Assembly (NCBI RefSeq): GCF_004005375.1 | Contig: NZ_RZUF01000019.1 | Span: 45,599 to 104,270 of the forward strand | Reading direction: 5' to 3' | Source of the DNA: Rheinheimera sediminis | GTDB taxonomy: Bacteria > Pseudomonadota > Gammaproteobacteria > Enterobacterales > Alteromonadaceae | DNA: 58,672 bases | In this document: piece by piece, positions 1 through 58,672 of the stretch | Position numbering within the stretch: the first letter of the stretch is position 1 | How the letters are laid out: each line of letters starts with the position of its first letter | Notes under the pieces: model-generated | The model's input: the letters and a program-made list of their open reading frames with translations, nothing else | Told to the model about the DNA's origin: nothing | The model's database searches: none | Position numbers and translations under genes: made by a program

Positions 1-132
1 TAGTCCTGCTACGCAACCCCTTTATATTTTCAATTATCTTCACTTATTCCAATTACAAATACATCAACTAGTGTAGTTGCGTTTTATATGTCCTGTTCTT
101 CGCAATAGCTCAGCACTATTCAATGTTTACCC
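1..132. other. Left flank, no gene seen
   Basis: AT-rich stretch with no credible coding frame. The only structure I see is a perfect 6-bp inverted repeat, CAACTA-GTG-TAGTTG, at 65-79. It could be an operator or the tail of a neighbouring transcription unit outside the window. Confidence 0.3.
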
Positions 133-160
133 TTAAAAAAAGCGGCTAGATAGCCGCTTG
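133..160 (-). terminator. Rho-independent terminator of tesA
   Basis: Perfect stem AAGCGGCT/AGCCGCTT with a 4-nt loop (140-159), followed on the minus strand by a run of T (complement of the A-run at 134-140). It lies about 25 bp beyond the tesA stop codon, so it closes that single-gene transcript. Confidence 0.8.
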
Positions 161-184
161 CTGTAAATAACCTGATTTATTTCT

Positions 185-790
185 TCATTTCAGCTGCAAG
201 ACCAGAGGCTGCATTAAATCTGCGATAACAGGCTGGGCTTCCAAGTTCGGATGCAGTCCATCGGCTTGCATCCACTGCTGTTTTAACGCTATGGTCTCCA
301 TAAAGAAAGGCCAGAGCACTATTTGCTGTGCTTCCGCTACTTTTGCATATAAATTAGTAAATTGTGTGGTGTAACGTGGGCCATAGTTTGGTGGTATACG
401 TATTTGCATCAATACGGCCTGGCTGTTCTGTTGTTTGATTTGTTCTACCATAGCGTTCAGGTTGCTTTCGAGTTGCGGTATGGGAAAACCGCGTAGGCCG
501 TCATTAGCGCCCAGTTCAATCAGTACATAATCGGGTTGGTGCTGTTTAAGCAGTGCTGGTAGACGAGCTAAGCCACCGCCTGAGGTTTCGCCACTGATAC
601 TGGCATTGACTAAAGTCCAGCCACTGTCTTGGTGGTCTAACTTTTGTTGCAGCAGATAGACCCAACTTTGTTGTTGGCTTAAACCATAACCAGCACTGAG
701 ACTATCGCCAAGAATTAACAGCGTTTTGGCCTGCACCGCAGCTGTGGTGAGAGACAGGACCAAAAGCATAACGTAGATTAATCGAATCAT
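185..790 (-). CDS. tesA: TesA-type periplasmic SGNH lysophospholipase/thioesterase
   Basis: A 201-residue secreted esterase that hydrolyses acyl-CoA thioesters, lysophospholipids and small esters (family knowledge for TesA/ApeA). Residues 1-21 form a signal peptide ending AVQA. SGNH blocks are visible: GDSLSAGYG with catalytic Ser30, the oxyanion-hole Asn96 in GAND, and DGLHP with Asp177 and His180. The ATG at 788-790 has AGGTG a few bases upstream. It is transcribed away from ybbA, and the two start codons overlap by 2 bp, the same head-to-head arrangement known for tesA-ybbA in Escherichia coli. Length matches the family. A hairpin terminator follows the stop codon. Confidence 0.93.
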   Translation of the reverse strand: MIRLIYVMLLVLSLTTAAVQAKTLLILGDSLSAGYGLSQQQSWVYLLQQKLDHQDSGWTLVNASISGETSGGGLARLPALLKQHQPDYVLIELGANDGLRGFPIPQLESNLNAMVEQIKQQNSQAVLMQIRIPPNYGPRYTTQFTNLYAKVAEAQQIVLWPFFMETIALKQQWMQADGLHPNLEAQPVIADLMQPLVLQLK

Positions 791-1505
791 GAAAACACCT
801 ATACCTCATATTGTTGCTAAAGATGTTGTGAAAAGAGTTCAGCTTACCGAGTCTGAACTTACCATACTGCAAGATATCCATCTGACTATCAATCAGGGAG
901 CGACAGTTGCCATAGTGGGCGCTTCAGGCTCAGGCAAGTCTACTTTATTAGGTATATTGGCTGGTTTGGATCAGGCCTCTTCCGGCGAAGTCTATTTAGC
1001 GGGTCAGCCACTGCATAAATTGTCAGAAGATGAGCGGGCCGAGTTAAGAGCCCGCTCAGTAGGTTTTGTGTTCCAGTCTTTTTTACTTTTACCTAGCCTG
1101 ACTGCTCTTGAGAACGTGACCTTACCTGCAGAACTTGCAGGAATGCCAGACGCAAAGGCTCGTGGTCTTGAGTTGCTGGCACAAGTGGGACTGAGTCACA
1201 GAGCAGACTTTTTTCCTAACCAGATGAGTGGTGGTGAGCAGCAGCGTGTCGCGATAGCCAGAGCTTTTATTACCAAACCTGCAGTACTTTTTGCAGATGA
1301 GCCTTCAGCGAATCTGGACAGCGCGACAGGTGAAAAAATCGAAGATTTATTATTTGAACTGAATGAGCAGCAAGGTACAACCTTAGTGCTGGTGACTCAT
1401 AACCATGAGCTGGCACAACGTTGCCAATACAGATTCCATATGCACGCGGGTCATTTAGCTGCCGATTTAACTCAGACGACAGAGGACAAACGCCATGTGG
1501 GGTAA
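789..1505 (+). CDS. ybbA: YbbA-like ABC transporter ATPase
   Basis: A 238-residue ATPase subunit of a MacB/LolD-type (type VII) ABC system, partner of the permease encoded next. It has Walker A GASGSGKS (44-51), Q-loop Gln96, signature MSGGEQQR (146-153), Walker B ending in ADE (about 169-171) and H-loop His204. The start at 789 overlaps the tesA start on the other strand; the N-terminus aligns by eye with E. coli YbbA, which supports it, although no clear Shine-Dalgarno is visible. The gene overlaps ybbP by 11 bp, so the two are almost certainly co-transcribed and translationally coupled. The transported substrate is not established for this family. Confidence 0.92.
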   Translation: MKTPIPHIVAKDVVKRVQLTESELTILQDIHLTINQGATVAIVGASGSGKSTLLGILAGLDQASSGEVYLAGQPLHKLSEDERAELRARSVGFVFQSFLLLPSLTALENVTLPAELAGMPDAKARGLELLAQVGLSHRADFFPNQMSGGEQQRVAIARAFITKPAVLFADEPSANLDSATGEKIEDLLFELNEQQGTTLVLVTHNHELAQRCQYRFHMHAGHLAADLTQTTEDKRHVG

Positions 1506-3975
1506 AATCGCTTGGCGGCTATTCTGGCGCGAGTTAAGCAGGGGCGAGTTATGGGTGATTGCCTTTTCACTCTTCCTTGCTGTGCTAACTGTTGTCAGTT
1601 TGTCTGGTATTACGGAATCCGTGCGTTCTGCTTTATATCAGCGTAGCGCTAACTTTGTAGCCGCGGATAAGATTTTGCGTTCGAGCATAGGCTTTAACGA
1701 ACAGATCCAGCAAAGCGCAGATAAGCTGCAGTTGCAGTCATCCCGTCAGGTGCAATTTAACTCAATGTTGTTTGCTAAAGATTTGATGCAGCTGGTGTCA
1801 GTGAAAGCTGTTTCCGCAGGTTATCCACTTCGTGGCGAGCTGAAACTAAGCTCTTCCGTCACAGATCCAAGTCTTGTTACTTCACTGCAGCCCAACCAGC
1901 TTTATCTGGAAAGTCGTCTTTTTAGTTTACTTAATATTAAGGTGGGCGATAGTCTTGAACTGGGTGAAAAGGAATTTATCGCAGCTGGTGTTATAGTGGC
2001 TGAGCCAGATGCACCATTGTCTGTATTTGGCAGCTCTCCTCGTATTTTGATGCATCTGGATGATGTCGCAGCTACTGGTATTATTCAGCCTGGCAGCCGA
2101 ATTACCTACCGGTTAATGTTTGCAGGTAGCCAGAAAGATCTGGAGTTATTAGAGACGCAAAATAAAGCATACTTAGGTCCTCAGGACAGATGGCAGAAAA
2201 TGGACAGAGAATCCGCTATAGGTGGCGCTCTGGACAGATCGGAGCGGTTTTTATTGTTATCTGGTCTTTTGGGTATAGTGCTGGCCGCCTGTGCCGCTGC
2301 TGTAGCCGCTAACAGATATAGCCAACGTCATGCCCGCTCTGTCGCTGTGATGAAAGCTCTGGGCGCGACTACGACCTTGAGTCGGAAAATTTATGGCAGT
2401 CATCTGCTCTTTGTGGTGATTTTCAGCGTAGGTTTCGGTTTGCTGGCCGGCCAGCTGTTAGTGCAGTTAAGCCAGTGGGGCGTCGCATTCTGGATGCCAG
2501 ACTATGTGGCGGAATTCAGTTTCCGGCCTTTAGGTCTTGGCGTATTGACTGCAGCAATTTGTGCCGTACTGTTTTCAGCCCGGCCTTTATGGCGTCTGGC
2601 CGCAGTACCGGCACTGAATGTGTTGCGTGAAAAACCGGATCAAATGAAATTTGACCCGGTGCATTTAATCAGTGGCGCTGCGGCTATTTGGTTATTGATG
2701 TGGCTATTTAGTGGCGATTTATGGATCAGCAGCTGGTTATTTGTATTGTGTTTGGTATTCGCCATCTTATTAATGGGCTTTGCTGCAGTGCTTGTCCGGG
2801 TCGCAAAGCCTATGGCTGCTGGTCAAAGTAGTGCGCTGCGTCTTGCTTTGGCAAATTTACGACGCAGGTTATGGCCAAATGCATTTCAGCTAATTACTTT
2901 CAGTTTGGCGTTGTTTTTAACCTTGCTCTTGTATTTTCTGCGCTCGGAGTTACTTGAACAGTGGCAGCAGCAAGTGCCTGCAGGTGCGCCGAATCAGTTT
3001 CTGGTCAATTTAACCGAGCAGGACAAAACATCGTTACAGCAGCTGGCGATTCAACATAACTTAGAGCTGACCGAATTTTATCCTATGGTGAATGGCCGGG
3101 TATTGGCGGTGAATGGTGAAAACTTTGCAGATGAAGCCACCAAGGAAAAACCTGAACAACGTCAGGGTGTTGGACGTGAGCTGAATCTTACTTGGTTAAG
3201 CCGTATTCCGGATAACAACGAAGTGGAAAGCGGACAATGGTTTAGTACTGACTCTAAAGCCGAAGTGTCGGTCGAGTCACAAATGGCAGAACGTTTAGCG
3301 CTAAAGTTAGGTGACAAGCTGCAGTTTTCTGTTGGAGGCCAGGTATTTGAAGCCACCATCAGCAGTATTCGTAAAGTGGATTGGAATAGTTTGCAGCCGA
3401 ACTTCTACATGGTGCTGTCACCTGATTTGATGCAGGGCTTTCCTGCTACCTATATCACTGCTTTTTACCTGAACATGTCAGAACAAGACTTACTGAATCA
3501 AATAGTGCGGCAATTCCCGACTGTCAGTTTGATTTCTGTCGATACTATCCTGGAGCAGGTAAACGATATTATTAGTCAGGTCTCAGTCGCTTTAACTTTC
3601 ATTCTGATGCTGGTTTTCGCTTCAGCTGTGTTAGTGCTTGTTGCGCAAGTACAGGCCACATTGGAGCAGAGGGAGCAGGAGCTGGCTATTTTGCGGACTT
3701 TAGGTGCTAAATCGGCCTTCTTAAAAGCCGCTCTTTTATATGAGTTTGCCGCTTTAGGCGCTTTAGCCGGACTTTTTGCAACTCTGTTAGCTGAAGCCCT
3801 GCTGGCTGTCGTACAGCAACAATTTTTTGATTTACCCTATAAACCACACTGGAATTTATGGTGGTTAGGGCCTGTATTAGGCATCACTTTAGTTACTGTG
3901 CTGGGTGCATGGCAAGTCAGGCAATTGCTGAAGATGTCTGGCAGCAGTTTGTTGAGGCGCGCCCTTCAAAATTGA
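1495..3975 (+). CDS. ybbP: YbbP-like FtsX-family ABC permease
   Basis: An 826-residue inner-membrane protein, the permease half of the YbbA system. One N-terminal membrane segment (about 18-38) is followed by a large periplasmic domain. A cluster of segments follows (about 252-365), then central segments (about 395-435). The unit then repeats: a segment near 465, a second periplasmic domain, and three C-terminal segments (about 695-810). This duplicated FtsX layout is typical of YbbP. Such systems usually act mechanically at the periplasmic face rather than moving a solute through a channel; the client here is unknown. The end overlaps the convergent yfcH gene by 10 bp inside a palindrome that encodes both C-termini. 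Confidence 0.9.
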   Translation: MWGKIAWRLFWRELSRGELWVIAFSLFLAVLTVVSLSGITESVRSALYQRSANFVAADKILRSSIGFNEQIQQSADKLQLQSSRQVQFNSMLFAKDLMQLVSVKAVSAGYPLRGELKLSSSVTDPSLVTSLQPNQLYLESRLFSLLNIKVGDSLELGEKEFIAAGVIVAEPDAPLSVFGSSPRILMHLDDVAATGIIQPGSRITYRLMFAGSQKDLELLETQNKAYLGPQDRWQKMDRESAIGGALDRSERFLLLSGLLGIVLAACAAAVAANRYSQRHARSVAVMKALGATTTLSRKIYGSHLLFVVIFSVGFGLLAGQLLVQLSQWGVAFWMPDYVAEFSFRPLGLGVLTAAICAVLFSARPLWRLAAVPALNVLREKPDQMKFDPVHLISGAAAIWLLMWLFSGDLWISSWLFVLCLVFAILLMGFAAVLVRVAKPMAAGQSSALRLALANLRRRLWPNAFQLITFSLALFLTLLLYFLRSELLEQWQQQVPAGAPNQFLVNLTEQDKTSLQQLAIQHNLELTEFYPMVNGRVLAVNGENFADEATKEKPEQRQGVGRELNLTWLSRIPDNNEVESGQWFSTDSKAEVSVESQMAERLALKLGDKLQFSVGGQVFEATISSIRKVDWNSLQPNFYMVLSPDLMQGFPATYITAFYLNMSEQDLLNQIVRQFPTVSLISVDTILEQVNDIISQVSVALTFILMLVFASAVLVLVAQVQATLEQREQELAILRTLGAKSAFLKAALLYEFAALGALAGLFATLLAEALLAVVQQQFFDLPYKPHWNLWWLGPVLGITLVTVLGAWQVRQLLKMSGSSLLRRALQN

Positions 3976-3981
3976 AGGGCG
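3960..3981. terminator. Bidirectional hairpin shared by ybbP and yfcH ends
   Basis: Perfect stem GCCCTTCAA/TTGAAGGGC (3961-3969 and 3972-3980) with a 2-nt centre, extendable by one C-G pair. Both genes' stop codons lie inside it. There is no long T-run on either side, so termination efficiency is uncertain. Confidence 0.5.
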
Positions 3982-4859
3982 TTTAAAGCTTCTTTTAAAT
4001 GGGCGTAGTTAAACTTAAAACCATTTTCCAATAAGCGTTTGGGTTGTACGTTTTGGCCGAATAACAATAAGTCAGCCATCTCACCAAAAGCTAAACGCAG
4101 CATAAATGCTGGTACTCTGAAGGGGGCTTTTTTACCAAAACGCTCTGCAAGTAGCTGGCTAAATTGTTTATTATCCACAGCTCGGGGGGCTGTGGCATTA
4201 AAGGGGCCGCTTAAATCATCCCGCTGTACTAAAAAATCAATCAGACGCACCATATCGTCCAGATGGATCCAGGACATAAACTGCTTGCCGTCGCCTATCG
4301 GACCTCCCAGACCTAGTTTAAACAAAGGCAACATTTTTGCTAAAGCACCGCCTGAAGGACTGAGAACTATGCCTGTGCGTAGCAAACAGACGCGGGTTTG
4401 TGGGCTGGCTGCCCTTTGTGCCAAATTTTCCCAGCGGGCACAAATATCGTGGCTAAATTCAGGGTAAAAAGAATGATGATCTTCAGTGACCGGCTCATGA
4501 CCCTGACGACCGTAAAAACCTATAGCGGAGCCACTGATCAATACTTTCGGTGGGGTAGTGCTGCGTTGAATTTTTTCCGCCAGAGCTTCTGTTAATTGCC
4601 AACGGCTTTGACAAATTTTTTGTTTTTGGGATTCGCTCCAGCGTTTGTCTGCGATAGGTTCCCCTGCCAGATTAACCACTGCATCTAACTGGTTGAAGTC
4701 TAAGTCATCCAGTGATTGCTGGTAATCAGCATCAATACCCAGACTTTCTCTTGCTTTCTCAGCAGAACGACTCAGGATAAAAAGTTGATGTTGGCCTTGC
4801 CACAGCTCGATGAGCGCTCGGCCTATCAAGCCAGTCGCTCCGGTGATCAGGATGTTCAT
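3966..4859 (-). CDS. yfcH: YfcH-type NAD(P)-binding sugar epimerase family protein
   Basis: A 297-residue member of the TIGR01777/YfcH family: an extended short-chain dehydrogenase fold followed by a conserved C-terminal DUF1731 region (about 248-296). The Rossmann dinucleotide motif GATGLIG sits at residues 7-13. Substrate and physiological role are not known for the family; old annotations call it a cell-division inhibitor homologue, which I would not rely on. The ATG at 4859 has AGAGG upstream. It converges on ybbP with a 10-bp coding overlap. The last residues ALQF mirror ALQN at the end of YbbP because both are read from one palindrome. Confidence 0.85.
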   Translation of the reverse strand: MNILITGATGLIGRALIELWQGQHQLFILSRSAEKARESLGIDADYQQSLDDLDFNQLDAVVNLAGEPIADKRWSESQKQKICQSRWQLTEALAEKIQRSTTPPKVLISGSAIGFYGRQGHEPVTEDHHSFYPEFSHDICARWENLAQRAASPQTRVCLLRTGIVLSPSGGALAKMLPLFKLGLGGPIGDGKQFMSWIHLDDMVRLIDFLVQRDDLSGPFNATAPRAVDNKQFSQLLAERFGKKAPFRVPAFMLRLAFGEMADLLLFGQNVQPKRLLENGFKFNYAHLKEALNALQF

Positions 4860-4928
4860 AATTACAAGCCTCTACAACTAAAGTATCGAATATCGTCAAG
4901 TATAAGCGTATTGATACGGTTGCAGGAC

Positions 4929-5321
4929 TTATTCTGGTTTAGTAGCAATATGTTTTAGTAAGTCGATACGTTGCTTTAGGTGGTACAGCTGGCATTCTTT
5001 GTATGCGGTGCTTGCTTTTTTGTTGTCTGGTAATTGAACAATAAACTGCCAGCGACAATCTTGCTCTGTATACAGAGCAAAGGTTTCACGAGATTTGTTA
5101 AACATTTTTAAGCCATCCTGACGGCCTGTGGTACTGACTTGTGTTTCAAGGATGAATAAGTGGTTATTTTCCCAAGTAGTTAAGTCTCGTTTGTTCTGTT
5201 CAAGCTGTTGATCCAGGCAACGCATATAGTTGACTTGTGACAGTGTTTTTTTTTCGCACTCTGTGTCTGCATAAAGCACAGGTACATTTGCGGCTATGAG
5301 GATAAACAAGAATTTGATCAT
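4929..5321 (-). CDS. LprI-like (DUF1311) periplasmic protein
   Basis: A 130-residue exported protein: signal peptide about 1-18 (cleavage after VLYA), then a small cysteine-containing domain with spacing and composition like the lysozyme-inhibitor LprI N-terminal (DUF1311) family. Cysteines occur near residues 22, 34, 89 and 105, and probably form disulfides in the periplasm. It is the third gene of a response regulator-kinase unit; its ATG overlaps the kinase stop by 4 bp (ATGA), so it is translated with the kinase. A role as periplasmic accessory or sensor partner of the kinase, or as a lysozyme-protection factor, is inference. Confidence 0.65.
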   Translation of the reverse strand: MIKFLFILIAANVPVLYADTECEKKTLSQVNYMRCLDQQLEQNKRDLTTWENNHLFILETQVSTTGRQDGLKMFNKSRETFALYTEQDCRWQFIVQLPDNKKASTAYKECQLYHLKQRIDLLKHIATKPE

Positions 5322-6640
5322 TTTAGTCCTGATTCTGGAAAACGAATAACAAAACGGGCGCCGCCCAAAGGGCTCTGAGAAACCTGAAGTTCGCCTGAAT
5401 ACGATTTCACTAATTCGGATACTATAGAAAGACCTACACCATGCCCTTCTTTATAGGTATCCAGCCGGGTTCCGCGTTGAAACAATTCTTCCCTTTTATC
5501 CTGAGGAATACCTGGACCATCGTCCTCTATATCCAATTGCAGCGGTTTGCCAAAAGCACTGATTTTCACCCGTTCATGACAAGCCTTACAGGCATTATCG
5601 AGTAGATTCCCTAATATTTCCATCAAGTCAGTCTCATCGCCGCGAAACACAACCTGATCGGTGCACTGGATCTCGATGATGCAGTTTTTATCCCGATAGA
5701 TTTTGCTTAAGGCCTGCTCTAATTTAACAATCAGCGGTTTCACTTTAATTTGTTTGTGCCACAGATCTTGCCCTGAACTGGCGGCGCGCTTGAGCTGATG
5801 TTCTATCATGCCGGTGATACGGTCAAGTTGCTCACGAAGTTCAGGCTGCTCAGACAGCTTAGAGGTACGCAAAACTGCAATAGGAGTTTTGAGTGCATGG
5901 GCTAAATCACTTAAGTGATGACGGTAACGTTGCTTTTGCCTGTTTTGATTGGCCAAAAGTAAGTTTAAGTCTTCTTTAATTTTGTTAAGCTCAGAGGGAT
6001 ACTGGTGCAACAATTGCTCTTGCTGCCCGCTTTCAAGCTTATGAATTTCTTTATCCAAAGAGGTTAGAGGTTTAGTGATCCAATAATAAGCCAATAAAGT
6101 CAAACCTATCAGGACCAGGGCTATGCCAATAAACCATTGCCTCAGCGTTTTCCTGAATATGTCTAACGGCTCTTGCAGCAGATGATCATTTTGCACCACA
6201 TGAATGGTTAGGGGCAGTGTATTGTCCCCTAAGTCAAACAGCACAGAAAAAGACAATACCCAATAGGTCTGTTGGTATTGCTCCATCATTACAAATTCGT
6301 GAGAGGCTGGCAAAATCTGGTGAGTCGGTGGGTCAAACTGCTGATTAATCGAAGAGTCGGACTGCCATAACAATTCGTTTTCACTGGTAATAAAAGCGGC
6401 CAGACCTGAATCGGGTCGATAAAAATCCGGAGGCAACAAGTTGTTACTCAGCTCCACTTTACCTTCGTTAGGATGCACTTCTGCCAAAATGGAGTACATA
6501 TGTACTTCAAGTTTCTGCTCTGTACTGGTGAGTAGTTGAGTATAAAAAGCCTGTTCTATAGCAAAAAATGAACTGGGTAGTAAAAAAAACAGTAAAAACA
6601 GGCTGATAATACCCTGACGAACCTTAAGGGAAAGCTGCAT
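5318..6640 (-). CDS. PhoQ-like membrane sensor histidine kinase
   Basis: A 440-residue sensor kinase. Membrane segments at about 8-29 and 168-187 flank a ~135-residue periplasmic sensor domain. The linker is followed by a dimerisation helix with phospho-acceptor His248 in DLAHALKTP. The ATPase domain shows Asn349 in the N box (NLLDNA), DDGPGIP (373-379) and GHGVGLSIV (399-407). All catalytic motifs look intact. The layout and H-box resemble the PhoQ/CarS group, whose members respond to divalent cations, acid or cationic peptides; the ligand here is unknown. Its start codon directly follows the response regulator stop with no gap. Confidence 0.88.
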   Translation of the reverse strand: MQLSLKVRQGIISLFLLFFLLPSSFFAIEQAFYTQLLTSTEQKLEVHMYSILAEVHPNEGKVELSNNLLPPDFYRPDSGLAAFITSENELLWQSDSSINQQFDPPTHQILPASHEFVMMEQYQQTYWVLSFSVLFDLGDNTLPLTIHVVQNDHLLQEPLDIFRKTLRQWFIGIALVLIGLTLLAYYWITKPLTSLDKEIHKLESGQQEQLLHQYPSELNKIKEDLNLLLANQNRQKQRYRHHLSDLAHALKTPIAVLRTSKLSEQPELREQLDRITGMIEHQLKRAASSGQDLWHKQIKVKPLIVKLEQALSKIYRDKNCIIEIQCTDQVVFRGDETDLMEILGNLLDNACKACHERVKISAFGKPLQLDIEDDGPGIPQDKREELFQRGTRLDTYKEGHGVGLSIVSELVKSYSGELQVSQSPLGGARFVIRFPESGLK

Positions 6641-7318
6641 TTAGCTAACAACCATAGTAAAACGGTAACCGCGTCCACGCAGAGTTTCAATAGGTTTTAA
6701 CTCGCCGTCGGGATCCAGTTTTTTGCGAAGGCGCAAAACAAACACCTCAATCACATTACTGTCCAGATCAAAATCCTGATCATAAATGTGTTCGGTCAGT
6801 TCAGTTTTTGAAATGACTTTATTCGGATTGTGCATGAAATATTCCAGCACTTTGTACTCATAAGCGGTAAGGCTGACTTCTTCCTCGCCAAGCCAGACCT
6901 GCTGAGTTCTGCTGTTGAGCTTGACGGGGCCCGAGTGCAGCATAGGATCGGGTTGGCCAGCCGCACGGCGTATCAACGCATTGATACGGGCCAGCAGTTC
7001 TTCAGTGTGAAACGGCTTTGTCAGGTAGTCATCAGCTCCTGCGTCTAGTCCCTCTACTTTCTCCTGCCAGCTACCTCGGGCTGTCAGTACAATAACGGGC
7101 GTTTTAATTTCGTTCTTGCGAGCTTTACGAATAAGACTAAGGCCATCTATTTTGGGTAACCCAATATCGATAATCGCCAAATCATAAGGATATTCGCTTA
7201 ATTTGAACCAGCCGTCTGCGCCATCATGAGCTACGTCTACACTAAATTGCTGCTGTACTAAATGTTCGCGGATCTGTTCCGCCAATAAAGTTTCATCTTC
7301 AACAACTAATAAACGCAT
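6641..7318 (-). CDS. PhoP/CarR-like OmpR-family response regulator
   Basis: A 225-residue two-domain regulator. The receiver domain has acidic pocket Glu7-Asp8, phospho-acceptor Asp51, Thr79 and Lys101. The C-terminal winged helix (about 130-222) is OmpR type. The segment LTARGSWQEKVEGLDAGADD closely matches PhoP. The ATG at 7318 has AAGGA 6 nt upstream, which fixes the start. It is the first gene of a three-gene unit with the kinase and the LprI-like protein, and a sigma-70-like promoter lies 40-70 bp upstream. In related Vibrio and enteric systems this pair controls lipid A and envelope modification; that is not shown by this sequence. Confidence 0.9.
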   Translation of the reverse strand: MRLLVVEDETLLAEQIREHLVQQQFSVDVAHDGADGWFKLSEYPYDLAIIDIGLPKIDGLSLIRKARKNEIKTPVIVLTARGSWQEKVEGLDAGADDYLTKPFHTEELLARINALIRRAAGQPDPMLHSGPVKLNSRTQQVWLGEEEVSLTAYEYKVLEYFMHNPNKVISKTELTEHIYDQDFDLDSNVIEVFVLRLRKKLDPDGELKPIETLRGRGYRFTMVVS

Positions 7319-7772
7319 GGTTCTTCCTTATTAAACTGGCACACACAAAGTGCGGTTATGCTAGAACACTCTGTCTGCGGCGGCAATCCTTAACATCAGA
7401 CAAATCTATGAAAGTATCAGGGCAATAGCCTGAATTGTTGCTGAATACCTTTGCCTGCTGTCTCTGTGGCTCTCTTGGTAAAGTCTTGCCTGTTGTTTTA
7501 CCAGACTCGTCAGGAATGCAAGCTGGTTGCTGTCAGCGCTAAGAGGAACCTCACTCTAGTTACTAATTCTGATTGTTTTTGGTTTAAAAGGTGTGAAATT
7601 ATGTGTATTAAATGTGAATTAAATGATGCATGAAGGTGTTTTGTTGCTATCTTTATTAATGAGGTTGCAACTCAAAGTGGCTCTTCTGCTTCTTTATACC
7701 GGATTGTAGTGGCTGGCAACAACCTTCAGCGACGCAGTGATGAGGCAAGGAGCTGTTACAGGAGATAACGTG
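7319..7772. other. 454-bp divergent intergenic region
   Basis: Separates the response regulator (minus) from comEA (plus). It holds the candidate operon promoter at 7358-7386 and a 7-bp inverted repeat TGGTAAA/TTTACCA (7476-7503, 14-nt loop). An AT-rich tract with GGTTTA lies near 7579. I see no coding frame with a ribosome binding site and no recognisable RNA gene. Confidence 0.5.
7358..7386 (-). promoter_or_regulatory. Candidate sigma-70 promoter of the PhoP/PhoQ-like operon
   Basis: On the minus strand TTGCCG (7386-7381) and TAGCAT (7363-7358) are separated by exactly 17 nt. It lies 40 bp ahead of the response-regulator ATG. Match by eye only. Confidence 0.4.
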
Positions 7773-8087
7773 ATGAAAATCGCACTCGTTGCAGCAGTCA
7801 TGGCCAGTCTGGCCTGTGCAGTGAACCTAACCGTAGCGCAAGAACTGGCGAAAGCCCCTCTGTCTGTGCCGGCCACGGCAAAAATAGCAGAGAAAACAAA
7901 GCTGAATATCAATAGTGCTTCTGTTGAGCAGTTGATTGCAGTACCGGGCATTGGTGAAAAAAAAGCACAAGCGATTAAAGACTATATCAGTGCAAATGGT
8001 CCGATCAAAGATCAGAAACAGTTAACTGAAGTCAAAGGCATAGGCGATAAACTTGCGGCTAAGGTGGCTGAATACGTCAGTTTTTAG
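7773..8087 (+). CDS. ComEA-like helix-hairpin-helix DNA-binding protein
   Basis: A 104-residue exported protein: signal peptide about 1-23 (ending TVAQ), a short linker, then a ComEA domain with two helix-hairpin-helix motifs (VPGIGEKKA and VKGIGDKLA). Such proteins bind double-stranded DNA without sequence specificity and serve as the periplasmic DNA ratchet in natural transformation. Small solo ComEA proteins are widespread in gammaproteobacteria, so competence is suggested but not proved. I choose the ATG at 7773 because GGAG lies 8 nt upstream; an in-frame ATG at 7737 would add 12 residues ahead of the signal peptide. The gene converges on the EAL-HDOD gene. Confidence 0.88.
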   Translation: MKIALVAAVMASLACAVNLTVAQELAKAPLSVPATAKIAEKTKLNINSASVEQLIAVPGIGEKKAQAIKDYISANGPIKDQKQLTEVKGIGDKLAAKVAEYVSF

Positions 8088-8094
8088 CTTGATT

Positions 8095-8123
8095 AAGCGC
8101 TCGTCATTGAACATCGAGCGCTT
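8095..8123. terminator. Hairpin at comEA / EAL-HDOD convergence
   Basis: Perfect 9-bp stem AAGCGCTCG/CGAGCGCTT with an 11-nt loop. It begins 8 bp after the comEA stop and covers the stop and last codons of the convergent EAL-HDOD gene. No T-run follows, so it may act as a transcript end stabiliser as much as a terminator. Confidence 0.45.
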
Positions 8124-9327
8124 TCATCTGCTCATTTGCCCAGTGCACTGCAGTATGATAAGCATCAGGCACAGCCCTGCTGTCCAGGCCCATTAATTGG
8201 ATCCGCATGTTGGCATAGTCCCAGGCGGCTTGTTCATAGAATTTAATCAGCTGGATATACTGCGCCAGAGGGCCAACATCGTCAATCAATGCATCTTTGA
8301 TGTCTTTCGACAGAGGTAACTTATTCATCACTGAACTCATGGGTTCATCCAGAATAGCATCGATTAGCGACATCATGCCGGTTAAAAAGGCTTTGGATAC
8401 ATCAGAAAAATCAGCCAGTTTGGCAATACCCTCGGCAAAGCGTGCTCTGGTCATAGCCAGACGCATTAGTTCTGGTGGTTTGGTGCTTGCGGAGTGGGCG
8501 GCAAAAAGAACTGATAAAAAGCGTTTCAGCTCTGCCTGCCCCAAGACTATTACAGCCTGCTTTATGGTAGCAATTTCTGAACGGCCTCTGAAAACTGCTG
8601 AATTGGTATAGCGGAGCAGCTTATAAGACAGATTTACATCCCGCTCAAATACTGCCGTGATCGAAGCCAGATCTATCTCTGTTTTTGCTGTTTCATACAA
8701 TAATTCAGCTAATGTCATTTGGGTAGGTGACAAAGCTCTGCTTTGCATCATTTCTGGGTGCGAAAAAAAGTAACCCTGAAAATAGTCAAAACCCAGCTCA
8801 CAAGCTTGCTGAAATTCTTCATTGGTTTCAACTTTCTCTGCCAGTAGCTTGATATGAGGAAATGCTTCAATTGCCTCTTTGATTTGCAGTATGGTGTAGA
8901 TACTGGTGGTTCGAAAGTCAATTTTGAGAATATCAATAAGGGGATAAAAATGTCTCCAGACTGGTTGGTGAATGTAATCATCTAACGCCAGAATGTAACC
9001 TTGAGCTTTGAGTAATTCACACTCCGCCAATAAACGTTTGCCGGGTTGAACCGTCTCCACTATTTCGATCACCACTTGCTCACAGGGCAACATAGAGGGA
9101 TATTTTTTTAACAATAAGTCGAGCGTAAAGTTTATAAAACCAGGTTTATCTCCCAAAAGCTCACTCAAACCTAAATTCAGCTGACTTCCTGCAATTATGC
9201 ATGAGGTTGCTTCGTTACTGTCGACCTCTGGAAAGGCGTTGACGACCCCATCTCTGAATAACAACTCGTAGGCAAACAGGTTTTTATCTTTATCCAGTAT
9301 GGGTTGACGTGCGGTATAAAAGTACAT
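8104..9327 (-). CDS. EAL-HDOD signalling protein (YuxH/CdgJ type)
   Basis: A 407-residue cytoplasmic protein with an N-terminal EAL-like domain (about 1-200) and a C-terminal HDOD domain (about 200-390). The EAL motif is ELL, and the metal-binding DDFG loop is replaced by DDYI; the downstream Lys (ILKID), Glu (AEKVE) and QG motifs remain. The altered loop suggests weak or absent c-di-GMP hydrolysis, with the domain acting as a binder or scaffold. HDOD proteins such as Vibrio CdgJ affect motility and biofilm. No partner domain or linked flagellar gene is present nearby, so the output is unknown. Confidence 0.85.
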   Translation of the reverse strand: MYFYTARQPILDKDKNLFAYELLFRDGVVNAFPEVDSNEATSCIIAGSQLNLGLSELLGDKPGFINFTLDLLLKKYPSMLPCEQVVIEIVETVQPGKRLLAECELLKAQGYILALDDYIHQPVWRHFYPLIDILKIDFRTTSIYTILQIKEAIEAFPHIKLLAEKVETNEEFQQACELGFDYFQGYFFSHPEMMQSRALSPTQMTLAELLYETAKTEIDLASITAVFERDVNLSYKLLRYTNSAVFRGRSEIATIKQAVIVLGQAELKRFLSVLFAAHSASTKPPELMRLAMTRARFAEGIAKLADFSDVSKAFLTGMMSLIDAILDEPMSSVMNKLPLSKDIKDALIDDVGPLAQYIQLIKFYEQAAWDYANMRIQLMGLDSRAVPDAYHTAVHWANEQMKALDVQ

Positions 9328-9430
9328 GGGTACCTAAACAGCTAAACAGAAGTTATGTTTCAATGTAGCAAAGATTTACCAGAAATGACGATGAGCGAAA
9401 AGTTATTTTCAGAGGGTGCCGGTGCAGATA

Positions 9431-9460
9431 GCAGACAGGCTTTACTACAAGCCTGTCTGC
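9431..9460 (-). terminator. Strong hairpin downstream of putP
   Basis: Perfect 12-bp stem GCAGACAGGCTT/AAGCCTGTCTGC with loop TACTAC, starting 10 bp beyond the putP stop. There is no T-run on the minus-strand 3' side, so it may protect the transcript end or terminate imperfectly. Confidence 0.5.
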
Positions 9461-9470
9461 TGAGCTTTAG

Positions 9471-10964
9471 CTAGACTTCTTTTGATTTATCCGATACTTG
9501 CTGAAATAGTTGACTTACTTCTTCACCTGGCTCAGTTGTTGCCAAGCTCGTTAGCCATGTCAACAGGGTCGACACAGCAACACCAGGTATCATCGCATAG
9601 AGATAATCATTTAATTGTTTTCCGTCCAACTGATATGGACTATAGGCCCAGACCAGTACAGTAAGAGCCCCTGATACAATACCCGCTAATGCTCCCCAAT
9701 GATTCATCCGTTTCCAATACAAGCTCATCAGAATCACAGGACCAAAAGCTGCACCAAAGCCCGCCCATGCATTTGCAACTAAGCCCAAAATCGAGCTGTT
9801 GCTGTCCAATGCCAGCCATATCGCCACTAGTGCTACTGCAAAAACAGCAGCGCGACCAACGAGCACCTGCAGACTGTCGCTGGCGGTCTTATGCAGAAAG
9901 GTTTTAAAGAAATCCTGAGTTAATGCGCTGGATGTCACCAACAACTGCGAGGAGATTGTACTCATGATGGCTGCAAGTATAGCGGCTAGTAACAAACCTC
10001 CAACAAAAGGATGAAACAGCACTTGAGATAACAGGATAAAAATAGTTTCAGGGTCGTCCATCTGAGTTTGAGTTTGATGGGTATAGGCAATACCAACAAA
10101 ACCTATGGCCATAGCCCCAAGTAAAGAGACTATCATCCACGACATACCGATACGGCGGGCGACATTAAAATCAGATACAGAACGTATTGCCATAAAACGC
10201 ACTATGATATGCGGCTGACCAAAATAGCCTAGTCCCCATGCTAAAAGGGAAACAATACCCAAGGCACTGGTGCCCGTAAATAAGTCCAGATGACTTGGAT
10301 TCAATTGTGCTACCGTGCTCAACAACTCTGAGGGCTGATTCAGTGCACTAAAAGCGACTATAGGCACCATCACCAGAGCAACAAAGATGATGATACCTTG
10401 CGCAAAGTCAGTCATGCTCACGGCTAAAAAACCACCGAGTAAGGTGTAGGCGATCACTACACCAGCGGTCAGGAACAAACCAAGTTGATAATTCAGTCCA
10501 AAAACAGATTCAAATAATTTACCACCAGCGACCATGCCTGAAGAGGTGTAAAGGGTAAAGAATACAACGATCACCACAGCAGAAACTAAGCGTAATAAAC
10601 GAGTGGGGTCGGCGAAGCGATTCTCCAGATAGTCGGGCAGGGTGATGGAATCTTTAGCGAGTTCAGTATAAATCCGAAAACGTGGTGCCAATAAAATATA
10701 GTTAAGGTAGGCACCTACCACTAAACCCACTGCTATCCAGATCTGCGAGATACCTGCAGCGTAAATTGCGCCCGGAACCCCCATTAATAGCCAGCCGCTC
10801 ATATCCGAGGCTCCGGCCGACAAAGCTGTGACACCAGGGCCTAGCTTGCGGCCACCTAACATATAGTCTGATAAGTTGCTGCTGGATTGGCGATAAGCAT
10901 ACAAACCTATGACCAGCATAGAAATAAAATAAAGAGTTAAGGCTAAAATGGTTCCCGTTGACAC
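9471..10964 (-). CDS. putP: Sodium/proline symporter PutP
   Basis: A 497-residue member of the sodium:solute symporter family (SSS), with about 13 hydrophobic segments and the conserved TALSAGASDMSGWLLMG segment in the second helix, near-identical to E. coli PutP. It imports L-proline with Na+ at the inner membrane for nutrition and osmotic adjustment. The start is GTG at 10964, decided by an ideal AGGAGA 4-6 nt upstream. The gene stands alone: the EAL-HDOD gene lies downstream in the same direction but 140 bp away behind a hairpin, and no putA is present in this window. Confidence 0.93.
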   Translation of the reverse strand: MSTGTILALTLYFISMLVIGLYAYRQSSSNLSDYMLGGRKLGPGVTALSAGASDMSGWLLMGVPGAIYAAGISQIWIAVGLVVGAYLNYILLAPRFRIYTELAKDSITLPDYLENRFADPTRLLRLVSAVVIVVFFTLYTSSGMVAGGKLFESVFGLNYQLGLFLTAGVVIAYTLLGGFLAVSMTDFAQGIIIFVALVMVPIVAFSALNQPSELLSTVAQLNPSHLDLFTGTSALGIVSLLAWGLGYFGQPHIIVRFMAIRSVSDFNVARRIGMSWMIVSLLGAMAIGFVGIAYTHQTQTQMDDPETIFILLSQVLFHPFVGGLLLAAILAAIMSTISSQLLVTSSALTQDFFKTFLHKTASDSLQVLVGRAAVFAVALVAIWLALDSNSSILGLVANAWAGFGAAFGPVILMSLYWKRMNHWGALAGIVSGALTVLVWAYSPYQLDGKQLNDYLYAMIPGVAVSTLLTWLTSLATTEPGEEVSQLFQQVSDKSKEV

Positions 10965-11090
10965 AGTATCTCCTCTGAATAATTGTTTTTATAATGGTTA
11001 TTCCAAGCAGACATGCTAACAATAGCCTCACACAACAACCAGTTTTTTAAGGCAGATCACCAGTCTGAAGCTGCCAACCACGCTGAATAC

Positions 11091-12731
11091 CTACTCTGGA
11101 TAGAGCTCAGGTAAAACAGTTTTTCGCTCAGTTCTTTCAAGTTCCAACTTTGACCAGCAAATCCATAAAGCTCTACCTTGCCAGCCTTGCTGATTTTTTT
11201 GATACAGCTGCTGATTCAATAACTGCAGCTGCTGGGCAAAGTTATCGTCTTTGCACCAGTTCGACAGTTCGGTTAACGAGGACGGAGCGTAACCGAATTG
11301 CTGTTCTGCCCAGAGCATTAACCACTGCCGAGCAGTGGCAGCGTCGTTGTTGTGACAAGCATTTTGCAGCTTTTTCGGGTTAGCTTTGGCTGTGCTTGTA
11401 TTTTGTACGTGTCCTTTGCTTACCACTGCTTTTTTTGTTCGGATCCCCAGTAAAAGCACCACAGAGCTGAACCAGAGCAGGCTCAGTAATGAGCTGAGAT
11501 GGTTCCATTGCCACAAGTCCTGTTCTTGCTGCTGTGTATTCTGCTCGGGTATTTTGGCAACAACAGCTGTATGGTTTTGTTCAGGTAGCTCCGGATTGGA
11601 TTGCACTGTTAAGCGTTTTTCCGGCAGTGTGGCATAGTGCACTGTGTTCGTTTTTTTGTTCCACCAGGGTAGTTTGACTTCAGGCAACACCAGTTCGCCT
11701 GTTTTATTTGCAACCACAGCCATGCTGAATACCTTTTGTGACACCAGAGTGCCATTGCGTTCGGCCTGCTTGGCTTGAGGCTGCTCTTTGTATAGCTTTA
11801 TGCCTTCAGGAGTCGCCAGCAACACGTCAGGCAACTGATGCTCAGCAACATCTAAAGCAGTTAAAGTAATAGTGCGGGTGACAGGTTCGCCTTGAATCAA
11901 TTGCTCTGTTGCTGGACTCCATTCTTCACTTAAGCTGACCAAATCTGCAATCAACCAATCGCCCGGAAATTGCTCTGGTTTGGCTGCCACTTCAATAGTT
12001 ATATCGTTGGCACTGGCACTGACAGCCTTAGTTTGAGCAAAATAATCGTAGCGACCTGAATTTCTGTCCAGCATTTCGCCACTAAGTGTCGCTCCCGGCA
12101 GCACAAAGGTGCCGCTACGTTCAGGTATAAGTCGATAGCGACGGGTAAAGGTGCGGTAACGCTCGCCGTTCACCAGTTCAGTGCCTTCAGTGTCTTTGCC
12201 TAGTTGTTCTATGCTCAGGCCTTCTACTTTAGGCTCACTTAAGGAACCACGTTGTAAATCGCCCTGGAAAAAGATTTTCACCTCCAAATAAGCCAGTTGC
12301 TGCACGTAGAGAGTGGTGCTGTCCAAACTGCTTTGCACAAATAACTGCGCATCCTGACTGTTTTGAGCCGTCGCTTGAGATTCCTGAACTTCAACTTCTA
12401 TGGCAGAAGAACTGATATTTTCAATCTGAAACGCTGGAATTACGAAAGTACCCGCCTTTTTGGCTTTTAATAATAAACGCCAGCTGGTGGTGCGGCTGGC
12501 TTTACCATTGATGATTTGCATTTGCTGCCCCATGGAAGGGCCCTGCACCAAAAAATGCTGATCCAATACTGAAAAATCAGGTTGCTGTGCTACCTGATCA
12601 TCTGCAACCAATTCCAGTACCGCCGTCTCACCCAATAACAACGGGTTTTTATCCAGGGAAACTTTTAGCTCAGTCAAAGCCCAGACTGGACTACTTAGTA
12701 ATAAAAACAAGCATAACCACTGCTTTACCAT
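11091..12731 (-). CDS. batD: BatD-like oxygen-tolerance (BatD domain) protein
   Basis: A 546-residue envelope protein, last gene of the six-gene Bat operon. Residues 1-18 are a signal peptide (ending VWA). A large periplasmic region of beta-rich BatD repeats follows, then one membrane segment at about 412-431 and a ~112-residue cytoplasmic tail. Bat proteins are linked to oxygen tolerance in Bacteroides and to envelope stress in others, probably as a membrane complex with the MoxR ATPase. The ATG at 12731 overlaps the upstream gene's stop by 7 bp. No strong terminator is visible after it before putP. Confidence 0.85.
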   Translation of the reverse strand: MVKQWLCLFLLLSSPVWALTELKVSLDKNPLLLGETAVLELVADDQVAQQPDFSVLDQHFLVQGPSMGQQMQIINGKASRTTSWRLLLKAKKAGTFVIPAFQIENISSSAIEVEVQESQATAQNSQDAQLFVQSSLDSTTLYVQQLAYLEVKIFFQGDLQRGSLSEPKVEGLSIEQLGKDTEGTELVNGERYRTFTRRYRLIPERSGTFVLPGATLSGEMLDRNSGRYDYFAQTKAVSASANDITIEVAAKPEQFPGDWLIADLVSLSEEWSPATEQLIQGEPVTRTITLTALDVAEHQLPDVLLATPEGIKLYKEQPQAKQAERNGTLVSQKVFSMAVVANKTGELVLPEVKLPWWNKKTNTVHYATLPEKRLTVQSNPELPEQNHTAVVAKIPEQNTQQQEQDLWQWNHLSSLLSLLWFSSVVLLLGIRTKKAVVSKGHVQNTSTAKANPKKLQNACHNNDAATARQWLMLWAEQQFGYAPSSLTELSNWCKDDNFAQQLQLLNQQLYQKNQQGWQGRALWICWSKLELERTERKTVLPELYPE

Positions 12732-14551
12732 TCTTCGACAACTCCGGCTGGTGGTTGATCATAACGACGTTTTTGATATTCAAGCGCCATTTTGCGGCGT
12801 AATAACAAAGAAGGATCGTCCTGTACTTTGCGTAATAAATTATCCAGTTGCTGACTCTGTTCGGCGTTGGCATTAGGCCAGGCTTCAGAAATCGCTTTGT
12901 GTTGCTGTTCCTGTTCTTCCTGCTGTGCAGCAACCTGTTGTTCTGCTTGTTCAGCGGCTTGTTGCTGCTGCTCTTGCTTTTGCTGCTCGGTTTGACCAGG
13001 CGGCTGATCTTTTTGTGAAGCGGCATCATCGGCTTGCTGAGCAGACTGTTGTTCGGAAGATTGCTGTTCAGATGCAGAATCGTCAGATTGTTGTTTTGAC
13101 GATTCTGCACCTTGGCCCTGATCGTTGGATGAGTCGCCCTGCTGCTGATCCTGTGCTTCGCCTTCACCTTGCTGCTGGTTTTGTTGCTGCTGTTGTTGTT
13201 CCAGCGCTTTTTGAACCACATCTATGTTTTGTTGGGCTTTATCAAGCGCCGGGTTTTTAGCCAAAGCCTGCTGATAGGCTTCTATTGCCTCTGCATATTT
13301 TTGCTGTTGCGCCAGACTATTGCCAAGGTTATACAAAGCATCAGCAGTGTCCTGTTGTCGATAAGACTGCTCAGCCGCTGGGTAATCTCCGGCTTTATAG
13401 GCGGCGTTGCCTTTCCACAGTGGGTCATCAAAGTTTTGCCAGGCACCGCTGTAATCCCCTTGCTGATAAGACTGCTGTGCTTTTTGGCTTTTTGTTTGCC
13501 ACAGATCATTCCATTCAAAGGCTTCTGCTCTGGGCAAAAACAGCACCAGTACAAAAACAGTGAGAGCACCGCGTTTATGTAGCCACAACGCCAGAGGTAA
13601 CAGCAACCAAACCAGATAAACAGCGTTGTCTTGCCACTGATCACCAAAAAGCTTTTGTTGCTCTTCGCTGTCGGTTTTTTTATCCATGGGCTTTAATGCC
13701 CATAAAGCCTCAATATCGGAGTCTCCAGAACCTGAGGTAGCAAATACTCCTGAGCCTAATTCCGCCAACTGCTCTAACTGCGTAAAAGGCACACGAGGCA
13801 GCACTATAGAGCCTTGACGATCTTTTAATAACTCACCGTTACTCAAACGCACCGGCGCACCTTGTGAGGAGCCAAAAGCCAGTACAGATAAACGATGCGG
13901 CCAGCTGTTCATTAAATCACGTAACCGAGGATAATCTGCCGAACCAAAGCCGTCGGTAAAAAGCACTACGTCTCCTTGCAGATAACCGCCTTGTTTCAGT
14001 AGTTGATCTGCCAGTAGCAGGGCGGCTTCGAGGTTGGAACCTTGAACCGGCATAATATCAGGGCTGAGTTCAGGTAAGAGTAACCGGACGTTATTGTGAT
14101 CCTGAGTTAAAGGCGAAATGACAAAAGCATCACCGGCAAAACTGACCAAAGCCAGTTCCCCTTCTTTGACGCCATCTATATAGTCCAGAGCTTTAAAGCG
14201 GGCTTGGGTTAATCTGTCAGGCGATAAGTCGGTTGCACGCATCGACATCGACATATCCATCAGAATCACAGTAGCTTTTTTCAGTTGAAACACTGGTTGT
14301 GGTAAACGTTGCCAGCTCGGGCCAGCCAGAGCAATCACGCTAATCAACCAGATGATCAGGACCAGCCACAACATTGGTTTTTGCTGTTGTATGGCTGGCA
14401 CTGTGAGCAACTCTTTTTGCAGATGCGGTGCTATCCAGTGTTGCCATGCACTTTGAGGTTGACGTAGTTTGGCGAACAGACCCCAGATTAGTAGCACAGG
14501 AATGAGTAACCAGAAATACTCTGGTCTTAACCAATGAAAATCAGCCCACAT
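12725..14551 (-). CDS. VWA-TPR membrane protein (BatB/BatC fusion) with Gln-rich tail
   Basis: A 608-residue fusion of the two functions that are separate as BatB and BatC in Bacteroidetes. Order: membrane segments 11-29 and 58-77; von Willebrand A domain with MIDAS Asp99-x-Ser101-x-Ser103; membrane segment about 310-339; TPR repeats about 353-447; a Gln/Ser/Asp-rich segment 450-551 containing runs of up to six glutamines; and a charged C-terminus. The VWA binds a metal and usually recruits the MoxR ATPase. The TPRs give protein contacts. It overlaps batD (7 bp) and the preceding VWA gene (11 bp). The low-complexity tail creates long open shadow frames, which are not genes. Confidence 0.88.
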   Translation of the reverse strand: MWADFHWLRPEYFWLLIPVLLIWGLFAKLRQPQSAWQHWIAPHLQKELLTVPAIQQQKPMLWLVLIIWLISVIALAGPSWQRLPQPVFQLKKATVILMDMSMSMRATDLSPDRLTQARFKALDYIDGVKEGELALVSFAGDAFVISPLTQDHNNVRLLLPELSPDIMPVQGSNLEAALLLADQLLKQGGYLQGDVVLFTDGFGSADYPRLRDLMNSWPHRLSVLAFGSSQGAPVRLSNGELLKDRQGSIVLPRVPFTQLEQLAELGSGVFATSGSGDSDIEALWALKPMDKKTDSEEQQKLFGDQWQDNAVYLVWLLLPLALWLHKRGALTVFVLVLFLPRAEAFEWNDLWQTKSQKAQQSYQQGDYSGAWQNFDDPLWKGNAAYKAGDYPAAEQSYRQQDTADALYNLGNSLAQQQKYAEAIEAYQQALAKNPALDKAQQNIDVVQKALEQQQQQQNQQQGEGEAQDQQQGDSSNDQGQGAESSKQQSDDSASEQQSSEQQSAQQADDAASQKDQPPGQTEQQKQEQQQQAAEQAEQQVAAQQEEQEQQHKAISEAWPNANAEQSQQLDNLLRKVQDDPSLLLRRKMALEYQKRRYDQPPAGVVEEW

Positions 14552-15533
14552 TATTCAGTCTCCCTGACCATCTGATTTGGCCTAAGGCAAGTAACACAGA
14601 ACAAAACAACGCCGCTAATAAAGGCCAGTGCAACAGGCTTTGTTGCGGACGATAGCTGATTTGGTCGCGCTCAATAGGTTCTAATTGATCCAGCAGTTTG
14701 TATATTTGTGCCAATTCAGCCAAATCGCGGGCGCGGAAATACTTGCCGCCGGTTTCTTCTGCAATACGGGTCAGCAGCGCTTCATCTAAATCTTGCGACG
14801 GGTTGATTAACTGACGGCCAAAAATACTTTGTTGCACCATTTGTTCGGCTCCAACACCAACGGTGTACACTTTGACGCCGGCAGCTTTGGCCAGTTGCAA
14901 GGCTTCCATAGGTTGAATCACACCTGCGGTGTTGGCACCATCACTTAATAAAATCAGTACTTTGTTTGAGGTTTCATACGTATTCAGCCGTTTAACCGCT
15001 AAGCCTATGGCTTCACCTATAGCGGTACGCTCACCGACTAACCCACGCACAGCTTCATCCAGCATGGTTTGAATAGTAGTCAAGTCATAGGTTAAAGGGG
15101 TTTGTTGATAAGCAGCATCACCAAACAAAATCAGACCAATGCGGTCGCCTTTGCGTTTTTGAATAAAGTCGCTGACGACCAGCTTCACAGCTTGCAGCCT
15201 GTCTATGCTCTGGCCCTGATGTTGCATATCACTGATCGCCATAGAGCCGGATAAATCCAGCGCCAACATCAGATCGCGGCCTTGTTGTGGCAAGGTAACG
15301 GTTTCCCCCAGCCACTTGGGCTGAGTGGCCGCCAGCACTAAAAAACACCAACACAGCAGTGCCATCAAGGTTTTGACAGAGCGGGGCGCTTTGCTGACCA
15401 GGCCAGAACCCTGACTGCTGGCTTTAATCAGGGCTTTATGTGTTAAAGGACTGCCTTGCTGCTGCGTTTTACGTCGCAGCAACAAAGGCAAAGGTAATAA
15501 CAAAAACAACCAGGGGTAGCTGAATTCAAACAT
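14541..15533 (-). CDS. batA: VWA-domain membrane protein (BatA type)
   Basis: A 330-residue BatA-like protein. Two N-terminal membrane segments (about 6-20 and 55-70) are followed by a von Willebrand A domain with MIDAS Asp93-Leu-Ser95-Gly-Ser97. A conserved DGANTAG-type loop follows, then a C-terminal membrane segment near 305-322. The ATG at 15533 overlaps the preceding stop as TGATG, with GGAG about 9 nt upstream; a TTG one codon earlier is a less likely start. It sits between the DUF4381 gene and the VWA-TPR fusion in the operon, and is expected to form a periplasmic/inner-membrane complex with them. Confidence 0.88.
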   Translation of the reverse strand: MFEFSYPWLFLLLPLPLLLRRKTQQQGSPLTHKALIKASSQGSGLVSKAPRSVKTLMALLCWCFLVLAATQPKWLGETVTLPQQGRDLMLALDLSGSMAISDMQHQGQSIDRLQAVKLVVSDFIQKRKGDRIGLILFGDAAYQQTPLTYDLTTIQTMLDEAVRGLVGERTAIGEAIGLAVKRLNTYETSNKVLILLSDGANTAGVIQPMEALQLAKAAGVKVYTVGVGAEQMVQQSIFGRQLINPSQDLDEALLTRIAEETGGKYFRARDLAELAQIYKLLDQLEPIERDQISYRPQQSLLHWPLLAALFCSVLLALGQIRWSGRLNNVG

Positions 15534-15991
15534 CAAAGCCGCTCCAGCTGTTTAACAGAAACTTTATGCAGCCAGGTTTCAGCAAATTGCAAATAAGTAG
15601 TGAAATCAGTTTGATCCGATACAGATTGATACAGCACTTTCTGTAAATCAGGCAAAGGCTGTTTGGGCAATTGTTGCTGTAAAAACTCCTGCCAGTGTTT
15701 CACAGGTGCAGACAACACATTATGGCCAGGGCTGTAACAGCGCACCAGACGTTTCAGCAATTCGTTGAGCTCAGCGCTCTGCTCTGGCTGTTTAATCAGC
15801 CGCAATTCTGCTTTGGCCTGACGCAGGGGCAAGGCTTTTTGCCATTTTTTCCAGAAAAAACGAAAGCTATAGGCCAGCAGTACAATCACCAGCACAGTCA
15901 GCAACCACCAGCCCGGAGCCGGTGGCCAGAAAGTGTTAAGCATCGGCTCTTGGATATCAGCCAAGGCCAATTGGGGTTCAGTGTTCGCCAT
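15533..15991 (-). CDS. DUF4381 membrane protein of the Bat operon
   Basis: A 152-residue protein with one clear membrane segment (about 28-47, preceded by a PPAPGWW motif typical of DUF4381) and a ~100-residue cytoplasmic part rich in Gln and Leu. Function is not known; DUF4381 genes occur almost exclusively between DUF58 and BatA genes in proteobacterial Bat clusters, as here. It overlaps the DUF58 gene by 14 bp and batA by 1 bp, so it is translated within the same coupled series. Confidence 0.8.
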   Translation of the reverse strand: MANTEPQLALADIQEPMLNTFWPPAPGWWLLTVLVIVLLAYSFRFFWKKWQKALPLRQAKAELRLIKQPEQSAELNELLKRLVRCYSPGHNVLSAPVKHWQEFLQQQLPKQPLPDLQKVLYQSVSDQTDFTTYLQFAETWLHKVSVKQLERL

Positions 15992-16919
15992 CAGGCCAAC
16001 TCCTGTTTAATTGTTCGATTAAAGGCAAGGCAGCACTTATTGCTAAATAGCGACAATCAAGCTTTTTTAAGTTCAATTGCAAAGCCTGTTGCCACAGGCT
16101 TTGCTGTTGCCGGTAACTGTCTTTTAAAGCGGATGAACCTAAATCCAGCGTTTTTAGCTCCACACCATCTGTCACTGCGGCTAAACCTGAAGCAGAAAGA
16201 GGCAACTGTAAATCCAGTGGATCGGTAATATGCACACAACGAATTTCATTATGCTGGCGCATGGCCTGTAAATGGCGCAAGCCTTGTGCGTCAAGTGCGC
16301 TGAAATCTGAGATCACAAAAATAAGAGCGCCGGGACGGGCTAAACGCCGCATTAAACCCAAAGCATGGTTAATGTTGGACTCTGCTGCCATACCTTGGTT
16401 TTGCTGCACTTTAATCAGTGCATTTAAATACCTCAATACGGCCTGGCTGCGCGCTGCAGGTTTGAGCTCAAGCAATTGCTGTTCACTGAAGACCAAGCCA
16501 CCCAATTTATCGCCGGTTTCACGCACATGCCAGGCCAATAAGGCAGCCAAATGTGCTGCCTGCACCGACTTGAGCAGCAGTTTGGTGCCAAAACGCATCG
16601 ACTCCGACATATCTGTCAGGATAAACACTGGGCGCTCTTTTTCTTCACGGAAGAGTTTGGTATGGACTTTACCGGTGCGGGCAGTCACCCGCCAGTCGAT
16701 GGTTCGCACATCATCACCGGGTTGGTAATGCCGTACTTCATCAAACTCCATACCCCGACCTTTACTGCGCGCCAGATAACTGCCTGCCAGTTTACTTTGA
16801 ATGGCCATTTTGGGGGCTAAATCCAGCAACGCATGATGGCGCTGGTAGGCCAGCAGCTGCGGTAAATCCAGATGGATACCGTCTGTGGCCAGTTGTTCAA
16901 GCTGAAGTTGGGTATTCAT
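15978..16919 (-). CDS. DUF58 VWA-like protein of the Bat operon
   Basis: A 313-residue cytoplasmic protein of the DUF58 family, which has a degenerate VWA-like fold; the segment TDMSESMRFG carries an Asp-x-Ser-x-Ser-like MIDAS. The DUF58 hallmark EVRHYQPGDDVRTIDWRVTA is present near the N-terminus. I take the ATG at 16919, 10 nt after the MoxR stop; a TTG at 16937 and a GTG at 16928 are in-frame alternatives, and no option has a good Shine-Dalgarno. Family members accompany MoxR ATPases and are thought to act in assembly of the VWA proteins. Confidence 0.85.
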   Translation of the reverse strand: MNTQLQLEQLATDGIHLDLPQLLAYQRHHALLDLAPKMAIQSKLAGSYLARSKGRGMEFDEVRHYQPGDDVRTIDWRVTARTGKVHTKLFREEKERPVFILTDMSESMRFGTKLLLKSVQAAHLAALLAWHVRETGDKLGGLVFSEQQLLELKPAARSQAVLRYLNALIKVQQNQGMAAESNINHALGLMRRLARPGALIFVISDFSALDAQGLRHLQAMRQHNEIRCVHITDPLDLQLPLSASGLAAVTDGVELKTLDLGSSALKDSYRQQQSLWQQALQLNLKKLDCRYLAISAALPLIEQLNRSWPDGEH

Positions 16920-16929
16920 CAATAGCACA

Positions 16930-17883
16930 TCAGGCAACAGGAACCAGTTTTAAAATCTCTCTGAGTACATCATCTGTGCTTAAGCCCTGGGCTTCGGCAT
17001 CGTAAGTTAAAATCAGGCGATGACGTAACACATTAAAAAACACCGCCTGAATATCATCCGGCGTGACAAAGTCACGGCCTTCCAACCAGGCTTTAGCGCG
17101 GGCGCAACGCTCCAGCGCAATACTGGCACGTGGGCTGGCACCATAAGCTATCCACTTCGCCAGTTGCTCGCTATAAGCTTTGGCATTGCGGGTTGCCATC
17201 ACCAACTGCACTATGTAGTTTTCCAGGCTTTCGGCCATATGCAGTTTTAAAATATCCTGACGAGCGGCAAAAATATCGGCTTGGCTAATAGGACTCAATT
17301 TAGCCTTTTCATGGGATAAAGCTTCACCTCGGGTTAAACGTAAAATAGCCAGTTCAGTGGCTGCATCAGGATAATCCACTTTCAGATGTAATAAAAACCG
17401 GTCGAGCTGCGCTTCAGGCAAAGGGTAAGTACCTTCCTGCTCAAGCGGGTTTTGCGTAGCCATGACTAAAAACAGTTCGGGCAGGGCATAGGTTTTACGG
17501 CCTACGGTAATTTGTTTTTCTGCCATAGCTTCTAACAAGGCCGACTGTACTTTAGCAGGTGCGCGGTTAATTTCGTCAGCCAAAATAATATGGTGAAACA
17601 AAGGACCTGCCTGAAATTCAAATTGCCCGGTTTCAGGGCGGTAAATATCAGTGCCTGTTAAATCGGCTGGTAATAAATCCGGCGTAAACTGAATACGGTG
17701 AAAACGACCTTCGACACCATGGGCCAAAGCATTCACTGCGCGAGTTTTGGCTAAGCCCGGTGGGCCTTCCACCAGTAAATGACCATTGGCCAATAAAGCC
17801 AACAAAATACCTTCTGTCAGCGCGTGTTGACCTAAGACCTGACTGTCCAGATAGTCTTTTAAAGCGGAGAATGCCTTTACCAT
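16930..17883 (-). CDS. MoxR-family AAA+ ATPase
   Basis: A 317-residue AAA+ ATPase, first gene of the Bat operon. Walker A EGPPGLAKT lies at about 39-47, Walker B in ILADEINRAP, with the sensor region MATQNPLEQEGTYPLPEAQLD. MoxR ATPases act as chaperones that mature or insert metal cofactors with VWA partners; here those partners follow directly. I choose the ATG at 17883; a GTG three codons upstream (17892) is also possible. The promoter should lie in 17884-18220, which it shares divergently with fadI, but repeat copy A occupies most of the proximal part. Confidence 0.9.
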   Translation of the reverse strand: MVKAFSALKDYLDSQVLGQHALTEGILLALLANGHLLVEGPPGLAKTRAVNALAHGVEGRFHRIQFTPDLLPADLTGTDIYRPETGQFEFQAGPLFHHIILADEINRAPAKVQSALLEAMAEKQITVGRKTYALPELFLVMATQNPLEQEGTYPLPEAQLDRFLLHLKVDYPDAATELAILRLTRGEALSHEKAKLSPISQADIFAARQDILKLHMAESLENYIVQLVMATRNAKAYSEQLAKWIAYGASPRASIALERCARAKAWLEGRDFVTPDDIQAVFFNVLRHRLILTYDAEAQGLSTDDVLREILKLVPVA

Positions 17884-17923
17884 AATACTCACTACTATTT
17901 TTTAGTTATCATCGTCAGTTAAA

Positions 17924-18043
17924 CCCTTCGTACTTGAAGCTGCCGCTTTGTTGACTGCGTGCTCTCGCCCCAGTCACATAAGTAAACTATGCTCCTCAGG
18001 TCTCACGCTCTTGTCGCCGCTCTGCAACACCAATTACTTTGGG
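17924..18043. repeat. Dispersed palindromic repeat, copy A
   Basis: A ~120-bp unit beginning CCCTTCGTACTTGAAGCTGC and ending CAATTACTTTGGG. It matches 38327-38445 at roughly 80% by eye. The unit is an imperfect inverted repeat: the reverse complement of its right end (CCCAAAGTAATTGGTGTTGC) resembles its left end, and the centre holds CATA...TATG. Its presence in two intergenic sites only suggests a small mobile or REP-like element. Confidence 0.75.
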
Positions 18044-18162
18044 TATATTGTTGTTTGTTTTCCAAGCAGTTAGCTCAAAAAAAAGCTAGGCTAAGACCAC
18101 TTGCTTTTATATAAGGTTCAAGACGTTTTAAAACAAGTGTTTTAATTTGCCTGATCTCTGGT

Positions 18163-18194
18163 TACAATCGAAATTATCTACAGGTCAGACCTGT
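18163..18194 (+). promoter_or_regulatory. fadIJ promoter with FadR-like operator
   Basis: A perfect 15-bp palindrome ACAGGTCAGACCTGT at 18180-18194 contains the FadR operator core GGTCnGACC. A -10-like TACAAT (18163-18168) lies just upstream, which would put the operator over the transcription start, a position for repression. FadR itself is encoded at 37577-38296. The -35 is weak (TTTTAA, 18140-18145). Confidence 0.65.
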
Positions 18195-18220
18195 CAAAAG
18201 TCACATAAAGAGGATTGTCC

Positions 18221-19531
18221 ATGGCTGCGCCACTACAACTTACCACACGTCAGGGAGACCGTATCGCCATAGTGCGTGGTCTGCGTACTCCATTTGCTAA
18301 ACAAGCCACCGAATTCCATGGCGTCTCAGCGCTGGAACTGGGCAAGCTGGTCGTCAACGAACTGCTGATCCGTAGCGAATTATCGCCCAAGTTAATAGAT
18401 CAATTGGTTTTTGGTCAAGTTGTACAAATGCCGGAAGCTCCAAACATTGCTCGTGAAATCGTGTTAGGCACTGGCATGAATGTGCATACAGATGCCTTCA
18501 GCGTCACCCGTGCTTGTGCTACCAGCTTCCAGTCTGTGGTCAGTGTGGCCGAAAGCATGATGGCAGGAGTGACGGAAATTGCTATCGCTGGTGGTGCAGA
18601 CTCAAGCTCTGTGTTGCCTATTGGCGTCAGCAAAAAATTAGGCCGTGCTTTAGTGGATTTAAACAAAGCCAAAACTTTTGGTCAGAAACTGGCGATTTTC
18701 CGCCGCTTAGGTTTAAAAGATTTATTACCGGTACCTCCTGCTGTGGCCGAATACACCACGGGTTTGTCTATGGGGGATACGGCTGAACAAATGGCCAAAA
18801 CCCATGGTATCAGCCGTGCTGATCAGGATGCGATGGCGCACCGTTCACACAGCTTAGCGGCGCAGGCCTGGAAAGACGGTTTGTTAAAAGATGAAGTGAT
18901 GGCCGCTCATATTGAGCCGTACAAAACTTTCCTTGAAATCGACAACAATATCCGGATGGATTCCAAGCTGGAATCGTACAGCAAGTTAAAACCAGTATTT
19001 GACCGTCAGTTTGGTACAGTCACAGCAGCCACCAGCACCCCTTTAACAGATGGTGCTTCCGCTGTATTGATGATGACCGAAAGCCGTGCCAAAGCCATGG
19101 GCTATGAAGTGCTGGGTTATATCCGCAGCTATGCTTTTGCCGCTATTGATGTCTGGGAAGATATGCTGATGGGCCCGTCTTATGCGACACCTATTGCGTT
19201 GGATCGTGCAGGCCTGAAGCTGTCTGACCTAACCCTGATTGAAATGCACGAAGCTTTTGCCGCTCAGGCACTGGCCAATATGAAAATGTTTGGCAGCAAG
19301 AAGTTTGCTGAAGAAAAATTGGGTCGCGCTGAAGCCATAGGTGACATTGATATGGCGAAATTTAACGTCATAGGTGGTTCTTTAGCCTACGGCCATCCTT
19401 TTGCGGCGACTGGCACCCGTTTAATTACTCAAACCTTAAATGAATTAAAACGTCGTGGTGGTGGTATTGGTTTAACCACGGCTTGTGCTGCAGGTGGTTT
19501 AGGTGCAGCTATGATAGTGGAGACTGAATAA
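18221..19531 (+). CDS. fadI: 3-ketoacyl-CoA thiolase FadI
   Basis: A 436-residue thiolase, beta subunit of the anaerobic-type fatty-acid oxidation complex. It cleaves 3-ketoacyl-CoA to acetyl-CoA and a shortened acyl-CoA. Nucleophile Cys99 lies in SVTRACATS, the catalytic His in [16 protein letters not shown], and the second Cys in TTACAAGG. The protein is close to E. coli FadI throughout and of the same length. The ATG at 18221 is set by AGAGGA 6 nt upstream; a TTG two codons earlier lies too close to it. The stop overlaps the fadJ start (TAATG), giving a coupled two-gene operon under the FadR-like operator. Confidence 0.95.
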
Positions 19532-21654
19532 TGAGCCAGCCGACTTTTAGTTTAAGCATTCGCCCTGATCAGATTGGGGTCATTAGCATGGATGTCGCTG
19601 GCGAGAGCATGAATGTGCTCAAAGCTGCTTTTGCTGATGAAATTAAATCTTTGCTCAGCGAAATCAAAAACAATAAAGATATTAAAGGTTTAGTTATTAT
19701 CAGTGGCAAGCCGGATTCATTTATCGCTGGTGCTGATATTTCGATGCTGGATGGCTGCACTACAGCGCAGCAAGCCGAAGACATTGGCCGCATGGGCCAA
19801 CTGGTGTTTAACCAGCTTGAAGCTTTAGCTATTCCTTTAGTGGCTGCTATTCATGGCCCTTGCTTAGGCGGTGGCTTAGAGCTGGCGTTAGCTTGTCATG
19901 CCCGTATAGCTACTACAGACAATAAAACTGTATTGGGTTTACCTGAAGTACAACTGGGCTTATTGCCTGGCAGTGGTGGTACTCAGCGTTTACCTCGTCT
20001 GGTTGGTATTCAAAAAGCTTTGGATATGATTTTAACCGGTAAGCAGCTGCGTGCTGCTCAGGCGAAAAAAATCGGTTTAGTCGATGCAGTAGTACCAAAA
20101 AGTATTTTGCTGGAAGCCGCAGTGCAATTAGCTCTCAAAGGCAAACCGGCAGCCCGTGAAGTCAAACTGAACTTTGTGGGTAAAGTGCTGGAAAAAACAC
20201 CTTTTGGCCGCGCTGTTGTATTTAGCCAGGCCGAAAAACAAACCTTAGCCAAAACTCAAGGTAATTATCCTGCGCCGCTGAAGATCCTCAAAGCCATTAA
20301 AGCCGGTGTGGATGGTGGTTTTAATAAAGGTCTGGATGTAGAAGCCAAAGCTTTTGGTGAGCTCTGCATGACCAGTGAGTCCAAAGCTCTACGTTCATTA
20401 TTTTTCGCCACCACTCAGATGAAAAAAGAGACTGGGGCAGGGGATGTGGTGCCACGTAAAGTGCGTAAAGCCGCTATTTTAGGTGGTGGTTTGATGGGCG
20501 GTGGTATCGCCAACGTCACAGCCACTAAAGCTGGCGTGCCGGTGCGGATCAAAGACATAAGCCAGCAGGGTATTTCCAATGCAATGAAATACAGCTACAG
20601 CCTGCTGGAGAAAAAGCTGCGTAAGCGTTTTGTTACTAAGACTGAAGTGCAAAAACAAATGTCTTTGCTGACAGGCACCACAGATTACAGTGGTTTCCAC
20701 GATGTGGATTTAGTGGTTGAAGCTGTGTTTGAAGACTTAAACTTAAAGCAGCAGATGGTGGCTGATATCGAAACCAATTGCTCAGAACATACGGTGTTTG
20801 CCAGCAACACCAGTTCATTGCCAATAGGTCAGATCGCGGCCAAAGCGGCTCGCCCTGAAAATGTGATTGGTCTGCATTACTTCTCTCCTGTGGACAAAAT
20901 GCCACTGGTCGAAGTGATAGCTCATGACAAAACCTCGGCTGAAACTATCGCGACTACTGTGGCTTTTGCCCGCAAGCAAGGCAAAACGCCAATAGTTGTC
21001 AAAGATGGCGCAGGTTTTTATGTCAACCGTATTCTGGCGCTGTATATGAATGAAGCGGCCAATATACTGCTTGAAGGCGAACCAGTTGAAGCGCTGGATA
21101 AAGCGCTGGTGAAATTTGGTTTCCCTGTAGGTCCTATTACCTTGCTCGATGAAGTGGGCATAGACGTAGGCGCTAAAATTTCCCCCATTCTGCTGAATGA
21201 ATTGGGTGAGCGTTTTACTGCCCCAGCTGCTTTTGATCGCTTGTTAGCCGACGGTCGAAAGGGGCGTAAAACCGAAAAAGGTTTTTACCTTTACGGCGCC
21301 AAAGCCAAAGGCAAGAAACAGGTGGATGCATCAGTGTATACAGTACTGGGTTTAAACCCAGCTGCGAAATTAAGCGGAGATCAAATAGCGCTGCGCTGTG
21401 TGGTGCAAATGCTGAACGAAGCAGTGCGCTGTTTAGAAGAAGGCATTATCAGCAGTGCTCGTGACGGTGATATAGGGGCTATCTTTGGTATAGGCTTCCC
21501 GCCTTTCTTGGGCGGCCCGTTCCGCTATATCGATCAGATGGGCGCCGCCACTTTGGTAGCGCATCTGCGTAGCTTTGAGAGCCGTTTCGGTGCTCGTTTT
21601 GCCCCAAGTAAGTTGTTGCTGGAAAAAGCAGAGCAAAACACTACTTTTTACTAA
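19531..21654 (+). CDS. fadJ: Multifunctional fatty-acid oxidation alpha subunit FadJ
   Basis: A 707-residue protein that joins enoyl-CoA hydratase/isomerase and 3-hydroxyacyl-CoA dehydrogenase and forms an alpha2beta2 complex with FadI. The crotonase part (about 1-190) has catalytic Glu117 (GGGLELAL) and Glu139 (LPEVQLG). The NAD-binding motif GGGLMGGG begins near residue 314, and the dehydrogenase His-Glu pair lies in the [17 protein letters not shown] segment. A C-terminal dehydrogenase repeat follows. The start overlaps fadI by 1 bp. A strong terminator follows directly, so the operon is fadI-fadJ only. Confidence 0.95.
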
Positions 21655-21670
21655 CAGATGATGTGATAAC

Positions 21671-21715
21671 AAAAGGCCTCAGTTTGACCAACTGGGGCCT
21701 TTTTTCTTTTTTGCC
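21671..21715 (+). terminator. Rho-independent terminator of fadIJ
   Basis: A 14-bp stem (AAAAGGCCTCAGTT paired with AACTGGGGCCTTTT, one G-T pair) with a 5-nt loop, then a T-rich run to 21712. It lies 17 bp after the fadJ stop. Confidence 0.92.
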
Positions 21716-21838
21716 TTCCTTTTGTTACATTTGAGTGATAACTGCTTGTTTTTCCGTGGTGGTGACTTGATTCATGATGTGTTAACGTTTTGTCTTCGTT
21801 TAACCAACAAAATCCACGTGCAGAAAAGAGAGATGAAG

Positions 21839-23971
21839 ATGCCCAATCCAGTTCGTATCCTTAGTTATGGAGTTGCCATGCTTACCAGTGTTCAACTGAT
21901 GGCCGCCATGCCGTCGTCAGCGCCAATAGCAGCTGTAAAACCTTATGTTGTGAAGTCAGAGCACGGTGACAGACAAGACCCTTACTACTGGCTTCGGGAC
22001 GATAAAAGGCAGGCTCCCGAAGTTTTAGCTTATCTGAATGCCGAAAATCAGTATTACCAGCAGTATGCCGATCACTACAAAGCACTAAATAATAGCCTGG
22101 CGGATGAAATTATCGGTCGAGTGAAGCAGGATGACAGCACTGTCCCTGCTGTCAAAGGAGACTATTCCTATTACACCCGCTTTGAGCAAGGCAAAGAGTA
22201 TCCTATTTATGCGCGTAAACCCAAAGCAGGCGGCGCTGAGCAAGTGATGCTGGATGTGAACAGCATGGCAGAAGGTAAAGACTTCTATCAAATAGGTAAC
22301 TTTCAGGTCAGTCCCAATCAGCAGTTGCTGGCGTACGCAGAAGACACTACAGGTCGGCGTAATTACAACCTCAAAGTTCGTGACTTACGCACCGGCAAAG
22401 ACTCAGCCACTACTATTACCGGTGCTGAAGCTTCTATTGCCTGGTCGGCTGATAACAGTCAGCTATTTTATATTGAAAAAGACCCACAGACATTGTTGGG
22501 TACCAAAGTGCGCCGCCATACGCTAGGTCAGGATGTGGTCAAAGATGAAGTGTTGTACGAAGAAAAAGACAGCAGCTTTTATATGGGCGTAGCCAATAGT
22601 GCTGATGATAAGTTTGTGGTGATTTGGCTTGGCAGTACAGTCTCCAATGAGATGCTGGTGCTGAAAAGTGATGATAAGTCTGGCAAATTTACCTCTATAG
22701 CACCACGTCAGCGCGATTTTAAATACGAAGTTGAGCATATCGATAATCGTTGGGTGATCCTGACCGACTGGGATGCGCCTAATTATCGTCTGATGACGGT
22801 GAATGATGATCAGATAGGTGATCGCAGCCGCTGGCAGCCGTTGTTGGCTCATAACCCTGATGTATTTATTGACTCATTCCAGCTGTTTACCGACTATCTG
22901 GTGATTAATGAACGTAGCAATGGCCTGGACAGAGTGCGTCTGATGCCTTGGGCTGATTTGACGAAAGCCCAGTATGTAGCATCTGATGAAGCTGCTTATG
23001 TGGCCAAAACAGACAACAATCCAGAACAAAATAGTCTTTGGTTACGTTACCGTTATACCTCGTTAACCACTCCGTCTTCTGTGTATGAAATGCATATGAA
23101 AACAGGCGAAAAACGTTTGTTGAAGGAACAGGAAGTCTTAGGTGGTTTTGATAAAAACAACTATCAGACAGAGCGTGTCTGGGCGACTGCTCAAGATGGT
23201 ACTCAAATTCCGGTCAGTCTGTTGTATAAAAAGGGCCTGAAAAAAGATGGTACAGCACCTTTGTATCAGTACGCTTATGGCTCTTATGGCATCTCCAGTT
23301 CTCCATCCTTTCGAAGCACAGTGTTGTCTTTAGTAGACCGTGGTTTTGTATATGCTATTGCTCATATTCGTGGTGGACAGGAAATGGGGCGTGCCTGGTA
23401 TGAAAACGGTAAGCTATTGAAAAAAATCAATACCTTTACTGACTTTATCGACGTCACTGATTACCTGGTCGCTGAAAAATATGCAGCGAAAGATAAAGTC
23501 TTTGCCATGGGCGGCAGTGCCGGCGGTCTGTTAATGGGCGCTATTGCCAATATGGCGCCGGAGAAATACCGTGGTCTGGTGGCTCATGTACCTTTTGTTG
23601 ACGTAGTGACTACTATGCTGGATGAATCTATTCCACTGACAACCAATGAGTTTGACGAGTGGGGCAATCCAAAACAAAAAGCTTACTACGACTACATGCT
23701 GTCGTATTCACCTTATGATCAGGTTAAAAAACAGGCTTATCCGGCCATTCTGGTGACTACAGGTTTGCATGATTCGCAAGTACAGTACTTTGAACCAGCC
23801 AAATGGGTTGCGAAGCTACGTACCATCAAAACCGATCAGCAGCCTTTACTCTTTCGCACCACTATGGAAGCGGGGCATGGTGGCAAATCCGGGCGTTTCT
23901 CACGTTTGATTGAAGTTGCGGACGAATACGCTTTTATTTTGTCCCTACTACCTGCCACACCTGCGTTATAA
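21839..23971 (+). CDS. ptrB: Exported oligopeptidase B (S9A serine peptidase)
   Basis: A 710-residue prolyl-oligopeptidase-family enzyme of the oligopeptidase B type, which cleaves short peptides after Arg or Lys. Nucleophile Ser560 lies in GGSAGG; the following segment VPFVDVVTTMLDESIPLTT is nearly identical to E. coli PtrB. The catalytic Asp is in GLHDSQVQY and the His in EAGHGGKSGRF. Unlike the cytosolic E. coli enzyme it starts with a hydrophobic leader (about 1-27), implying periplasmic export. I prefer the ATG at 21839, which has GAGAG 6 nt upstream; an ATG two codons earlier is an alternative. Single gene with its own terminator. Confidence 0.88.
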   Translation: MPNPVRILSYGVAMLTSVQLMAAMPSSAPIAAVKPYVVKSEHGDRQDPYYWLRDDKRQAPEVLAYLNAENQYYQQYADHYKALNNSLADEIIGRVKQDDSTVPAVKGDYSYYTRFEQGKEYPIYARKPKAGGAEQVMLDVNSMAEGKDFYQIGNFQVSPNQQLLAYAEDTTGRRNYNLKVRDLRTGKDSATTITGAEASIAWSADNSQLFYIEKDPQTLLGTKVRRHTLGQDVVKDEVLYEEKDSSFYMGVANSADDKFVVIWLGSTVSNEMLVLKSDDKSGKFTSIAPRQRDFKYEVEHIDNRWVILTDWDAPNYRLMTVNDDQIGDRSRWQPLLAHNPDVFIDSFQLFTDYLVINERSNGLDRVRLMPWADLTKAQYVASDEAAYVAKTDNNPEQNSLWLRYRYTSLTTPSSVYEMHMKTGEKRLLKEQEVLGGFDKNNYQTERVWATAQDGTQIPVSLLYKKGLKKDGTAPLYQYAYGSYGISSSPSFRSTVLSLVDRGFVYAIAHIRGGQEMGRAWYENGKLLKKINTFTDFIDVTDYLVAEKYAAKDKVFAMGGSAGGLLMGAIANMAPEKYRGLVAHVPFVDVVTTMLDESIPLTTNEFDEWGNPKQKAYYDYMLSYSPYDQVKKQAYPAILVTTGLHDSQVQYFEPAKWVAKLRTIKTDQQPLLFRTTMEAGHGGKSGRFSRLIEVADEYAFILSLLPATPAL

Positions 23972-24005
23972 GTCAGCATTAAGAAGTCTGAAGTAAGAGA
24001 TCAAC

Positions 24006-24038
24006 GGCGCTACATCTGTGATGTGCGCCTTTTTCTTT
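24006..24038 (+). terminator. Terminator after ptrB
   Basis: Stem GGCGC-(T)-ACATC paired with GATGT-GCGCC, 3-nt loop, one bulged T, followed by TTTTTCTTT. Starts about 35 bp after the ptrB stop. Confidence 0.8.
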
Positions 24039-24084
24039 AATGCTGCCCTGATCCCAACTTTCGTCGCATTTCAGAATGTTTTTC

Positions 24085-24114
24085 TTAAACCCTGGTTGCT
24101 CTCTCTGGTATAGT
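24085..24114 (+). promoter_or_regulatory. Extended -10 promoter for the small membrane protein gene
   Basis: TATAGT at 24109-24114 preceded by TGG (extended -10), with TTAAAC at 24085-24090 and an 18-nt spacer. It lies 40 bp ahead of the GTG at 24155. Confidence 0.5.
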
Positions 24115-24154
24115 GCACCGGTTTTTAAGCAGAGTTGCTACGCAGGAGGTCAGT

Positions 24155-24346
24155 GTGGTGTTTATCCTGAGTCTGTTATGTCTGAGCAGTGTTAGTGTCT
24201 ATATTGCAGCCTTACGTGCAGGAATGGCAGCAAAGCGCTGGGCTCTGGCTGCATTCTGTTTAGGTCCTTTGGTGCTTCCTTTGTTTCATAACCATAAAAG
24301 ACTGACTTTGCGTCGTGCCTTTGGTCGTTTTTCGAATTTCTTTTAA
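24155..24346 (+). CDS. Small membrane protein, function unknown
   Basis: A 63-residue protein I cannot assign. It has a hydrophobic N-terminal segment (about 2-22), a short basic turn (GMAAKRW), a second hydrophobic stretch (about 29-42), and a basic C-terminus rich in Arg, Lys, His and Phe. This is a plausible two-segment inner-membrane hairpin with a positive cytoplasmic tail. The start is GTG at 24155 (or the adjacent GTG at 24158), fixed by AGGAGG 5-8 nt upstream; an earlier in-frame GTG at 24113 lies inside the -10 box and is ruled out. Independent promoter and flanks suggest a real single gene. Confidence 0.65.
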   Translation: MVFILSLLCLSSVSVYIAALRAGMAAKRWALAAFCLGPLVLPLFHNHKRLTLRRAFGRFSNFF

Positions 24347-24500
24347 GACTGATCCCTCTCTTTTTTAATGACGTAACTATGCATGTAGTTTTTGACTGAC
24401 TAAAAAGGTTATTGGTCAATTAGTTGCGGTTATTTTCTAAGCAAAATATAGCTTGCGCGGTGTTTCACAATCATTTCTTTTGACAAAGCAAAATTTTTGT

Positions 24501-24529
24501 TTGACGAGTCTGATTTTGTTTACCATACT
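24501..24529 (+). promoter_or_regulatory. Sigma-70-like promoter of maoP
   Basis: TTGACG (24501-24506), 17-nt spacer, CATACT (24524-24529), 55 bp ahead of the maoP start. The -35 is near consensus. Confidence 0.6.
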
Positions 24530-24584
24530 GCGCACAGTTTGATTCGGATAGCTGTAGATACAACAAAATTAGAGGAAAAAAGTG

Positions 24585-24932
24585 ATGCAGCAAAGTTTTG
24601 TCGCTAACCGTCGCTTTTTCGATGACCAGAATTTCCCTAAGGGATTCACCAGGTCCGGGCGCTTTACTCTGGCAGAGGGTAATCTGCTGGAAAAACATGG
24701 CAACGCCATGCAGGAACTGGAAGCAGGCTCACGCCAGCCAGTCAATGAAGAAGAGCAACGTTTCGTCGCTGTTTGCAAAGGTGAGCAGGAAGCCAGCAGT
24801 CAGTATGAAAAGGTTTGGATGAAGTACAAGCAACGTTTGCAGGAAAAACGCAAATTCCATACCGTATTCGGTAAGAAGCGTATTGCTGACGGTGGAGAAG
24901 ATTTCTCCTTCGTAGATAACGACGCAGATTAG
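24585..24932 (+). CDS. maoP: MaoP (DUF413) macrodomain Ori protein
   Basis: A 115-residue DUF413 protein. E. coli MaoP organises the Ori macrodomain together with a short cis site, maoS, near its own gene. The alignment by eye is strong across the length: NRRFFDDQNFPKGFTRSG near the start, LLEKHGNAMQELE, VNEEEQRFVAVCKGE, and a C-terminal acidic tail. I take the ATG at 24585; a GTG directly before it (24582) is also spaced well from AGAGGA (24571-24576). It has its own promoter and is followed immediately by a long palindrome. No membrane or signal segment. Confidence 0.9.
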   Translation: MQQSFVANRRFFDDQNFPKGFTRSGRFTLAEGNLLEKHGNAMQELEAGSRQPVNEEEQRFVAVCKGEQEASSQYEKVWMKYKQRLQEKRKFHTVFGKKRIADGGEDFSFVDNDAD

Positions 24933-24936
24933 TACT

Positions 24937-24995
24937 GGGGGTCAGGCCTTGAATGTTGAATTCAACACTCAAGGCCTGACCCCTTTGGTTTTTTT
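24937..24995. repeat. REP-like 48-bp palindrome acting as terminator after maoP
   Basis: Two inverted copies of GGGGTCAGGCCTTGA-ATGTTGA meet at GAATTC (centre 24960/24961). The arms are 24 bp (24937-24960 with 24961-24984) with one mismatch (A24953/C24968) and one terminal G-T pair. TTTGGTTTTTTTC follows, so it should terminate maoP. The GGGGTCAGG...TTGA motif resembles REP sequences associated with RAYT transposases (inference). Confidence 0.8.
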
Positions 24996-27232
24996 CAAGC
25001 AGGAACAGCTGCTAACTTGGGTTTTTGTTGTTTCTGTTGTTTTAAGAACAAACCAAATTCCTGAGCTGACAAAGCTTTGCTGTAAAAATACCCCTGAATA
25101 ATCTCACAGCGCAGTTGTTTCAGCTGTTGCAGCTGCTCTGCATGTTCTACCCCTTCGGCAACAACAGTCAGATTAAGGTTGTGTGCTATGGTGACTATAG
25201 TGTCTACCATATTGCGGCCTCTGGCTGTGTTCATATCGTCGATAAAAGCTTTATCTATTTTCAATGTGTTCAGTGGGAACTGCTTTAGATAGGCTAAAGA
25301 TGAGTAGCCAGTACCAAAGTCATCCATAGCTAAATGAATGCCCCGAGCCCTTAGTTTTTTCATGGTATCTATGGCTAAGGTCGGCGACTGCATTACTGTG
25401 CCCTCAGTGATTTCTAGCTCAAGGTGATAAGACGGCAGTTCTGAGCGTCGCAAAATATCGTCTATCTGCTCACACAAGAATGGCAGCATAAATTGCTTGG
25501 CGGATAAATTGACTGCAACACGGCCATGAAACAGGCCCATATCTATCCAGCGTTTAACATCTTCACAGGTTTTTTGCAGAACTACTTCGCCAATCTCCAG
25601 AATTTGACCTGTCTCTTCTGCGACAGGAATAAAAGCAGCCGGGCTTATTAAGCCTTTTTTTGGTGTAATAAAACGAACCAAGGCCTCCATACCCACCAAC
25701 TGCCCAGTAACTATGTCCATCTTTGGCTGATAATAAACAGTGAAATAATCTTCTTTTAAACCATGACGGATCAGGTTTTCTACCTGTAAACGTTTGACCG
25801 CCAGTTTATTCATGGAGTCATTAAAAAACAGATACCGGTTGGCCCCTTCATTTTTGGCGTGGTACATGGCGGTATCGGCGTTTCGCAATAGCGCCTGAGG
25901 GTCGTGGCCATCTTCCGGATAAAGTACTATGCCTATACTGCTGGTGATGGCTAATTCATGTTGTTCGATAAAAAATGGCAGATTAATTTGTTTTAGTAAA
26001 TCTTTGGCCAGACTGGTGATGTTATGAATATCATTGGTGTTTTCAAGCAGTACGGCGAACTCATCCCCACCCAAACGGTATAACTTGGCTTTAAAGCGGA
26101 TAAAATGACTTAAACGTTCAGATAGCTTACACAGCAGAGTATCACCCAGTTCATGACCCAAAGAGTCGTTTATTTTTTTGAAGTTGTCTAAGTCGAACAC
26201 CAAAAGCGCATGCTCCACTTTTTCACGCACTGACTGGGTTAAATGACTGGAAAAACGAGCCCGGTTTGGCAAGCCTGTCAGAGTGTCAGTGTCCGCCAAA
26301 CGATTCAGTTCTGCTTCTCTTTTCTTTCGATCACTGATGTCAGAAACTACGCCAACAAATTGCTGTACCTGACCTTGCTCATCCTTGATCACATCAAAAC
26401 TGAGTTCAGCTTGAAACAACTCACCGTTATGCCTTTTGTCTTCAATTTCGCCAGCCCAATACCCCTGCTCCAGTAAAGCCTGGCGGATTTCGTGTAAAAA
26501 GCGGGCAGGGTAGAGGCAAAGCTCAAAAACGTTATTTAGCACGGACTCGCGACTTTTGCCCGTCATGGTGACAAAGGCAGGGTTGACCTCTAGCAAAGAA
26601 AAATTAGTATCACAGACCATCACCGCATCAGAGATGTTGTCTAAGCAACGTGCGAACAAGCTTAGGCGCTCTTCGGTTTCTTTTAATTGCTGAATATTTT
26701 TTAAGGTACCTGTCATTCTGATCGCTTGACCTTGCTCGTTCAGTTGCACCACTTTGCCTCTGTCGAGTACCCAAAGCCACTGACCATTGGCTGCTTTGAT
26801 GCGATAACTGGCTTCAAATATCGGAGTCATGCCATGCATATGTTGTTGCAATGAACTAGTGACTCTCTCTACATCTTGTGGATGGATTTCAGAACGATTG
26901 GGTGGAAACTGTTGGCTATCGCCAGGTTGTTCAAGGGGTTGATGCCAGGAGCTTGAACGGTATAATTGACCGGCCTGCATGTCCCAGTCCCAAAGCTCAT
27001 CACCGCTACCCCACAAAGATAGCCGCAAACGTTCTTCACTTTGCTCAAGTTTAGTCTGATAGCGGCGCATCCTTACTATGCTCAGGTGAGCCAGAGTTAA
27101 TGCAACAATCGAAAGGACTGAGATAATGGTCAATACGTAAGGCTGCAACTGCTCCCAGCCTGCGGCATACGCAGGCAAAGGTGCAGTGAGAACAAGGCTA
27201 AATGCCAAAGAAAAAACAGGAGTAAGGCGCAC
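24995..27232 (-). CDS. PAS-GGDEF-EAL bifunctional c-di-GMP enzyme
   Basis: A 745-residue membrane signalling protein. Order: signal-like segment 1-23, membrane segment about 31-52, PAS domains at about 70-185 and 190-302, GGDEF domain with intact GGDEF at 388-392, and EAL domain with intact EAL at 516-518. The EAL domain keeps ITEGTVM, DDFGTGYSS, KIDKAFI and AEGVE, so phosphodiesterase activity is likely. No RxxD inhibitory site precedes the GGDEF. Whether it makes or breaks c-di-GMP in vivo cannot be read off. The start is a GTG without a clear Shine-Dalgarno, so the N-terminus is less sure. It converges on maoP. Confidence 0.9.
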   Translation of the reverse strand: MRLTPVFSLAFSLVLTAPLPAYAAGWEQLQPYVLTIISVLSIVALTLAHLSIVRMRRYQTKLEQSEERLRLSLWGSGDELWDWDMQAGQLYRSSSWHQPLEQPGDSQQFPPNRSEIHPQDVERVTSSLQQHMHGMTPIFEASYRIKAANGQWLWVLDRGKVVQLNEQGQAIRMTGTLKNIQQLKETEERLSLFARCLDNISDAVMVCDTNFSLLEVNPAFVTMTGKSRESVLNNVFELCLYPARFLHEIRQALLEQGYWAGEIEDKRHNGELFQAELSFDVIKDEQGQVQQFVGVVSDISDRKKREAELNRLADTDTLTGLPNRARFSSHLTQSVREKVEHALLVFDLDNFKKINDSLGHELGDTLLCKLSERLSHFIRFKAKLYRLGGDEFAVLLENTNDIHNITSLAKDLLKQINLPFFIEQHELAITSSIGIVLYPEDGHDPQALLRNADTAMYHAKNEGANRYLFFNDSMNKLAVKRLQVENLIRHGLKEDYFTVYYQPKMDIVTGQLVGMEALVRFITPKKGLISPAAFIPVAEETGQILEIGEVVLQKTCEDVKRWIDMGLFHGRVAVNLSAKQFMLPFLCEQIDDILRRSELPSYHLELEITEGTVMQSPTLAIDTMKKLRARGIHLAMDDFGTGYSSLAYLKQFPLNTLKIDKAFIDDMNTARGRNMVDTIVTIAHNLNLTVVAEGVEHAEQLQQLKQLRCEIIQGYFYSKALSAQEFGLFLKQQKQQKPKLAAVPA

Positions 27233-27286
27233 AGTAAGACTTTTTTAATTTATGTTATTTCACGTTAACGAAAGTTGTCAGGACTG

Positions 27287-30058
27287 TCAAAGCCATTCCG
27301 ACAATAAAGGTAATTTCTCTAATAAATTGAACGGGTTTTGTTCAGTCAAATGGCTATGGTCAGGCTTATCCCCCGTAGCCAGAAAAATAGCATCATAGTC
27401 TGGCGCCAACAGTTGGTAAAAAAATGCGATAAAATCAGTCAGGCTTAATTGCTCTAACGCCTGTTCAATTTGCCCGTTTAAGTCAAATTGATGATCACCT
27501 TGACCAATTGCCAGCCACAAACGTTTAGCTCTGGCGCCCAGGCTGCTGTCGCGTTCTTTTATTTGCGTTGACAAGCCTTGTTTCATCTGCACAAATTCCT
27601 CTTCATCCAGCGCTTCAAGCTCTGACAAAAAGTTTTTGTAAAAAGCCAAGGTGGCTTGGTACAAATCGGCACATGATGCCGAAGGGCTTTGAATATAAAA
27701 AGCGATACCGGGTAACAGGTTCATAGGCACATAACCAGTGCCCACCAGATAGCCCAACTGCTGCTCAGTGCGCAACACATGGAAATATTCCGGAGAGAGT
27801 AAATGATTTGCCAACATAAAAAGCGCCATATCCACAGGCCGCTTTTGCCGTGATGGTAAGTAAATCACCAGTGCCTGATCACTGTGTTCAACAGGCACCT
27901 TGACCCAGACAGGCCCTATACCCTCTGTGTTATAACGCTGGCGAGGCAAAGCTTCACCCTGTAGTTGTTCTGCAAGCCAAGACCTTAAAGACTGACTTAA
28001 CTGTTCTGCGTCCTCTTTACGCCAGTTACCCAGCATAAAAGCGTCCAGATGGACTTGTTTCAGCAGTTGTTGATGAAACTGTTTGAAAGCGCTGAAACTT
28101 TGTTGCTGTAACGCCTCTGCCAGTTGATCAATATCTGGGTTCAAAGGCTGTAACAAGGAGGACAGCTGGCTGAATAATTTGGACACAGGTTTATTTTTGC
28201 TATGGTTTTGCCAGTGTCGTATCAACTGACGTTTGATTTCATCAAAACGCAGCTCATCAAATGGACAAAAGCACATCTGCCCCAATAAGTCAGAAACCAG
28301 TTTAATTTGATTTCCAGCTAATCCGCTGCTGTGCAAGCTGATGCCATTGTGTTGTACGTGCAAATGATAAGTCAGGCCCGCTGTTGTCGCCGCATAAAAA
28401 CTTTCGTTGATTTGATCCTGAAACAACTCTAGCCATAAACGGCTGCAGGCCATTTGAGCGACAGAACCAATGCAATTGGGTAAATTCAACTGAACAAAAA
28501 TATGACCTTTCGGTGTTTTAAAGTCGGTATCTGCTTTAAACCACAACTTAAAGCCACTTTCCTTCGCCATTAAAACCGGCTTGGTCATATGATCAGCTTC
28601 TTCCAACAAGTTTAGTTGTGTTACCAGGTAAGGATTACTTTGTGGCAAATGACTGCCTGCTGGCACCTGAGCCTGCAAATAGGCTTGTAACTGGATTGGT
28701 TGGAGTGGTTGCACGCTGTATGGGGTTTGATACCAGCGAGCTTCACGATTGGCCTGAATTTCAGGCGCAATAAACATCACTCTCATATTATCAGGCCTGA
28801 AAAACTGCAATAGTTCCCGGTACAAGGGATCTGGTGGCAGATCCATCCTGTAATCGCCGTAGACATAATCATCCACTGGATAATGCTGCATATTCACCGA
28901 CAAGTCGCAGGCTCCCTGCAGCGCAGTGCTCGGTTCCTGATACAAGTAGCTCCATTGCACTAAACGTTGACGCTCCAAAAACAGCTGATGTGGAAATGGC
29001 GATTGACGAAGTAGCTGCAACTGACCAAACAAAGTTTCGATGATTTGTTCTTTGGCAAGGACCCCTTGCTCTGTTAACTCAAATGATAAGGTGAAATCCT
29101 TATAGTTACTGCCATCTATGCCACCACCCGCACTTAGCTGATTGACCCAGCCTTTGTCCTTTGTATAGGCGAGTAAAGAACCCGGACCTTCATCCCCTAA
29201 TAAATGCGCCAAAAAAGAGATCAGCTTGTATTTATACCAAGGCTGGATGTCCGGCAACGCGAAGCTGGCAACGAGCCGTTGGCTAAATTTATGTGGAGCT
29301 ATGTCTAATTGCAGAGCTTGATGTTCATCCAGATACAAAGGTTGCGATAATGAGGCTTTTGCGCTGACATCATTAGGTAAGGTTTCGAAGTATCGGTGAA
29401 CCAGCTGTTCCAGTTGTTGCAAAGGTAATGGTGATACCAGGCATAAAGTCATACGACGGGCGCCGTATTGCTCTTTGAAAAACTGCTGAACAGCCTGTTG
29501 CAGGCTTTGTTCTGGTGTATCGCACAAGGTCAACAAATTGCCCACAGAAAACTTGGCAAAAGGGTGGGCTGGATTCACAGTTTCTTTGTGTACCTGATAG
29601 ATGCGTCTGCTGTCGTCTTTTAACTTAAGTGAAAACTCAGCTTCAATAGCCTGGCGCTCTTTTTCAATGTAATCAGCGTGAAACAGCGGGGCTCGAAACA
29701 TGTCAGAAAATCTGTCAAGGGCCTGTTCAAAGTAATCTGTGTCTATGTCGAAAAAGAAACTGCTATGTTCAGTGCCTGTCCAGGCATTGTGACTGCCACC
29801 ATGATGATTAATAAAATGCTGATAGTCACCGGCATCCGGATACTTTTCCGTGCCTAAAAAAAGCATGTGCTCCAAAAAGTGGGCTAAACCCTGGCGCTCT
29901 GCCGGATCATCAAAGTGTCCGACATTGATGGTCAGAGCTGCTGCACTTTTTTCTGCATCTTGTTGATGCACTAAGAGCACGGGCAGTTGGTTCGATAAAT
30001 TCAATGCCAAATACTGACGTTTATCGTTAGGGCTTTGCATTAACTGGCTTTTTTTCAA
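27287..30058 (-). CDS. M16A insulinase-family zinc metallopeptidase
   Basis: A 923-residue protein of the insulysin/pitrilysin type. Zinc motif HFLEH occupies residues 60-64 (inverted HxxEH), with the distal Glu in the ERQAIEAEFSLK segment about 78 residues later. The four-domain clamshell length agrees with the family. It degrades medium-sized peptides. There is no signal peptide, unlike periplasmic E. coli pitrilysin, so it is probably cytoplasmic. The start is TTG at 30058, chosen because GAGG lies 6 nt upstream; an ATG six codons later (30040) has no ribosome site. It is followed by the GGDEF-EAL gene 54 bp downstream, possibly co-transcribed. Confidence 0.88.
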   Translation of the reverse strand: MKKSQLMQSPNDKRQYLALNLSNQLPVLLVHQQDAEKSAAALTINVGHFDDPAERQGLAHFLEHMLFLGTEKYPDAGDYQHFINHHGGSHNAWTGTEHSSFFFDIDTDYFEQALDRFSDMFRAPLFHADYIEKERQAIEAEFSLKLKDDSRRIYQVHKETVNPAHPFAKFSVGNLLTLCDTPEQSLQQAVQQFFKEQYGARRMTLCLVSPLPLQQLEQLVHRYFETLPNDVSAKASLSQPLYLDEHQALQLDIAPHKFSQRLVASFALPDIQPWYKYKLISFLAHLLGDEGPGSLLAYTKDKGWVNQLSAGGGIDGSNYKDFTLSFELTEQGVLAKEQIIETLFGQLQLLRQSPFPHQLFLERQRLVQWSYLYQEPSTALQGACDLSVNMQHYPVDDYVYGDYRMDLPPDPLYRELLQFFRPDNMRVMFIAPEIQANREARWYQTPYSVQPLQPIQLQAYLQAQVPAGSHLPQSNPYLVTQLNLLEEADHMTKPVLMAKESGFKLWFKADTDFKTPKGHIFVQLNLPNCIGSVAQMACSRLWLELFQDQINESFYAATTAGLTYHLHVQHNGISLHSSGLAGNQIKLVSDLLGQMCFCPFDELRFDEIKRQLIRHWQNHSKNKPVSKLFSQLSSLLQPLNPDIDQLAEALQQQSFSAFKQFHQQLLKQVHLDAFMLGNWRKEDAEQLSQSLRSWLAEQLQGEALPRQRYNTEGIGPVWVKVPVEHSDQALVIYLPSRQKRPVDMALFMLANHLLSPEYFHVLRTEQQLGYLVGTGYVPMNLLPGIAFYIQSPSASCADLYQATLAFYKNFLSELEALDEEEFVQMKQGLSTQIKERDSSLGARAKRLWLAIGQGDHQFDLNGQIEQALEQLSLTDFIAFFYQLLAPDYDAIFLATGDKPDHSHLTEQNPFNLLEKLPLLSEWL

Positions 30059-30194
30059 TTTATGCCTCGTGACAGGAACCCTGAAAATACAGAATGCGAG
30101 GGTTCATCATAGCGATTAGGAATATAATAACGCAATTTTATGCTTTATTAGCAGTTACTGTCGGCCGTAACTTTCATTATCATAGCGCACTCTT

Positions 30195-30211
30195 TTCGCG
30201 AGCGTCGCGAA
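30195..30211. promoter_or_regulatory. Perfect palindrome TTCGCGA-GCG-TCGCGAA upstream of sixA
   Basis: A 17-bp GC-rich inverted repeat set in an AT-rich divergent region, 20 bp before the sixA ATG. It may be an operator for sixA and/or the divergent M16 peptidase gene, or a leader hairpin. No known regulator recognised. Confidence 0.4.
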
Positions 30212-30230
30212 GTTGTAACTGGTAGCAACA

Positions 30231-30722
30231 ATGGTAAATTTGGTTATTATGCGGCACGGTGAAGCTGAACCGCAGTACTTGAGCGACAGTGAACGACAAT
30301 TAACAGCAGCAGGTCAGGCCGAAGTCAGTCAAATGGCTGAGTGGCTGCTCCACCACTATAGTGCATTTGACCGGATTTTCTCCAGCCCTTATCGTCGGAC
30401 TGCTCAAACTGCGGCACTTTTGGTGTCTCATGGGCTGACAAACCAGGCTGCTGAGCTAAATACAGATCTGGTGCCTGAGGGAAATGCACAGCTAGTGGTC
30501 GATTTTCTCGACGTGCTGTACGCAGAAAATCCTGAAGCCAAAATAGTGCTGGTCTCTCATATGCCGCTGGTGAGCTTTTTGGTTGAAGCTTTAACCCGCA
30601 GTGGACAGACGCCAATCTTTGACACTGCAGGTATGGCTTGCATTTGTTACCATCAACATAAAGGGGGTATAAAAGAATATGCCTGCCCAAGCCTGATCGA
30701 GCGGGTTAAGTCGGTGTCCTGA
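30231..30722 (+). CDS. sixA: Phosphohistidine phosphatase SixA
   Basis: A 163-residue histidine phosphatase (RHG superfamily). Catalytic Arg8-His9-Gly10 in MRHGEA, the phosphate-binding Arg in SSPYRRTAQT (55-56), and His110 in VSHMP. SixA dephosphorylates phosphohistidine on the nitrogen PTS protein PtsP/NPr pathway in E. coli. The sixA-fadJ-fadI-smrB neighbourhood is conserved in enterics; here fadIJ has moved away within the window but smrB, prmB and aroC remain adjacent. It converges on smrB with a 17-bp coding overlap. An all-GC 7-bp hairpin (30746-30767) inside smrB could serve as its 3' end. Confidence 0.92.
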   Translation: MVNLVIMRHGEAEPQYLSDSERQLTAAGQAEVSQMAEWLLHHYSAFDRIFSSPYRRTAQTAALLVSHGLTNQAAELNTDLVPEGNAQLVVDFLDVLYAENPEAKIVLVSHMPLVSFLVEALTRSGQTPIFDTAGMACICYHQHKGGIKEYACPSLIERVKSVS

Positions 30723-31242
30723 GTAACACCAGTAAAGCACCATCCCGGCCCCATTCGGTAGGGGCCGTATGAAAAGCCCGTACATTGGGGTGCTGCACCA
30801 ACCAGTTGGGTACTCTTTTTGCCAGAATACCCAGTCCTTTGCCATGAACCACACAAGCGCAATTAAAATGCTGTTGCTCGCAATAAGCCAATAAACCAGA
30901 CAATTCGGTTTTGGCTTGTTGTTGGGTTAAACCATGTAAATCCAACACTACGGCTGGGCGGAATTCGCCTCTTTTTAATTGACGGGCTAAAGTGGGGTCA
31001 TCACCTGTCTGGACAAAAGCCAGAGTCTGGCTATCGCTGAAAAAGCCTTCATATTGGTCGGAAAAGTAAAACAAATGGCTATCTGGACTGCTATTTGTTA
31101 AAGTTGCGGCCATTCTGACCTTGCCGGGTTGGCGGGCAAAAGGTATCTTGTCCTGCTGCAAGGGGCGTGCGCCTGTCACCGAATCTCGGAACAGCTGCTT
31201 TTCATCATCAGGAAGATCTGGAACTGGTGTTTTTTTTCGCAT
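30706..31242 (-). CDS. smrB: SmrB ribosome-rescue endonuclease
   Basis: A 178-residue Smr-domain protein. The N-terminal half carries a motif for ribosome contact in family members. The Smr domain (about 97-176) has DLHG at 101-104 and HGKG at 133-136, the catalytic signatures. SmrB cleaves mRNA between collided ribosomes, enabling rescue. The ATG at 31242 starts a basic, Lys/Arg-rich N-terminus. It is divergent from prmB (35-bp gap) as in E. coli, and overlaps sixA tail-to-tail. Confidence 0.9.
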   Translation of the reverse strand: MRKKTPVPDLPDDEKQLFRDSVTGARPLQQDKIPFARQPGKVRMAATLTNSSPDSHLFYFSDQYEGFFSDSQTLAFVQTGDDPTLARQLKRGEFRPAVVLDLHGLTQQQAKTELSGLLAYCEQQHFNCACVVHGKGLGILAKRVPNWLVQHPNVRAFHTAPTEWGRDGALLVLLRTPT

Positions 31243-31277
31243 GCCCGAAGTCTAACCAATCACTAGAGTAAAACACA

Positions 31278-32225
31278 ATGACAGAGCATCAAAGCAGCCA
31301 TCTGACTGCGGAAATTATAGACGAAGCCATCCGCGAGCTGCATTCCATTCACGACTGGTTACGCTGGTCTGTCAGTCAGTTTAACAAAGCCCACATCTAT
31401 TTTGGCCATGGTACTGATAATCCATGGGATGAGGCGGCCTTGCTGCTGGCGCACAGTTTGGATATGGCGCGTATTACTGAAAACCTGTTGTCACTGCGCA
31501 TGACCAGCACCGAAGCCAAAGTCTTTTGCGATTTGTTGCTGCAACGCATTGAACAACGTATTCCGGCTGCTTATTTAACTCAGCAAGCCTTTTTCTGTGG
31601 TTTGAGTTTTTATGTCGACGAGCGGGTGTTAGTGCCACGTTCTCCTATAGGCGAGCTGATTAACCGAAGCTTCGAGCCTTGGTTTAAAGCGCAAAAACCA
31701 GCCCGTATTTTAGATTTATGCACCGGCTCTGGATGTATTGCTATTGCCTGCGCTAAGCAATTTCCTGATGCCGAAGTGGATGCATTAGATATCAGTGAAG
31801 ATGCACTCGACGTGGCTATTTTTAATATCGAGCAGCATGAGCTGGAACATCAGGTATTTCCGATGTTGTCTGATGGTTATGATGCGATCAAAGGCCAGAC
31901 CTACGATTTGATCGTGACTAACCCGCCCTATGTTGATGCTGAAGATATGGCTGACTTGCCAGATGAATACCATCATGAGCCTGAATTAGGTTTAGCCTCT
32001 GGTCAGGATGGTTTAGAGCTGACACGCCGCATTTTGTCTGAAGCCGCAGAACATTTAAATGATGGTGGCTGGCTGATTTGTGAAGTAGGTAACAGCATGG
32101 TCGCACTGCAAGAGCAATATCCGGATCTGCCTTTGCAATGGTTGGAGTTTGAACGTGGTGGTTTGGGCGTATTTGCCATCAGCAAAACCGATTTAGTAAA
32201 ACATCAGGATAGTTTTTCAGCTTAA
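31278..32225 (+). CDS. prmB: Ribosomal protein uL3 glutamine methyltransferase PrmB
   Basis: A 315-residue class I SAM-dependent methyltransferase that methylates a glutamine side chain of ribosomal protein L3. SAM-binding motif [11 protein letters not shown] lies at 146-155, and the glutamine-binding NPPY at 215-218. An N-terminal helical substrate domain precedes it. It is close in length to E. coli PrmB (about 310). It lies 36 bp upstream of aroC, in the same conserved order as in enterics, probably an operon. Confidence 0.93.
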
Positions 32226-32261
32226 TTAGTCAGAACAGATAATAAGATTCAGGAGTAGAAG

Positions 32262-33359
32262 ATGTCGGGTAACTCTATAGGTCAACTGTTTAAAGTGACC
32301 ACCTTTGGTGAAAGCCATGGCCCCGCTATTGGTGGCATAGTGGATGGCCTGCCGCCCGGCTTAAAGCTCGATTTGGAACAAATTCAGCTTGAACTGGATA
32401 GACGCAAACCCGGCACTTCGCGTTACACCACAGCGCGTCGCGAAGACGATATTGTCAAAATCTTATCTGGAGTATTTGAGGGTGTCAGTACAGGCGCATC
32501 CATAGGTTTATTGATTGAAAATACCGATCAGCGCTCACAGGACTATTCAGCGATTAAGGACCTGTTCCGTCCGGGGCACGCCGATTACACCTATTGGCAT
32601 AAATTTGGTATCCGAGATTACCGTGGTGGCGGCCGCTCTTCAGCCCGTGAAACTGCGGTGCGTGTCGCAGCTGGTGCCATTGCCAAGCAGTACTTAAAAG
32701 CCAAGTTTGGCATCGAAATTCGTGGTTATCTGGCCCAACTTGGTCCTGTTAAAGCGCAGAAGCTGGATTGGGCTCAGGTCGAGCAAAACGCCTTTTTTTG
32801 CCCTGATGTCGATGTAGTTGAGCAGTTAGATGAGTATATGCGTCAACTGAAAAAAGACGGTGACTCAGTCGGTGCTCGTATTAACGTAGTGGCTTCCGGT
32901 GTGCCTGTGGGGTGGGGCGAGCCAGTGTTTGACCGCATTGATGCCGATATAGCCCATGCCATGATGAGTATTAATGCCGTCAAAGCAGTCGAGATTGGCG
33001 ATGGTTTTGCTGTAGTAGAACAGCGCGGCTCGACTCATCGCGATGAGCTGCGTTTAGCTGGCTTTAGTGCCAACCATGCGGGCGGTACTTTAGGTGGCAT
33101 TACGTCGGGCCAGGATATTAACGTCAGTATTGCGTTAAAACCTACGTCCAGTATCAGCATTCCAGGTCAAACTATTACCACTAGTGGTGAAGAAACAGAG
33201 ATGATCACCAAGGGCAGACACGACCCTTGTGTCGGCATTCGTGCTGTACCTATCGCTGAGGCGATGCTGGCGATAGTACTGATGGATCATTTTCTGCGCC
33301 ACAGAGCACAAAATGCGGATGTGGTTGTCACAACACCGGATATAGCAAGGCAGCCGTAA
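32262..33359 (+). CDS. aroC: Chorismate synthase AroC
   Basis: A 365-residue FMN-dependent enzyme converting 5-enolpyruvylshikimate-3-phosphate to chorismate, the last step of the common aromatic pathway. Family signatures are [29 protein letters not shown] and [15 protein letters not shown]. The start ATG at 32262 has AGGAG 6 nt upstream. It follows prmB in the same direction, and a hairpin terminator lies 20 bp after the stop. Confidence 0.96.
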
Positions 33360-33377
33360 CGGTTTGAGATAGAATAG

Positions 33378-33413
33378 AAACGTCGCTTAACGCGGCGTTT
33401 TGTTTTTTTACAT
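33378..33413 (+). terminator. Terminator of prmB-aroC
   Basis: A 9-bp stem AAACGTCGC/GCGGCGTTT (one T-G pair) with loop TTAAC, then TTGTTTTTTTA. 19 bp after the aroC stop. Confidence 0.85.
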
Positions 33414-33450
33414 CGTAGTGATGTACTTTTAATTTTGTAGTGGAAATCTG

Positions 33451-34614
33451 ATGAAACTTGCCACCACCCCAGCTTTGGGCCTCGCTTACTTTGCTTATTT
33501 TGCCGTATTGGGCATTTTTGTTCCTTATCTGCCGATGTTTCTTGATGGTCGTGGTTTTAATTCTCACGACATAGGCTTGCTGCTGGCAATAGTCACCACC
33601 AGCCGGATTATTGGCCCTAGCCTCTGGGCTATGGTGGTAGAGCGCAAAGGCGACCCTATCAGTGTGATGCGTTTTGGCGCTGTGCTCGCATCCATTGGCT
33701 GGCTGAGCAGTTACGTTGATTTTGGCTATTGGCCTCTGGTATTGGGTTTGGGATTATTCAGCTTATTCTGGACTGCGATTTTGCCACAGCTGGAGGTCAG
33801 CGCTTTTCATTATCTGAACAACGACAGCACTGTGTACGGTCGTGTCCGCAGTTTTGGTAGTGTCGGCTACATCGTTGTTGTGATGCTGGGTGGGCTGCTG
33901 CTGCAACATTTTGGCTCAGAGTTTTTGCCTTGGGGGGCCACTGTGTTTTTGGCACTGCTGCTTGGAACTTTGTTTCTACTGCCGTCGTTTACCTTAAAAA
34001 ATACTGAAGGACAGGAGTCTATTCGTTTCAGAACTCTGTTTAAGCATCCGGTGTTTTTACGTTTTATGGCGGCCACTTTTTTAATGCAAATCAGCTTTGC
34101 ACCTTTTTATGGTTTCTTTATTTTGTATTGCCGCGACTTAGGTTACAGCGGTGTGACTTCAGGAATGATGATCGCACTGGCGGTGTTGGCAGAAATTATT
34201 GCGTTTTTCTACGCCGGTAAAGTATTAAACCGTTTTAGTTATAGAGTGTTACTAACCTTTTGTTATGGCCTGACCATAGTACGCTGGTTGATTGTGGCTT
34301 ATTTGGCAGAACACTGGTATTGGCTGGCTTTTAGTATGTTATTCCACGCCGCCAGTTTTGCATTGGCTCACAGCTGCGCTATGCAGTTTATTCAGAGCTT
34401 TTTTGCACCAGCGCAGCGTAGCCGTGGTCAGGCTTTGTATGCAGGTGTAGTGTATGGCGGCGGTGGTGCTATTGGCGCTTATTGTGCCGGCGTACTATGG
34501 GCTGATGGACCTGGCGCTACTTTAACTTTTGTCAGTGCTGCAGTGGCGGCTTTAGGCGCCACCTTAATGGCCTTTTCTTTGCCAAAAACCTTGCGTCAAC
34601 CGCAAAACCTTTAG
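33451..34614 (+). CDS. HcaT/LacY-like MFS transporter
   Basis: A 387-residue inner-membrane protein with about 12 hydrophobic segments. It looks like the MFS_1_like group that includes the 3-phenylpropionate transporter HcaT. GDPISVMRFGA after the second helix and YGRVRSFGSVGYIV near helix 5 fit that group. The substrate cannot be inferred; no aromatic catabolic genes lie nearby. It sits between aroC and an ATP-NAD kinase family gene, probably with its own transcript since a terminator precedes it. Confidence 0.8.
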   Translation: MKLATTPALGLAYFAYFAVLGIFVPYLPMFLDGRGFNSHDIGLLLAIVTTSRIIGPSLWAMVVERKGDPISVMRFGAVLASIGWLSSYVDFGYWPLVLGLGLFSLFWTAILPQLEVSAFHYLNNDSTVYGRVRSFGSVGYIVVVMLGGLLLQHFGSEFLPWGATVFLALLLGTLFLLPSFTLKNTEGQESIRFRTLFKHPVFLRFMAATFLMQISFAPFYGFFILYCRDLGYSGVTSGMMIALAVLAEIIAFFYAGKVLNRFSYRVLLTFCYGLTIVRWLIVAYLAEHWYWLAFSMLFHAASFALAHSCAMQFIQSFFAPAQRSRGQALYAGVVYGGGGAIGAYCAGVLWADGPGATLTFVSAAVAALGATLMAFSLPKTLRQPQNL

Positions 34615-34693
34615 CGCAGTAGTGAGTTCCTGCTGGGCATTGCAGGTGTAAAAGGCTACAATGCGGCGTTTTTTTTACGCTGTAGAGGGTGTT

Positions 34694-35818
34694 GTGGCCA
34701 GTCTGTTTCGTTTAGGTTTAATTATCAATCCTGTAGCCGGAGTAGGTGGTGCTGTTGCACTGAAAGGCAGTGATGGCGTGGTGGAACAGGCTTTAGCTTT
34801 AGGTGCTGTGCCTCAGGCGCAAAATAAAACCGCTTTGGCCTTAGATCAGTTGTTGCCTCTGAAAGAACAGATACAAATACTGACGGTTGCTGGTGCTATG
34901 GGCGCTGATTTATTAGCATCTTTAGGCTTTCACTTTCAGATTTGTTACACACCAGAATCCAGCCACACCTCTGCAGACGATACAGAACAAGCTGCTACTG
35001 CCATCGCAGAACAGGGCGTGGATTTATTGTTATTTGCCGGTGGTGATGGCACAGCACGGAATATCTGTGCTGCTGTTGGTGAACGCGCTACTGTGCTTGG
35101 TGTGCCAGCAGGCTGTAAAATTCATTCCGGCGTTTATGCCATTAGCCCATTGGCAGCTGGCAAAGTCATAGCTCAATTGGTTAAAGGCGAGTTAGTCACT
35201 TTAACCGAAGCTGCTGTGATGGATATAGACGAAACGGCCTTCCGTCAGGGCATAGTGCGCGCTAAACGTTTTGGCGAAATGCGTATTCCAGCCGAGCTGC
35301 GTTATATCCAAAGTGTGAAAAATGGCGGTAAAGAAGCAGAAGAGCTGGTTTTGGATGATTTAGCAGCCTATATAGCCAGCACCATGGACGATGACGTGCG
35401 TTATGTGATGGGCTCAGGCTCCACTGTCGCCGCCGTAATGAAAGAATTAGGTTTGCCCAATACCTTATTAGGCGTTGATGTGGTTGAAAATGGTCAACTG
35501 ATTGCCTCCGATGTCACAGCCACAGAGTTGCTGGAGCTGGTGCAGGATTATCCAAGCAAGCTGGTGATCACCTTAATTGGCGGGCAGGGTCATGTGTTTG
35601 GCCGCGGTAATCAGCAATTAAGTCCTGCTGTTATTCGCGCAGTGGGCCGCGCTAATATTTGTTTAGTCGCCACTAAAACTAAACTACAGCAACTCGAAGG
35701 CCGGCCTTTATTAGCCGATACCGGTGATGCAAATCTTGATCAGCAATTACAGGGCCTGATCCCTGTGCTGGTTGGTTACAACGATTATGTGATGTACAGA
35801 CTAGGTCTGGAGGAGTGA
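34694..35818 (+). CDS. ATP-NAD kinase family protein (COG3199)
   Basis: A 374-residue protein with the NAD/diacylglycerol kinase fold. The N-terminal LGLIINPVAGVGG and the phosphate loop FAGGDGTARNI (GGDGT) are the family signatures. It is distinct from the housekeeping NAD kinase and is longer; COG3199 members are poorly characterised, some linked to acetoin or NAD(P) metabolism. I start it at the GTG at 34694, with GAGGG 4-5 nt upstream; the in-frame ATG at 34661 overlaps a TACAAT -10-like box (34656-34661). It is followed by yfcL after a stop that nearly touches the next start, so the two are coupled. Confidence 0.8.
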   Translation: MASLFRLGLIINPVAGVGGAVALKGSDGVVEQALALGAVPQAQNKTALALDQLLPLKEQIQILTVAGAMGADLLASLGFHFQICYTPESSHTSADDTEQAATAIAEQGVDLLLFAGGDGTARNICAAVGERATVLGVPAGCKIHSGVYAISPLAAGKVIAQLVKGELVTLTEAAVMDIDETAFRQGIVRAKRFGEMRIPAELRYIQSVKNGGKEAEELVLDDLAAYIASTMDDDVRYVMGSGSTVAAVMKELGLPNTLLGVDVVENGQLIASDVTATELLELVQDYPSKLVITLIGGQGHVFGRGNQQLSPAVIRAVGRANICLVATKTKLQQLEGRPLLADTGDANLDQQLQGLIPVLVGYNDYVMYRLGLEE

Positions 35819-35820
35819 AA

Positions 35821-36099
35821 ATGCAGGACGTTCAGGCCTATATTCAGCAGGTTGCCCAGTTTTTAGATGCAATGGTGCAAAAAGCCAGTGATGATGAATT
35901 GTTTGCCGGTGGTTATTTACGTGGCCACTTTGATTTAGCCGTGGGGCGTTTAGAGCTTACTGAACAGCACTTTGATCGGGCTGAACTTGCTGATTCTGTG
36001 CAACAGAGCCTTGATTCAGCTATTGACGGTGGTGAGCTGACTGAACAGGACCAAAGCCTGGTTTTAGGTTTATGGCAGCAGCTACAACAACTTTCGTGA
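35821..36099 (+). CDS. yfcL: YfcL family protein
   Basis: A 92-residue acidic, helical protein. The segment QKASDDELFAGGYLRGH and the overall length match E. coli YfcL. Function unknown. In E. coli it lies near aroC, and the same neighbourhood is kept here. The ATG at 35821 has GGAGG 8 nt upstream; a GTG two codons earlier is too close. It follows the ATP-NAD kinase family stop by 2 nt. An 8-bp inverted repeat ATCTGATG/CATCAGAT (36099-36117) begins at the last base of its stop codon. Confidence 0.85.
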   Translation: MQDVQAYIQQVAQFLDAMVQKASDDELFAGGYLRGHFDLAVGRLELTEQHFDRAELADSVQQSLDSAIDGGELTEQDQSLVLGLWQQLQQLS

Positions 36100-36186
36100 T
36101 CTGATGTTGCATCAGATTGAAACTGAAGCCGAATTTGATTTGCGCTTCTACAACGCGCTTCATGCGCCAAACTACAAGTGAACTTT

Positions 36187-36807
36187 ATGTCTACTAAATT
36201 TACCAGCTTAGAGCAACACGCCAGTTATGGCATAGGCCTGCAAATGGGTCAGCAACTTGCTGACAACCCTTTTGACGGTTTGGATATTCTGGCGGTAGCC
36301 GCAGGTTTAGCTGCTGCTTTCCAGGGTGACGAGCCAGAAGTATCTGAACAGCAAATTGGTGCTGCGTTCCAGGTGATCAGCCAGCGTATGCAGGAACAAC
36401 AGGAAGAACAAGCCAAAGCTTTAGCTGGCGCTGGTGAAGCTTTCCTGGCTGAAAATGCGAAAAAACCAGGCGTGACTGTGACTGAGTCGGGTTTACAATA
36501 CGAAGTATTAGTACAAGGTGATGGCGAGAAACCAACCAAAGCTTCTACAGTGCGTACGCACTACCACGGCACTTTGATTGACGGTACTGTGTTTGACAGC
36601 TCGTATGACCGTGGTCAGCCTGCTGAATTCCCTGTTTCTGGCGTGATCGCCGGCTGGACTGAAGCGCTGCAACTGATGCCAGTTGGTACCAAGTTACGTT
36701 TAACTATCCCACACAACCTGGCTTACGGTGAGCGTGGCGCTGGTGGCAAAATTGCGCCATTCAGTACTTTAGTCTTTGATGTAGAGCTGTTAGCTATCAT
36801 CGGCTAA
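36187..36807 (+). CDS. fklB: FKBP-type peptidyl-prolyl isomerase FklB (FKBP22)
   Basis: A 206-residue cytoplasmic FKBP22. An N-terminal dimerisation domain (about 1-90, QHASYGIGLQMGQQL) is joined by a long helix to the C-terminal FKBP domain (about 105-205) with VRTHYHGTLIDGTVFDSS and the PAEFPVSGVIAGWTEALQLM active-site strand. It catalyses prolyl cis-trans isomerisation and has chaperone activity. It aligns end to end with E. coli FklB, of identical length when started at the ATG at 36187; an in-frame GTG at 36178 is an alternative. A shared bidirectional terminator follows. Confidence 0.92.
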   Translation: MSTKFTSLEQHASYGIGLQMGQQLADNPFDGLDILAVAAGLAAAFQGDEPEVSEQQIGAAFQVISQRMQEQQEEQAKALAGAGEAFLAENAKKPGVTVTESGLQYEVLVQGDGEKPTKASTVRTHYHGTLIDGTVFDSSYDRGQPAEFPVSGVIAGWTEALQLMPVGTKLRLTIPHNLAYGERGAGGKIAPFSTLVFDVELLAIIG

Positions 36808-36821
36808 TAGCGTGTTTTATA

Positions 36822-36849
36822 AAAAAAGGAGCCTTTTGGCTCCTTTTTT
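36822..36849. terminator. Bidirectional terminator between fklB and dsbB
   Basis: A 12-bp stem AAAAAAGGAGCC/GGCTCCTTTTTT with a TTTT loop. The A-run on the left and T-run on the right give a U-tract in both directions. 14 bp after the fklB stop and 12 bp beyond the dsbB stop. Confidence 0.92.
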
Positions 36850-36860
36850 AGATGTTGAAT

Positions 36861-37394
36861 TTAGTCGTATGGATTGTATTTTTGCTTCTTAAACTGGCTG
36901 AAAATTAACATCAGTGACAGTAGCGTATAAACTACAAAAATGACACGAGTCCAGACTGGCATGGAGAGATCCATAAAACGCCAGGCTATATCACCACACA
37001 TACCTGTTGGATTAAAAACTTCCGGAAACCATTTATCTAAAGGTAAACCCAGCGGGAATTCAGGAAACAAGCTGCAGGTATATAAACCGCCAGATTGCAC
37101 TAGCTCTTCTACGCCTACGTGTTCGTGGGTAATGATAAAACCCCAAATCGAACTCGCACTAAAAGTGAATAAAGCTATCCAGCGTAATAAACCATTGGTC
37201 GGTGAAATTAACGCGATCAGGGCTGCGAAAATAACACCTGTCAATGCTGCTCTGGCATAAACACATAACATGCAAGGCTGTAAATTCATTTGATATTGAA
37301 AGTACAACGCCAGACCTAACAACACTGTGGCTGACAGAGCTAAAACGAGCCATGCCGATCGTTGTTTTGACCATTTTGCCAGACTGGATAACAT
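36861..37394 (-). CDS. dsbB: Disulfide bond formation protein DsbB
   Basis: A 177-residue inner-membrane protein with four membrane segments that re-oxidises periplasmic DsbA and passes electrons to quinone. Both redox pairs are present: Cys41/Cys44 (CMLC) in the first periplasmic loop and Cys107/Cys133 in the second, with Arg48 next to the first pair. Spacing is as in E. coli DsbB. It is divergent from fadR with a 180-bp intergenic region. No dsbA in this window. Confidence 0.95.
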   Translation of the reverse strand: MLSSLAKWSKQRSAWLVLALSATVLLGLALYFQYQMNLQPCMLCVYARAALTGVIFAALIALISPTNGLLRWIALFTFSASSIWGFIITHEHVGVEELVQSGGLYTCSLFPEFPLGLPLDKWFPEVFNPTGMCGDIAWRFMDLSMPVWTRVIFVVYTLLSLMLIFSQFKKQKYNPYD

Positions 37395-37501
37395 TCGGAT
37401 CCCTTTGTTTGATAAAACAAAACTATAAGTTGCTCAATCTAAGGTAAAAACAGCCGAAAGACAACCCACAGCGCGCTGAACAGCTATTTTTAATCCATAG
37501 C

Positions 37502-37529
37502 TTGTTAACTGCTTTGTCTCTGGTACAAT
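37502..37529 (+). promoter_or_regulatory. Candidate promoter of fadR
   Basis: TTGTTA (37502-37507), 16-nt spacer, TACAAT (37524-37529) preceded by TGG as an extended -10. It is 48 bp ahead of the fadR start. The fadIJ upstream region holds a similar CTCTGGTTACAATC string. Confidence 0.55.
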
Positions 37530-37576
37530 CAGTGCCATTTATCTGACATTATAATAATGACAACGGGCTCATCCGC

Positions 37577-38296
37577 ATGACTATGAATTTAATTAAAGCG
37601 CAAAGCCCAGCTGGTTTTGCTGAAGAATATATCGTTGAATCTATCTGGAATGGTAAATTTGCGCCGGGCTCCATTCTGCCAGCTGAACGTGAACTGTCAG
37701 AGCTGATCGGCGTCACCCGCACGACCCTACGCGAAGTATTGCAGCGTTTAGCTCGTGATGGCTGGTTGACTATCCAACACGGTAAACCAACAAAGGTTAA
37801 TAATTTCTGGGAAACCTCAGGCTTAAATATTCTCGAAACGCTGGCGCGTTTAGATGAAGAACGTATGCCTGAGTTGGTGGATGAGTTGTTATCTGCCCGC
37901 ACTAACATCAGTGCAATTTATATTCGTGGTGCTATTAAAACCCATAAAGATCAGGTCATAGCTTCGTTCGCCGGCGCAGAAGATTTAGCAGACACGGCTG
38001 AAGCTTTTGCTAGTTTTGATTACAACCTGAATCATGAAATGGCGTTGCATTCCTCCAATCGCATTTATGTGCTGATTTTAAATGGCTTCCGTGGTCTGTA
38101 TAACAAAATCGCTCGGTTTTACTTTTCATCTTCTGAAGCCCGCGAGCTGGCTCGTCAGTATTACAGCCAGTTAAAGCAGTATGCAGAAGCAGGTAAACAT
38201 GACGAAGTGGTGTTTGCGGTACGTAAGTACGGTAAAGAAAGTGGAAAAATCTGGGCTGGTTTACGCTCACAGATTCCAAAAGATTTAATCGAGTAG
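37577..38296 (+). CDS. fadR: Fatty acid metabolism regulator FadR
   Basis: A 239-residue GntR-family regulator that represses fatty-acid degradation genes and activates unsaturated fatty-acid synthesis, released by long-chain acyl-CoA. The N-terminal winged helix is nearly identical to E. coli FadR ([20 protein letters not shown] and [20 protein letters not shown]), so it should recognise the same GGTCnGACC operator core. The C-terminal acyl-CoA-binding helical domain is more divergent. The start is ATG 37577 or 37583; neither has a strong ribosome site. A terminator follows, then repeat copy B. Confidence 0.95.
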
Positions 38297-38302
38297 TCAG
38301 AC

Positions 38303-38324
38303 ACCGCCGAAAGGCGGTTTTTTT
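38303..38324 (+). terminator. Terminator of fadR
   Basis: Stem ACCGCC/GGCGGT with a GAAA tetraloop and TTTTTT tract, 7 bp after the fadR stop. Confidence 0.93.
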
Positions 38325-38326
38325 GT

Positions 38327-38445
38327 GCCTTCGTACTTGCAGCCGCAGCGTTGTTGACTGCGCGCCCGAGCCCAAGTCACATAGTGGACTATGCTCCTTG
38401 GGACTCGATTGCTTGTCGCCTTGCTGCAACAGCAATTACTTTGGC
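38327..38445. repeat. Dispersed palindromic repeat, copy B
   Basis: Counterpart of 17924-18043. It starts CCTTCGTACTTGCAGCCGC, has the shared core GTCACATAG...ACTATGCTCC, and ends CAATTACTTTGGC. The centre forms nested dyads: CGAG-CCCAAG-tca-CATAGT-gg-ACTATG...CTTGGG-a-CTCG. It abuts the fadR terminator and lies before the desulfurase promoter. Any coding frame read through it is accidental. Confidence 0.75.
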
Positions 38446-38481
38446 AAAATTATCCTTTAAGCTGTACTTACCTTGATCACC

Positions 38482-38542
38482 TTGTCACAGCTGTTGGGGC
38501 TGGTTATTATATTGCCATATATAATATAACCTTTAGTTATAT
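38482..38542 (+). promoter_or_regulatory. Desulfurase-fusion promoter with two overlapping AT-rich palindromes
   Basis: TTGTCA (38482-38487), 17-nt spacer, TATTAT (38505-38510). Downstream are two inverted repeats: ATTATAT-TGCCAT-ATATAAT (38506-38525) and ATATAAC-CTTTA-GTTATAT (38524-38542). A perfect TATAAT also occurs at 38520-38525. The palindromes cover the -10 and the region to just before the start codon, as repressor operators do. The regulator is not identified; an ArsR-type (BigR-like) repressor is a guess from the persulfide function. Confidence 0.55.
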
Positions 38543-38552
38543 GGGGCGAACC

Positions 38553-40799
38553 ATGCAAAAGCCTGTTACCCGGCCACAAGAAATTTATCTGGATAATAAT
38601 GCAACGACTCCTGTACTGGCTTGCGCTGCGGCTGCGGTGCAACATACGATGCAGCAGTGTTTTGGCAATCCAAGCAGTAGCCACAGTACTGGTATTAAAG
38701 CCAAAGTCGAGCTAGAAAGCACCAGGCAACTGGCACGCCAGCTGATTGGAGCCGGTTCCGGCGAGATCGTCTTTACCTCTGGAGCTACCGAAGGTATTCA
38801 AAGTTCTATTTTCTCTGCCTTGTTGCATGCCCGCATGTCGGGAAAAACAGGGCCTGCTTACAGCTTGCTGTACGGTGCCACAGAACACAAAGCTGTACCT
38901 CAAAGTCTTGAACACTGGAATCATGTATTGCAGCTTGGGGCGACTATTAAAGCTATTCCTGTCGATCAACATGGCCTTTTGAGTTTTGATTTTATCCAAC
39001 AAGAATTGCCCAATACTCTACTGATTTGCACTATGGCCGCTAATAATGAGACAGGTGTAAAGCAGGACTTGACCGCGTTACAGCAGCTTATCCGTAGTAT
39101 TGCCCCGCACGTGTTATGGATGGTGGACTGTGTGCAGGCGCTTGGAAAAATGCCCTTACAGCTGGAACAAATGACCATAGACTACGCGCCTTTTAGTGGT
39201 CATAAACTCTATGCCCCTAAAGGTATTGGCTTTTTGTATGTTCGTAAAGGAACGCCTTATCAGCCGCTCTTAGCTGGAGGCGGGCAGGAGAGTGGTTTAC
39301 GTTCTGGTACTGAAAACTTGCCAGGTATTGCAGCATTGCAGGCGATATTTCAGCAGTTGAAATTAAAAGAGGGCTCGGTTTTTCAGCCAGATCAGCAGTT
39401 GTGGAGCTATCGTGATCAACTGTTGTCTGCGTTGCGTCAGGTCTTTCCTGATTTAGTTCTGAATAGCGACCAACCTTATATAGTGCCTACCACTATCAAC
39501 TTCTCTGTACCAGGTTTTGCCAGCAAAGATATTATGGATTTATTTGATGCCGCGGGCATTCGAGTCAGTTCAGGTTCTGCTTGTAGCTCCAAAATTCCGA
39601 CCAGTTTTGTACTCAATGCGATGGGTTTACCACTCTGGCGTAGTCAGGGGGCTATTAGGCTATCCTTTGGTCCTGCGATGACGCCACAGGAATGTCAGCA
39701 AGCATGTAGCGCTATTCTGGCATTAAAAGCCGTGGTGAATTCCTGTTGTTTAGTATTAAGTGATGCCAGTAGCACAGAACTTCAGCCTTTAGCAGGCTTA
39801 GTGCAGTTAAAACACGAAGATTTATGCAGCTATTTGCTGGTGTCAGCAGAGACCTCAGAAGTTATTATCATCGATGCCGTGTTGCCACTGGCTAGCCGCA
39901 TTGCACTTTTAGTGCAGGGGCATCAGTTAAAAGTAAGGGCTATTCTTGATACGCATCAACATAAAGATCACCCTTCAGCACGGCCTGAGCTGGTCACTTT
40001 GTTAGTGGATTTACTGCACTCTGCAAATACCAACAGCCTTGGCTGGCCTTTAGACGAAACCAGCCTGAAAATGGGGCCTTATCAGTTGAACGCTGTGGCT
40101 ACTCCTGGTCATAGTCCTGAAGCTGTGACTATTTTGGTACGGCAGCATCAGCAACAAAAATTTGCTTTTGTTGGTGATTTTATTCTGCCGGGAGGCACTG
40201 GACGGCTGGACTTACCGGGTGGAGACAGTCAGGCGTTTCGCCAGAGTTTACGAGCTTTGGAGCTGCAACTAGAGGCTCAAACCTTATTGGTCTCCAGCCA
40301 TGACTATGCTCAGCGGTTTTTCACCCGTTGGGATCTGATGCTGCAAGAGCAACCTGTATTGCAACAGATCCTCAGAACCGAAGATACGCCTGAGCAGTGG
40401 CTAAGTGAATTGCAGCGTCAAAACGACTGGCTGCAACAGCAATCAGGGCATTTTTGTGGCGTGGTCGAGGTTTGTGCATCTGATGCCACTGCTGTGATTG
40501 ATAAACATCAGATCGCAGCGTTAATACAGCAGTATCCTGATTTGCAAATATGGGATGTGCGTGAACCTCACGAGCAGGCTGCTGGCGCTTTGTCAGTGTA
40601 CTTGCCTGACTTGGTTTCTAAAGACGTTCCTTTGTCTTCATTAGTGCAACGGGTCGCTGAGCACCATACAAAAACACCAGGACCAGTGCTACTAGTATGT
40701 CGTTCTGGTAATCGTAGTTTATTAGCTGCAAAAGTGTTGAACAGAGCTGGGTTTGAACTCGTGTTTAATTTAAAAGGTGGGGTAGCGCTTTTAGCCTGA
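38553..40799 (+). CDS. Cysteine desulfurase / ETHE1-like persulfide dioxygenase / rhodanese fusion
   Basis: A 748-residue three-domain enzyme. Residues about 9-395 are an IscS/NifS-type cysteine desulfurase: PLP-stacking His112 (TEHKAV), PLP lysine Lys218 (SGHK), catalytic Cys344 (SSGSACSS). Residues about 400-640 are a metallo-beta-lactamase fold of ETHE1 type: HxHxDH at 468-473, His520, Asp542 followed by the GTGRLDLPGGD signature, and His583. Residues about 650-748 are a rhodanese with Cys716 in CRSGNRS. All active residues are present. Likely chemistry: sulfur is taken from cysteine as persulfide, oxidised to sulfite or transferred (inference). The start ATG at 38553 lies just after the operator palindromes; a more upstream start would run through repeat B. 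Confidence 0.88.
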   Translation: MQKPVTRPQEIYLDNNATTPVLACAAAAVQHTMQQCFGNPSSSHSTGIKAKVELESTRQLARQLIGAGSGEIVFTSGATEGIQSSIFSALLHARMSGKTGPAYSLLYGATEHKAVPQSLEHWNHVLQLGATIKAIPVDQHGLLSFDFIQQELPNTLLICTMAANNETGVKQDLTALQQLIRSIAPHVLWMVDCVQALGKMPLQLEQMTIDYAPFSGHKLYAPKGIGFLYVRKGTPYQPLLAGGGQESGLRSGTENLPGIAALQAIFQQLKLKEGSVFQPDQQLWSYRDQLLSALRQVFPDLVLNSDQPYIVPTTINFSVPGFASKDIMDLFDAAGIRVSSGSACSSKIPTSFVLNAMGLPLWRSQGAIRLSFGPAMTPQECQQACSAILALKAVVNSCCLVLSDASSTELQPLAGLVQLKHEDLCSYLLVSAETSEVIIIDAVLPLASRIALLVQGHQLKVRAILDTHQHKDHPSARPELVTLLVDLLHSANTNSLGWPLDETSLKMGPYQLNAVATPGHSPEAVTILVRQHQQQKFAFVGDFILPGGTGRLDLPGGDSQAFRQSLRALELQLEAQTLLVSSHDYAQRFFTRWDLMLQEQPVLQQILRTEDTPEQWLSELQRQNDWLQQQSGHFCGVVEVCASDATAVIDKHQIAALIQQYPDLQIWDVREPHEQAAGALSVYLPDLVSKDVPLSSLVQRVAEHHTKTPGPVLLVCRSGNRSLLAAKVLNRAGFELVFNLKGGVALLA

Positions 40800-40827
40800 C
40801 TATCCTTAGTACTTAGTTTCGGCAGAA

Positions 40828-40856
40828 ATAGGGGCGACCATAAAGGTCGCCCCTAT
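40828..40856. terminator. Bidirectional hairpin of the GGGGCGACC family
   Basis: Perfect 12-bp stem ATAGGGGCGACC/GGTCGCCCCTAT with loop ATAAA, between convergent genes; TTTT follows 2 nt later on the plus strand. The core is shared with 52597-52617. Confidence 0.65.
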
Positions 40857-40869
40857 AGTTTTCGGCTGT

Positions 40870-41538
40870 TTAGTAAAACAGATGCTGTAGTGGGTTTAAC
40901 AAGCGTGTTAAGCCTTTTTTAAACTTCAGCGGTGCAGTTAATACCGACAGACACAAACAATCTTCACTCATAGTTCGTGGGGTATGTGTGTGGTCCGCTG
41001 TGTTAATTAATAAATCACCTTCACCATAGCAACCTGATTCGTCGTAGATTTTCCCTTTCAGTACTAAAGTTATCTCTACGCCTAAATGAGTGTGTTGTGG
41101 CACTTCACTGTCTTTGCGAATATATAGCAGAGATACGTTATGTTGGTCTTCACCTGCCAGTTTAGCTGTGCTGATACCGCCGAGATTTAGCCATTTCAGC
41201 TTGTCCTTTAGCAGTGGTCTTAGCGAAGCCGGCACTAATATTTCGCTATTTTGGATCTGCACAGCAAAAGGTTGTCTTTGTTTTTGCTGGGCTGCAGCTT
41301 CTGGTTGGGCTGTGATGAAGTCAAGCATTTGTTGCCAATCAGTTTCTGTGCTCTGAGCCTGTGGCAGAGCCGCTAACGCCACACCTGCCTCAGCTTCCAA
41401 ATCCATTTTGATGCGCTGGCAATGTGGACAGAGGTCGAGGTGAGCAGCAATAGCTACGCTTAATTCGGGCGCAAGGCTGGCTTCTATATACTGCTCGAGT
41501 AACTCTACCGATGGGTGATATTTAACTGCGTGGATCAT
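40870..41538 (-). CDS. ChrR-type zinc-binding cupin anti-sigma factor
   Basis: A 222-residue anti-sigma factor of the ChrR family. The N-terminal zinc anti-sigma domain holds His33-x3-Cys37-x2-Cys40. The C-terminal cupin (about 130-205) keeps its metal ligands His148, His150, Glu154 and His184. ChrR holds its sigma factor inactive until singlet oxygen or organic hydroperoxide acts, in Rhodobacter. The ATG at 41538 has AGAGG 6 nt upstream. It overlaps the sigma gene by 17 bp, the usual sigma/anti-sigma coupling. It converges on the desulfurase fusion. Confidence 0.88.
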   Translation of the reverse strand: MIHAVKYHPSVELLEQYIEASLAPELSVAIAAHLDLCPHCQRIKMDLEAEAGVALAALPQAQSTETDWQQMLDFITAQPEAAAQQKQRQPFAVQIQNSEILVPASLRPLLKDKLKWLNLGGISTAKLAGEDQHNVSLLYIRKDSEVPQHTHLGVEITLVLKGKIYDESGCYGEGDLLINTADHTHTPRTMSEDCLCLSVLTAPLKFKKGLTRLLNPLQHLFY

Positions 41539-42172
41539 CAATAGCCTCTCTTAATCTATCAAGCGCAAGGCGAATACGAGACTTGACTGTTCCAAGCGGA
41601 ATCGACAGTTCATCCGATACTTCCTGATGCGATTTTTCTTCTAAATAAACTTTTTCCATAACGTCACGCTGAGCTGGGGGCAGTTTAGCAAAGTGAGGCG
41701 CAACTTTTTCTGCCAATAACCACAGATCCCATTCGTTGCTGTCGGTGCCTTCTTGCTCAGGATAATCGCCATCGAAAAATAAATCGTCTGCTGACAGCTC
41801 ATCTTTCCTGCTTTGCTTTTTGCGAAGCATATCAAATCGCACGTTCCGGGCTATAGTAAAGATCCAGGTTGAAGCACAGCCGCGACTGGCATCGAATAGC
41901 CTGGCTTTTTGCCACACGTTCAGCATGGTGTCCTGCACCATCTCCATCGCCTGTTGCTCGTTACCAAACATCTTCAGGCCGAAAGCTTTCAAACGTGGCG
42001 CAAAATAACTGAACAATTGTGAATAGGCTTGTTTATCGCGGTCCACCGCTATAAAAGTTAAAGCTTGTTCCCACTGCGTATTGTCTTGTGGTTGAACTGA
42101 CATAGATCCTTGAATACTGAGCCTCTGGTAATTACCATCATCATGCCTTTGAACTGATGTTGAATCCAACAT
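41522..42172 (-). CDS. ECF sigma factor (ECF11/RpoE-ChrR type)
   Basis: A 216-residue extracytoplasmic-function sigma factor. Region 2 (about 45-110) includes FGNEQQAMEMVQDTMLNVWQ and TWIFTIARNVRFDMLR; region 4 (about 160-210) contains LPPAQRDVMEKVYLEEKSHQEVS and a helix-turn-helix with LGTVKSRIRLAL. Co-encoded ChrR indicates control by singlet oxygen or peroxide stress (established for the family). The ATG at 42172 may be the start; an internal ATG at 42103 with AAGGA upstream is a good alternative giving 193 residues. A candidate self-regulated promoter lies 40-65 bp upstream. Confidence 0.88.
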   Translation of the reverse strand: MLDSTSVQRHDDGNYQRLSIQGSMSVQPQDNTQWEQALTFIAVDRDKQAYSQLFSYFAPRLKAFGLKMFGNEQQAMEMVQDTMLNVWQKARLFDASRGCASTWIFTIARNVRFDMLRKKQSRKDELSADDLFFDGDYPEQEGTDSNEWDLWLLAEKVAPHFAKLPPAQRDVMEKVYLEEKSHQEVSDELSIPLGTVKSRIRLALDRLREAIDDPRS

Positions 42173-42212
42173 TATTCCAATCCTGCCTACATAGTTTTAA
42201 CTCGTGCTTTAA

Positions 42213-42239
42213 TTACGCTACGGCTTTGACTTTGGATTT
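42213..42239 (-). promoter_or_regulatory. Candidate ECF11 self-promoter
   Basis: On the minus strand AAATCC (42239-42234) and CGTAA (42217-42213) are 16 nt apart. This resembles the -35 TGATCC and -10 CGTAA elements described for RpoE-ChrR systems. Placed right for autoregulation; match by eye. Confidence 0.4.
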
Positions 42240-42335
42240 GTTCATAAAATAGAAGGGTTTGTCTGATTTATTCTGATTTATTGTCTAAAAAGTTAAAGTT
42301 ACTCTATGAGCATTCACTCGTTAGGAGAAACCATC

Positions 42336-42941
42336 ATGGCACATGTACTAGTAATTAATAGTTCTATAAGCGGCGACAAAGGTCAATCAACTCAGTTAAG
42401 CCAGGAGTTTTTAGCGGCTCTACCTGCAGGTTTCAGCACTGAAACTGTTGATCTGGTTCAGGACAGCTACCCACATTTAACCATGACAGAAATGGCGGCC
42501 TGGATGACTCCAGAGTCAGACCGTACTGACGAACAAAAAGCTTTAGCTGCTTTGTCAGACGAAGCTGTTGCGCAAATTAAAAAGGCTGACGCTATAGTGA
42601 TGGGCGTGCCTATGTACAACTTCGGTGTGCCGAGCCAGTTGAAAGCCTATTTTGACCGTCTGGCTCGGGCTGGTATTACCTTTAAGTACACTGAAACAGG
42701 TCCTGTCGGCTTGTTACAAGATAAACCAGTGTTTATTTTCGCAACTCGTGGTGGTTTGTATCAGGGCACTCCAATGGACTCGCAAACTCCGTTTGTCACT
42801 GCTTTGCTGAATTTCATCGGTTTAAAAGATTTAAACTTTATCTATGCTGAAGGTTTAAATATGGGACCAGAAAGTGCAGAAAAAGCCTTATCTGCGGCGA
42901 AAGCCCGTATTGCTGAATTAGCACCAGCTGTGGCTGCTTAA
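42336..42941 (+). CDS. azoR: FMN-dependent NADH azoreductase / quinone reductase
   Basis: A 201-residue flavodoxin-fold enzyme of the AzoR family, reducing azo compounds and quinones by two-electron steps with NADH. The N-terminal VLVINSSISGDKGQSTQLS binds the FMN phosphate, and GVPMYNFGVPSQLKAYFDR is the conserved FMN-contact segment. Length is typical. The ATG at 42336 has AGGAGA 7 nt upstream; an earlier ATG at 42306 is not supported. It is divergent from the ECF sigma/ChrR pair, and a role in the same oxidative response is plausible but unproven. Confidence 0.92.
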   Translation: MAHVLVINSSISGDKGQSTQLSQEFLAALPAGFSTETVDLVQDSYPHLTMTEMAAWMTPESDRTDEQKALAALSDEAVAQIKKADAIVMGVPMYNFGVPSQLKAYFDRLARAGITFKYTETGPVGLLQDKPVFIFATRGGLYQGTPMDSQTPFVTALLNFIGLKDLNFIYAEGLNMGPESAEKALSAAKARIAELAPAVAA

Positions 42942-42986
42942 CAACGGCCTTGGTTTTTTTGACCTGTTCCATTTTCCGCAAGCTTT

Positions 42987-43013
42987 GGCCACTTTGATTG
43001 AGTGGCCTTTTTT
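42987..43013 (+). terminator. Terminator of azoR
   Basis: Stem GGCCACT/AGTGGCC with a 7-nt loop and TTTTTT tract, 45 bp after the azoR stop. Confidence 0.88.
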
Positions 43014-43064
43014 GAAAAAACTCTGCTTTTCCGTTGTTATTAAACCACTTTCTTCACTTAGGGT

Positions 43065-43094
43065 TTGGTAAGTGTGCTGGCTCTGAATTATGCT
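43065..43094 (+). promoter_or_regulatory. Candidate promoter of the EF-hand membrane protein gene
   Basis: TTGGTA (43065-43070), 18-nt spacer, TATGCT (43089-43094), 11 bp ahead of the ATG. If used, the leader would be very short. Confidence 0.4.
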
Positions 43095-43105
43095 AGGTAA
43101 AACTT

Positions 43106-45277
43106 ATGCCTCAGGGAGAGCAAGCTTTGGCAACTATTCAATCTCAACATAAATGGCGTTTTTTCCGATCAGGTGGTTTTGATCAGGTGGCGCTGGACTC
43201 TGCCGCAGATCTGCAGCATTTAACTGAACTCGACCCTAAACTCTGGACAGTGCTGAATTGTCCTACCACTGGCCTTGAATTTGACAGCCGCACTTTGGCC
43301 TTGTTGGATCTGGATGGCGATGGTCAAATCCGGGTGCCGGAAATTCTTGCTGCGGTGCGCTGGTGTTGTGAGCGGTTGCCGGATGCGGAAATCATGTTTA
43401 AAGCACCGGGCTTACCGCTTAACGCTATAAGCGATCAAGATGCCGAAGGCGCTAATTTGAAAGCTGCCGCTCTGCGGGTATTGGAAATTACAGGTAAAAC
43501 ACCAGCCGATCCATTGCAGGTTGCGGACTTAGCCGATATGACGCTGCTGTTTTCTCCACACCATTTTAATGGAGACGGCGTGGTGATGGCAGAACTGACC
43601 TCTGATACAGAATTGGCTCAGTTGATCACTGAAATTATTCAGACTCAAGGTGCTCAACCCGATCGCAGCGGTGGGAAAGGTATTGACGGCGATAGCCTGA
43701 ATGCCTTTTATCAGCAAGCTACAGCTGTGGTGGAATGGCATGCGGCCGGAGGTACTGACGATCCTTTGTTTTGCCCGCTGGGTGATAAAACGACAGAAGC
43801 TGTTGCGGTATTTGAAGCGGTAAAAGCCAAGGTAGATGACTTTTTTGTCCGCTGTCAGTTGGCTGCTTTTGATAGTCGCGCTGCAGAAGCGTTAAATCCT
43901 GCTGTTGCTGCCTATGATTTGCTGAGTAATAAAGCCATCAGCGCTGCAGATACTGATGTAGCGGCCTTACCACTCGCAGCTATTGCCGCTGGGCAATCCT
44001 TACCACTGGGCGAGGGGGTTAATCCGGCCTGGGCCAGTGCTATGACCCAGTTCAAACTTCTGGTTGTTGAGCCTTTAGTTAGTAGCAAAAGCAAAAGTAA
44101 AGCCGGGCATTTAACGGCGGAGCAGTGGCAACAGATTTGTCAGTTGTTAGAGCCCTGGCGCTCATGGCAGGCAGCTAAACCAGATACTACTTTGCATCAA
44201 CTGGGGCTTGATCGTCTGAAGGCTATAGTAGCCGGAGATGGTAAAGAACGTCTGGAGGCCTTAATTGCGCAGGATCTTGCAGCATCCACTTTTGCCGATA
44301 ATATCGATGCGGTAGAGCGTCTGGTGCGATATCAGCGTGATTTAGTTACTTTGCTACGCAATTTTGTGTCGTTAAGTGATTTTTACCAACGTAAACATAA
44401 AGCGATTTTCCAGATCGGAACCTTGTATCTGGACCAGCGCAGCTGTGAGCTGGTACTCAAAGTATCAGACATGGCCCGTCACGCCACTATGGCCCCTTTT
44501 AGTGGTTGTTATTTGGTGTACTGTACCTGTGAACGTCAGGGCGAAACTCCGTTGCAGATAGTGGCAGCTTTGACTGCCGGAGACGTTGACGAGTTAATGG
44601 TACCAGGTCGAAACGGTGTGTTTTATGACAGGCAAGGTCGTGACTGGCGCGCTATGGTGACTAAAGTGGTGGCTCAGCCTGTCAGTCTTGGTCAGGCCTT
44701 CTGGTCCCCTTACAAAAGAGTTGCGGCTTTTATTGAAACTCAGTTGCAGAAGTTTGCTGCCTCGCGTGATAAAGACATTGAAGCCAAAACGACGACTGTC
44801 GTCGCTACAGCAGCTACGCCAGCCCCAACTCCTGCAGCAACAGCAACTGCGGCCGGATTTGATATCGCTAAATTTGCTGGTATTTTTGCTGCCTTTGGTT
44901 TAGCTGTTGGCGCTATGGGTACTGCTTTGGCTGCTGTAATGGCAGGACTTTTTTCGCTGGTCTGGTGGCAAATTCCATTAGTCGTTATCGGTGTCTTGCT
45001 GTTGATTTCAGGACCTTCGATCTTGATGGCGTTTTTAACCTTGCGGCGGCGTAATCTTGGACCTTTACTGGATGCTAATGGCTGGGCAGTGAACACCAGA
45101 GCCAAAATTAATGTGCCTTTTGGTGCTGCTTTAACAGGATTGGCTCGTTTGCCTGCCGGAGCAAAACGCAGTTTAGCCGACCCTTTTGCTGAGAAAAAAC
45201 GGCCTTGGGGCACTGTGCTTATCCTCTCACTAATTGTAGTTGGCGCAGGGTTATTCTGGTGGCTCAGACTCAATTAG
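43106..45277 (+). CDS. Uncharacterised EF-hand membrane protein
   Basis: A 723-residue protein of unknown function. Residues 68-79 form a textbook EF-hand loop (DLDGDGQIRVPE: Asp68, Asp70, Asp72, Ile75, Glu79). A degenerate HFNGDGVVMAEL follows near 153-164 and a weaker Gly-Ile-Asp-Gly-Asp near 195. The middle is helical and soluble, with no signal peptide. A Thr/Ala/Pro linker (about 565-588) precedes a hydrophobic hairpin (about 590-645) and a final membrane helix (about 700-719). The large domain therefore probably faces the cytoplasm, unusual for EF-hands. I recognise no named family beyond database-style hypothetical membrane proteins. Single gene with its own promoter. Confidence 0.8.
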   Translation: MPQGEQALATIQSQHKWRFFRSGGFDQVALDSAADLQHLTELDPKLWTVLNCPTTGLEFDSRTLALLDLDGDGQIRVPEILAAVRWCCERLPDAEIMFKAPGLPLNAISDQDAEGANLKAAALRVLEITGKTPADPLQVADLADMTLLFSPHHFNGDGVVMAELTSDTELAQLITEIIQTQGAQPDRSGGKGIDGDSLNAFYQQATAVVEWHAAGGTDDPLFCPLGDKTTEAVAVFEAVKAKVDDFFVRCQLAAFDSRAAEALNPAVAAYDLLSNKAISAADTDVAALPLAAIAAGQSLPLGEGVNPAWASAMTQFKLLVVEPLVSSKSKSKAGHLTAEQWQQICQLLEPWRSWQAAKPDTTLHQLGLDRLKAIVAGDGKERLEALIAQDLAASTFADNIDAVERLVRYQRDLVTLLRNFVSLSDFYQRKHKAIFQIGTLYLDQRSCELVLKVSDMARHATMAPFSGCYLVYCTCERQGETPLQIVAALTAGDVDELMVPGRNGVFYDRQGRDWRAMVTKVVAQPVSLGQAFWSPYKRVAAFIETQLQKFAASRDKDIEAKTTTVVATAATPAPTPAATATAAGFDIAKFAGIFAAFGLAVGAMGTALAAVMAGLFSLVWWQIPLVVIGVLLLISGPSILMAFLTLRRRNLGPLLDANGWAVNTRAKINVPFGAALTGLARLPAGAKRSLADPFAEKKRPWGTVLILSLIVVGAGLFWWLRLN

Positions 45278-45283
45278 AGTCTG
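45265..45283 (+). terminator. Hairpin overlapping the EF-hand gene stop
   Basis: Perfect 7-bp stem CAGACTC/GAGTCTG with loop AATTA spanning the stop codon (45275-45277). A second 8-bp stem ACAGCCTG/CAGGCTGT lies at 45293-45321. Neither has a good T-run; they are candidate 3' structures. Confidence 0.35.
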
Positions 45284-45449
45284 TCGATGAATACAGCCTG
45301 AGAAGCCATTTCGCAGGCTGTGTTCAGCTCTTGCCATTCCACTTATCGCCTGCTACCAGCTATTAAACCTATGCTATTCATACAGCTCTTGGTCTTTGAC
45401 TGATTTCTTTGTATAAAGAGCTTACAACCACCACTAAAAAAGAATATCA

Positions 45450-47903
45450 ATGAAAACAAAACCATGGTTAGTAGCGGCTTTTGTCGCGGCAAGTTTTATC
45501 GGTTCTGCTATTGCGGCTGAACCTCAAACCTATCAACTCACTCCTGTCAGTGTCAAAGCACCGGAAAATGTAGCCCATGCACCTTTTACTATGGAGCAGA
45601 TTATGGCGCATCCGGACTGGTTAGGTCGTCCGGCTGAAGGGGCTTATTGGGCTGATAACAACAGTCAGTTGTATTTTCAGCAAAAACGTCAGGGTTCGGA
45701 AATTCGTGACTGGTATAGCTTAAAAGCAGAACAGGGTGCTGTTGCAACGGCCGTACCTATGGCCGACTGGCATTTAATGGGAACGGCGCGCACTGTCTAT
45801 AGTCAGGACGGCAAATCGCTGGCCTATTTGTTTGAAGGCAATGTCTTTGTTAAACATTTGGGCAAGTTAACGCAAGTGACACGAAGCTCAACGCGTTATG
45901 ACGAAGTGCAATTTCTAGCTGATGGCCGTTTGGTATTCCGTGCTGGCTGGACTTACCAGGTGCTGGATTTAAACAGCGGTGCTGTGACTGAACTGGTCAG
46001 CCTTAAAAATGCGGATAAACCTGCCGCACCTAAAGTAGGCACTTCCTATCTCGCGCAAGAACAGCACACACTCATTGGTTTTGTTGCTTTGACGCATAAA
46101 AACAAAACCGAACAGTTTGAACAACGGCAATTACTTGCGGCACAAAATGGTGCGATGGCAACGCCTGCCGTTTATCTGGATAAAAACAAGCGTATTGCAT
46201 CGGCCAGCTTGTCGCCCAAAGGCGACAGACTGCTGGTGGCTTTAGCCGATAAAACGCCAGGGCGCGATAAAACCGACATTATGCCCAACTACATTACAGC
46301 TTCTGGTGATATAGCCGCTGAATCAGTACGTCGCCGTGTGGCCGATCAAAAACCTCAATCGCACCAGTTGTTTTTGGTTGATCTGAAAACTCAGCAGGCA
46401 ACAGAGCTGAAATTTACTGATTTGCCTGGTTTTGATGAAGATGTGCTGGCAGCTGTGAAAGCAGAAAATGCCAAAGCACAGGGCAAAACTTACCAGTCGA
46501 AAAAAGCCCCTCGTGCTATTGAATTAATTAACGACTGGAGCTGGAGTCAGTCTGCTATCCAGTGGCATGATTCAGGCTCACAAGTGGCAGTCATGCTTAA
46601 AGCCTGGGACAACAAAGACCGCTGGCTGGCCACAGTAGATTTCGCGAAAAAGCGTCTGGTCAATCAGCACAGATTGCATGACGATGCCTGGATTAGCTAC
46701 AGCTTCAACGACTTTGGCTGGTTAAGCCAAAAAGAAAGCTTGTATTACCTGTCTGAGGAATCAGGCTATGCTCATTTGTATGTTAAACCCGTCAATGGCA
46801 CAGCAAAGAAACTGACAGCCGGTACTTTTGAAGTCAGCAATCCGCGTTTAACTAAAAACGATCAGTACCTGTATTTCAAGGGCAATATCAGCCATCCTGG
46901 CATTTACGAAGTGTATCGGGTGAGTTTAGCTTCAGGTCAGCTGGAACAAATGACTGCGCTTAAAGGTTCGGCGGATTACCAGTTATCACCTGATGAAAAT
47001 AAGCTGTTGCTGACCTGGTCTAACTCTGTCACTCCACCAGAGTTGTATCTGATGGACAACAAACCTAAAGCCAAAGTCAGTCGTTTAACCCACACAGTGT
47101 CAAAAGAGCTGATGGCGTTAAATCTGACGGCACCCCAAGTAGTGGCAGTACCATCCAGCCATGGTAAACAGCCAGTGTTCTCCAAGCTTTATTTACCAAA
47201 AGATTATCAGCAGGGTGAAAAACGCCGCGCTGTGATCTTTAACCACGGCGCTGGTTATCTGCAAAACAGTGATTTGGGCTGGTCTGGTTATTTCCGTGAA
47301 TACCTGTTCCATAACTTACTGATCCAACAAGGTTATGTGGTATTGGATATGGATTACCGTGCATCAAAAGGTTACGGCCGTGATTGGCGTACAGCCATTT
47401 ACCGTCAGATGGGGACTCCTGAAACTCAGGATTTAGTCGATGGTGTGAAATATCTGGTGGCGAATGCTCATGTCGATGAAAAACGTGTTGGCACTTATGG
47501 TGGCTCTTACGGTGGTTTTATGACTTTTATGGCACTTTTCACTGAACCAGATCTGTTTAAAGCCGGTGCTGCTTTACGTCCTGTCAGTGACTGGGCTTAT
47601 TACAACCATGGTTATACTTCGAATATTCTGAATACACCTGATGTTGACCCCATAGCCTACCGTCGCAGTTCACCTATTTATTTTACCGAAGGTTTAAAAG
47701 GCAAGCTGCTGATTAATGCGCCTATGGTGGATGACAACGTGTTTTTCCAGGATGTAGTGCGTTTAGTACAACGTTTAATTGAGCATGAAAATGCCAACTT
47801 TGAGACTGCGATTTATCCGGTCGAGCCGCATGGTTTCCGTCAGCCAAGCAGCTGGCTGGATGAATACAAACGTATCTATCGGTTGTTTGAACAAGAGTTA
47901 TAA
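45450..47903 (+). CDS. Periplasmic S9 (DPP-IV/acylaminoacyl-type) prolyl peptidase
   Basis: An 817-residue exported serine peptidase. Signal peptide about 1-22 (ending AIAA); beta-propeller region about 60-560; alpha/beta-hydrolase domain about 570-815. Nucleophile Ser686 lies in GGSYGGF, the Asp in NAPMVDDNVFFQD (where most relatives have DDNVHFQ), and the His in EPHGFR near the C-terminus. The fold and motifs fit dipeptidyl-peptidase-like enzymes that trim peptides for nutrition. Isolated from ptrB in the window, but together with the M16 peptidase and ggt it points to peptide scavenging. Confidence 0.88.
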   Translation: MKTKPWLVAAFVAASFIGSAIAAEPQTYQLTPVSVKAPENVAHAPFTMEQIMAHPDWLGRPAEGAYWADNNSQLYFQQKRQGSEIRDWYSLKAEQGAVATAVPMADWHLMGTARTVYSQDGKSLAYLFEGNVFVKHLGKLTQVTRSSTRYDEVQFLADGRLVFRAGWTYQVLDLNSGAVTELVSLKNADKPAAPKVGTSYLAQEQHTLIGFVALTHKNKTEQFEQRQLLAAQNGAMATPAVYLDKNKRIASASLSPKGDRLLVALADKTPGRDKTDIMPNYITASGDIAAESVRRRVADQKPQSHQLFLVDLKTQQATELKFTDLPGFDEDVLAAVKAENAKAQGKTYQSKKAPRAIELINDWSWSQSAIQWHDSGSQVAVMLKAWDNKDRWLATVDFAKKRLVNQHRLHDDAWISYSFNDFGWLSQKESLYYLSEESGYAHLYVKPVNGTAKKLTAGTFEVSNPRLTKNDQYLYFKGNISHPGIYEVYRVSLASGQLEQMTALKGSADYQLSPDENKLLLTWSNSVTPPELYLMDNKPKAKVSRLTHTVSKELMALNLTAPQVVAVPSSHGKQPVFSKLYLPKDYQQGEKRRAVIFNHGAGYLQNSDLGWSGYFREYLFHNLLIQQGYVVLDMDYRASKGYGRDWRTAIYRQMGTPETQDLVDGVKYLVANAHVDEKRVGTYGGSYGGFMTFMALFTEPDLFKAGAALRPVSDWAYYNHGYTSNILNTPDVDPIAYRRSSPIYFTEGLKGKLLINAPMVDDNVFFQDVVRLVQRLIEHENANFETAIYPVEPHGFRQPSSWLDEYKRIYRLFEQEL

Positions 47904-47910
47904 CAGCATC

Positions 47911-47936
47911 AGGGTCAGAGCTTTTGCTCTGGCCCT
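47911..47936. terminator. Hairpin between convergent S9 peptidase and rluA
   Basis: An 11-bp stem AGGGTCAGAGC/GCTCTGGCCCT (one T-G pair) with TTTT loop, 8 bp after the S9 stop and touching the rluA stop codon. No T-run. Confidence 0.5.
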
Positions 47937-48594
47937 ACTCAAAATCCGGTTCCAACTCAAAACGTAACAGCTGCGAAGAATAAGGCTGATACACCTCTAA
48001 ACATAACGCCTGTAATAACAAACGTGGTGCTGCGGCATAAGCTTCATCATGAGCATAAAAAGCATCGCCTAAAATGGGATGCCCAATACTTTGCATATGC
48101 ACCCGCAATTGATGCGAACGTCCTGTCACAGGGCGCAGTTCTACCAAACTACTTTGGCCATCAAAACTTAAACGTTGAAAATGAGTCAGAGCCGCTTTGC
48201 CGGTTTTTTCACAGATTTTTTGCAGAGGAGGTGTGGCTGCATCAGCGATCAGCGGAGCATTCACCATGCCTTGTTCGGCAATTTCACCCCAGACTCTGGC
48301 GCGGTAAATTTTTTTCACTGAGCGTGAGGCAAACTGTTGTTTCAGCGCCGCTTCTGCTTTACGACGCAGTGCAAACACCACTAAACCAGAGGTGCTCATA
48401 TCAAGGCGGTGCACCAATTGAGCCAATGGAAATTGTTGCTGCACTCTGTGCAATAAGCAGTCCTGCATATCTTCACTGCGGCCCGGATTGGTTAATAAAC
48501 CACTGGGTTTATTCACCACCAGAATGTCTTTATCCAGATACAAAATATCCAGCCAGGGTTCGGCTGGTGGGTTATATACAAAAGGCCTTTGCAT
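47935..48594 (-). CDS. rluA: RluA-type 23S rRNA/tRNA pseudouridine synthase
   Basis: A 219-residue pseudouridine synthase, same length as E. coli RluA, which modifies U746 of 23S rRNA and U32 of several tRNAs. Catalytic Asp65 lies in HRLDMSTSG; VVNKPSGLLTNPGR and the RxVTGRSHQLRVHM segment are conserved. The N-terminal YNPPAEPWLDILYLD matches the RluA leader. It converges on the S9 peptidase and is divergent from a second RluA-like gene 105 bp away. Confidence 0.88.
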   Translation of the reverse strand: MQRPFVYNPPAEPWLDILYLDKDILVVNKPSGLLTNPGRSEDMQDCLLHRVQQQFPLAQLVHRLDMSTSGLVVFALRRKAEAALKQQFASRSVKKIYRARVWGEIAEQGMVNAPLIADAATPPLQKICEKTGKAALTHFQRLSFDGQSSLVELRPVTGRSHQLRVHMQSIGHPILGDAFYAHDEAYAAAPRLLLQALCLEVYQPYSSQLLRFELEPDFE

Positions 48595-48699
48595 CCACTT
48601 ACTCTTATTTATACAGATGGTTAGTACAGATATAGCTACTGCAGTTATACCTCTAATTCTGGCATACTAGCGCCAACTTTGTATCTAGTTATTTAGACC

Positions 48700-49386
48700 A
48701 TGAATACACCGATTAATGATCTGGCGGTTTTGCCCGCTACGAAACAGGCCTGGACTTTAGTCTATCAGGATGAGCATCTGCTGGTGGTGAATAAACCTGC
48801 GCATTTATTAACAGTGCCGGGACGGCATCCGCAAAATCAGGACTGCTTGATAAGCCGGGTGCAACTTGAATTCCCCTCCGCTTCTGTGGTGCATCGATTG
48901 GATTACGACACCTCGGGTTTACTGGTATTGCCTCTGAGCAAAAAAGCGCTGTCGACCATCAGCAAAGAGTTTCAAAGCAGGGGCACAAAAAAGATTTATC
49001 AGGCTGTTGTATCTGGTGTGCCAGATCCATCAGAGGGCACTGTGGATAAGCCAATAGCTGCTGATCCAGACAACAGGCCTTTGTATAAAATCAGCCCAGA
49101 GGGTAAAGCCTCTGTCACTCACTACAAGGTGCTGAAATTATTACCACAGCAGCAAGCCTCTTTAGTGCAATTAGAGCCGGTGACAGGTCGCTCACACCAG
49201 TTGCGGTTACATATGCAAAGCATAGGGCACGCCATTTTAGGTGACCCGTTCTATGCAACCCAAGCCCAGCAACAACAAAGTAACCGTTTATTATTGCATG
49301 CCGCAGTGCTGGAGTTTACTCATCCACAAAGCGGGCTTTTGATGAGCTTTAGTGCTGAACCTGACTTTCTGCAGGCTTTGCGCTGA
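48700..49386 (+). CDS. Second RluA-family pseudouridine synthase
   Basis: A 228-residue paralogue of the divergent rluA, sharing its motifs: catalytic Asp68 in HRLDYDTSG, VVNKPAHLLTVPGR, and PVTGRSHQLRLHMQSIGHAILGD. It is likewise without an S4 domain, so it belongs to the RluA rather than the RluC/RluD branch. The N-terminus differs (no YNPP motif). Target uridine unknown; either of the pair could be the true RluA orthologue. It overlaps rrtA tail-to-tail by 38 bp. Confidence 0.82.
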   Translation: MNTPINDLAVLPATKQAWTLVYQDEHLLVVNKPAHLLTVPGRHPQNQDCLISRVQLEFPSASVVHRLDYDTSGLLVLPLSKKALSTISKEFQSRGTKKIYQAVVSGVPDPSEGTVDKPIAADPDNRPLYKISPEGKASVTHYKVLKLLPQQQASLVQLEPVTGRSHQLRLHMQSIGHAILGDPFYATQAQQQQSNRLLLHAAVLEFTHPQSGLLMSFSAEPDFLQALR

Positions 49387-49951
49387 TAACAAACAGCAGC
49401 CCGAGCAGCAGACCACAAATCACCCCATAAAAATGTGCGTCTATGGCTACATTGGCATCTATCAGTGCGGCCAGTTCCTGATCTGGCCCTTGCCACTGCT
49501 CGTAGCCGACTTTGGCTATCACACCCAGCAGAATAAGCCAACCGGAGTGGATTTTGTGCTTAATATCCAGCAAAGCGCCGACGGTAATAAAGCAATGCAA
49601 CCAGCCAGATAAACCGAGATAAATCTGAATATCAGGACTGAACAGATACAAAAGCACACTGATGCCTATGCAGCCCGACAGCAGCAAGAGCGCAAAAGAG
49701 CTCAGTTGGTAATACAACTGATGCAGCATCAGCATCAACAGTAAAGCACCCAAATTCATCACCAAATGCCAGTGATTGCTGTGCAGTAAATGGCCGGTTA
49801 GAGCGCGCCAGATTTGTGCTGGTTGCGATCTGTGGTATTCGAGCACAGATCGGATACTGTCTGGCAACAGATGCAGCAGTATCAACAACAGAGCAAAAGC
49901 CAGCATAGCGTATTGAAAGGAAGAAAAAGCGCGAAAATTCATCAACATCAT
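49349..49951 (-). CDS. rrtA: Rhombosortase (rhomboid-family, GlyGly-CTERM processing)
   Basis: A 200-residue rhomboid-type intramembrane serine protease with about six membrane segments. Catalytic Ser115 is in GLSGWLH and His173 in DAHFYG; the HSNHWHLVMNLGAL segment is a rhomboid hallmark. Its small size and GLSG/DAHFYG pattern fit rhombosortase, which cleaves proteins carrying a C-terminal GlyGly-CTERM tail for surface or secreted release. None of the proteins in this window shows that tail. The start may be 49951 or the in-frame ATG at 49942. It overlaps the RluA paralogue convergently. Confidence 0.82.
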   Translation of the reverse strand: MMLMNFRAFSSFQYAMLAFALLLILLHLLPDSIRSVLEYHRSQPAQIWRALTGHLLHSNHWHLVMNLGALLLMLMLHQLYYQLSSFALLLLSGCIGISVLLYLFSPDIQIYLGLSGWLHCFITVGALLDIKHKIHSGWLILLGVIAKVGYEQWQGPDQELAALIDANVAIDAHFYGVICGLLLGLLFVISAKPAESQVQH

Positions 49952-50090
49952 CGTTCATTGCATGGAATAGCTGCTATGCAAAAGCATTCGTCGCTTCAGG
50001 TCAAGGCTTTTAACGTGAAAAGACGTTTCAGTCATTGATCCAACTGGCCCTACTAGGTAAGGTAAGGGTCTATTGAATGCAGGAAAAATA

Positions 50091-51827
50091 ATGATAACAA
50101 CTCAATTTAAGCTTCGGATCCTGACAGCAGCTTTGCTGTTCAGTAGCTCCACTTTATTTGCCGCAATAACAGACCCTGAAGCCACTACTGGTATAGAACA
50201 AAAACAACTTGCCACAGCCAAATACTATATGGCTTCTGCTGCGAATCCGCTGGCGGCCAAAGCGGGCGAAAAAATTCTTGCCAAAGGTGGCAGCGCAGTG
50301 GATGCGGCTATTGCCATGCAACTGATGTTAGGGCTGGTCGAGCCGCAAAGTTCAGGTATTGGTGGTGGACTATTTTTACTACACTGGGACAAACAGCAGG
50401 CCAAATTAACGTCTATCGATGGCCGCGAAACAGCGCCATCCTCAGCTGGGCCAGATTTGTTTATGGAACAGGGCCAATTGATGAACTGGCGTCAGGCTTT
50501 TGTTGGCGGCAAGTCAGTTGGCGTCCCTGGTGTGATTAAAGCACTGGAACAGGCTCATCAGCAGCACGGTGTATTGCCTTGGGCTGAACTTTTTGCGCCT
50601 GCAATTCAAACTGCAGAACAGGGTTTTGTAGTATCGCCCCGTTTAGCTGGTTTGTTAAAGGCCAACTGGAACCCGGGTTTAGATAAATTTCCTCAAACAG
50701 CGGCTTATTTTAAAACGGCTGGTCAGTGGCTGCCGGCTGGATTTGTCCGGAAAAACCCGGATTATGCTGCTTTACTGAAGCGCATCGCCAAAGACGGCAG
50801 TAAAGCGTTTTATCAGGGCGATAATGCCAAAGCTCTGGTTGCGGCTGTGCAGCAGGCTCCTGTTAATGCAGGCAAGATTAGCCTGAAAGATTTAAGTGCT
50901 TACCAGACTAAACAGCGTGAGCCTATCTGCATCCCATATCGACAGTTTAAAATTTGCAGCATGGCGCCACCAAGTTCTGGAGGTGTAGCTGTATTGCAAA
51001 TGATGGGTATGCTGGCGCATCAGCCTATGAGCAAACTAAAACCCAATTCAGTGGAGGCTATTCATCTGATCAGCCAGGCCGGTAAGCTGGCTTTTGCCGA
51101 TCGTGAACGTTTTGCTGCCGATCCGGACTTTGTGAAAGTGCCAGTGCAAGGTTTACTGGCTGATGATTATTTAAAACAACGCGCTAGCTTGTTGAGTGCG
51201 CCTGAAGGTGGTCCTGCTAAAGCGGGAGATCCACAAGGTGCTGAACCTTTGGCGTCAGGTAACGCCATTGAATTTGCCAATACCAGTCATTTATCTGTAG
51301 TCGACAGCAAAGGGAATGCGGTCAGTATGACCACCAGTATTGAAAATGCTTTTGGTTCAGGTTTATTTGTTAATGGCTACCTGCTGAATAACCAACTGAC
51401 AGACTTTTCGTTGCAGGCAAAAGTTGATGGCTATTGGGTTGCAAACCGAGTGGAGCCCAATAAAAGACCAAGGTCTTCGATGGCTCCTGTGATGGTGTTC
51501 GATCAAAAGGGTACACTGAGGTATATCACAGGCTCACCAGGTGGCAGCCGCATTATTAATTACGTAGCCCATAACTTAGTTGCTGTGCTGGACTGGAATA
51601 TGGATGCACAACAAGCGGCGAACCTGCCACGATTCACTCATCGTAATGACGCTCTGGTGTTGGAGCAAAATACCAATTTAAGCCAGTTGGCGCCTGCGTT
51701 ACTGGAGCTTGGATATCAACCCAAAATGGCTGATTTAAACAGCGGTATTCATGCTATTGAAATTAAAAACACCCATTTAGAAGGTGCGGCTGATCCACGT
51801 CGCGAAGGCATAGCTGCAGGTCAGTAG
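50091..51827 (+). CDS. ggt: Gamma-glutamyltransferase
   Basis: A 578-residue periplasmic N-terminal-nucleophile enzyme that removes gamma-glutamyl from glutathione and related peptides, after self-cleavage into large and small subunits. Signal peptide about 1-24 (ending LFAA). The autocleavage and nucleophile Thr398 lies in FANTSHLSVVD; the conserved GSPGGSRI segment binds substrate near residue 484. I set the start at the ATG 50091 (GGA upstream, 6 nt); a TTG six codons earlier is unlikely. It runs 18 bp ahead of the crotonase gene, so the two may share a transcript. Confidence 0.93.
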   Translation: MITTQFKLRILTAALLFSSSTLFAAITDPEATTGIEQKQLATAKYYMASAANPLAAKAGEKILAKGGSAVDAAIAMQLMLGLVEPQSSGIGGGLFLLHWDKQQAKLTSIDGRETAPSSAGPDLFMEQGQLMNWRQAFVGGKSVGVPGVIKALEQAHQQHGVLPWAELFAPAIQTAEQGFVVSPRLAGLLKANWNPGLDKFPQTAAYFKTAGQWLPAGFVRKNPDYAALLKRIAKDGSKAFYQGDNAKALVAAVQQAPVNAGKISLKDLSAYQTKQREPICIPYRQFKICSMAPPSSGGVAVLQMMGMLAHQPMSKLKPNSVEAIHLISQAGKLAFADRERFAADPDFVKVPVQGLLADDYLKQRASLLSAPEGGPAKAGDPQGAEPLASGNAIEFANTSHLSVVDSKGNAVSMTTSIENAFGSGLFVNGYLLNNQLTDFSLQAKVDGYWVANRVEPNKRPRSSMAPVMVFDQKGTLRYITGSPGGSRIINYVAHNLVAVLDWNMDAQQAANLPRFTHRNDALVLEQNTNLSQLAPALLELGYQPKMADLNSGIHAIEIKNTHLEGAADPRREGIAAGQ

Positions 51828-51845
51828 CTGAGAAAGGAATAAAAA

Positions 51846-52577
51846 ATGAGTATTGATGTAGCACTGGAGCAAGGCGTTTTAACCCTGACTCTGAACAGAC
51901 CACATAAGAAAAATGCACTGAATAAACTCATGTATCTGCAGTTAGTGCAGCATCTGCAACAGGCCACACAAAACGATGAGGTTAGGGTGGTTGTGTTGCA
52001 AGGCTCTAAAGATTGCTTCTCGTCGGGTAATGATTTAGCTGATTTTTTACAAAGTGGCGATTTGGACGACAATCATCCAACAGTGATGTTTTTATATGAA
52101 ATAGCCAAGTTTCCCAAACCTGTAGTAGCGGCCGTAGCAGGCTTGGCGATAGGCATAGGTACTACGGTATTGCTGCATTGTGATTTGGTTTACAGTACCG
52201 CAGATTGTCGTTTTCAGCTGCCTTTTACCCAACTGGGCTTATGTCCGGAAGCAGGGTCTAGTCTGCTGTTGCCTTTAATCATTGGCCATCAGCGGGCCAG
52301 CAGTATGCTGCTGCTGTCTGAAGCTATTGACGGTAACGAGGCCTACCGCTTGGGGCTAGTCAATCTGGTCGTCGATAAAGACAAGCTGCTGGAGTTTGCT
52401 CTGACTCAGGCGAAAAGGCTGGCCGCGTTACCTGCGGATGCTGTACAAAGTAGTAAAAAACTGATGAAAGCGGGTTCTGCGGTGAAGCAGACTATAGCAA
52501 TGGAGCTGGCTGATTTTAGTCGCTTACTCAACACAGCGGATTGCCAAAAGGTCATACAGCAGTTTTTTAAAGGCTAA
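51846..52577 (+). CDS. Crotonase-family enoyl-CoA hydratase/isomerase
   Basis: A 243-residue crotonase. The oxyanion-hole segments FSSGNDLADF and GLAIGIGTTVLLHCD are present, and the catalytic Glu is the one in LCPEAGSS. The other Glu position near GIGTT is absent, which is the pattern of delta3-delta2-enoyl-CoA isomerases rather than classical hydratases. AAAGGA lies before the ATG. It could help beta-oxidation of unsaturated chains alongside FadJ; substrate not determined. It follows ggt closely. Confidence 0.82.
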   Translation: MSIDVALEQGVLTLTLNRPHKKNALNKLMYLQLVQHLQQATQNDEVRVVVLQGSKDCFSSGNDLADFLQSGDLDDNHPTVMFLYEIAKFPKPVVAAVAGLAIGIGTTVLLHCDLVYSTADCRFQLPFTQLGLCPEAGSSLLLPLIIGHQRASSMLLLSEAIDGNEAYRLGLVNLVVDKDKLLEFALTQAKRLAALPADAVQSSKKLMKAGSAVKQTIAMELADFSRLLNTADCQKVIQQFFKG

Positions 52578-52592
52578 GACTTAGCCAAAAAT

Positions 52593-52621
52593 GTAGGGGC
52601 GACCTTTATGGCCGCCCGTCT
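52593..52621. repeat. GGGGCGACC-type hairpin, second copy
   Basis: GTAGGGGCGACC-TTTAT-GGCCGCCCGTC: an 8-bp stem (52597-52604 with 52610-52617) with one A-C mismatch. Same core and position type as 40828-40856: between convergent genes. Likely REP-like element reused as terminator. Confidence 0.55.
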
Positions 52622-52630
52622 TTGGTCTAA

Positions 52631-53074
52631 CTACACCTCAGTTCTGGAGTAAGGGTTTGGTTTTACCCCCTCCACCAGCCATTTGCCCTCTTCTTTCACC
52701 AATTTGACGACACGCAATTCTATCTTCTTATCGCCATTGCTTTTGCCTTCCAGCAGCATGGTGATCTCTGCGGTGTTGCCGTATTGTTCCCTCAGATTTT
52801 TGCCGGTCCGGTCAATACTTATAGTTACTTCGTCAAAACTCATATTATACAAAGTGCGGACTATACCTCTGGTATTGCCGTAGGCATCCAGAATACGGGC
52901 ATAGGAGGGGGTGCTTAATGCTTTTGCTTTTGTTAAGTCTTTGGTGATGTACAAGGCATGAAAAAATTCTCCTGCAGCAAACTCTGGCGAGCCCAGATTG
53001 GCGTTCACTTTTGGAGCCTCTTCGGAGCAAGCCACTAATAATAATGAAAATAGCAGTATTAAAATTTTTTTCAT
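52631..53074 (-). CDS. Small lipoprotein with NTF2-like/DUF4878 domain
   Basis: A 147-residue lipoprotein: hydrophobic leader ending in a LVAC lipobox with Cys16, then a ~120-residue domain whose N-terminal helix (SPEFAAGEFFHALYITKD) and C-terminal strands ending KEEGKWLVEG look like DUF4878. Such domains are small cone-shaped folds without known enzymology. I choose the ATG at 53074, with GGTGA 7 nt upstream; a GTG three codons earlier is less likely. It sits downstream of cysK, separated by the cysK terminator. Confidence 0.72.
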   Translation of the reverse strand: MKKILILLFSLLLVACSEEAPKVNANLGSPEFAAGEFFHALYITKDLTKAKALSTPSYARILDAYGNTRGIVRTLYNMSFDEVTISIDRTGKNLREQYGNTAEITMLLEGKSNGDKKIELRVVKLVKEEGKWLVEGVKPNPYSRTEV

Positions 53075-53134
53075 TGCTTTCACCCAAACTAAATGTTCGG
53101 CTTACAGTCTGGGGAAAAACAGGGGGAAAGTAAA

Positions 53135-53162
53135 GCAAAAGGCCACGGAAGTGGCCTTTTGC
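53135..53162 (-). terminator. Terminator of cysK
   Basis: Perfect 12-bp stem GCAAAAGGCCAC/GTGGCCTTTTGC with a 4-nt loop, 18 bp beyond the cysK stop (minus strand). The stem supplies TTTTGC, with TTTACTTT after it. Confidence 0.82.
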
Positions 53163-53179
53163 TGAACGTAACATCTTGA

Positions 53180-54151
53180 TTAGGCTTGTAATTCGCTTTC
53201 GGTAAAGAAGTCTGCAAACAGCGCACTGGATAAATAACGCTCTGTTGAGCTTGGGATAATGACCACAATATTTTTACCAGCGTTTTCTGGCAGCTCAGCC
53301 AGGCGCTTGGCGGCAACGACGGCTGCTCCTGAAGAAATACCAGCCAGAATACCTTCTTCTTTCATCAGACGGTGTGCCATAGCTATGGCTTCGTCATTAC
53401 TGACCGTTTCTACCGCATCAATAATAGATAAATCCAGGTTACCCGGAATAAAACCAGCGCCTATGCCCTGAATTTTGTGTGGACCTGGTTTTATTTCCTG
53501 ACCCGCGCGAGCCTGGCTTATCACAGGAGAATCTACAGGTTCTACGGCCACACTGATCAGCGGGTGTTTTTTCTCATGCTTAATGTAACGGCTTACACCT
53601 GTGATAGTACCGCCTGTGCCTACACCTGCTACGAAGATATCGATGTTGCCATCTGTATCATTCCAAATCTCAGGACCTGTAGTGTCAAAGTGAATTTGTG
53701 GGTTGGCCGGGTTTTCAAACTGCTGCAGCAATACATATTTATCCGGCTCGGATGCCAGAATTTCTTTGGCTTTTTCGATAGCGCCTTTCATGCCTTTTGC
53801 GCCTTCGGTCAGCACTAAATTGGCACCTAAAGCTTTGAGCAGTTTACGGCGCTCTAAACTCATAGTGGCTGGCATGGTCAGAGTTAATGCATAGCCGCGG
53901 CTTGCCGCAACAAAAGCCAAAGCAATACCTGTGTTACCAGAAGTAGGTTCGATAATTTCTTTACCTGGGCCTAACAGACCTTTTTTCTCTGCATCCCAAA
54001 TCAAAGCTGCACCTAAGCGGCATTTCACGGAGAAGCTTGGGTTACGGGATTCGATTTTGGCAAATACATTGGCACCAGATGTGACGCGCTTTAAACGCAC
54101 CAGAGGGGTATTACCAATAGAGAGTGAGTTATCTTCGTAGATCTTTGACAT
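53180..54151 (-). CDS. cysK: Cysteine synthase A
   Basis: A 323-residue PLP enzyme making cysteine from O-acetylserine and sulfide. The PLP lysine Lys43 is in [14 protein letters not shown], matching E. coli CysK exactly at that site. [10 protein letters not shown], the substrate loop, and [13 protein letters not shown], the phosphate loop, are present. AAGG precedes the ATG at about 9 nt. It is divergent from the second MoxR gene. Its product is the substrate of the cysteine desulfurase domain encoded at 38.6 kb. Confidence 0.95.
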
Positions 54152-54277
54152 AATAAAAAACCTTCAGGCTTTGATGAATGGTTATAAGAATACTCGCGCC
54201 TTATTAAAACGAAAGAAAAGATTTGATATAAGATATTCCCATCTTAAGTCTGCACCCTAAAAAAGAAGTAACCTCAG

Positions 54278-55123
54278 ATGATTTTTCAAAGCACAGAACA
54301 CTATATTTTATCGCCTGAACTGGCATTAGCTGTCAATGCCGCAGTCACTTTAGAAAAACCTTTATTGATCAAAGGCGAACCTGGCACGGGCAAAACCCGT
54401 TTAGCTGAGGAGTTGGCAGCAAGTTTAGGCACTGATTTGATCAACTGGCAAATCAAGTCCACCAGTAAAGCTCAGCAGGGGTTGTATGAGTACGACGCGG
54501 TTTCACGTTTGCGAGATGGCCAGTTGGGCAGTGAGCGCGTAGCGAACATCAGCAACTACATCAAGCCAGGCAAACTCTGGACTGCTTTTACCGCAGCAAA
54601 GCGCCCAGTGCTGTTGATCGACGAAATCGACAAAGCCGATATCGAGTTCCCAAACGATTTATTGCATGAACTCGATCGCATGTCTTTTGATGTGTATGAA
54701 ACTGGGGAGCGTATTAGTGCAAAGCAGCGGCCTATAGTGGTGATCACATCCAACAACGAGAAAGAATTACCTGATGCTTTTCTTCGCAGATGTTTTTTCC
54801 ATTACATCCGTTTTCCCGACAAAGACACCTTAACTCAAATAGTGCTGGCGCATTTTCCGACCTTGCAGGCCGATTTATTAACAGCCGCACTCGAGGTATT
54901 TTTTGACTTGCGTGCAGTGGATGCGTTAAAGAAAAAACCTTCGACCTCAGAGCTGCTGGATTGGTTAAAACTTTTGTTAGCCGAACAGATAGCGCCATCA
55001 GTGCTTCATGATAAACAGCATCAGGGTGGTTTAATGCCGTTGTATGGCGCCTTACTGAAAAACGAACAGGATGTGGCTTTGTTGGAAAAACTGGCCTTTA
55101 TGGCTCGTCGCGCTGGCCGTTGA
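54278..55123 (+). CDS. MoxR-family AAA ATPase (second copy)
   Basis: A 281-residue ATPase: Walker A GEPGTGKT at 33-40, Walker B LLIDEIDKAD near 112-121, SNNEKELPDAFLRRC sensor region. It belongs to the branch that pairs with CoxE-type VWA proteins rather than with Bat genes, and differs from the ATPase at 16930-17883. The next gene, a VWA protein, starts 1 nt after its stop, so the two form a unit. Role: probably cofactor or complex maturation with its VWA partner (family-level inference). Confidence 0.88.
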   Translation: MIFQSTEHYILSPELALAVNAAVTLEKPLLIKGEPGTGKTRLAEELAASLGTDLINWQIKSTSKAQQGLYEYDAVSRLRDGQLGSERVANISNYIKPGKLWTAFTAAKRPVLLIDEIDKADIEFPNDLLHELDRMSFDVYETGERISAKQRPIVVITSNNEKELPDAFLRRCFFHYIRFPDKDTLTQIVLAHFPTLQADLLTAALEVFFDLRAVDALKKKPSTSELLDWLKLLLAEQIAPSVLHDKQHQGGLMPLYGALLKNEQDVALLEKLAFMARRAGR

Positions 55124-55124
55124 T

Positions 55125-56303
55125 ATGCTGATTTCATTCTTTTTAACTTTACGCAAATATGGCCTGAAATCCAGCATCACAGAGCTGCTGGATTTACTTA
55201 AAGCGCTGCAACAGCAACTTATTTTTGCAAGCATAGATGATTTTTATCTGCTGTCCCGCTTGTGTCTGGTCAAAGATGAAAGCCAGTACGACAAATTCGA
55301 CCGCGCTTTTGCAGAGTATTTTGAAGGGGTCGAAAGCCTGGATTTAGCTGCGCTTATTCCGGATCACTGGCTACTGCCTGGGCTTATTCGTCAGTTGTCG
55401 GAGGAAGATAAAGCCAAACTGGCCTCTTTAGGCGGGCTTGAGCAGTTACTGGAGCAATTTAAACAACGTTTAAAAGAGCAGCAGGAAAAGCATGCAGGCG
55501 GCAATAAATGGATAGGCACGGGCGGCTCATCGCCTTTTGGTGCTTATGGTTTTCACCCTGAAGGCATCAGAGTAGGCCAGCAGGGCAGTGGTCAGCGCCG
55601 TGCTGTTAAGGTGTGGGACAAACGTGATTTTAAAGACTTTGATCAAAACGCAGAGTTAAATCACAGAGCTATGCAGCTGGCGCTTCGCCAGTTGCGGCGT
55701 TTTGCCCGCACCGGACAAGCCACAGAGCTGGATTTAAACGGCACTATAAAAGCCACAGCTCAGCAAGCGGGCTGGCTGGATTTAAAGTTTCAGGCAGAGC
55801 GGCACAATGCGGTGAAAGTGCTGATGTTTTTTGATATAGGCGGCTCTATGGATGATTATATTCATGAGTGCGAGCAGCTGTTTGCTGCAGCCCGCACTGA
55901 ATTTAAGCATCTGGAGTTTTTTTACTTTCATAACTGCCCCTATGAGCAGGTATGGCGCACTCATCAAAGGCGTGCCGCTGATGCCGTCTCTATGACTCAG
56001 CTTTTGCAGACGTATCACAGTGACTACAAAGTGATTTTTGTTGGTGATGCCACTATGGGTCCTTATGAAATTACTTATCCTGGCGGCAGTGTGGAGCACT
56101 TTAACCCAGAATCCGGTGAAGTCTGGTTAAAACGCTTGCTGGCGCATTTTAGTAATGCGGTTTGGTTGAACCCACAACCACAAGCCTGGTGGAGCCATTA
56201 TCACTCTATTGAAATACTGCAGAAACTGATGGAAAACCAGATGTATGGTATGACGCTGGATGGCTTAAGCTGTGCTATCCGACATTTGTCCAAGCGGCAT
56301 TGA
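55125..56303 (+). CDS. CoxE-like VWA-domain protein
   Basis: A 392-residue soluble protein. The C-terminal VWA-like domain has MIDAS Asp237-Ile-Gly-Gly-Ser241. The N-terminal half is helical (about 1-135, Leu/Gln/Glu-rich), followed by the conserved GTGGSSPFGAYGFHPEGIR stretch (about 125-150), seen in CoxE-family proteins. The start ATG at 55125 is 1 nt after the MoxR stop. It presumably binds and is remodelled by the MoxR ATPase; the client is unknown, and no CO dehydrogenase genes are nearby. Confidence 0.85.
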   Translation: MLISFFLTLRKYGLKSSITELLDLLKALQQQLIFASIDDFYLLSRLCLVKDESQYDKFDRAFAEYFEGVESLDLAALIPDHWLLPGLIRQLSEEDKAKLASLGGLEQLLEQFKQRLKEQQEKHAGGNKWIGTGGSSPFGAYGFHPEGIRVGQQGSGQRRAVKVWDKRDFKDFDQNAELNHRAMQLALRQLRRFARTGQATELDLNGTIKATAQQAGWLDLKFQAERHNAVKVLMFFDIGGSMDDYIHECEQLFAAARTEFKHLEFFYFHNCPYEQVWRTHQRRAADAVSMTQLLQTYHSDYKVIFVGDATMGPYEITYPGGSVEHFNPESGEVWLKRLLAHFSNAVWLNPQPQAWWSHYHSIEILQKLMENQMYGMTLDGLSCAIRHLSKRH

Positions 56304-56362
56304 AAAGGGTAGGCCAACTGATTAAAGTGTTATATCTATCAGGTGTTTAGCAAGGAATTGTG

Positions 56363-57394
56363 ATGCAGCACGAGCAGCCAGACCATCAGGACATCAGGGA
56401 AGTTGCGCCTGACACTTTTGTCGATGAAACAGGTCATCAATTAACAAAAAAAGAAGTGCGCCAAATCGTGACGCCTCATGCCTTTGCGGTAGCGGATGAA
56501 TTGATAGGGCAGCCTTTGGCTAAACCTCTGCGCCGGGGCATAGCTATGGGCATAGACGGTCTGATTATTAGTGGTCTTGCTGCTGCAAGTCTGGTTTTTG
56601 TCTTGCCTACTATGTTGTATTTGTGTTGGAACAGATACAAAGCCCAAAAGATAAACCATCTGCTGCTGCTGGTCTTTGTAACCTTATGTATGGCAGCAAC
56701 GCTTAGCTGGGCGCCGGAACTGGTGCAGGAGCAGGACTCTGAATCGAGCTCTGATTTCCAACTGACATCGCACGCGGGCGCTGAACTGGCGAAAGTCTCG
56801 TTGGAGCTGTCGACCCAAGCTTGTGATGACCTTTGTATTGAGATCAAGGTAAAAGAGCTTGTACTTGTGCTGCAGGAGTCTGGCGTCAGCGCTGAACACC
56901 AGCGCGATGTGCTGAATGAACTATTGGATTTAACTGAATTAAAAAGGACTGAAAAACGAGCCCTTATGGATAAATACGTCGTTGAGCCCGCACTACCTGC
57001 AATAGTGTCAGAGACTCAGGCTGCCGCTGTGGAACCAGCCAAAGAGGACTCGTATTCAGTGCTGGATAAGCTAAAAAACTCTGACTACAGCCTGATTAAG
57101 TGGGTTAAAGGCATACTGGCTGATTTTGGTTTAGGGTACGGCTGGGCTATGTTTTATTTTACTTTTTTTATCAGTTGGAATAATGGTCAAACCATAGGAA
57201 AGCAGTTGACCCGAATTCGCGTGGTGCAACTGGATAATCAGCCTTTGACCTTGTGGGCTTCTTTTAGTCGTCAGGGCGGATATGGCGCAGGTCTGGCGAC
57301 AGGGTTGATTGGATTTGCGCAAATCCTCTGGGATCCGAACCGACAGGCGATCCAAGATAAAGTCGCTAGCACTGTAGTGATCTATCAGCCTTAG
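56363..57394 (+). CDS. RDD family membrane protein
   Basis: A 343-residue inner-membrane protein with an RDD domain split by a long insert. Segments occur near 58-80 and 96-112; a ~110-residue acidic, helical soluble insert follows (about 115-225). The C-terminal RDD part (about 240-340) has FFISWNNGQTIGKQLTRIRVVQLD and a conserved Arg/Asp pattern. The ATG at 56363 has AAGGA 6 nt upstream. It follows the MoxR-VWA pair by 59 bp, possibly the same operon. RDD proteins are of unknown function; some are antiporter-related. Confidence 0.78.
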   Translation: MQHEQPDHQDIREVAPDTFVDETGHQLTKKEVRQIVTPHAFAVADELIGQPLAKPLRRGIAMGIDGLIISGLAAASLVFVLPTMLYLCWNRYKAQKINHLLLLVFVTLCMAATLSWAPELVQEQDSESSSDFQLTSHAGAELAKVSLELSTQACDDLCIEIKVKELVLVLQESGVSAEHQRDVLNELLDLTELKRTEKRALMDKYVVEPALPAIVSETQAAAVEPAKEDSYSVLDKLKNSDYSLIKWVKGILADFGLGYGWAMFYFTFFISWNNGQTIGKQLTRIRVVQLDNQPLTLWASFSRQGGYGAGLATGLIGFAQILWDPNRQAIQDKVASTVVIYQP

Positions 57395-57495
57395 CGCAGC
57401 AAAAAACTCGGCAGGTACTGCACTAGTTAGGCTAGAATAGCGACCAATTCAGCAACTCATTACAAGAAGTTGCATTTATGACAAGGGTATTCTGA

Positions 57496-58614
57496 ATGAA
57501 AAATGTGCTGATCAGCGGCTCAGGCCTGTTTACACCCACTGAAACTGTCACCAACGAAGAATTGGTCGCTAGTTTTAATCAGTATGTCGATTTGTTTAAT
57601 CAGCAATATGCTGAGGATATTGCTGCTGGTGAACTGGCCGCCCTAGAGTATTCCAGCTGCGAGTTTATTGAAAAAGCTTCAGGCATTAAATCCCGTCATG
57701 TGTTGCACAAAGAGGGGATTTTAGATCCTGCCGTGATGATGCCAGTTTTCCCCAAACGTGGTGAAGACGAACATCCTGAAATGGTGGAAATGGCGATAGT
57801 GGCAGCTCAGGAGGCGATGGCACAAGCGGGTAAAACTGCAGCTGATATCGATCTGATTATTTGCGCTGCTTCGAATATTCAACGGCCCTATCCAGCCTTA
57901 TCTATTGAACTGCAGCAGGCTTTGGGAGCTAGCGGTTATGCTTTTGATATGAATGTGGCCTGTTCATCTGCCACTTTCGCCATCAGTAATGCGGTGAACG
58001 CTATTCGCGGTGGTATGGCCAAAGTGGTGTTGGTGGTTAATCCGGAATTTGCTTCCCCTCAGGTCAATTACACCAACAGAGACAGCCATTTTATTTTTGG
58101 TGATGTCTGTACCGCCACTATTATCGAAGCGGAAGAGACTGTGACGTCTAACAACGCTTACCGCATTTTAGGTATGAGTTTAAAAACTGAATTTTCTAAC
58201 AATATTCGCTGTGATATTGGTTACACAGAACATTGCCATCCAGAAACAGACCCTGATGCACCATTCTTTAAGCAACAGGGCCGTAAGGTATTCAAAGAGT
58301 TATTGCCTATAGTGGCCGACGTCATTTTAAACGAGATGCAGCGTTTAGCCGTGGCGCCAGATGATTTAAAACGCTTGTGGTTACACCAGGCCAATATCAA
58401 TATGAACCTGTTTGCCGCGAAAAAGATTTTAGGTCGTGATCCTTTACCAGAAGAAGCGCCGCTGGTACTGGATACCTACGCCAATACGGCGTCGGCGGGT
58501 TCTGTGATTGCCTTTCATAAAAACAAAGAAGGCATTCAGTCTGGCGAAAAAGCTATTCTGTGCTCCTTCGGTGCAGGCTACTCAGTAGGCTGTCTGATAC
58601 TGGAAAAACGCTAA
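57496..58614 (+). CDS. Beta-ketoacyl-ACP synthase III (FabH-like)
   Basis: A 372-residue thiolase-fold condensing enzyme with the KAS III triad Cys156 (MNVACSSATF), His297 (LHQANINMN) and Asn330 (ANTASAGS). It normally condenses an acyl-CoA with malonyl-ACP to start a fatty acid. It is about 50 residues longer than typical FabH (~320), mostly through an insertion around residues 30-65 and a Lys/Glu-rich one near 85-95, and is not in a fab cluster. A specialised starter unit is possible. AAGGG lies 8 nt before the ATG. Confidence 0.85.
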   Translation: MKNVLISGSGLFTPTETVTNEELVASFNQYVDLFNQQYAEDIAAGELAALEYSSCEFIEKASGIKSRHVLHKEGILDPAVMMPVFPKRGEDEHPEMVEMAIVAAQEAMAQAGKTAADIDLIICAASNIQRPYPALSIELQQALGASGYAFDMNVACSSATFAISNAVNAIRGGMAKVVLVVNPEFASPQVNYTNRDSHFIFGDVCTATIIEAEETVTSNNAYRILGMSLKTEFSNNIRCDIGYTEHCHPETDPDAPFFKQQGRKVFKELLPIVADVILNEMQRLAVAPDDLKRLWLHQANINMNLFAAKKILGRDPLPEEAPLVLDTYANTASAGSVIAFHKNKEGIQSGEKAILCSFGAGYSVGCLILEKR

Positions 58615-58672
58615 ATAGAAAATGGTGGGGGTCTGGCCTTCGGCCTGATAATCATCTAGCCTAAGTGGCCTT
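58615..58672. other. Right flank, probable start of a REP-like repeat
   Basis: No gene. GGGGGTCTGGCCTT at 58627-58640 matches the left arm of the maoP palindrome at 13 of 14 positions, followed by CGGCCTGA and an imperfect mirrored arm. Cut by the window end. Confidence 0.4.

Follow-up and report, generated by a model that had tools for sequence, protein, structure and literature searches.

Analysis of the window (the whole 58,672-nt stretch of Rheinheimera sediminis DNA) identified a single gene that joins a NifS/IscS-type cysteine desulfurase, an ETHE1-like (Type I) persulfide dioxygenase (PDO) and a rhodanese, in that order, in one chain of 748 aa. Rhodanese fused to a desulfurase or to a PDO, two domains each, was on record before; here all three are found in one conserved gene. 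A title/abstract-level search found no publication on the three-domain protein among the matches listed, a weak negative as the subscription literature lies mostly outside it. The 29-bp box upstream of the gene is also new here. The fusion enzyme may serve as a built-in control on sulfur derived from cysteine. We put at about even the chance that it is a sulfur device of the cysteine regulon, in which cysteine sulfur would be taken as persulfide and either oxidized to sulfite or passed on. The features of the locus are as follows (residue numbers are those of the 748-aa chain):

38303-38318, + strand: terminator-like hairpin and T-run after fadR (sequence prediction)
38482-38510, + strand: predicted promoter TTGTCA-N17-TATTAT (promoter prediction)
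38516-38544, + strand: 29-bp box, probably CysB-type, over the predicted transcription start (operator position; matrix and shuffle tests)
38543-38548, + strand: GGGGCG, possible ribosome-binding site, ending 4 nt before ATG 38553 (by eye)
38553-40799, + strand: desulfurase/PDO/rhodanese fusion gene, 748 aa (ORF, Pfam, genome comparison)
38577-39752, + strand: cysteine desulfurase domain, residues 9-400, with PLP Lys218 and persulfide Cys344 (Pfam Aminotran_5, profile match)
39774-40490, + strand: ETHE1-like Type I PDO domain, residues 408-646, with triad H468/H520/D542 and C635-G636 (profile matches, residue counts)
40488-40796, + strand: rhodanese domain, residues 646-748, with CRSGNRS loop and Cys716 (Pfam, profile matches)

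The gene is a single open frame in the ORF list and its translation. The longest ORF at the locus starts at ATG 38391 (802 aa). That start would place the predicted promoter and the 29-bp box inside the gene, and GGGGCG precedes ATG 38553, therefore 38553 was taken as the better start. The fusion gene is probably a transcription unit of its own. The initial annotation had described a three-domain chain of 748 residues, which was borne out: K218, C344, H468xHxD472H473, H520, D542, GTGRLDLPGGD and C716 are all at the positions it gave. The Pfam search it had proposed found Aminotran_5 (residues 11-382, E 3.5e-60), Lactamase_B (2.9e-08) and Rhodanese (residues 656-744, 1e-07), all above the curated cut-offs. 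As it had also noted, no isc or suf gene is found among the neighbors read in the window. The gene stands alone, and the separate desulfurase-like genes of the same genome (C13:218666 and C1:13851) are on other contigs.

The same architecture, which the initial annotation had suggested looking for in complete genomes, is present in 22/22 genomes of the genus; within the order, 43 of 394 genomes gave a match. Nineteen of the 22 genus copies are full length in one stop-free frame and three are interrupted by contig ends (split over two contig ends in G007, end missing in G018, 84 residues in G020). One family ORF was found per locus, giving 81 members in 81 loci (80 named loci plus the window; mean 754 aa), with L070 and L092 interrupted by contig ends. 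A sequencing or assembly fusion of neighboring genes, the flaw that had been considered at the outset, was ruled out because the single open frame recurs in 19/22 genus genomes and 81/81 loci. The mean identity per domain is 67% for the desulfurase, 45% for the rhodanese and 41% for the PDO, i.e., the desulfurase is the most constrained domain and the PDO the least conserved.

The best profile match of the desulfurase domain is 1ecx (E 2.2e-78), which we take to be a T. maritima NifS-like protein. H112, D192, Q195, K218, C344 and R369 are kept in 122/122 rows of the alignment and were matched to IscS residues by profile alignment; presumably they have the roles of the equivalent IscS active-site residues. 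The domain thus has the PLP lysine, the active-site His/Asp/Gln and the mobile-loop persulfide cysteine of Class I (NifS/IscS-type) desulfurases. No NCBIfam equivalog scored above its cut-off among the best 25 of 35 models (NifS 278.9 vs 530.75 bits, DndA 222.8 vs 480, IscS 208.9 vs 643.2). The rhodanese domain scores 32.8 bits against the Pfam cut-off of 22.2, and its profile matches include 6mxv and the BpPRF rhodanese. Its rhodanese fold carries the six-residue active loop CxxGxR. C716 and R721 are found in 121/122 rows, the gap at C716 being the contig-cut L021.

The PDO domain matches 4ysb (1e-35), 2gcu (1.8e-31), 4chl (8.8e-31) and BpPRF (1e-29), with a weaker match to glyoxalase II (1.2e-18). 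The 2-His-1-carboxylate iron triad H468/H520/D542 is complete in 119/122 rows; it is missing in L026, L277 and L287, which keep the desulfurase Lys218/Cys344 and the rhodanese Cys716. T467, D441, H583, Y585 and C635 are kept in 116 to 120 of the 122 rows. C635 (120/122), followed by G636 (119/122), is a Cys-Gly pair of the hETHE1 C247 type; among the matches listed, only the 8zbd alignment reaches that far, and its CG aligns with this pair. For the A. caldus PDO (AcPDO), the available part of the report names T56, H57, H59, D61, H62, H113, D130, R139, D141, H171 and Y173 as important, and C224, equal to hETHE1 C247, as the sole strictly conserved cysteine of Type I enzymes (PMC6060420). By alignment mapping, the window copy matches all eleven residues and has the C224 counterpart. 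C87 is described in the same text as essential in AcPDO and as missing from human ETHE1 also (PMC6060420); the window copy shows no counterpart, the stretch between residues 425 and 635 being free of cysteine.

The T-H-x-H-x-D-H motif is complete in the window copy. Across the family D472 is found in 89/122 rows and H473 in 83/122; their counterparts are needed in AcPDO, as far as the available text goes (PMC6060420). In the best 32-row tree the D472-H473 pair requires four changes between presence and absence (3 to 5 over bootstraps), with only one change forced by well-supported branches. Because D472 and/or H473 are missing in 39/122 rows, three of them also without the iron triad, oxidation cannot apply to every member. 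As initially interpreted, the lone gene encodes a conserved chain with three sulfur-handling domains; oxidation as a family-wide property is not supported. Neither R190 nor P211-K212, the glutathione contacts of Type I enzymes (AcPDO numbers), was found: position 602, the R190 counterpart, is L, V, A or E in 48/48 rows, and none of the 120 rows having C635 shows a P-K pair in the 40 residues preceding it. The ETHE1-type R163/Y197 contacts are present in the window copy. Such partly kept glutathione contacts, together with the fixed C344 and C716, fit a persulfide delivered internally. A lysine at column 620 in 21/48 rows, absent from the window copy, might act as a substitute.

The 29-bp box is found in 78 of the 81 upstream regions, mostly directly after a -10-like hexamer; a TANNNT hexamer lies 0 to 9 nt before it in 75/78 loci (20.4 expected). 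In cross-clade tests, 48/48 and 26/33 regions scored above the 99th percentile of shuffles. From the promoter comparisons below, the box is probably a CysB-type site; its position would suit a repressor. A 19-bp core scored above all 40 shuffles upstream of cysJ in 9/13 loci, cysK in 4/13 and cysD in 4/14, vs 1/17 and 0/13 for controls (control loci L181, L253 and L263-L265 were left out of the cys promoter tests). The raw p-values overstate the signal because DNA upstream of cysJ/cysK is more AT-rich than the controls (GC 37-38% vs 43-45%). After composition correction, p was 9.8e-6 and 8.2e-6 for cysJ and 0.0019 and 1.4e-4 for cysK; the signal of the core upstream of cysD was unclear (raw p 0.52 and 0.26, corrected 0.22 and 0.025). 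The full 29-mer matrix exceeded all 20 shuffles at cysK in 6/13 loci, cysJ in 3/13 and cysD in 2/14 (controls 3/17 and 0/13). Since the core was picked after the 29-mer output was seen, the test was rerun against pooled controls with the 29-mer and each of the eleven 19-bp cores. Uncorrected for composition, p ranged from 1.1e-5 to 0.0016 for cysK, 1.3e-7 to 0.013 for cysJ and 0.097 to 0.66 for cysD. The box is therefore shared with cys biosynthetic promoters, with enrichment at cysJ and cysK and not clearly at cysD. The best sites before cysJ/cysK lie at a steady distance from the coding match (-98 to -179). The same genome has TTATACCTTTTAGTTATTA at its own cysJ, against ATATAACCTTTAGTTATAT at the fusion gene; no good site was found at its cysK (score 4.9, with 12.5% of shuffles as high) or cysD (-4.5). 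The E. coli cys regions outrank other regions (p 0.0015). In E. coli K-12 only cysZ and cysB exceeded all 40 shuffles; cysJ, cysP, cysD and cysK did not.

A regulator other than CysB, local to the fusion gene, could also own the box, and this would be compatible with any reading of the enzyme. We consider it improbable. The exact pattern has one match in the R. sediminis genome, at the fusion gene; of 11 exact matches in 21 genomes, 9 are at the fusion gene, and one of the two extra matches (G015, L150) has no adjoining cys gene by eye; one-mismatch matches are mostly chance (51 in all vs 31 for a reversed control pattern). Against a local regulator, the other extra match (G034, L157) sits 99 bp upstream of what by eye is a cobA-like gene, the core recurs before cysJ/cysK at its steady distance whichever of the 29-mer or eleven cores is used, and the E. 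coli ranking points the same way. The pattern is stricter than the matrix, since five of 21 gene-bearing genomes (G004, G486, G049, G491 and G438) gave no match at one mismatch or fewer. Control by the adjacent ECF sigma/ChrR pair is disfavored, with the box following a sigma70-like -10; it is possible inside the Rheinheimera/Alishewanella/Arsukibacterium/Alkalimonas clade, to which this pair is confined. Outside the same clade no neighbor is widely shared across the 81 loci, and gene context was accordingly not used to infer function.

For the enzyme itself, one of the closest known systems is CD-Rhd of Pseudorhodoferax sp. Leaf274, a natural desulfurase-rhodanese fusion. In the available parts of the reports, its desulfurase hands sulfur from cysteine on to the catalytic cysteine of its rhodanese in vitro (PMC8931425, PMC12319549). 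The order of these two domains, with the rhodanese C-terminal, is the same. The catalytic cysteines of CD-Rhd are 132 residues apart (C334 and C466, the text sometimes giving C446) vs 372 here, and those parts describe no dioxygenase, whereas here a PDO of about 230 residues separates the two. It is unlikely, though to be taken seriously, that the fusion protein works like CD-Rhd as a persulfide donor to acceptor proteins or small thiols, with the PDO as a spacer, side valve or decaying enzyme. CD-Rhd relays sulfur by itself, the PDO is the fastest-evolving domain, its D472-H473 pair requires four changes on the best tree (only one of them forced), and the other two catalytic cysteines persist where the PDO site is gone; a dead PDO domain is nevertheless hard to explain because the triad and five further residues are so widely kept. 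Assimilation of thiosulfate or sulfane sulfur, with rhodanese input from thiosulfate, PDO sulfite for CysJI and the desulfurase as second input, appears quite improbable. The title of the BpPRF paper, known to us by citation only, reportedly proposes a role in sulfur assimilation, the PDO-rhodanese order is that of BpPRF, the box is CysB-type and the genome has cysK, cysD and cysJ. On the other side, the desulfurase is the most constrained domain, and co-activation is unlikely because the box follows the -10-like hexamer, unlike the best cysJ/cysK sites. A housekeeping role as a spare desulfurase, supplying sulfur for Fe-S or tRNA, is very improbable despite the NifS/IscS-type fold and cysteine loop, given the missing isc/suf neighbors, the separate desulfurase-like genes and the low NCBIfam scores.

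BpPRF (PDB 5ve3-5ve5) has a Type I PDO followed by a rhodanese but no desulfurase, and according to the available text (PMC6060420) it binds glutathione via the AcPDO R190 and K212 positions, which are not kept here. Human ETHE1 (4chl), M. xanthus PDO (4ysb) and Arabidopsis PDO (2gcu) share the His-His-Asp triad and T-H-x-H-x-D-H motif with the window copy, but they are stand-alone enzymes with Type I glutathione contacts and no fused sulfur donor. A PDO joined to sulfurtransferase domains is described, in the parts available, for CstB of S. aureus (Type III; PMC6060420) and for Blh of the bigR operon (PMC5823870). The NCBIfam Blh model gave 47.6 bits on the fusion protein vs a cut-off of 625. 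To our knowledge, CstB and Blh have no desulfurase domain, unlike the fusion here.

In the cysteine-regulon device, the PLP domain would strip sulfur from L-cysteine to give alanine, with the sulfur left as a persulfide on Cys344. From there the sulfane sulfur would reach the PDO domain via rhodanese Cys716 or directly, and the mononuclear-iron PDO with O2 would form sulfite; alternatively, the rhodanese may give the sulfur to another acceptor. Little free sulfide would appear, and surplus cysteine or persulfide would be drained. The gene would be transcribed alone, with a CysB-type site across its transcription start and repression as the predicted effect. The cysteine-linked role initially proposed gains from the CysB-type box and the altered glutathione-contact surface; the channeling of sulfur we infer. 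Counted against the device were the low conservation of the PDO, the D472/H473 losses, the C87 gap, the unclear box signal at cysD, the lack of a good site at the genome's own cysK and cysD, and the E. coli result, in which only cysZ and cysB exceeded their shuffles. One conserved three-domain gene points to the desulfurase as a direct sulfur source for a PDO. More tentatively, and below an even chance, the PDO might be fed by a protein cysteine of its own chain and not by a small thiol, a closed cysteine-to-sulfite short cut that CysB would switch opposite to cysteine synthesis. If true, it would be an internal cysteine overflow valve releasing no sulfide. The use of protein-bound persulfide by a PDO, the way these bacteria limit cysteine, and CysB control of both the route into cysteine and a route out of it all become testable.

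The carriers of the fusion gene are a group of water-dwelling bacteria. A DUF442/Blh identity for the Shewanella neighbor was dropped, as Pfam gives DSP-PTPase-like families. No relative was found in viral contigs. In the plasmid collection three records carry the fusion gene, all from Pseudoalteromonas. One copy bears just the label 'aminotransferase class V-fold PLP-dependent enzyme', and no gene is listed for the other two, so that the combined function is invisible in the plasmid records.

The frame at 38553-40799 (+) of the window encodes 748 residues. Pfam search identified Aminotran_5 (residues 11-382), Lactamase_B and Rhodanese (656-744) domains, all three above the curated cut-offs. 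The initial annotation had described a fusion of cysteine desulfurase, ETHE1-like persulfide dioxygenase (PDO) and rhodanese. This was confirmed: it is one conserved chain and every residue named there was found in place. None of the best 25 of 35 NCBIfam matches reached its cut-off; among these 25 the top score was NifS (278.9 vs a 530.75-bit cut-off), and the sulfurtransferase/dioxygenase Blh model scored 47.6 vs 625 bits. Against solved structures, the first-domain profile matched 1ecx best (2.2e-78), followed by other desulfurases. The middle-domain profile matched 4ysb (1e-35), 8zbd (5.9e-32), 2gcu (1.8e-31), human ETHE1 (4chl, 8.8e-31) and BpPRF (1e-29), which is reportedly a PDO-rhodanese fusion. 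Glyoxalase II (1qh3) matched it at 1.2e-18; of the two families, Type I PDOs are the nearer to the middle domain. The third-domain profile matched rhodaneses, that of BpPRF among them. Natural desulfurase-rhodanese fusions (CD-Rhd) are on record, and in vitro they relay sulfur taken from cysteine (PMC8931425, PMC12319549). The words fusion, fused and dioxygenase are absent from the searched text of a review of bacterial cysteine desulfurases (PMC8300815), and the three-domain protein is not named in the titles and abstract openings retrieved by literature search.

Active sites were compared in 143 loci, giving 122 distinct proteins and, with the query, 123 rows. Counts refer to 122 rows of at least 560 aa each (the contig-cut L016 was left out and the query's own locus duplicates the query). 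Desulfurase residues H112, D192, Q195, K218, C344 and R369 are present in 122/122 rows, and rhodanese C716, R717 and R721 in 121/122, the missing row being the contig-cut L021. These two domains are the fixed core of the family. In the PDO domain H468, H520 and D542 are each found in 119 rows (jointly also 119), H470, H583 and C635 in 120 each, Y585 in 118, R551 in 107, D472 in 89, H473 in 83 (D472 and H473 jointly in 83) and D553 in 64. Ten PDO residues (H468, H470, D472, H473, H520, D542, R551, H583, Y585 and C635) occur together in 82/122 rows, the window copy among them. Mean identity is lowest in the PDO domain (41%), compared to 67% for the desulfurase and 45% for the rhodanese. Near the desulfurase-PDO joint, Cys399 (45/48 rows) and Cys425 (48/48) are conserved and could be relay points.

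In three relatives, L026 (genome G031), L277 (G1033) and L287 (G776), the iron triad is gone and K218, C344 and C716 are retained. One of them is:

L026 850-2643 (-), PDO-eroded relative with intact desulfurase and rhodanese cysteines

The D-H pair of PDOs is not an iron ligand, yet it is required in the A. caldus enzyme (AcPDO), whose D61A and H62A variants had no activity (PMC6060420). On a desulfurase-domain tree of 32 rows, with two long rows (L026 and L277) of unsure placement, keeping or losing the D472-H473 pair takes four changes, only one of them forced by well-supported branches. Across the family, erosion affects one domain, the PDO. Judged by its predicted sites, the window copy holds most of what PDOs are known to require. 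It has no counterpart of AcPDO C87, which human ETHE1 also lacks, and neither of two Type I glutathione contacts (R190 and P211-K212). The initial annotation had proposed that sulfur taken from cysteine as persulfide is oxidised or transferred within the chain. That reading was partly supported and sharpened: the dioxygenase looks intact in the window copy and has decayed in some relatives.

In all PDO types glutathione is held by R139 and Y173 (AcPDO numbers), and in Type I PDOs also by R190 and by K212 with P211 (PMC6060420). The common contacts are largely kept in the family (R551 in 107/122 and Y585 in 118/122 rows). The R190 position, located from its offset to the HDY motif in structure-profile alignments, is occupied by L (39), V (6), A (2) or E (1) in 48 rows. 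No P-K pair was found within 40 residues before C635 in 120/120 rows. A lysine at column 620 (21/48 rows, absent from the window copy) could substitute for K212. Because the Type I contacts (R190, P-K) are not kept, we infer that the thiol carrier may have changed relative to Type I PDOs. With two fixed cysteines, C344 and C716, in the one chain, a protein persulfide would be the plain candidate.

The window source is a Rheinheimera-type gammaproteobacterium; the closest named relatives among the matches listed are Rheinheimera soli (95%) and Rheinheimera sp. 1928-s (94%). The fusion gene was found in 22/22 genomes of the genus (G000-G021), in 19 as a full-length copy without internal stop. 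The other copies are divided between two contig ends (G007), cut (G018) or reduced to 84 residues at a contig end (G020). Order-wide, 43/394 genomes and 13/114 genera matched (E ≤ 1e-70), including G031 and G776 with eroded middle domains. A class-wide spread gave 1/369 matches, the own genome. A phylum-wide family-profile search gave 10/398 (E ≤ 1e-85), nine within the order; the tenth, G1033, lies outside it in the same class and has an eroded middle domain. In a named collection the best 80 loci of at least 570 relatives, many of the relatives presumably plain desulfurases, came from Rheinheimera, Alishewanella, Arsukibacterium, Alkalimonas, Shewanella, Parashewanella, Pseudoalteromonas, Thalassotalea, Thalassomonas and Colwellia. 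In three Pseudoalteromonas the gene is carried on plasmid records of 0.8-1.3 Mb (NZ_CP045419.1, NZ_CP074588.1, NZ_CP022523.1), and some Pseudoalteromonas copies cluster with Shewanella/Colwellia in the tree; together these hint at transfer. The own genome showed no second close PDO, the only further PDO-domain match being weak (30.9 bits, C43:10290).

Upstream of the fusion gene are fadR and a terminator-like hairpin. The mapped features around the gene are:

38516-38544, 29-bp conserved box
ending at 38510, predicted promoter TTGTCA-N17-TATTAT
40870-41541 (-), ChrR-type anti-sigma gene, directly downstream, convergent
41522-42172 (-), its partner ECF sigma gene

The order fadR-fusion-ChrR/ECF is found at most loci of the Rheinheimera/Alishewanella/Arsukibacterium/Alkalimonas clade; the neighbors differ in Shewanella, Pseudoalteromonas and Thalassotalea. 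ChrR-type pairs respond to oxidative signals, and a link between this pair and the fusion gene is possible. Several Shewanella have a gene for a DSP-PTPase-like, probably secreted protein directly upstream (e.g., L114 8140-8706 (+)).

By eye, the upstream DNA shows no likeness between genera apart from the box. When a weight matrix of 29 positions was fitted to the upstream DNA of 81 loci, 78 scored above 15 bits; the exceptions were L113 (11.0), L132 and L103 (match begins at base 51 of the contig). Because fitting and scoring used the same loci, a cross-clade test was run. A matrix from other genera found the box in 48/48 Rheinheimera-clade loci and the Rheinheimera-clade matrix in 26/33 others (both above the 99th percentile of shuffles). 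In 75/78 loci (20.4 expected) a -10-like TANNNT precedes the box at a distance of 0-9 nt, and the box therefore lies over the predicted transcription start. The derived pattern has a single exact match in the own genome, at the fusion gene. Across 21 genomes it has 11, nine of them at the fusion gene. Of the remaining two, that of G034 is 99 bp upstream of a gene judged by eye to be cobA-like (siroheme), and that of G015 has no cys gene seen alongside.

A 19-bp core, with weights from fusion-gene promoters only and limits set once cys promoters had been inspected, was scanned across the 300-base regions upstream of cysK (13 loci), cysD (14) and cysJ (13) from 13 genomes; controls were 17 cysM-like and related loci and 13 flavodoxin-like loci. 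The best site exceeded all 40 shuffles in 9/13 cysJ, 4/13 cysK and 4/14 cysD regions and in 1/17 and 0/13 controls. Relative to own shuffles, p was 9.8e-6 and 8.2e-6 for cysJ, 0.0019 and 1.4e-4 for cysK, and 0.22 and 0.025 for cysD (raw 0.52 and 0.26). Raw values for cysJ (4.6e-6, 8.2e-6) and cysK (1.4e-4, 1.6e-4) overstate the effect because these regions are more AT-rich (37-38% GC vs 43-45%). The result is independent of which core was chosen. In the own genome cysJ had a good site of 18.2 bits (0/40 shuffles as high), cysK was weak (4.9) and cysD had no core site (-4.5). In E. coli K-12, the positive control, six cys intergenic regions ranked above 19 others (p = 0.0015; regions common to two divergent genes counted once, as cys). 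cysZ and cysB led, the only two above all 40 shuffles, and cysK was low.

The best cysJ/cysK sites occur in either orientation, at -98 to -179 relative to the coding match; the fusion-gene box has a single orientation. Where CysB activates a gene, its site is upstream of the promoter; at cysB, which it represses, it binds over the start (PMC11329422). Box placement at the fusion gene resembles that of cysB, unlike cysJ. At cysB, N-acetylserine relieves CysB action. The gene is probably part of the cysteine regulon, and its predicted product is a conserved three-domain sulfur enzyme. cysK is located in the same window (about 53216-54151 (-)); upstream of it GGAATATCTTATATC, where the core score is weak, resembles by eye the left half of the box at the fusion gene.
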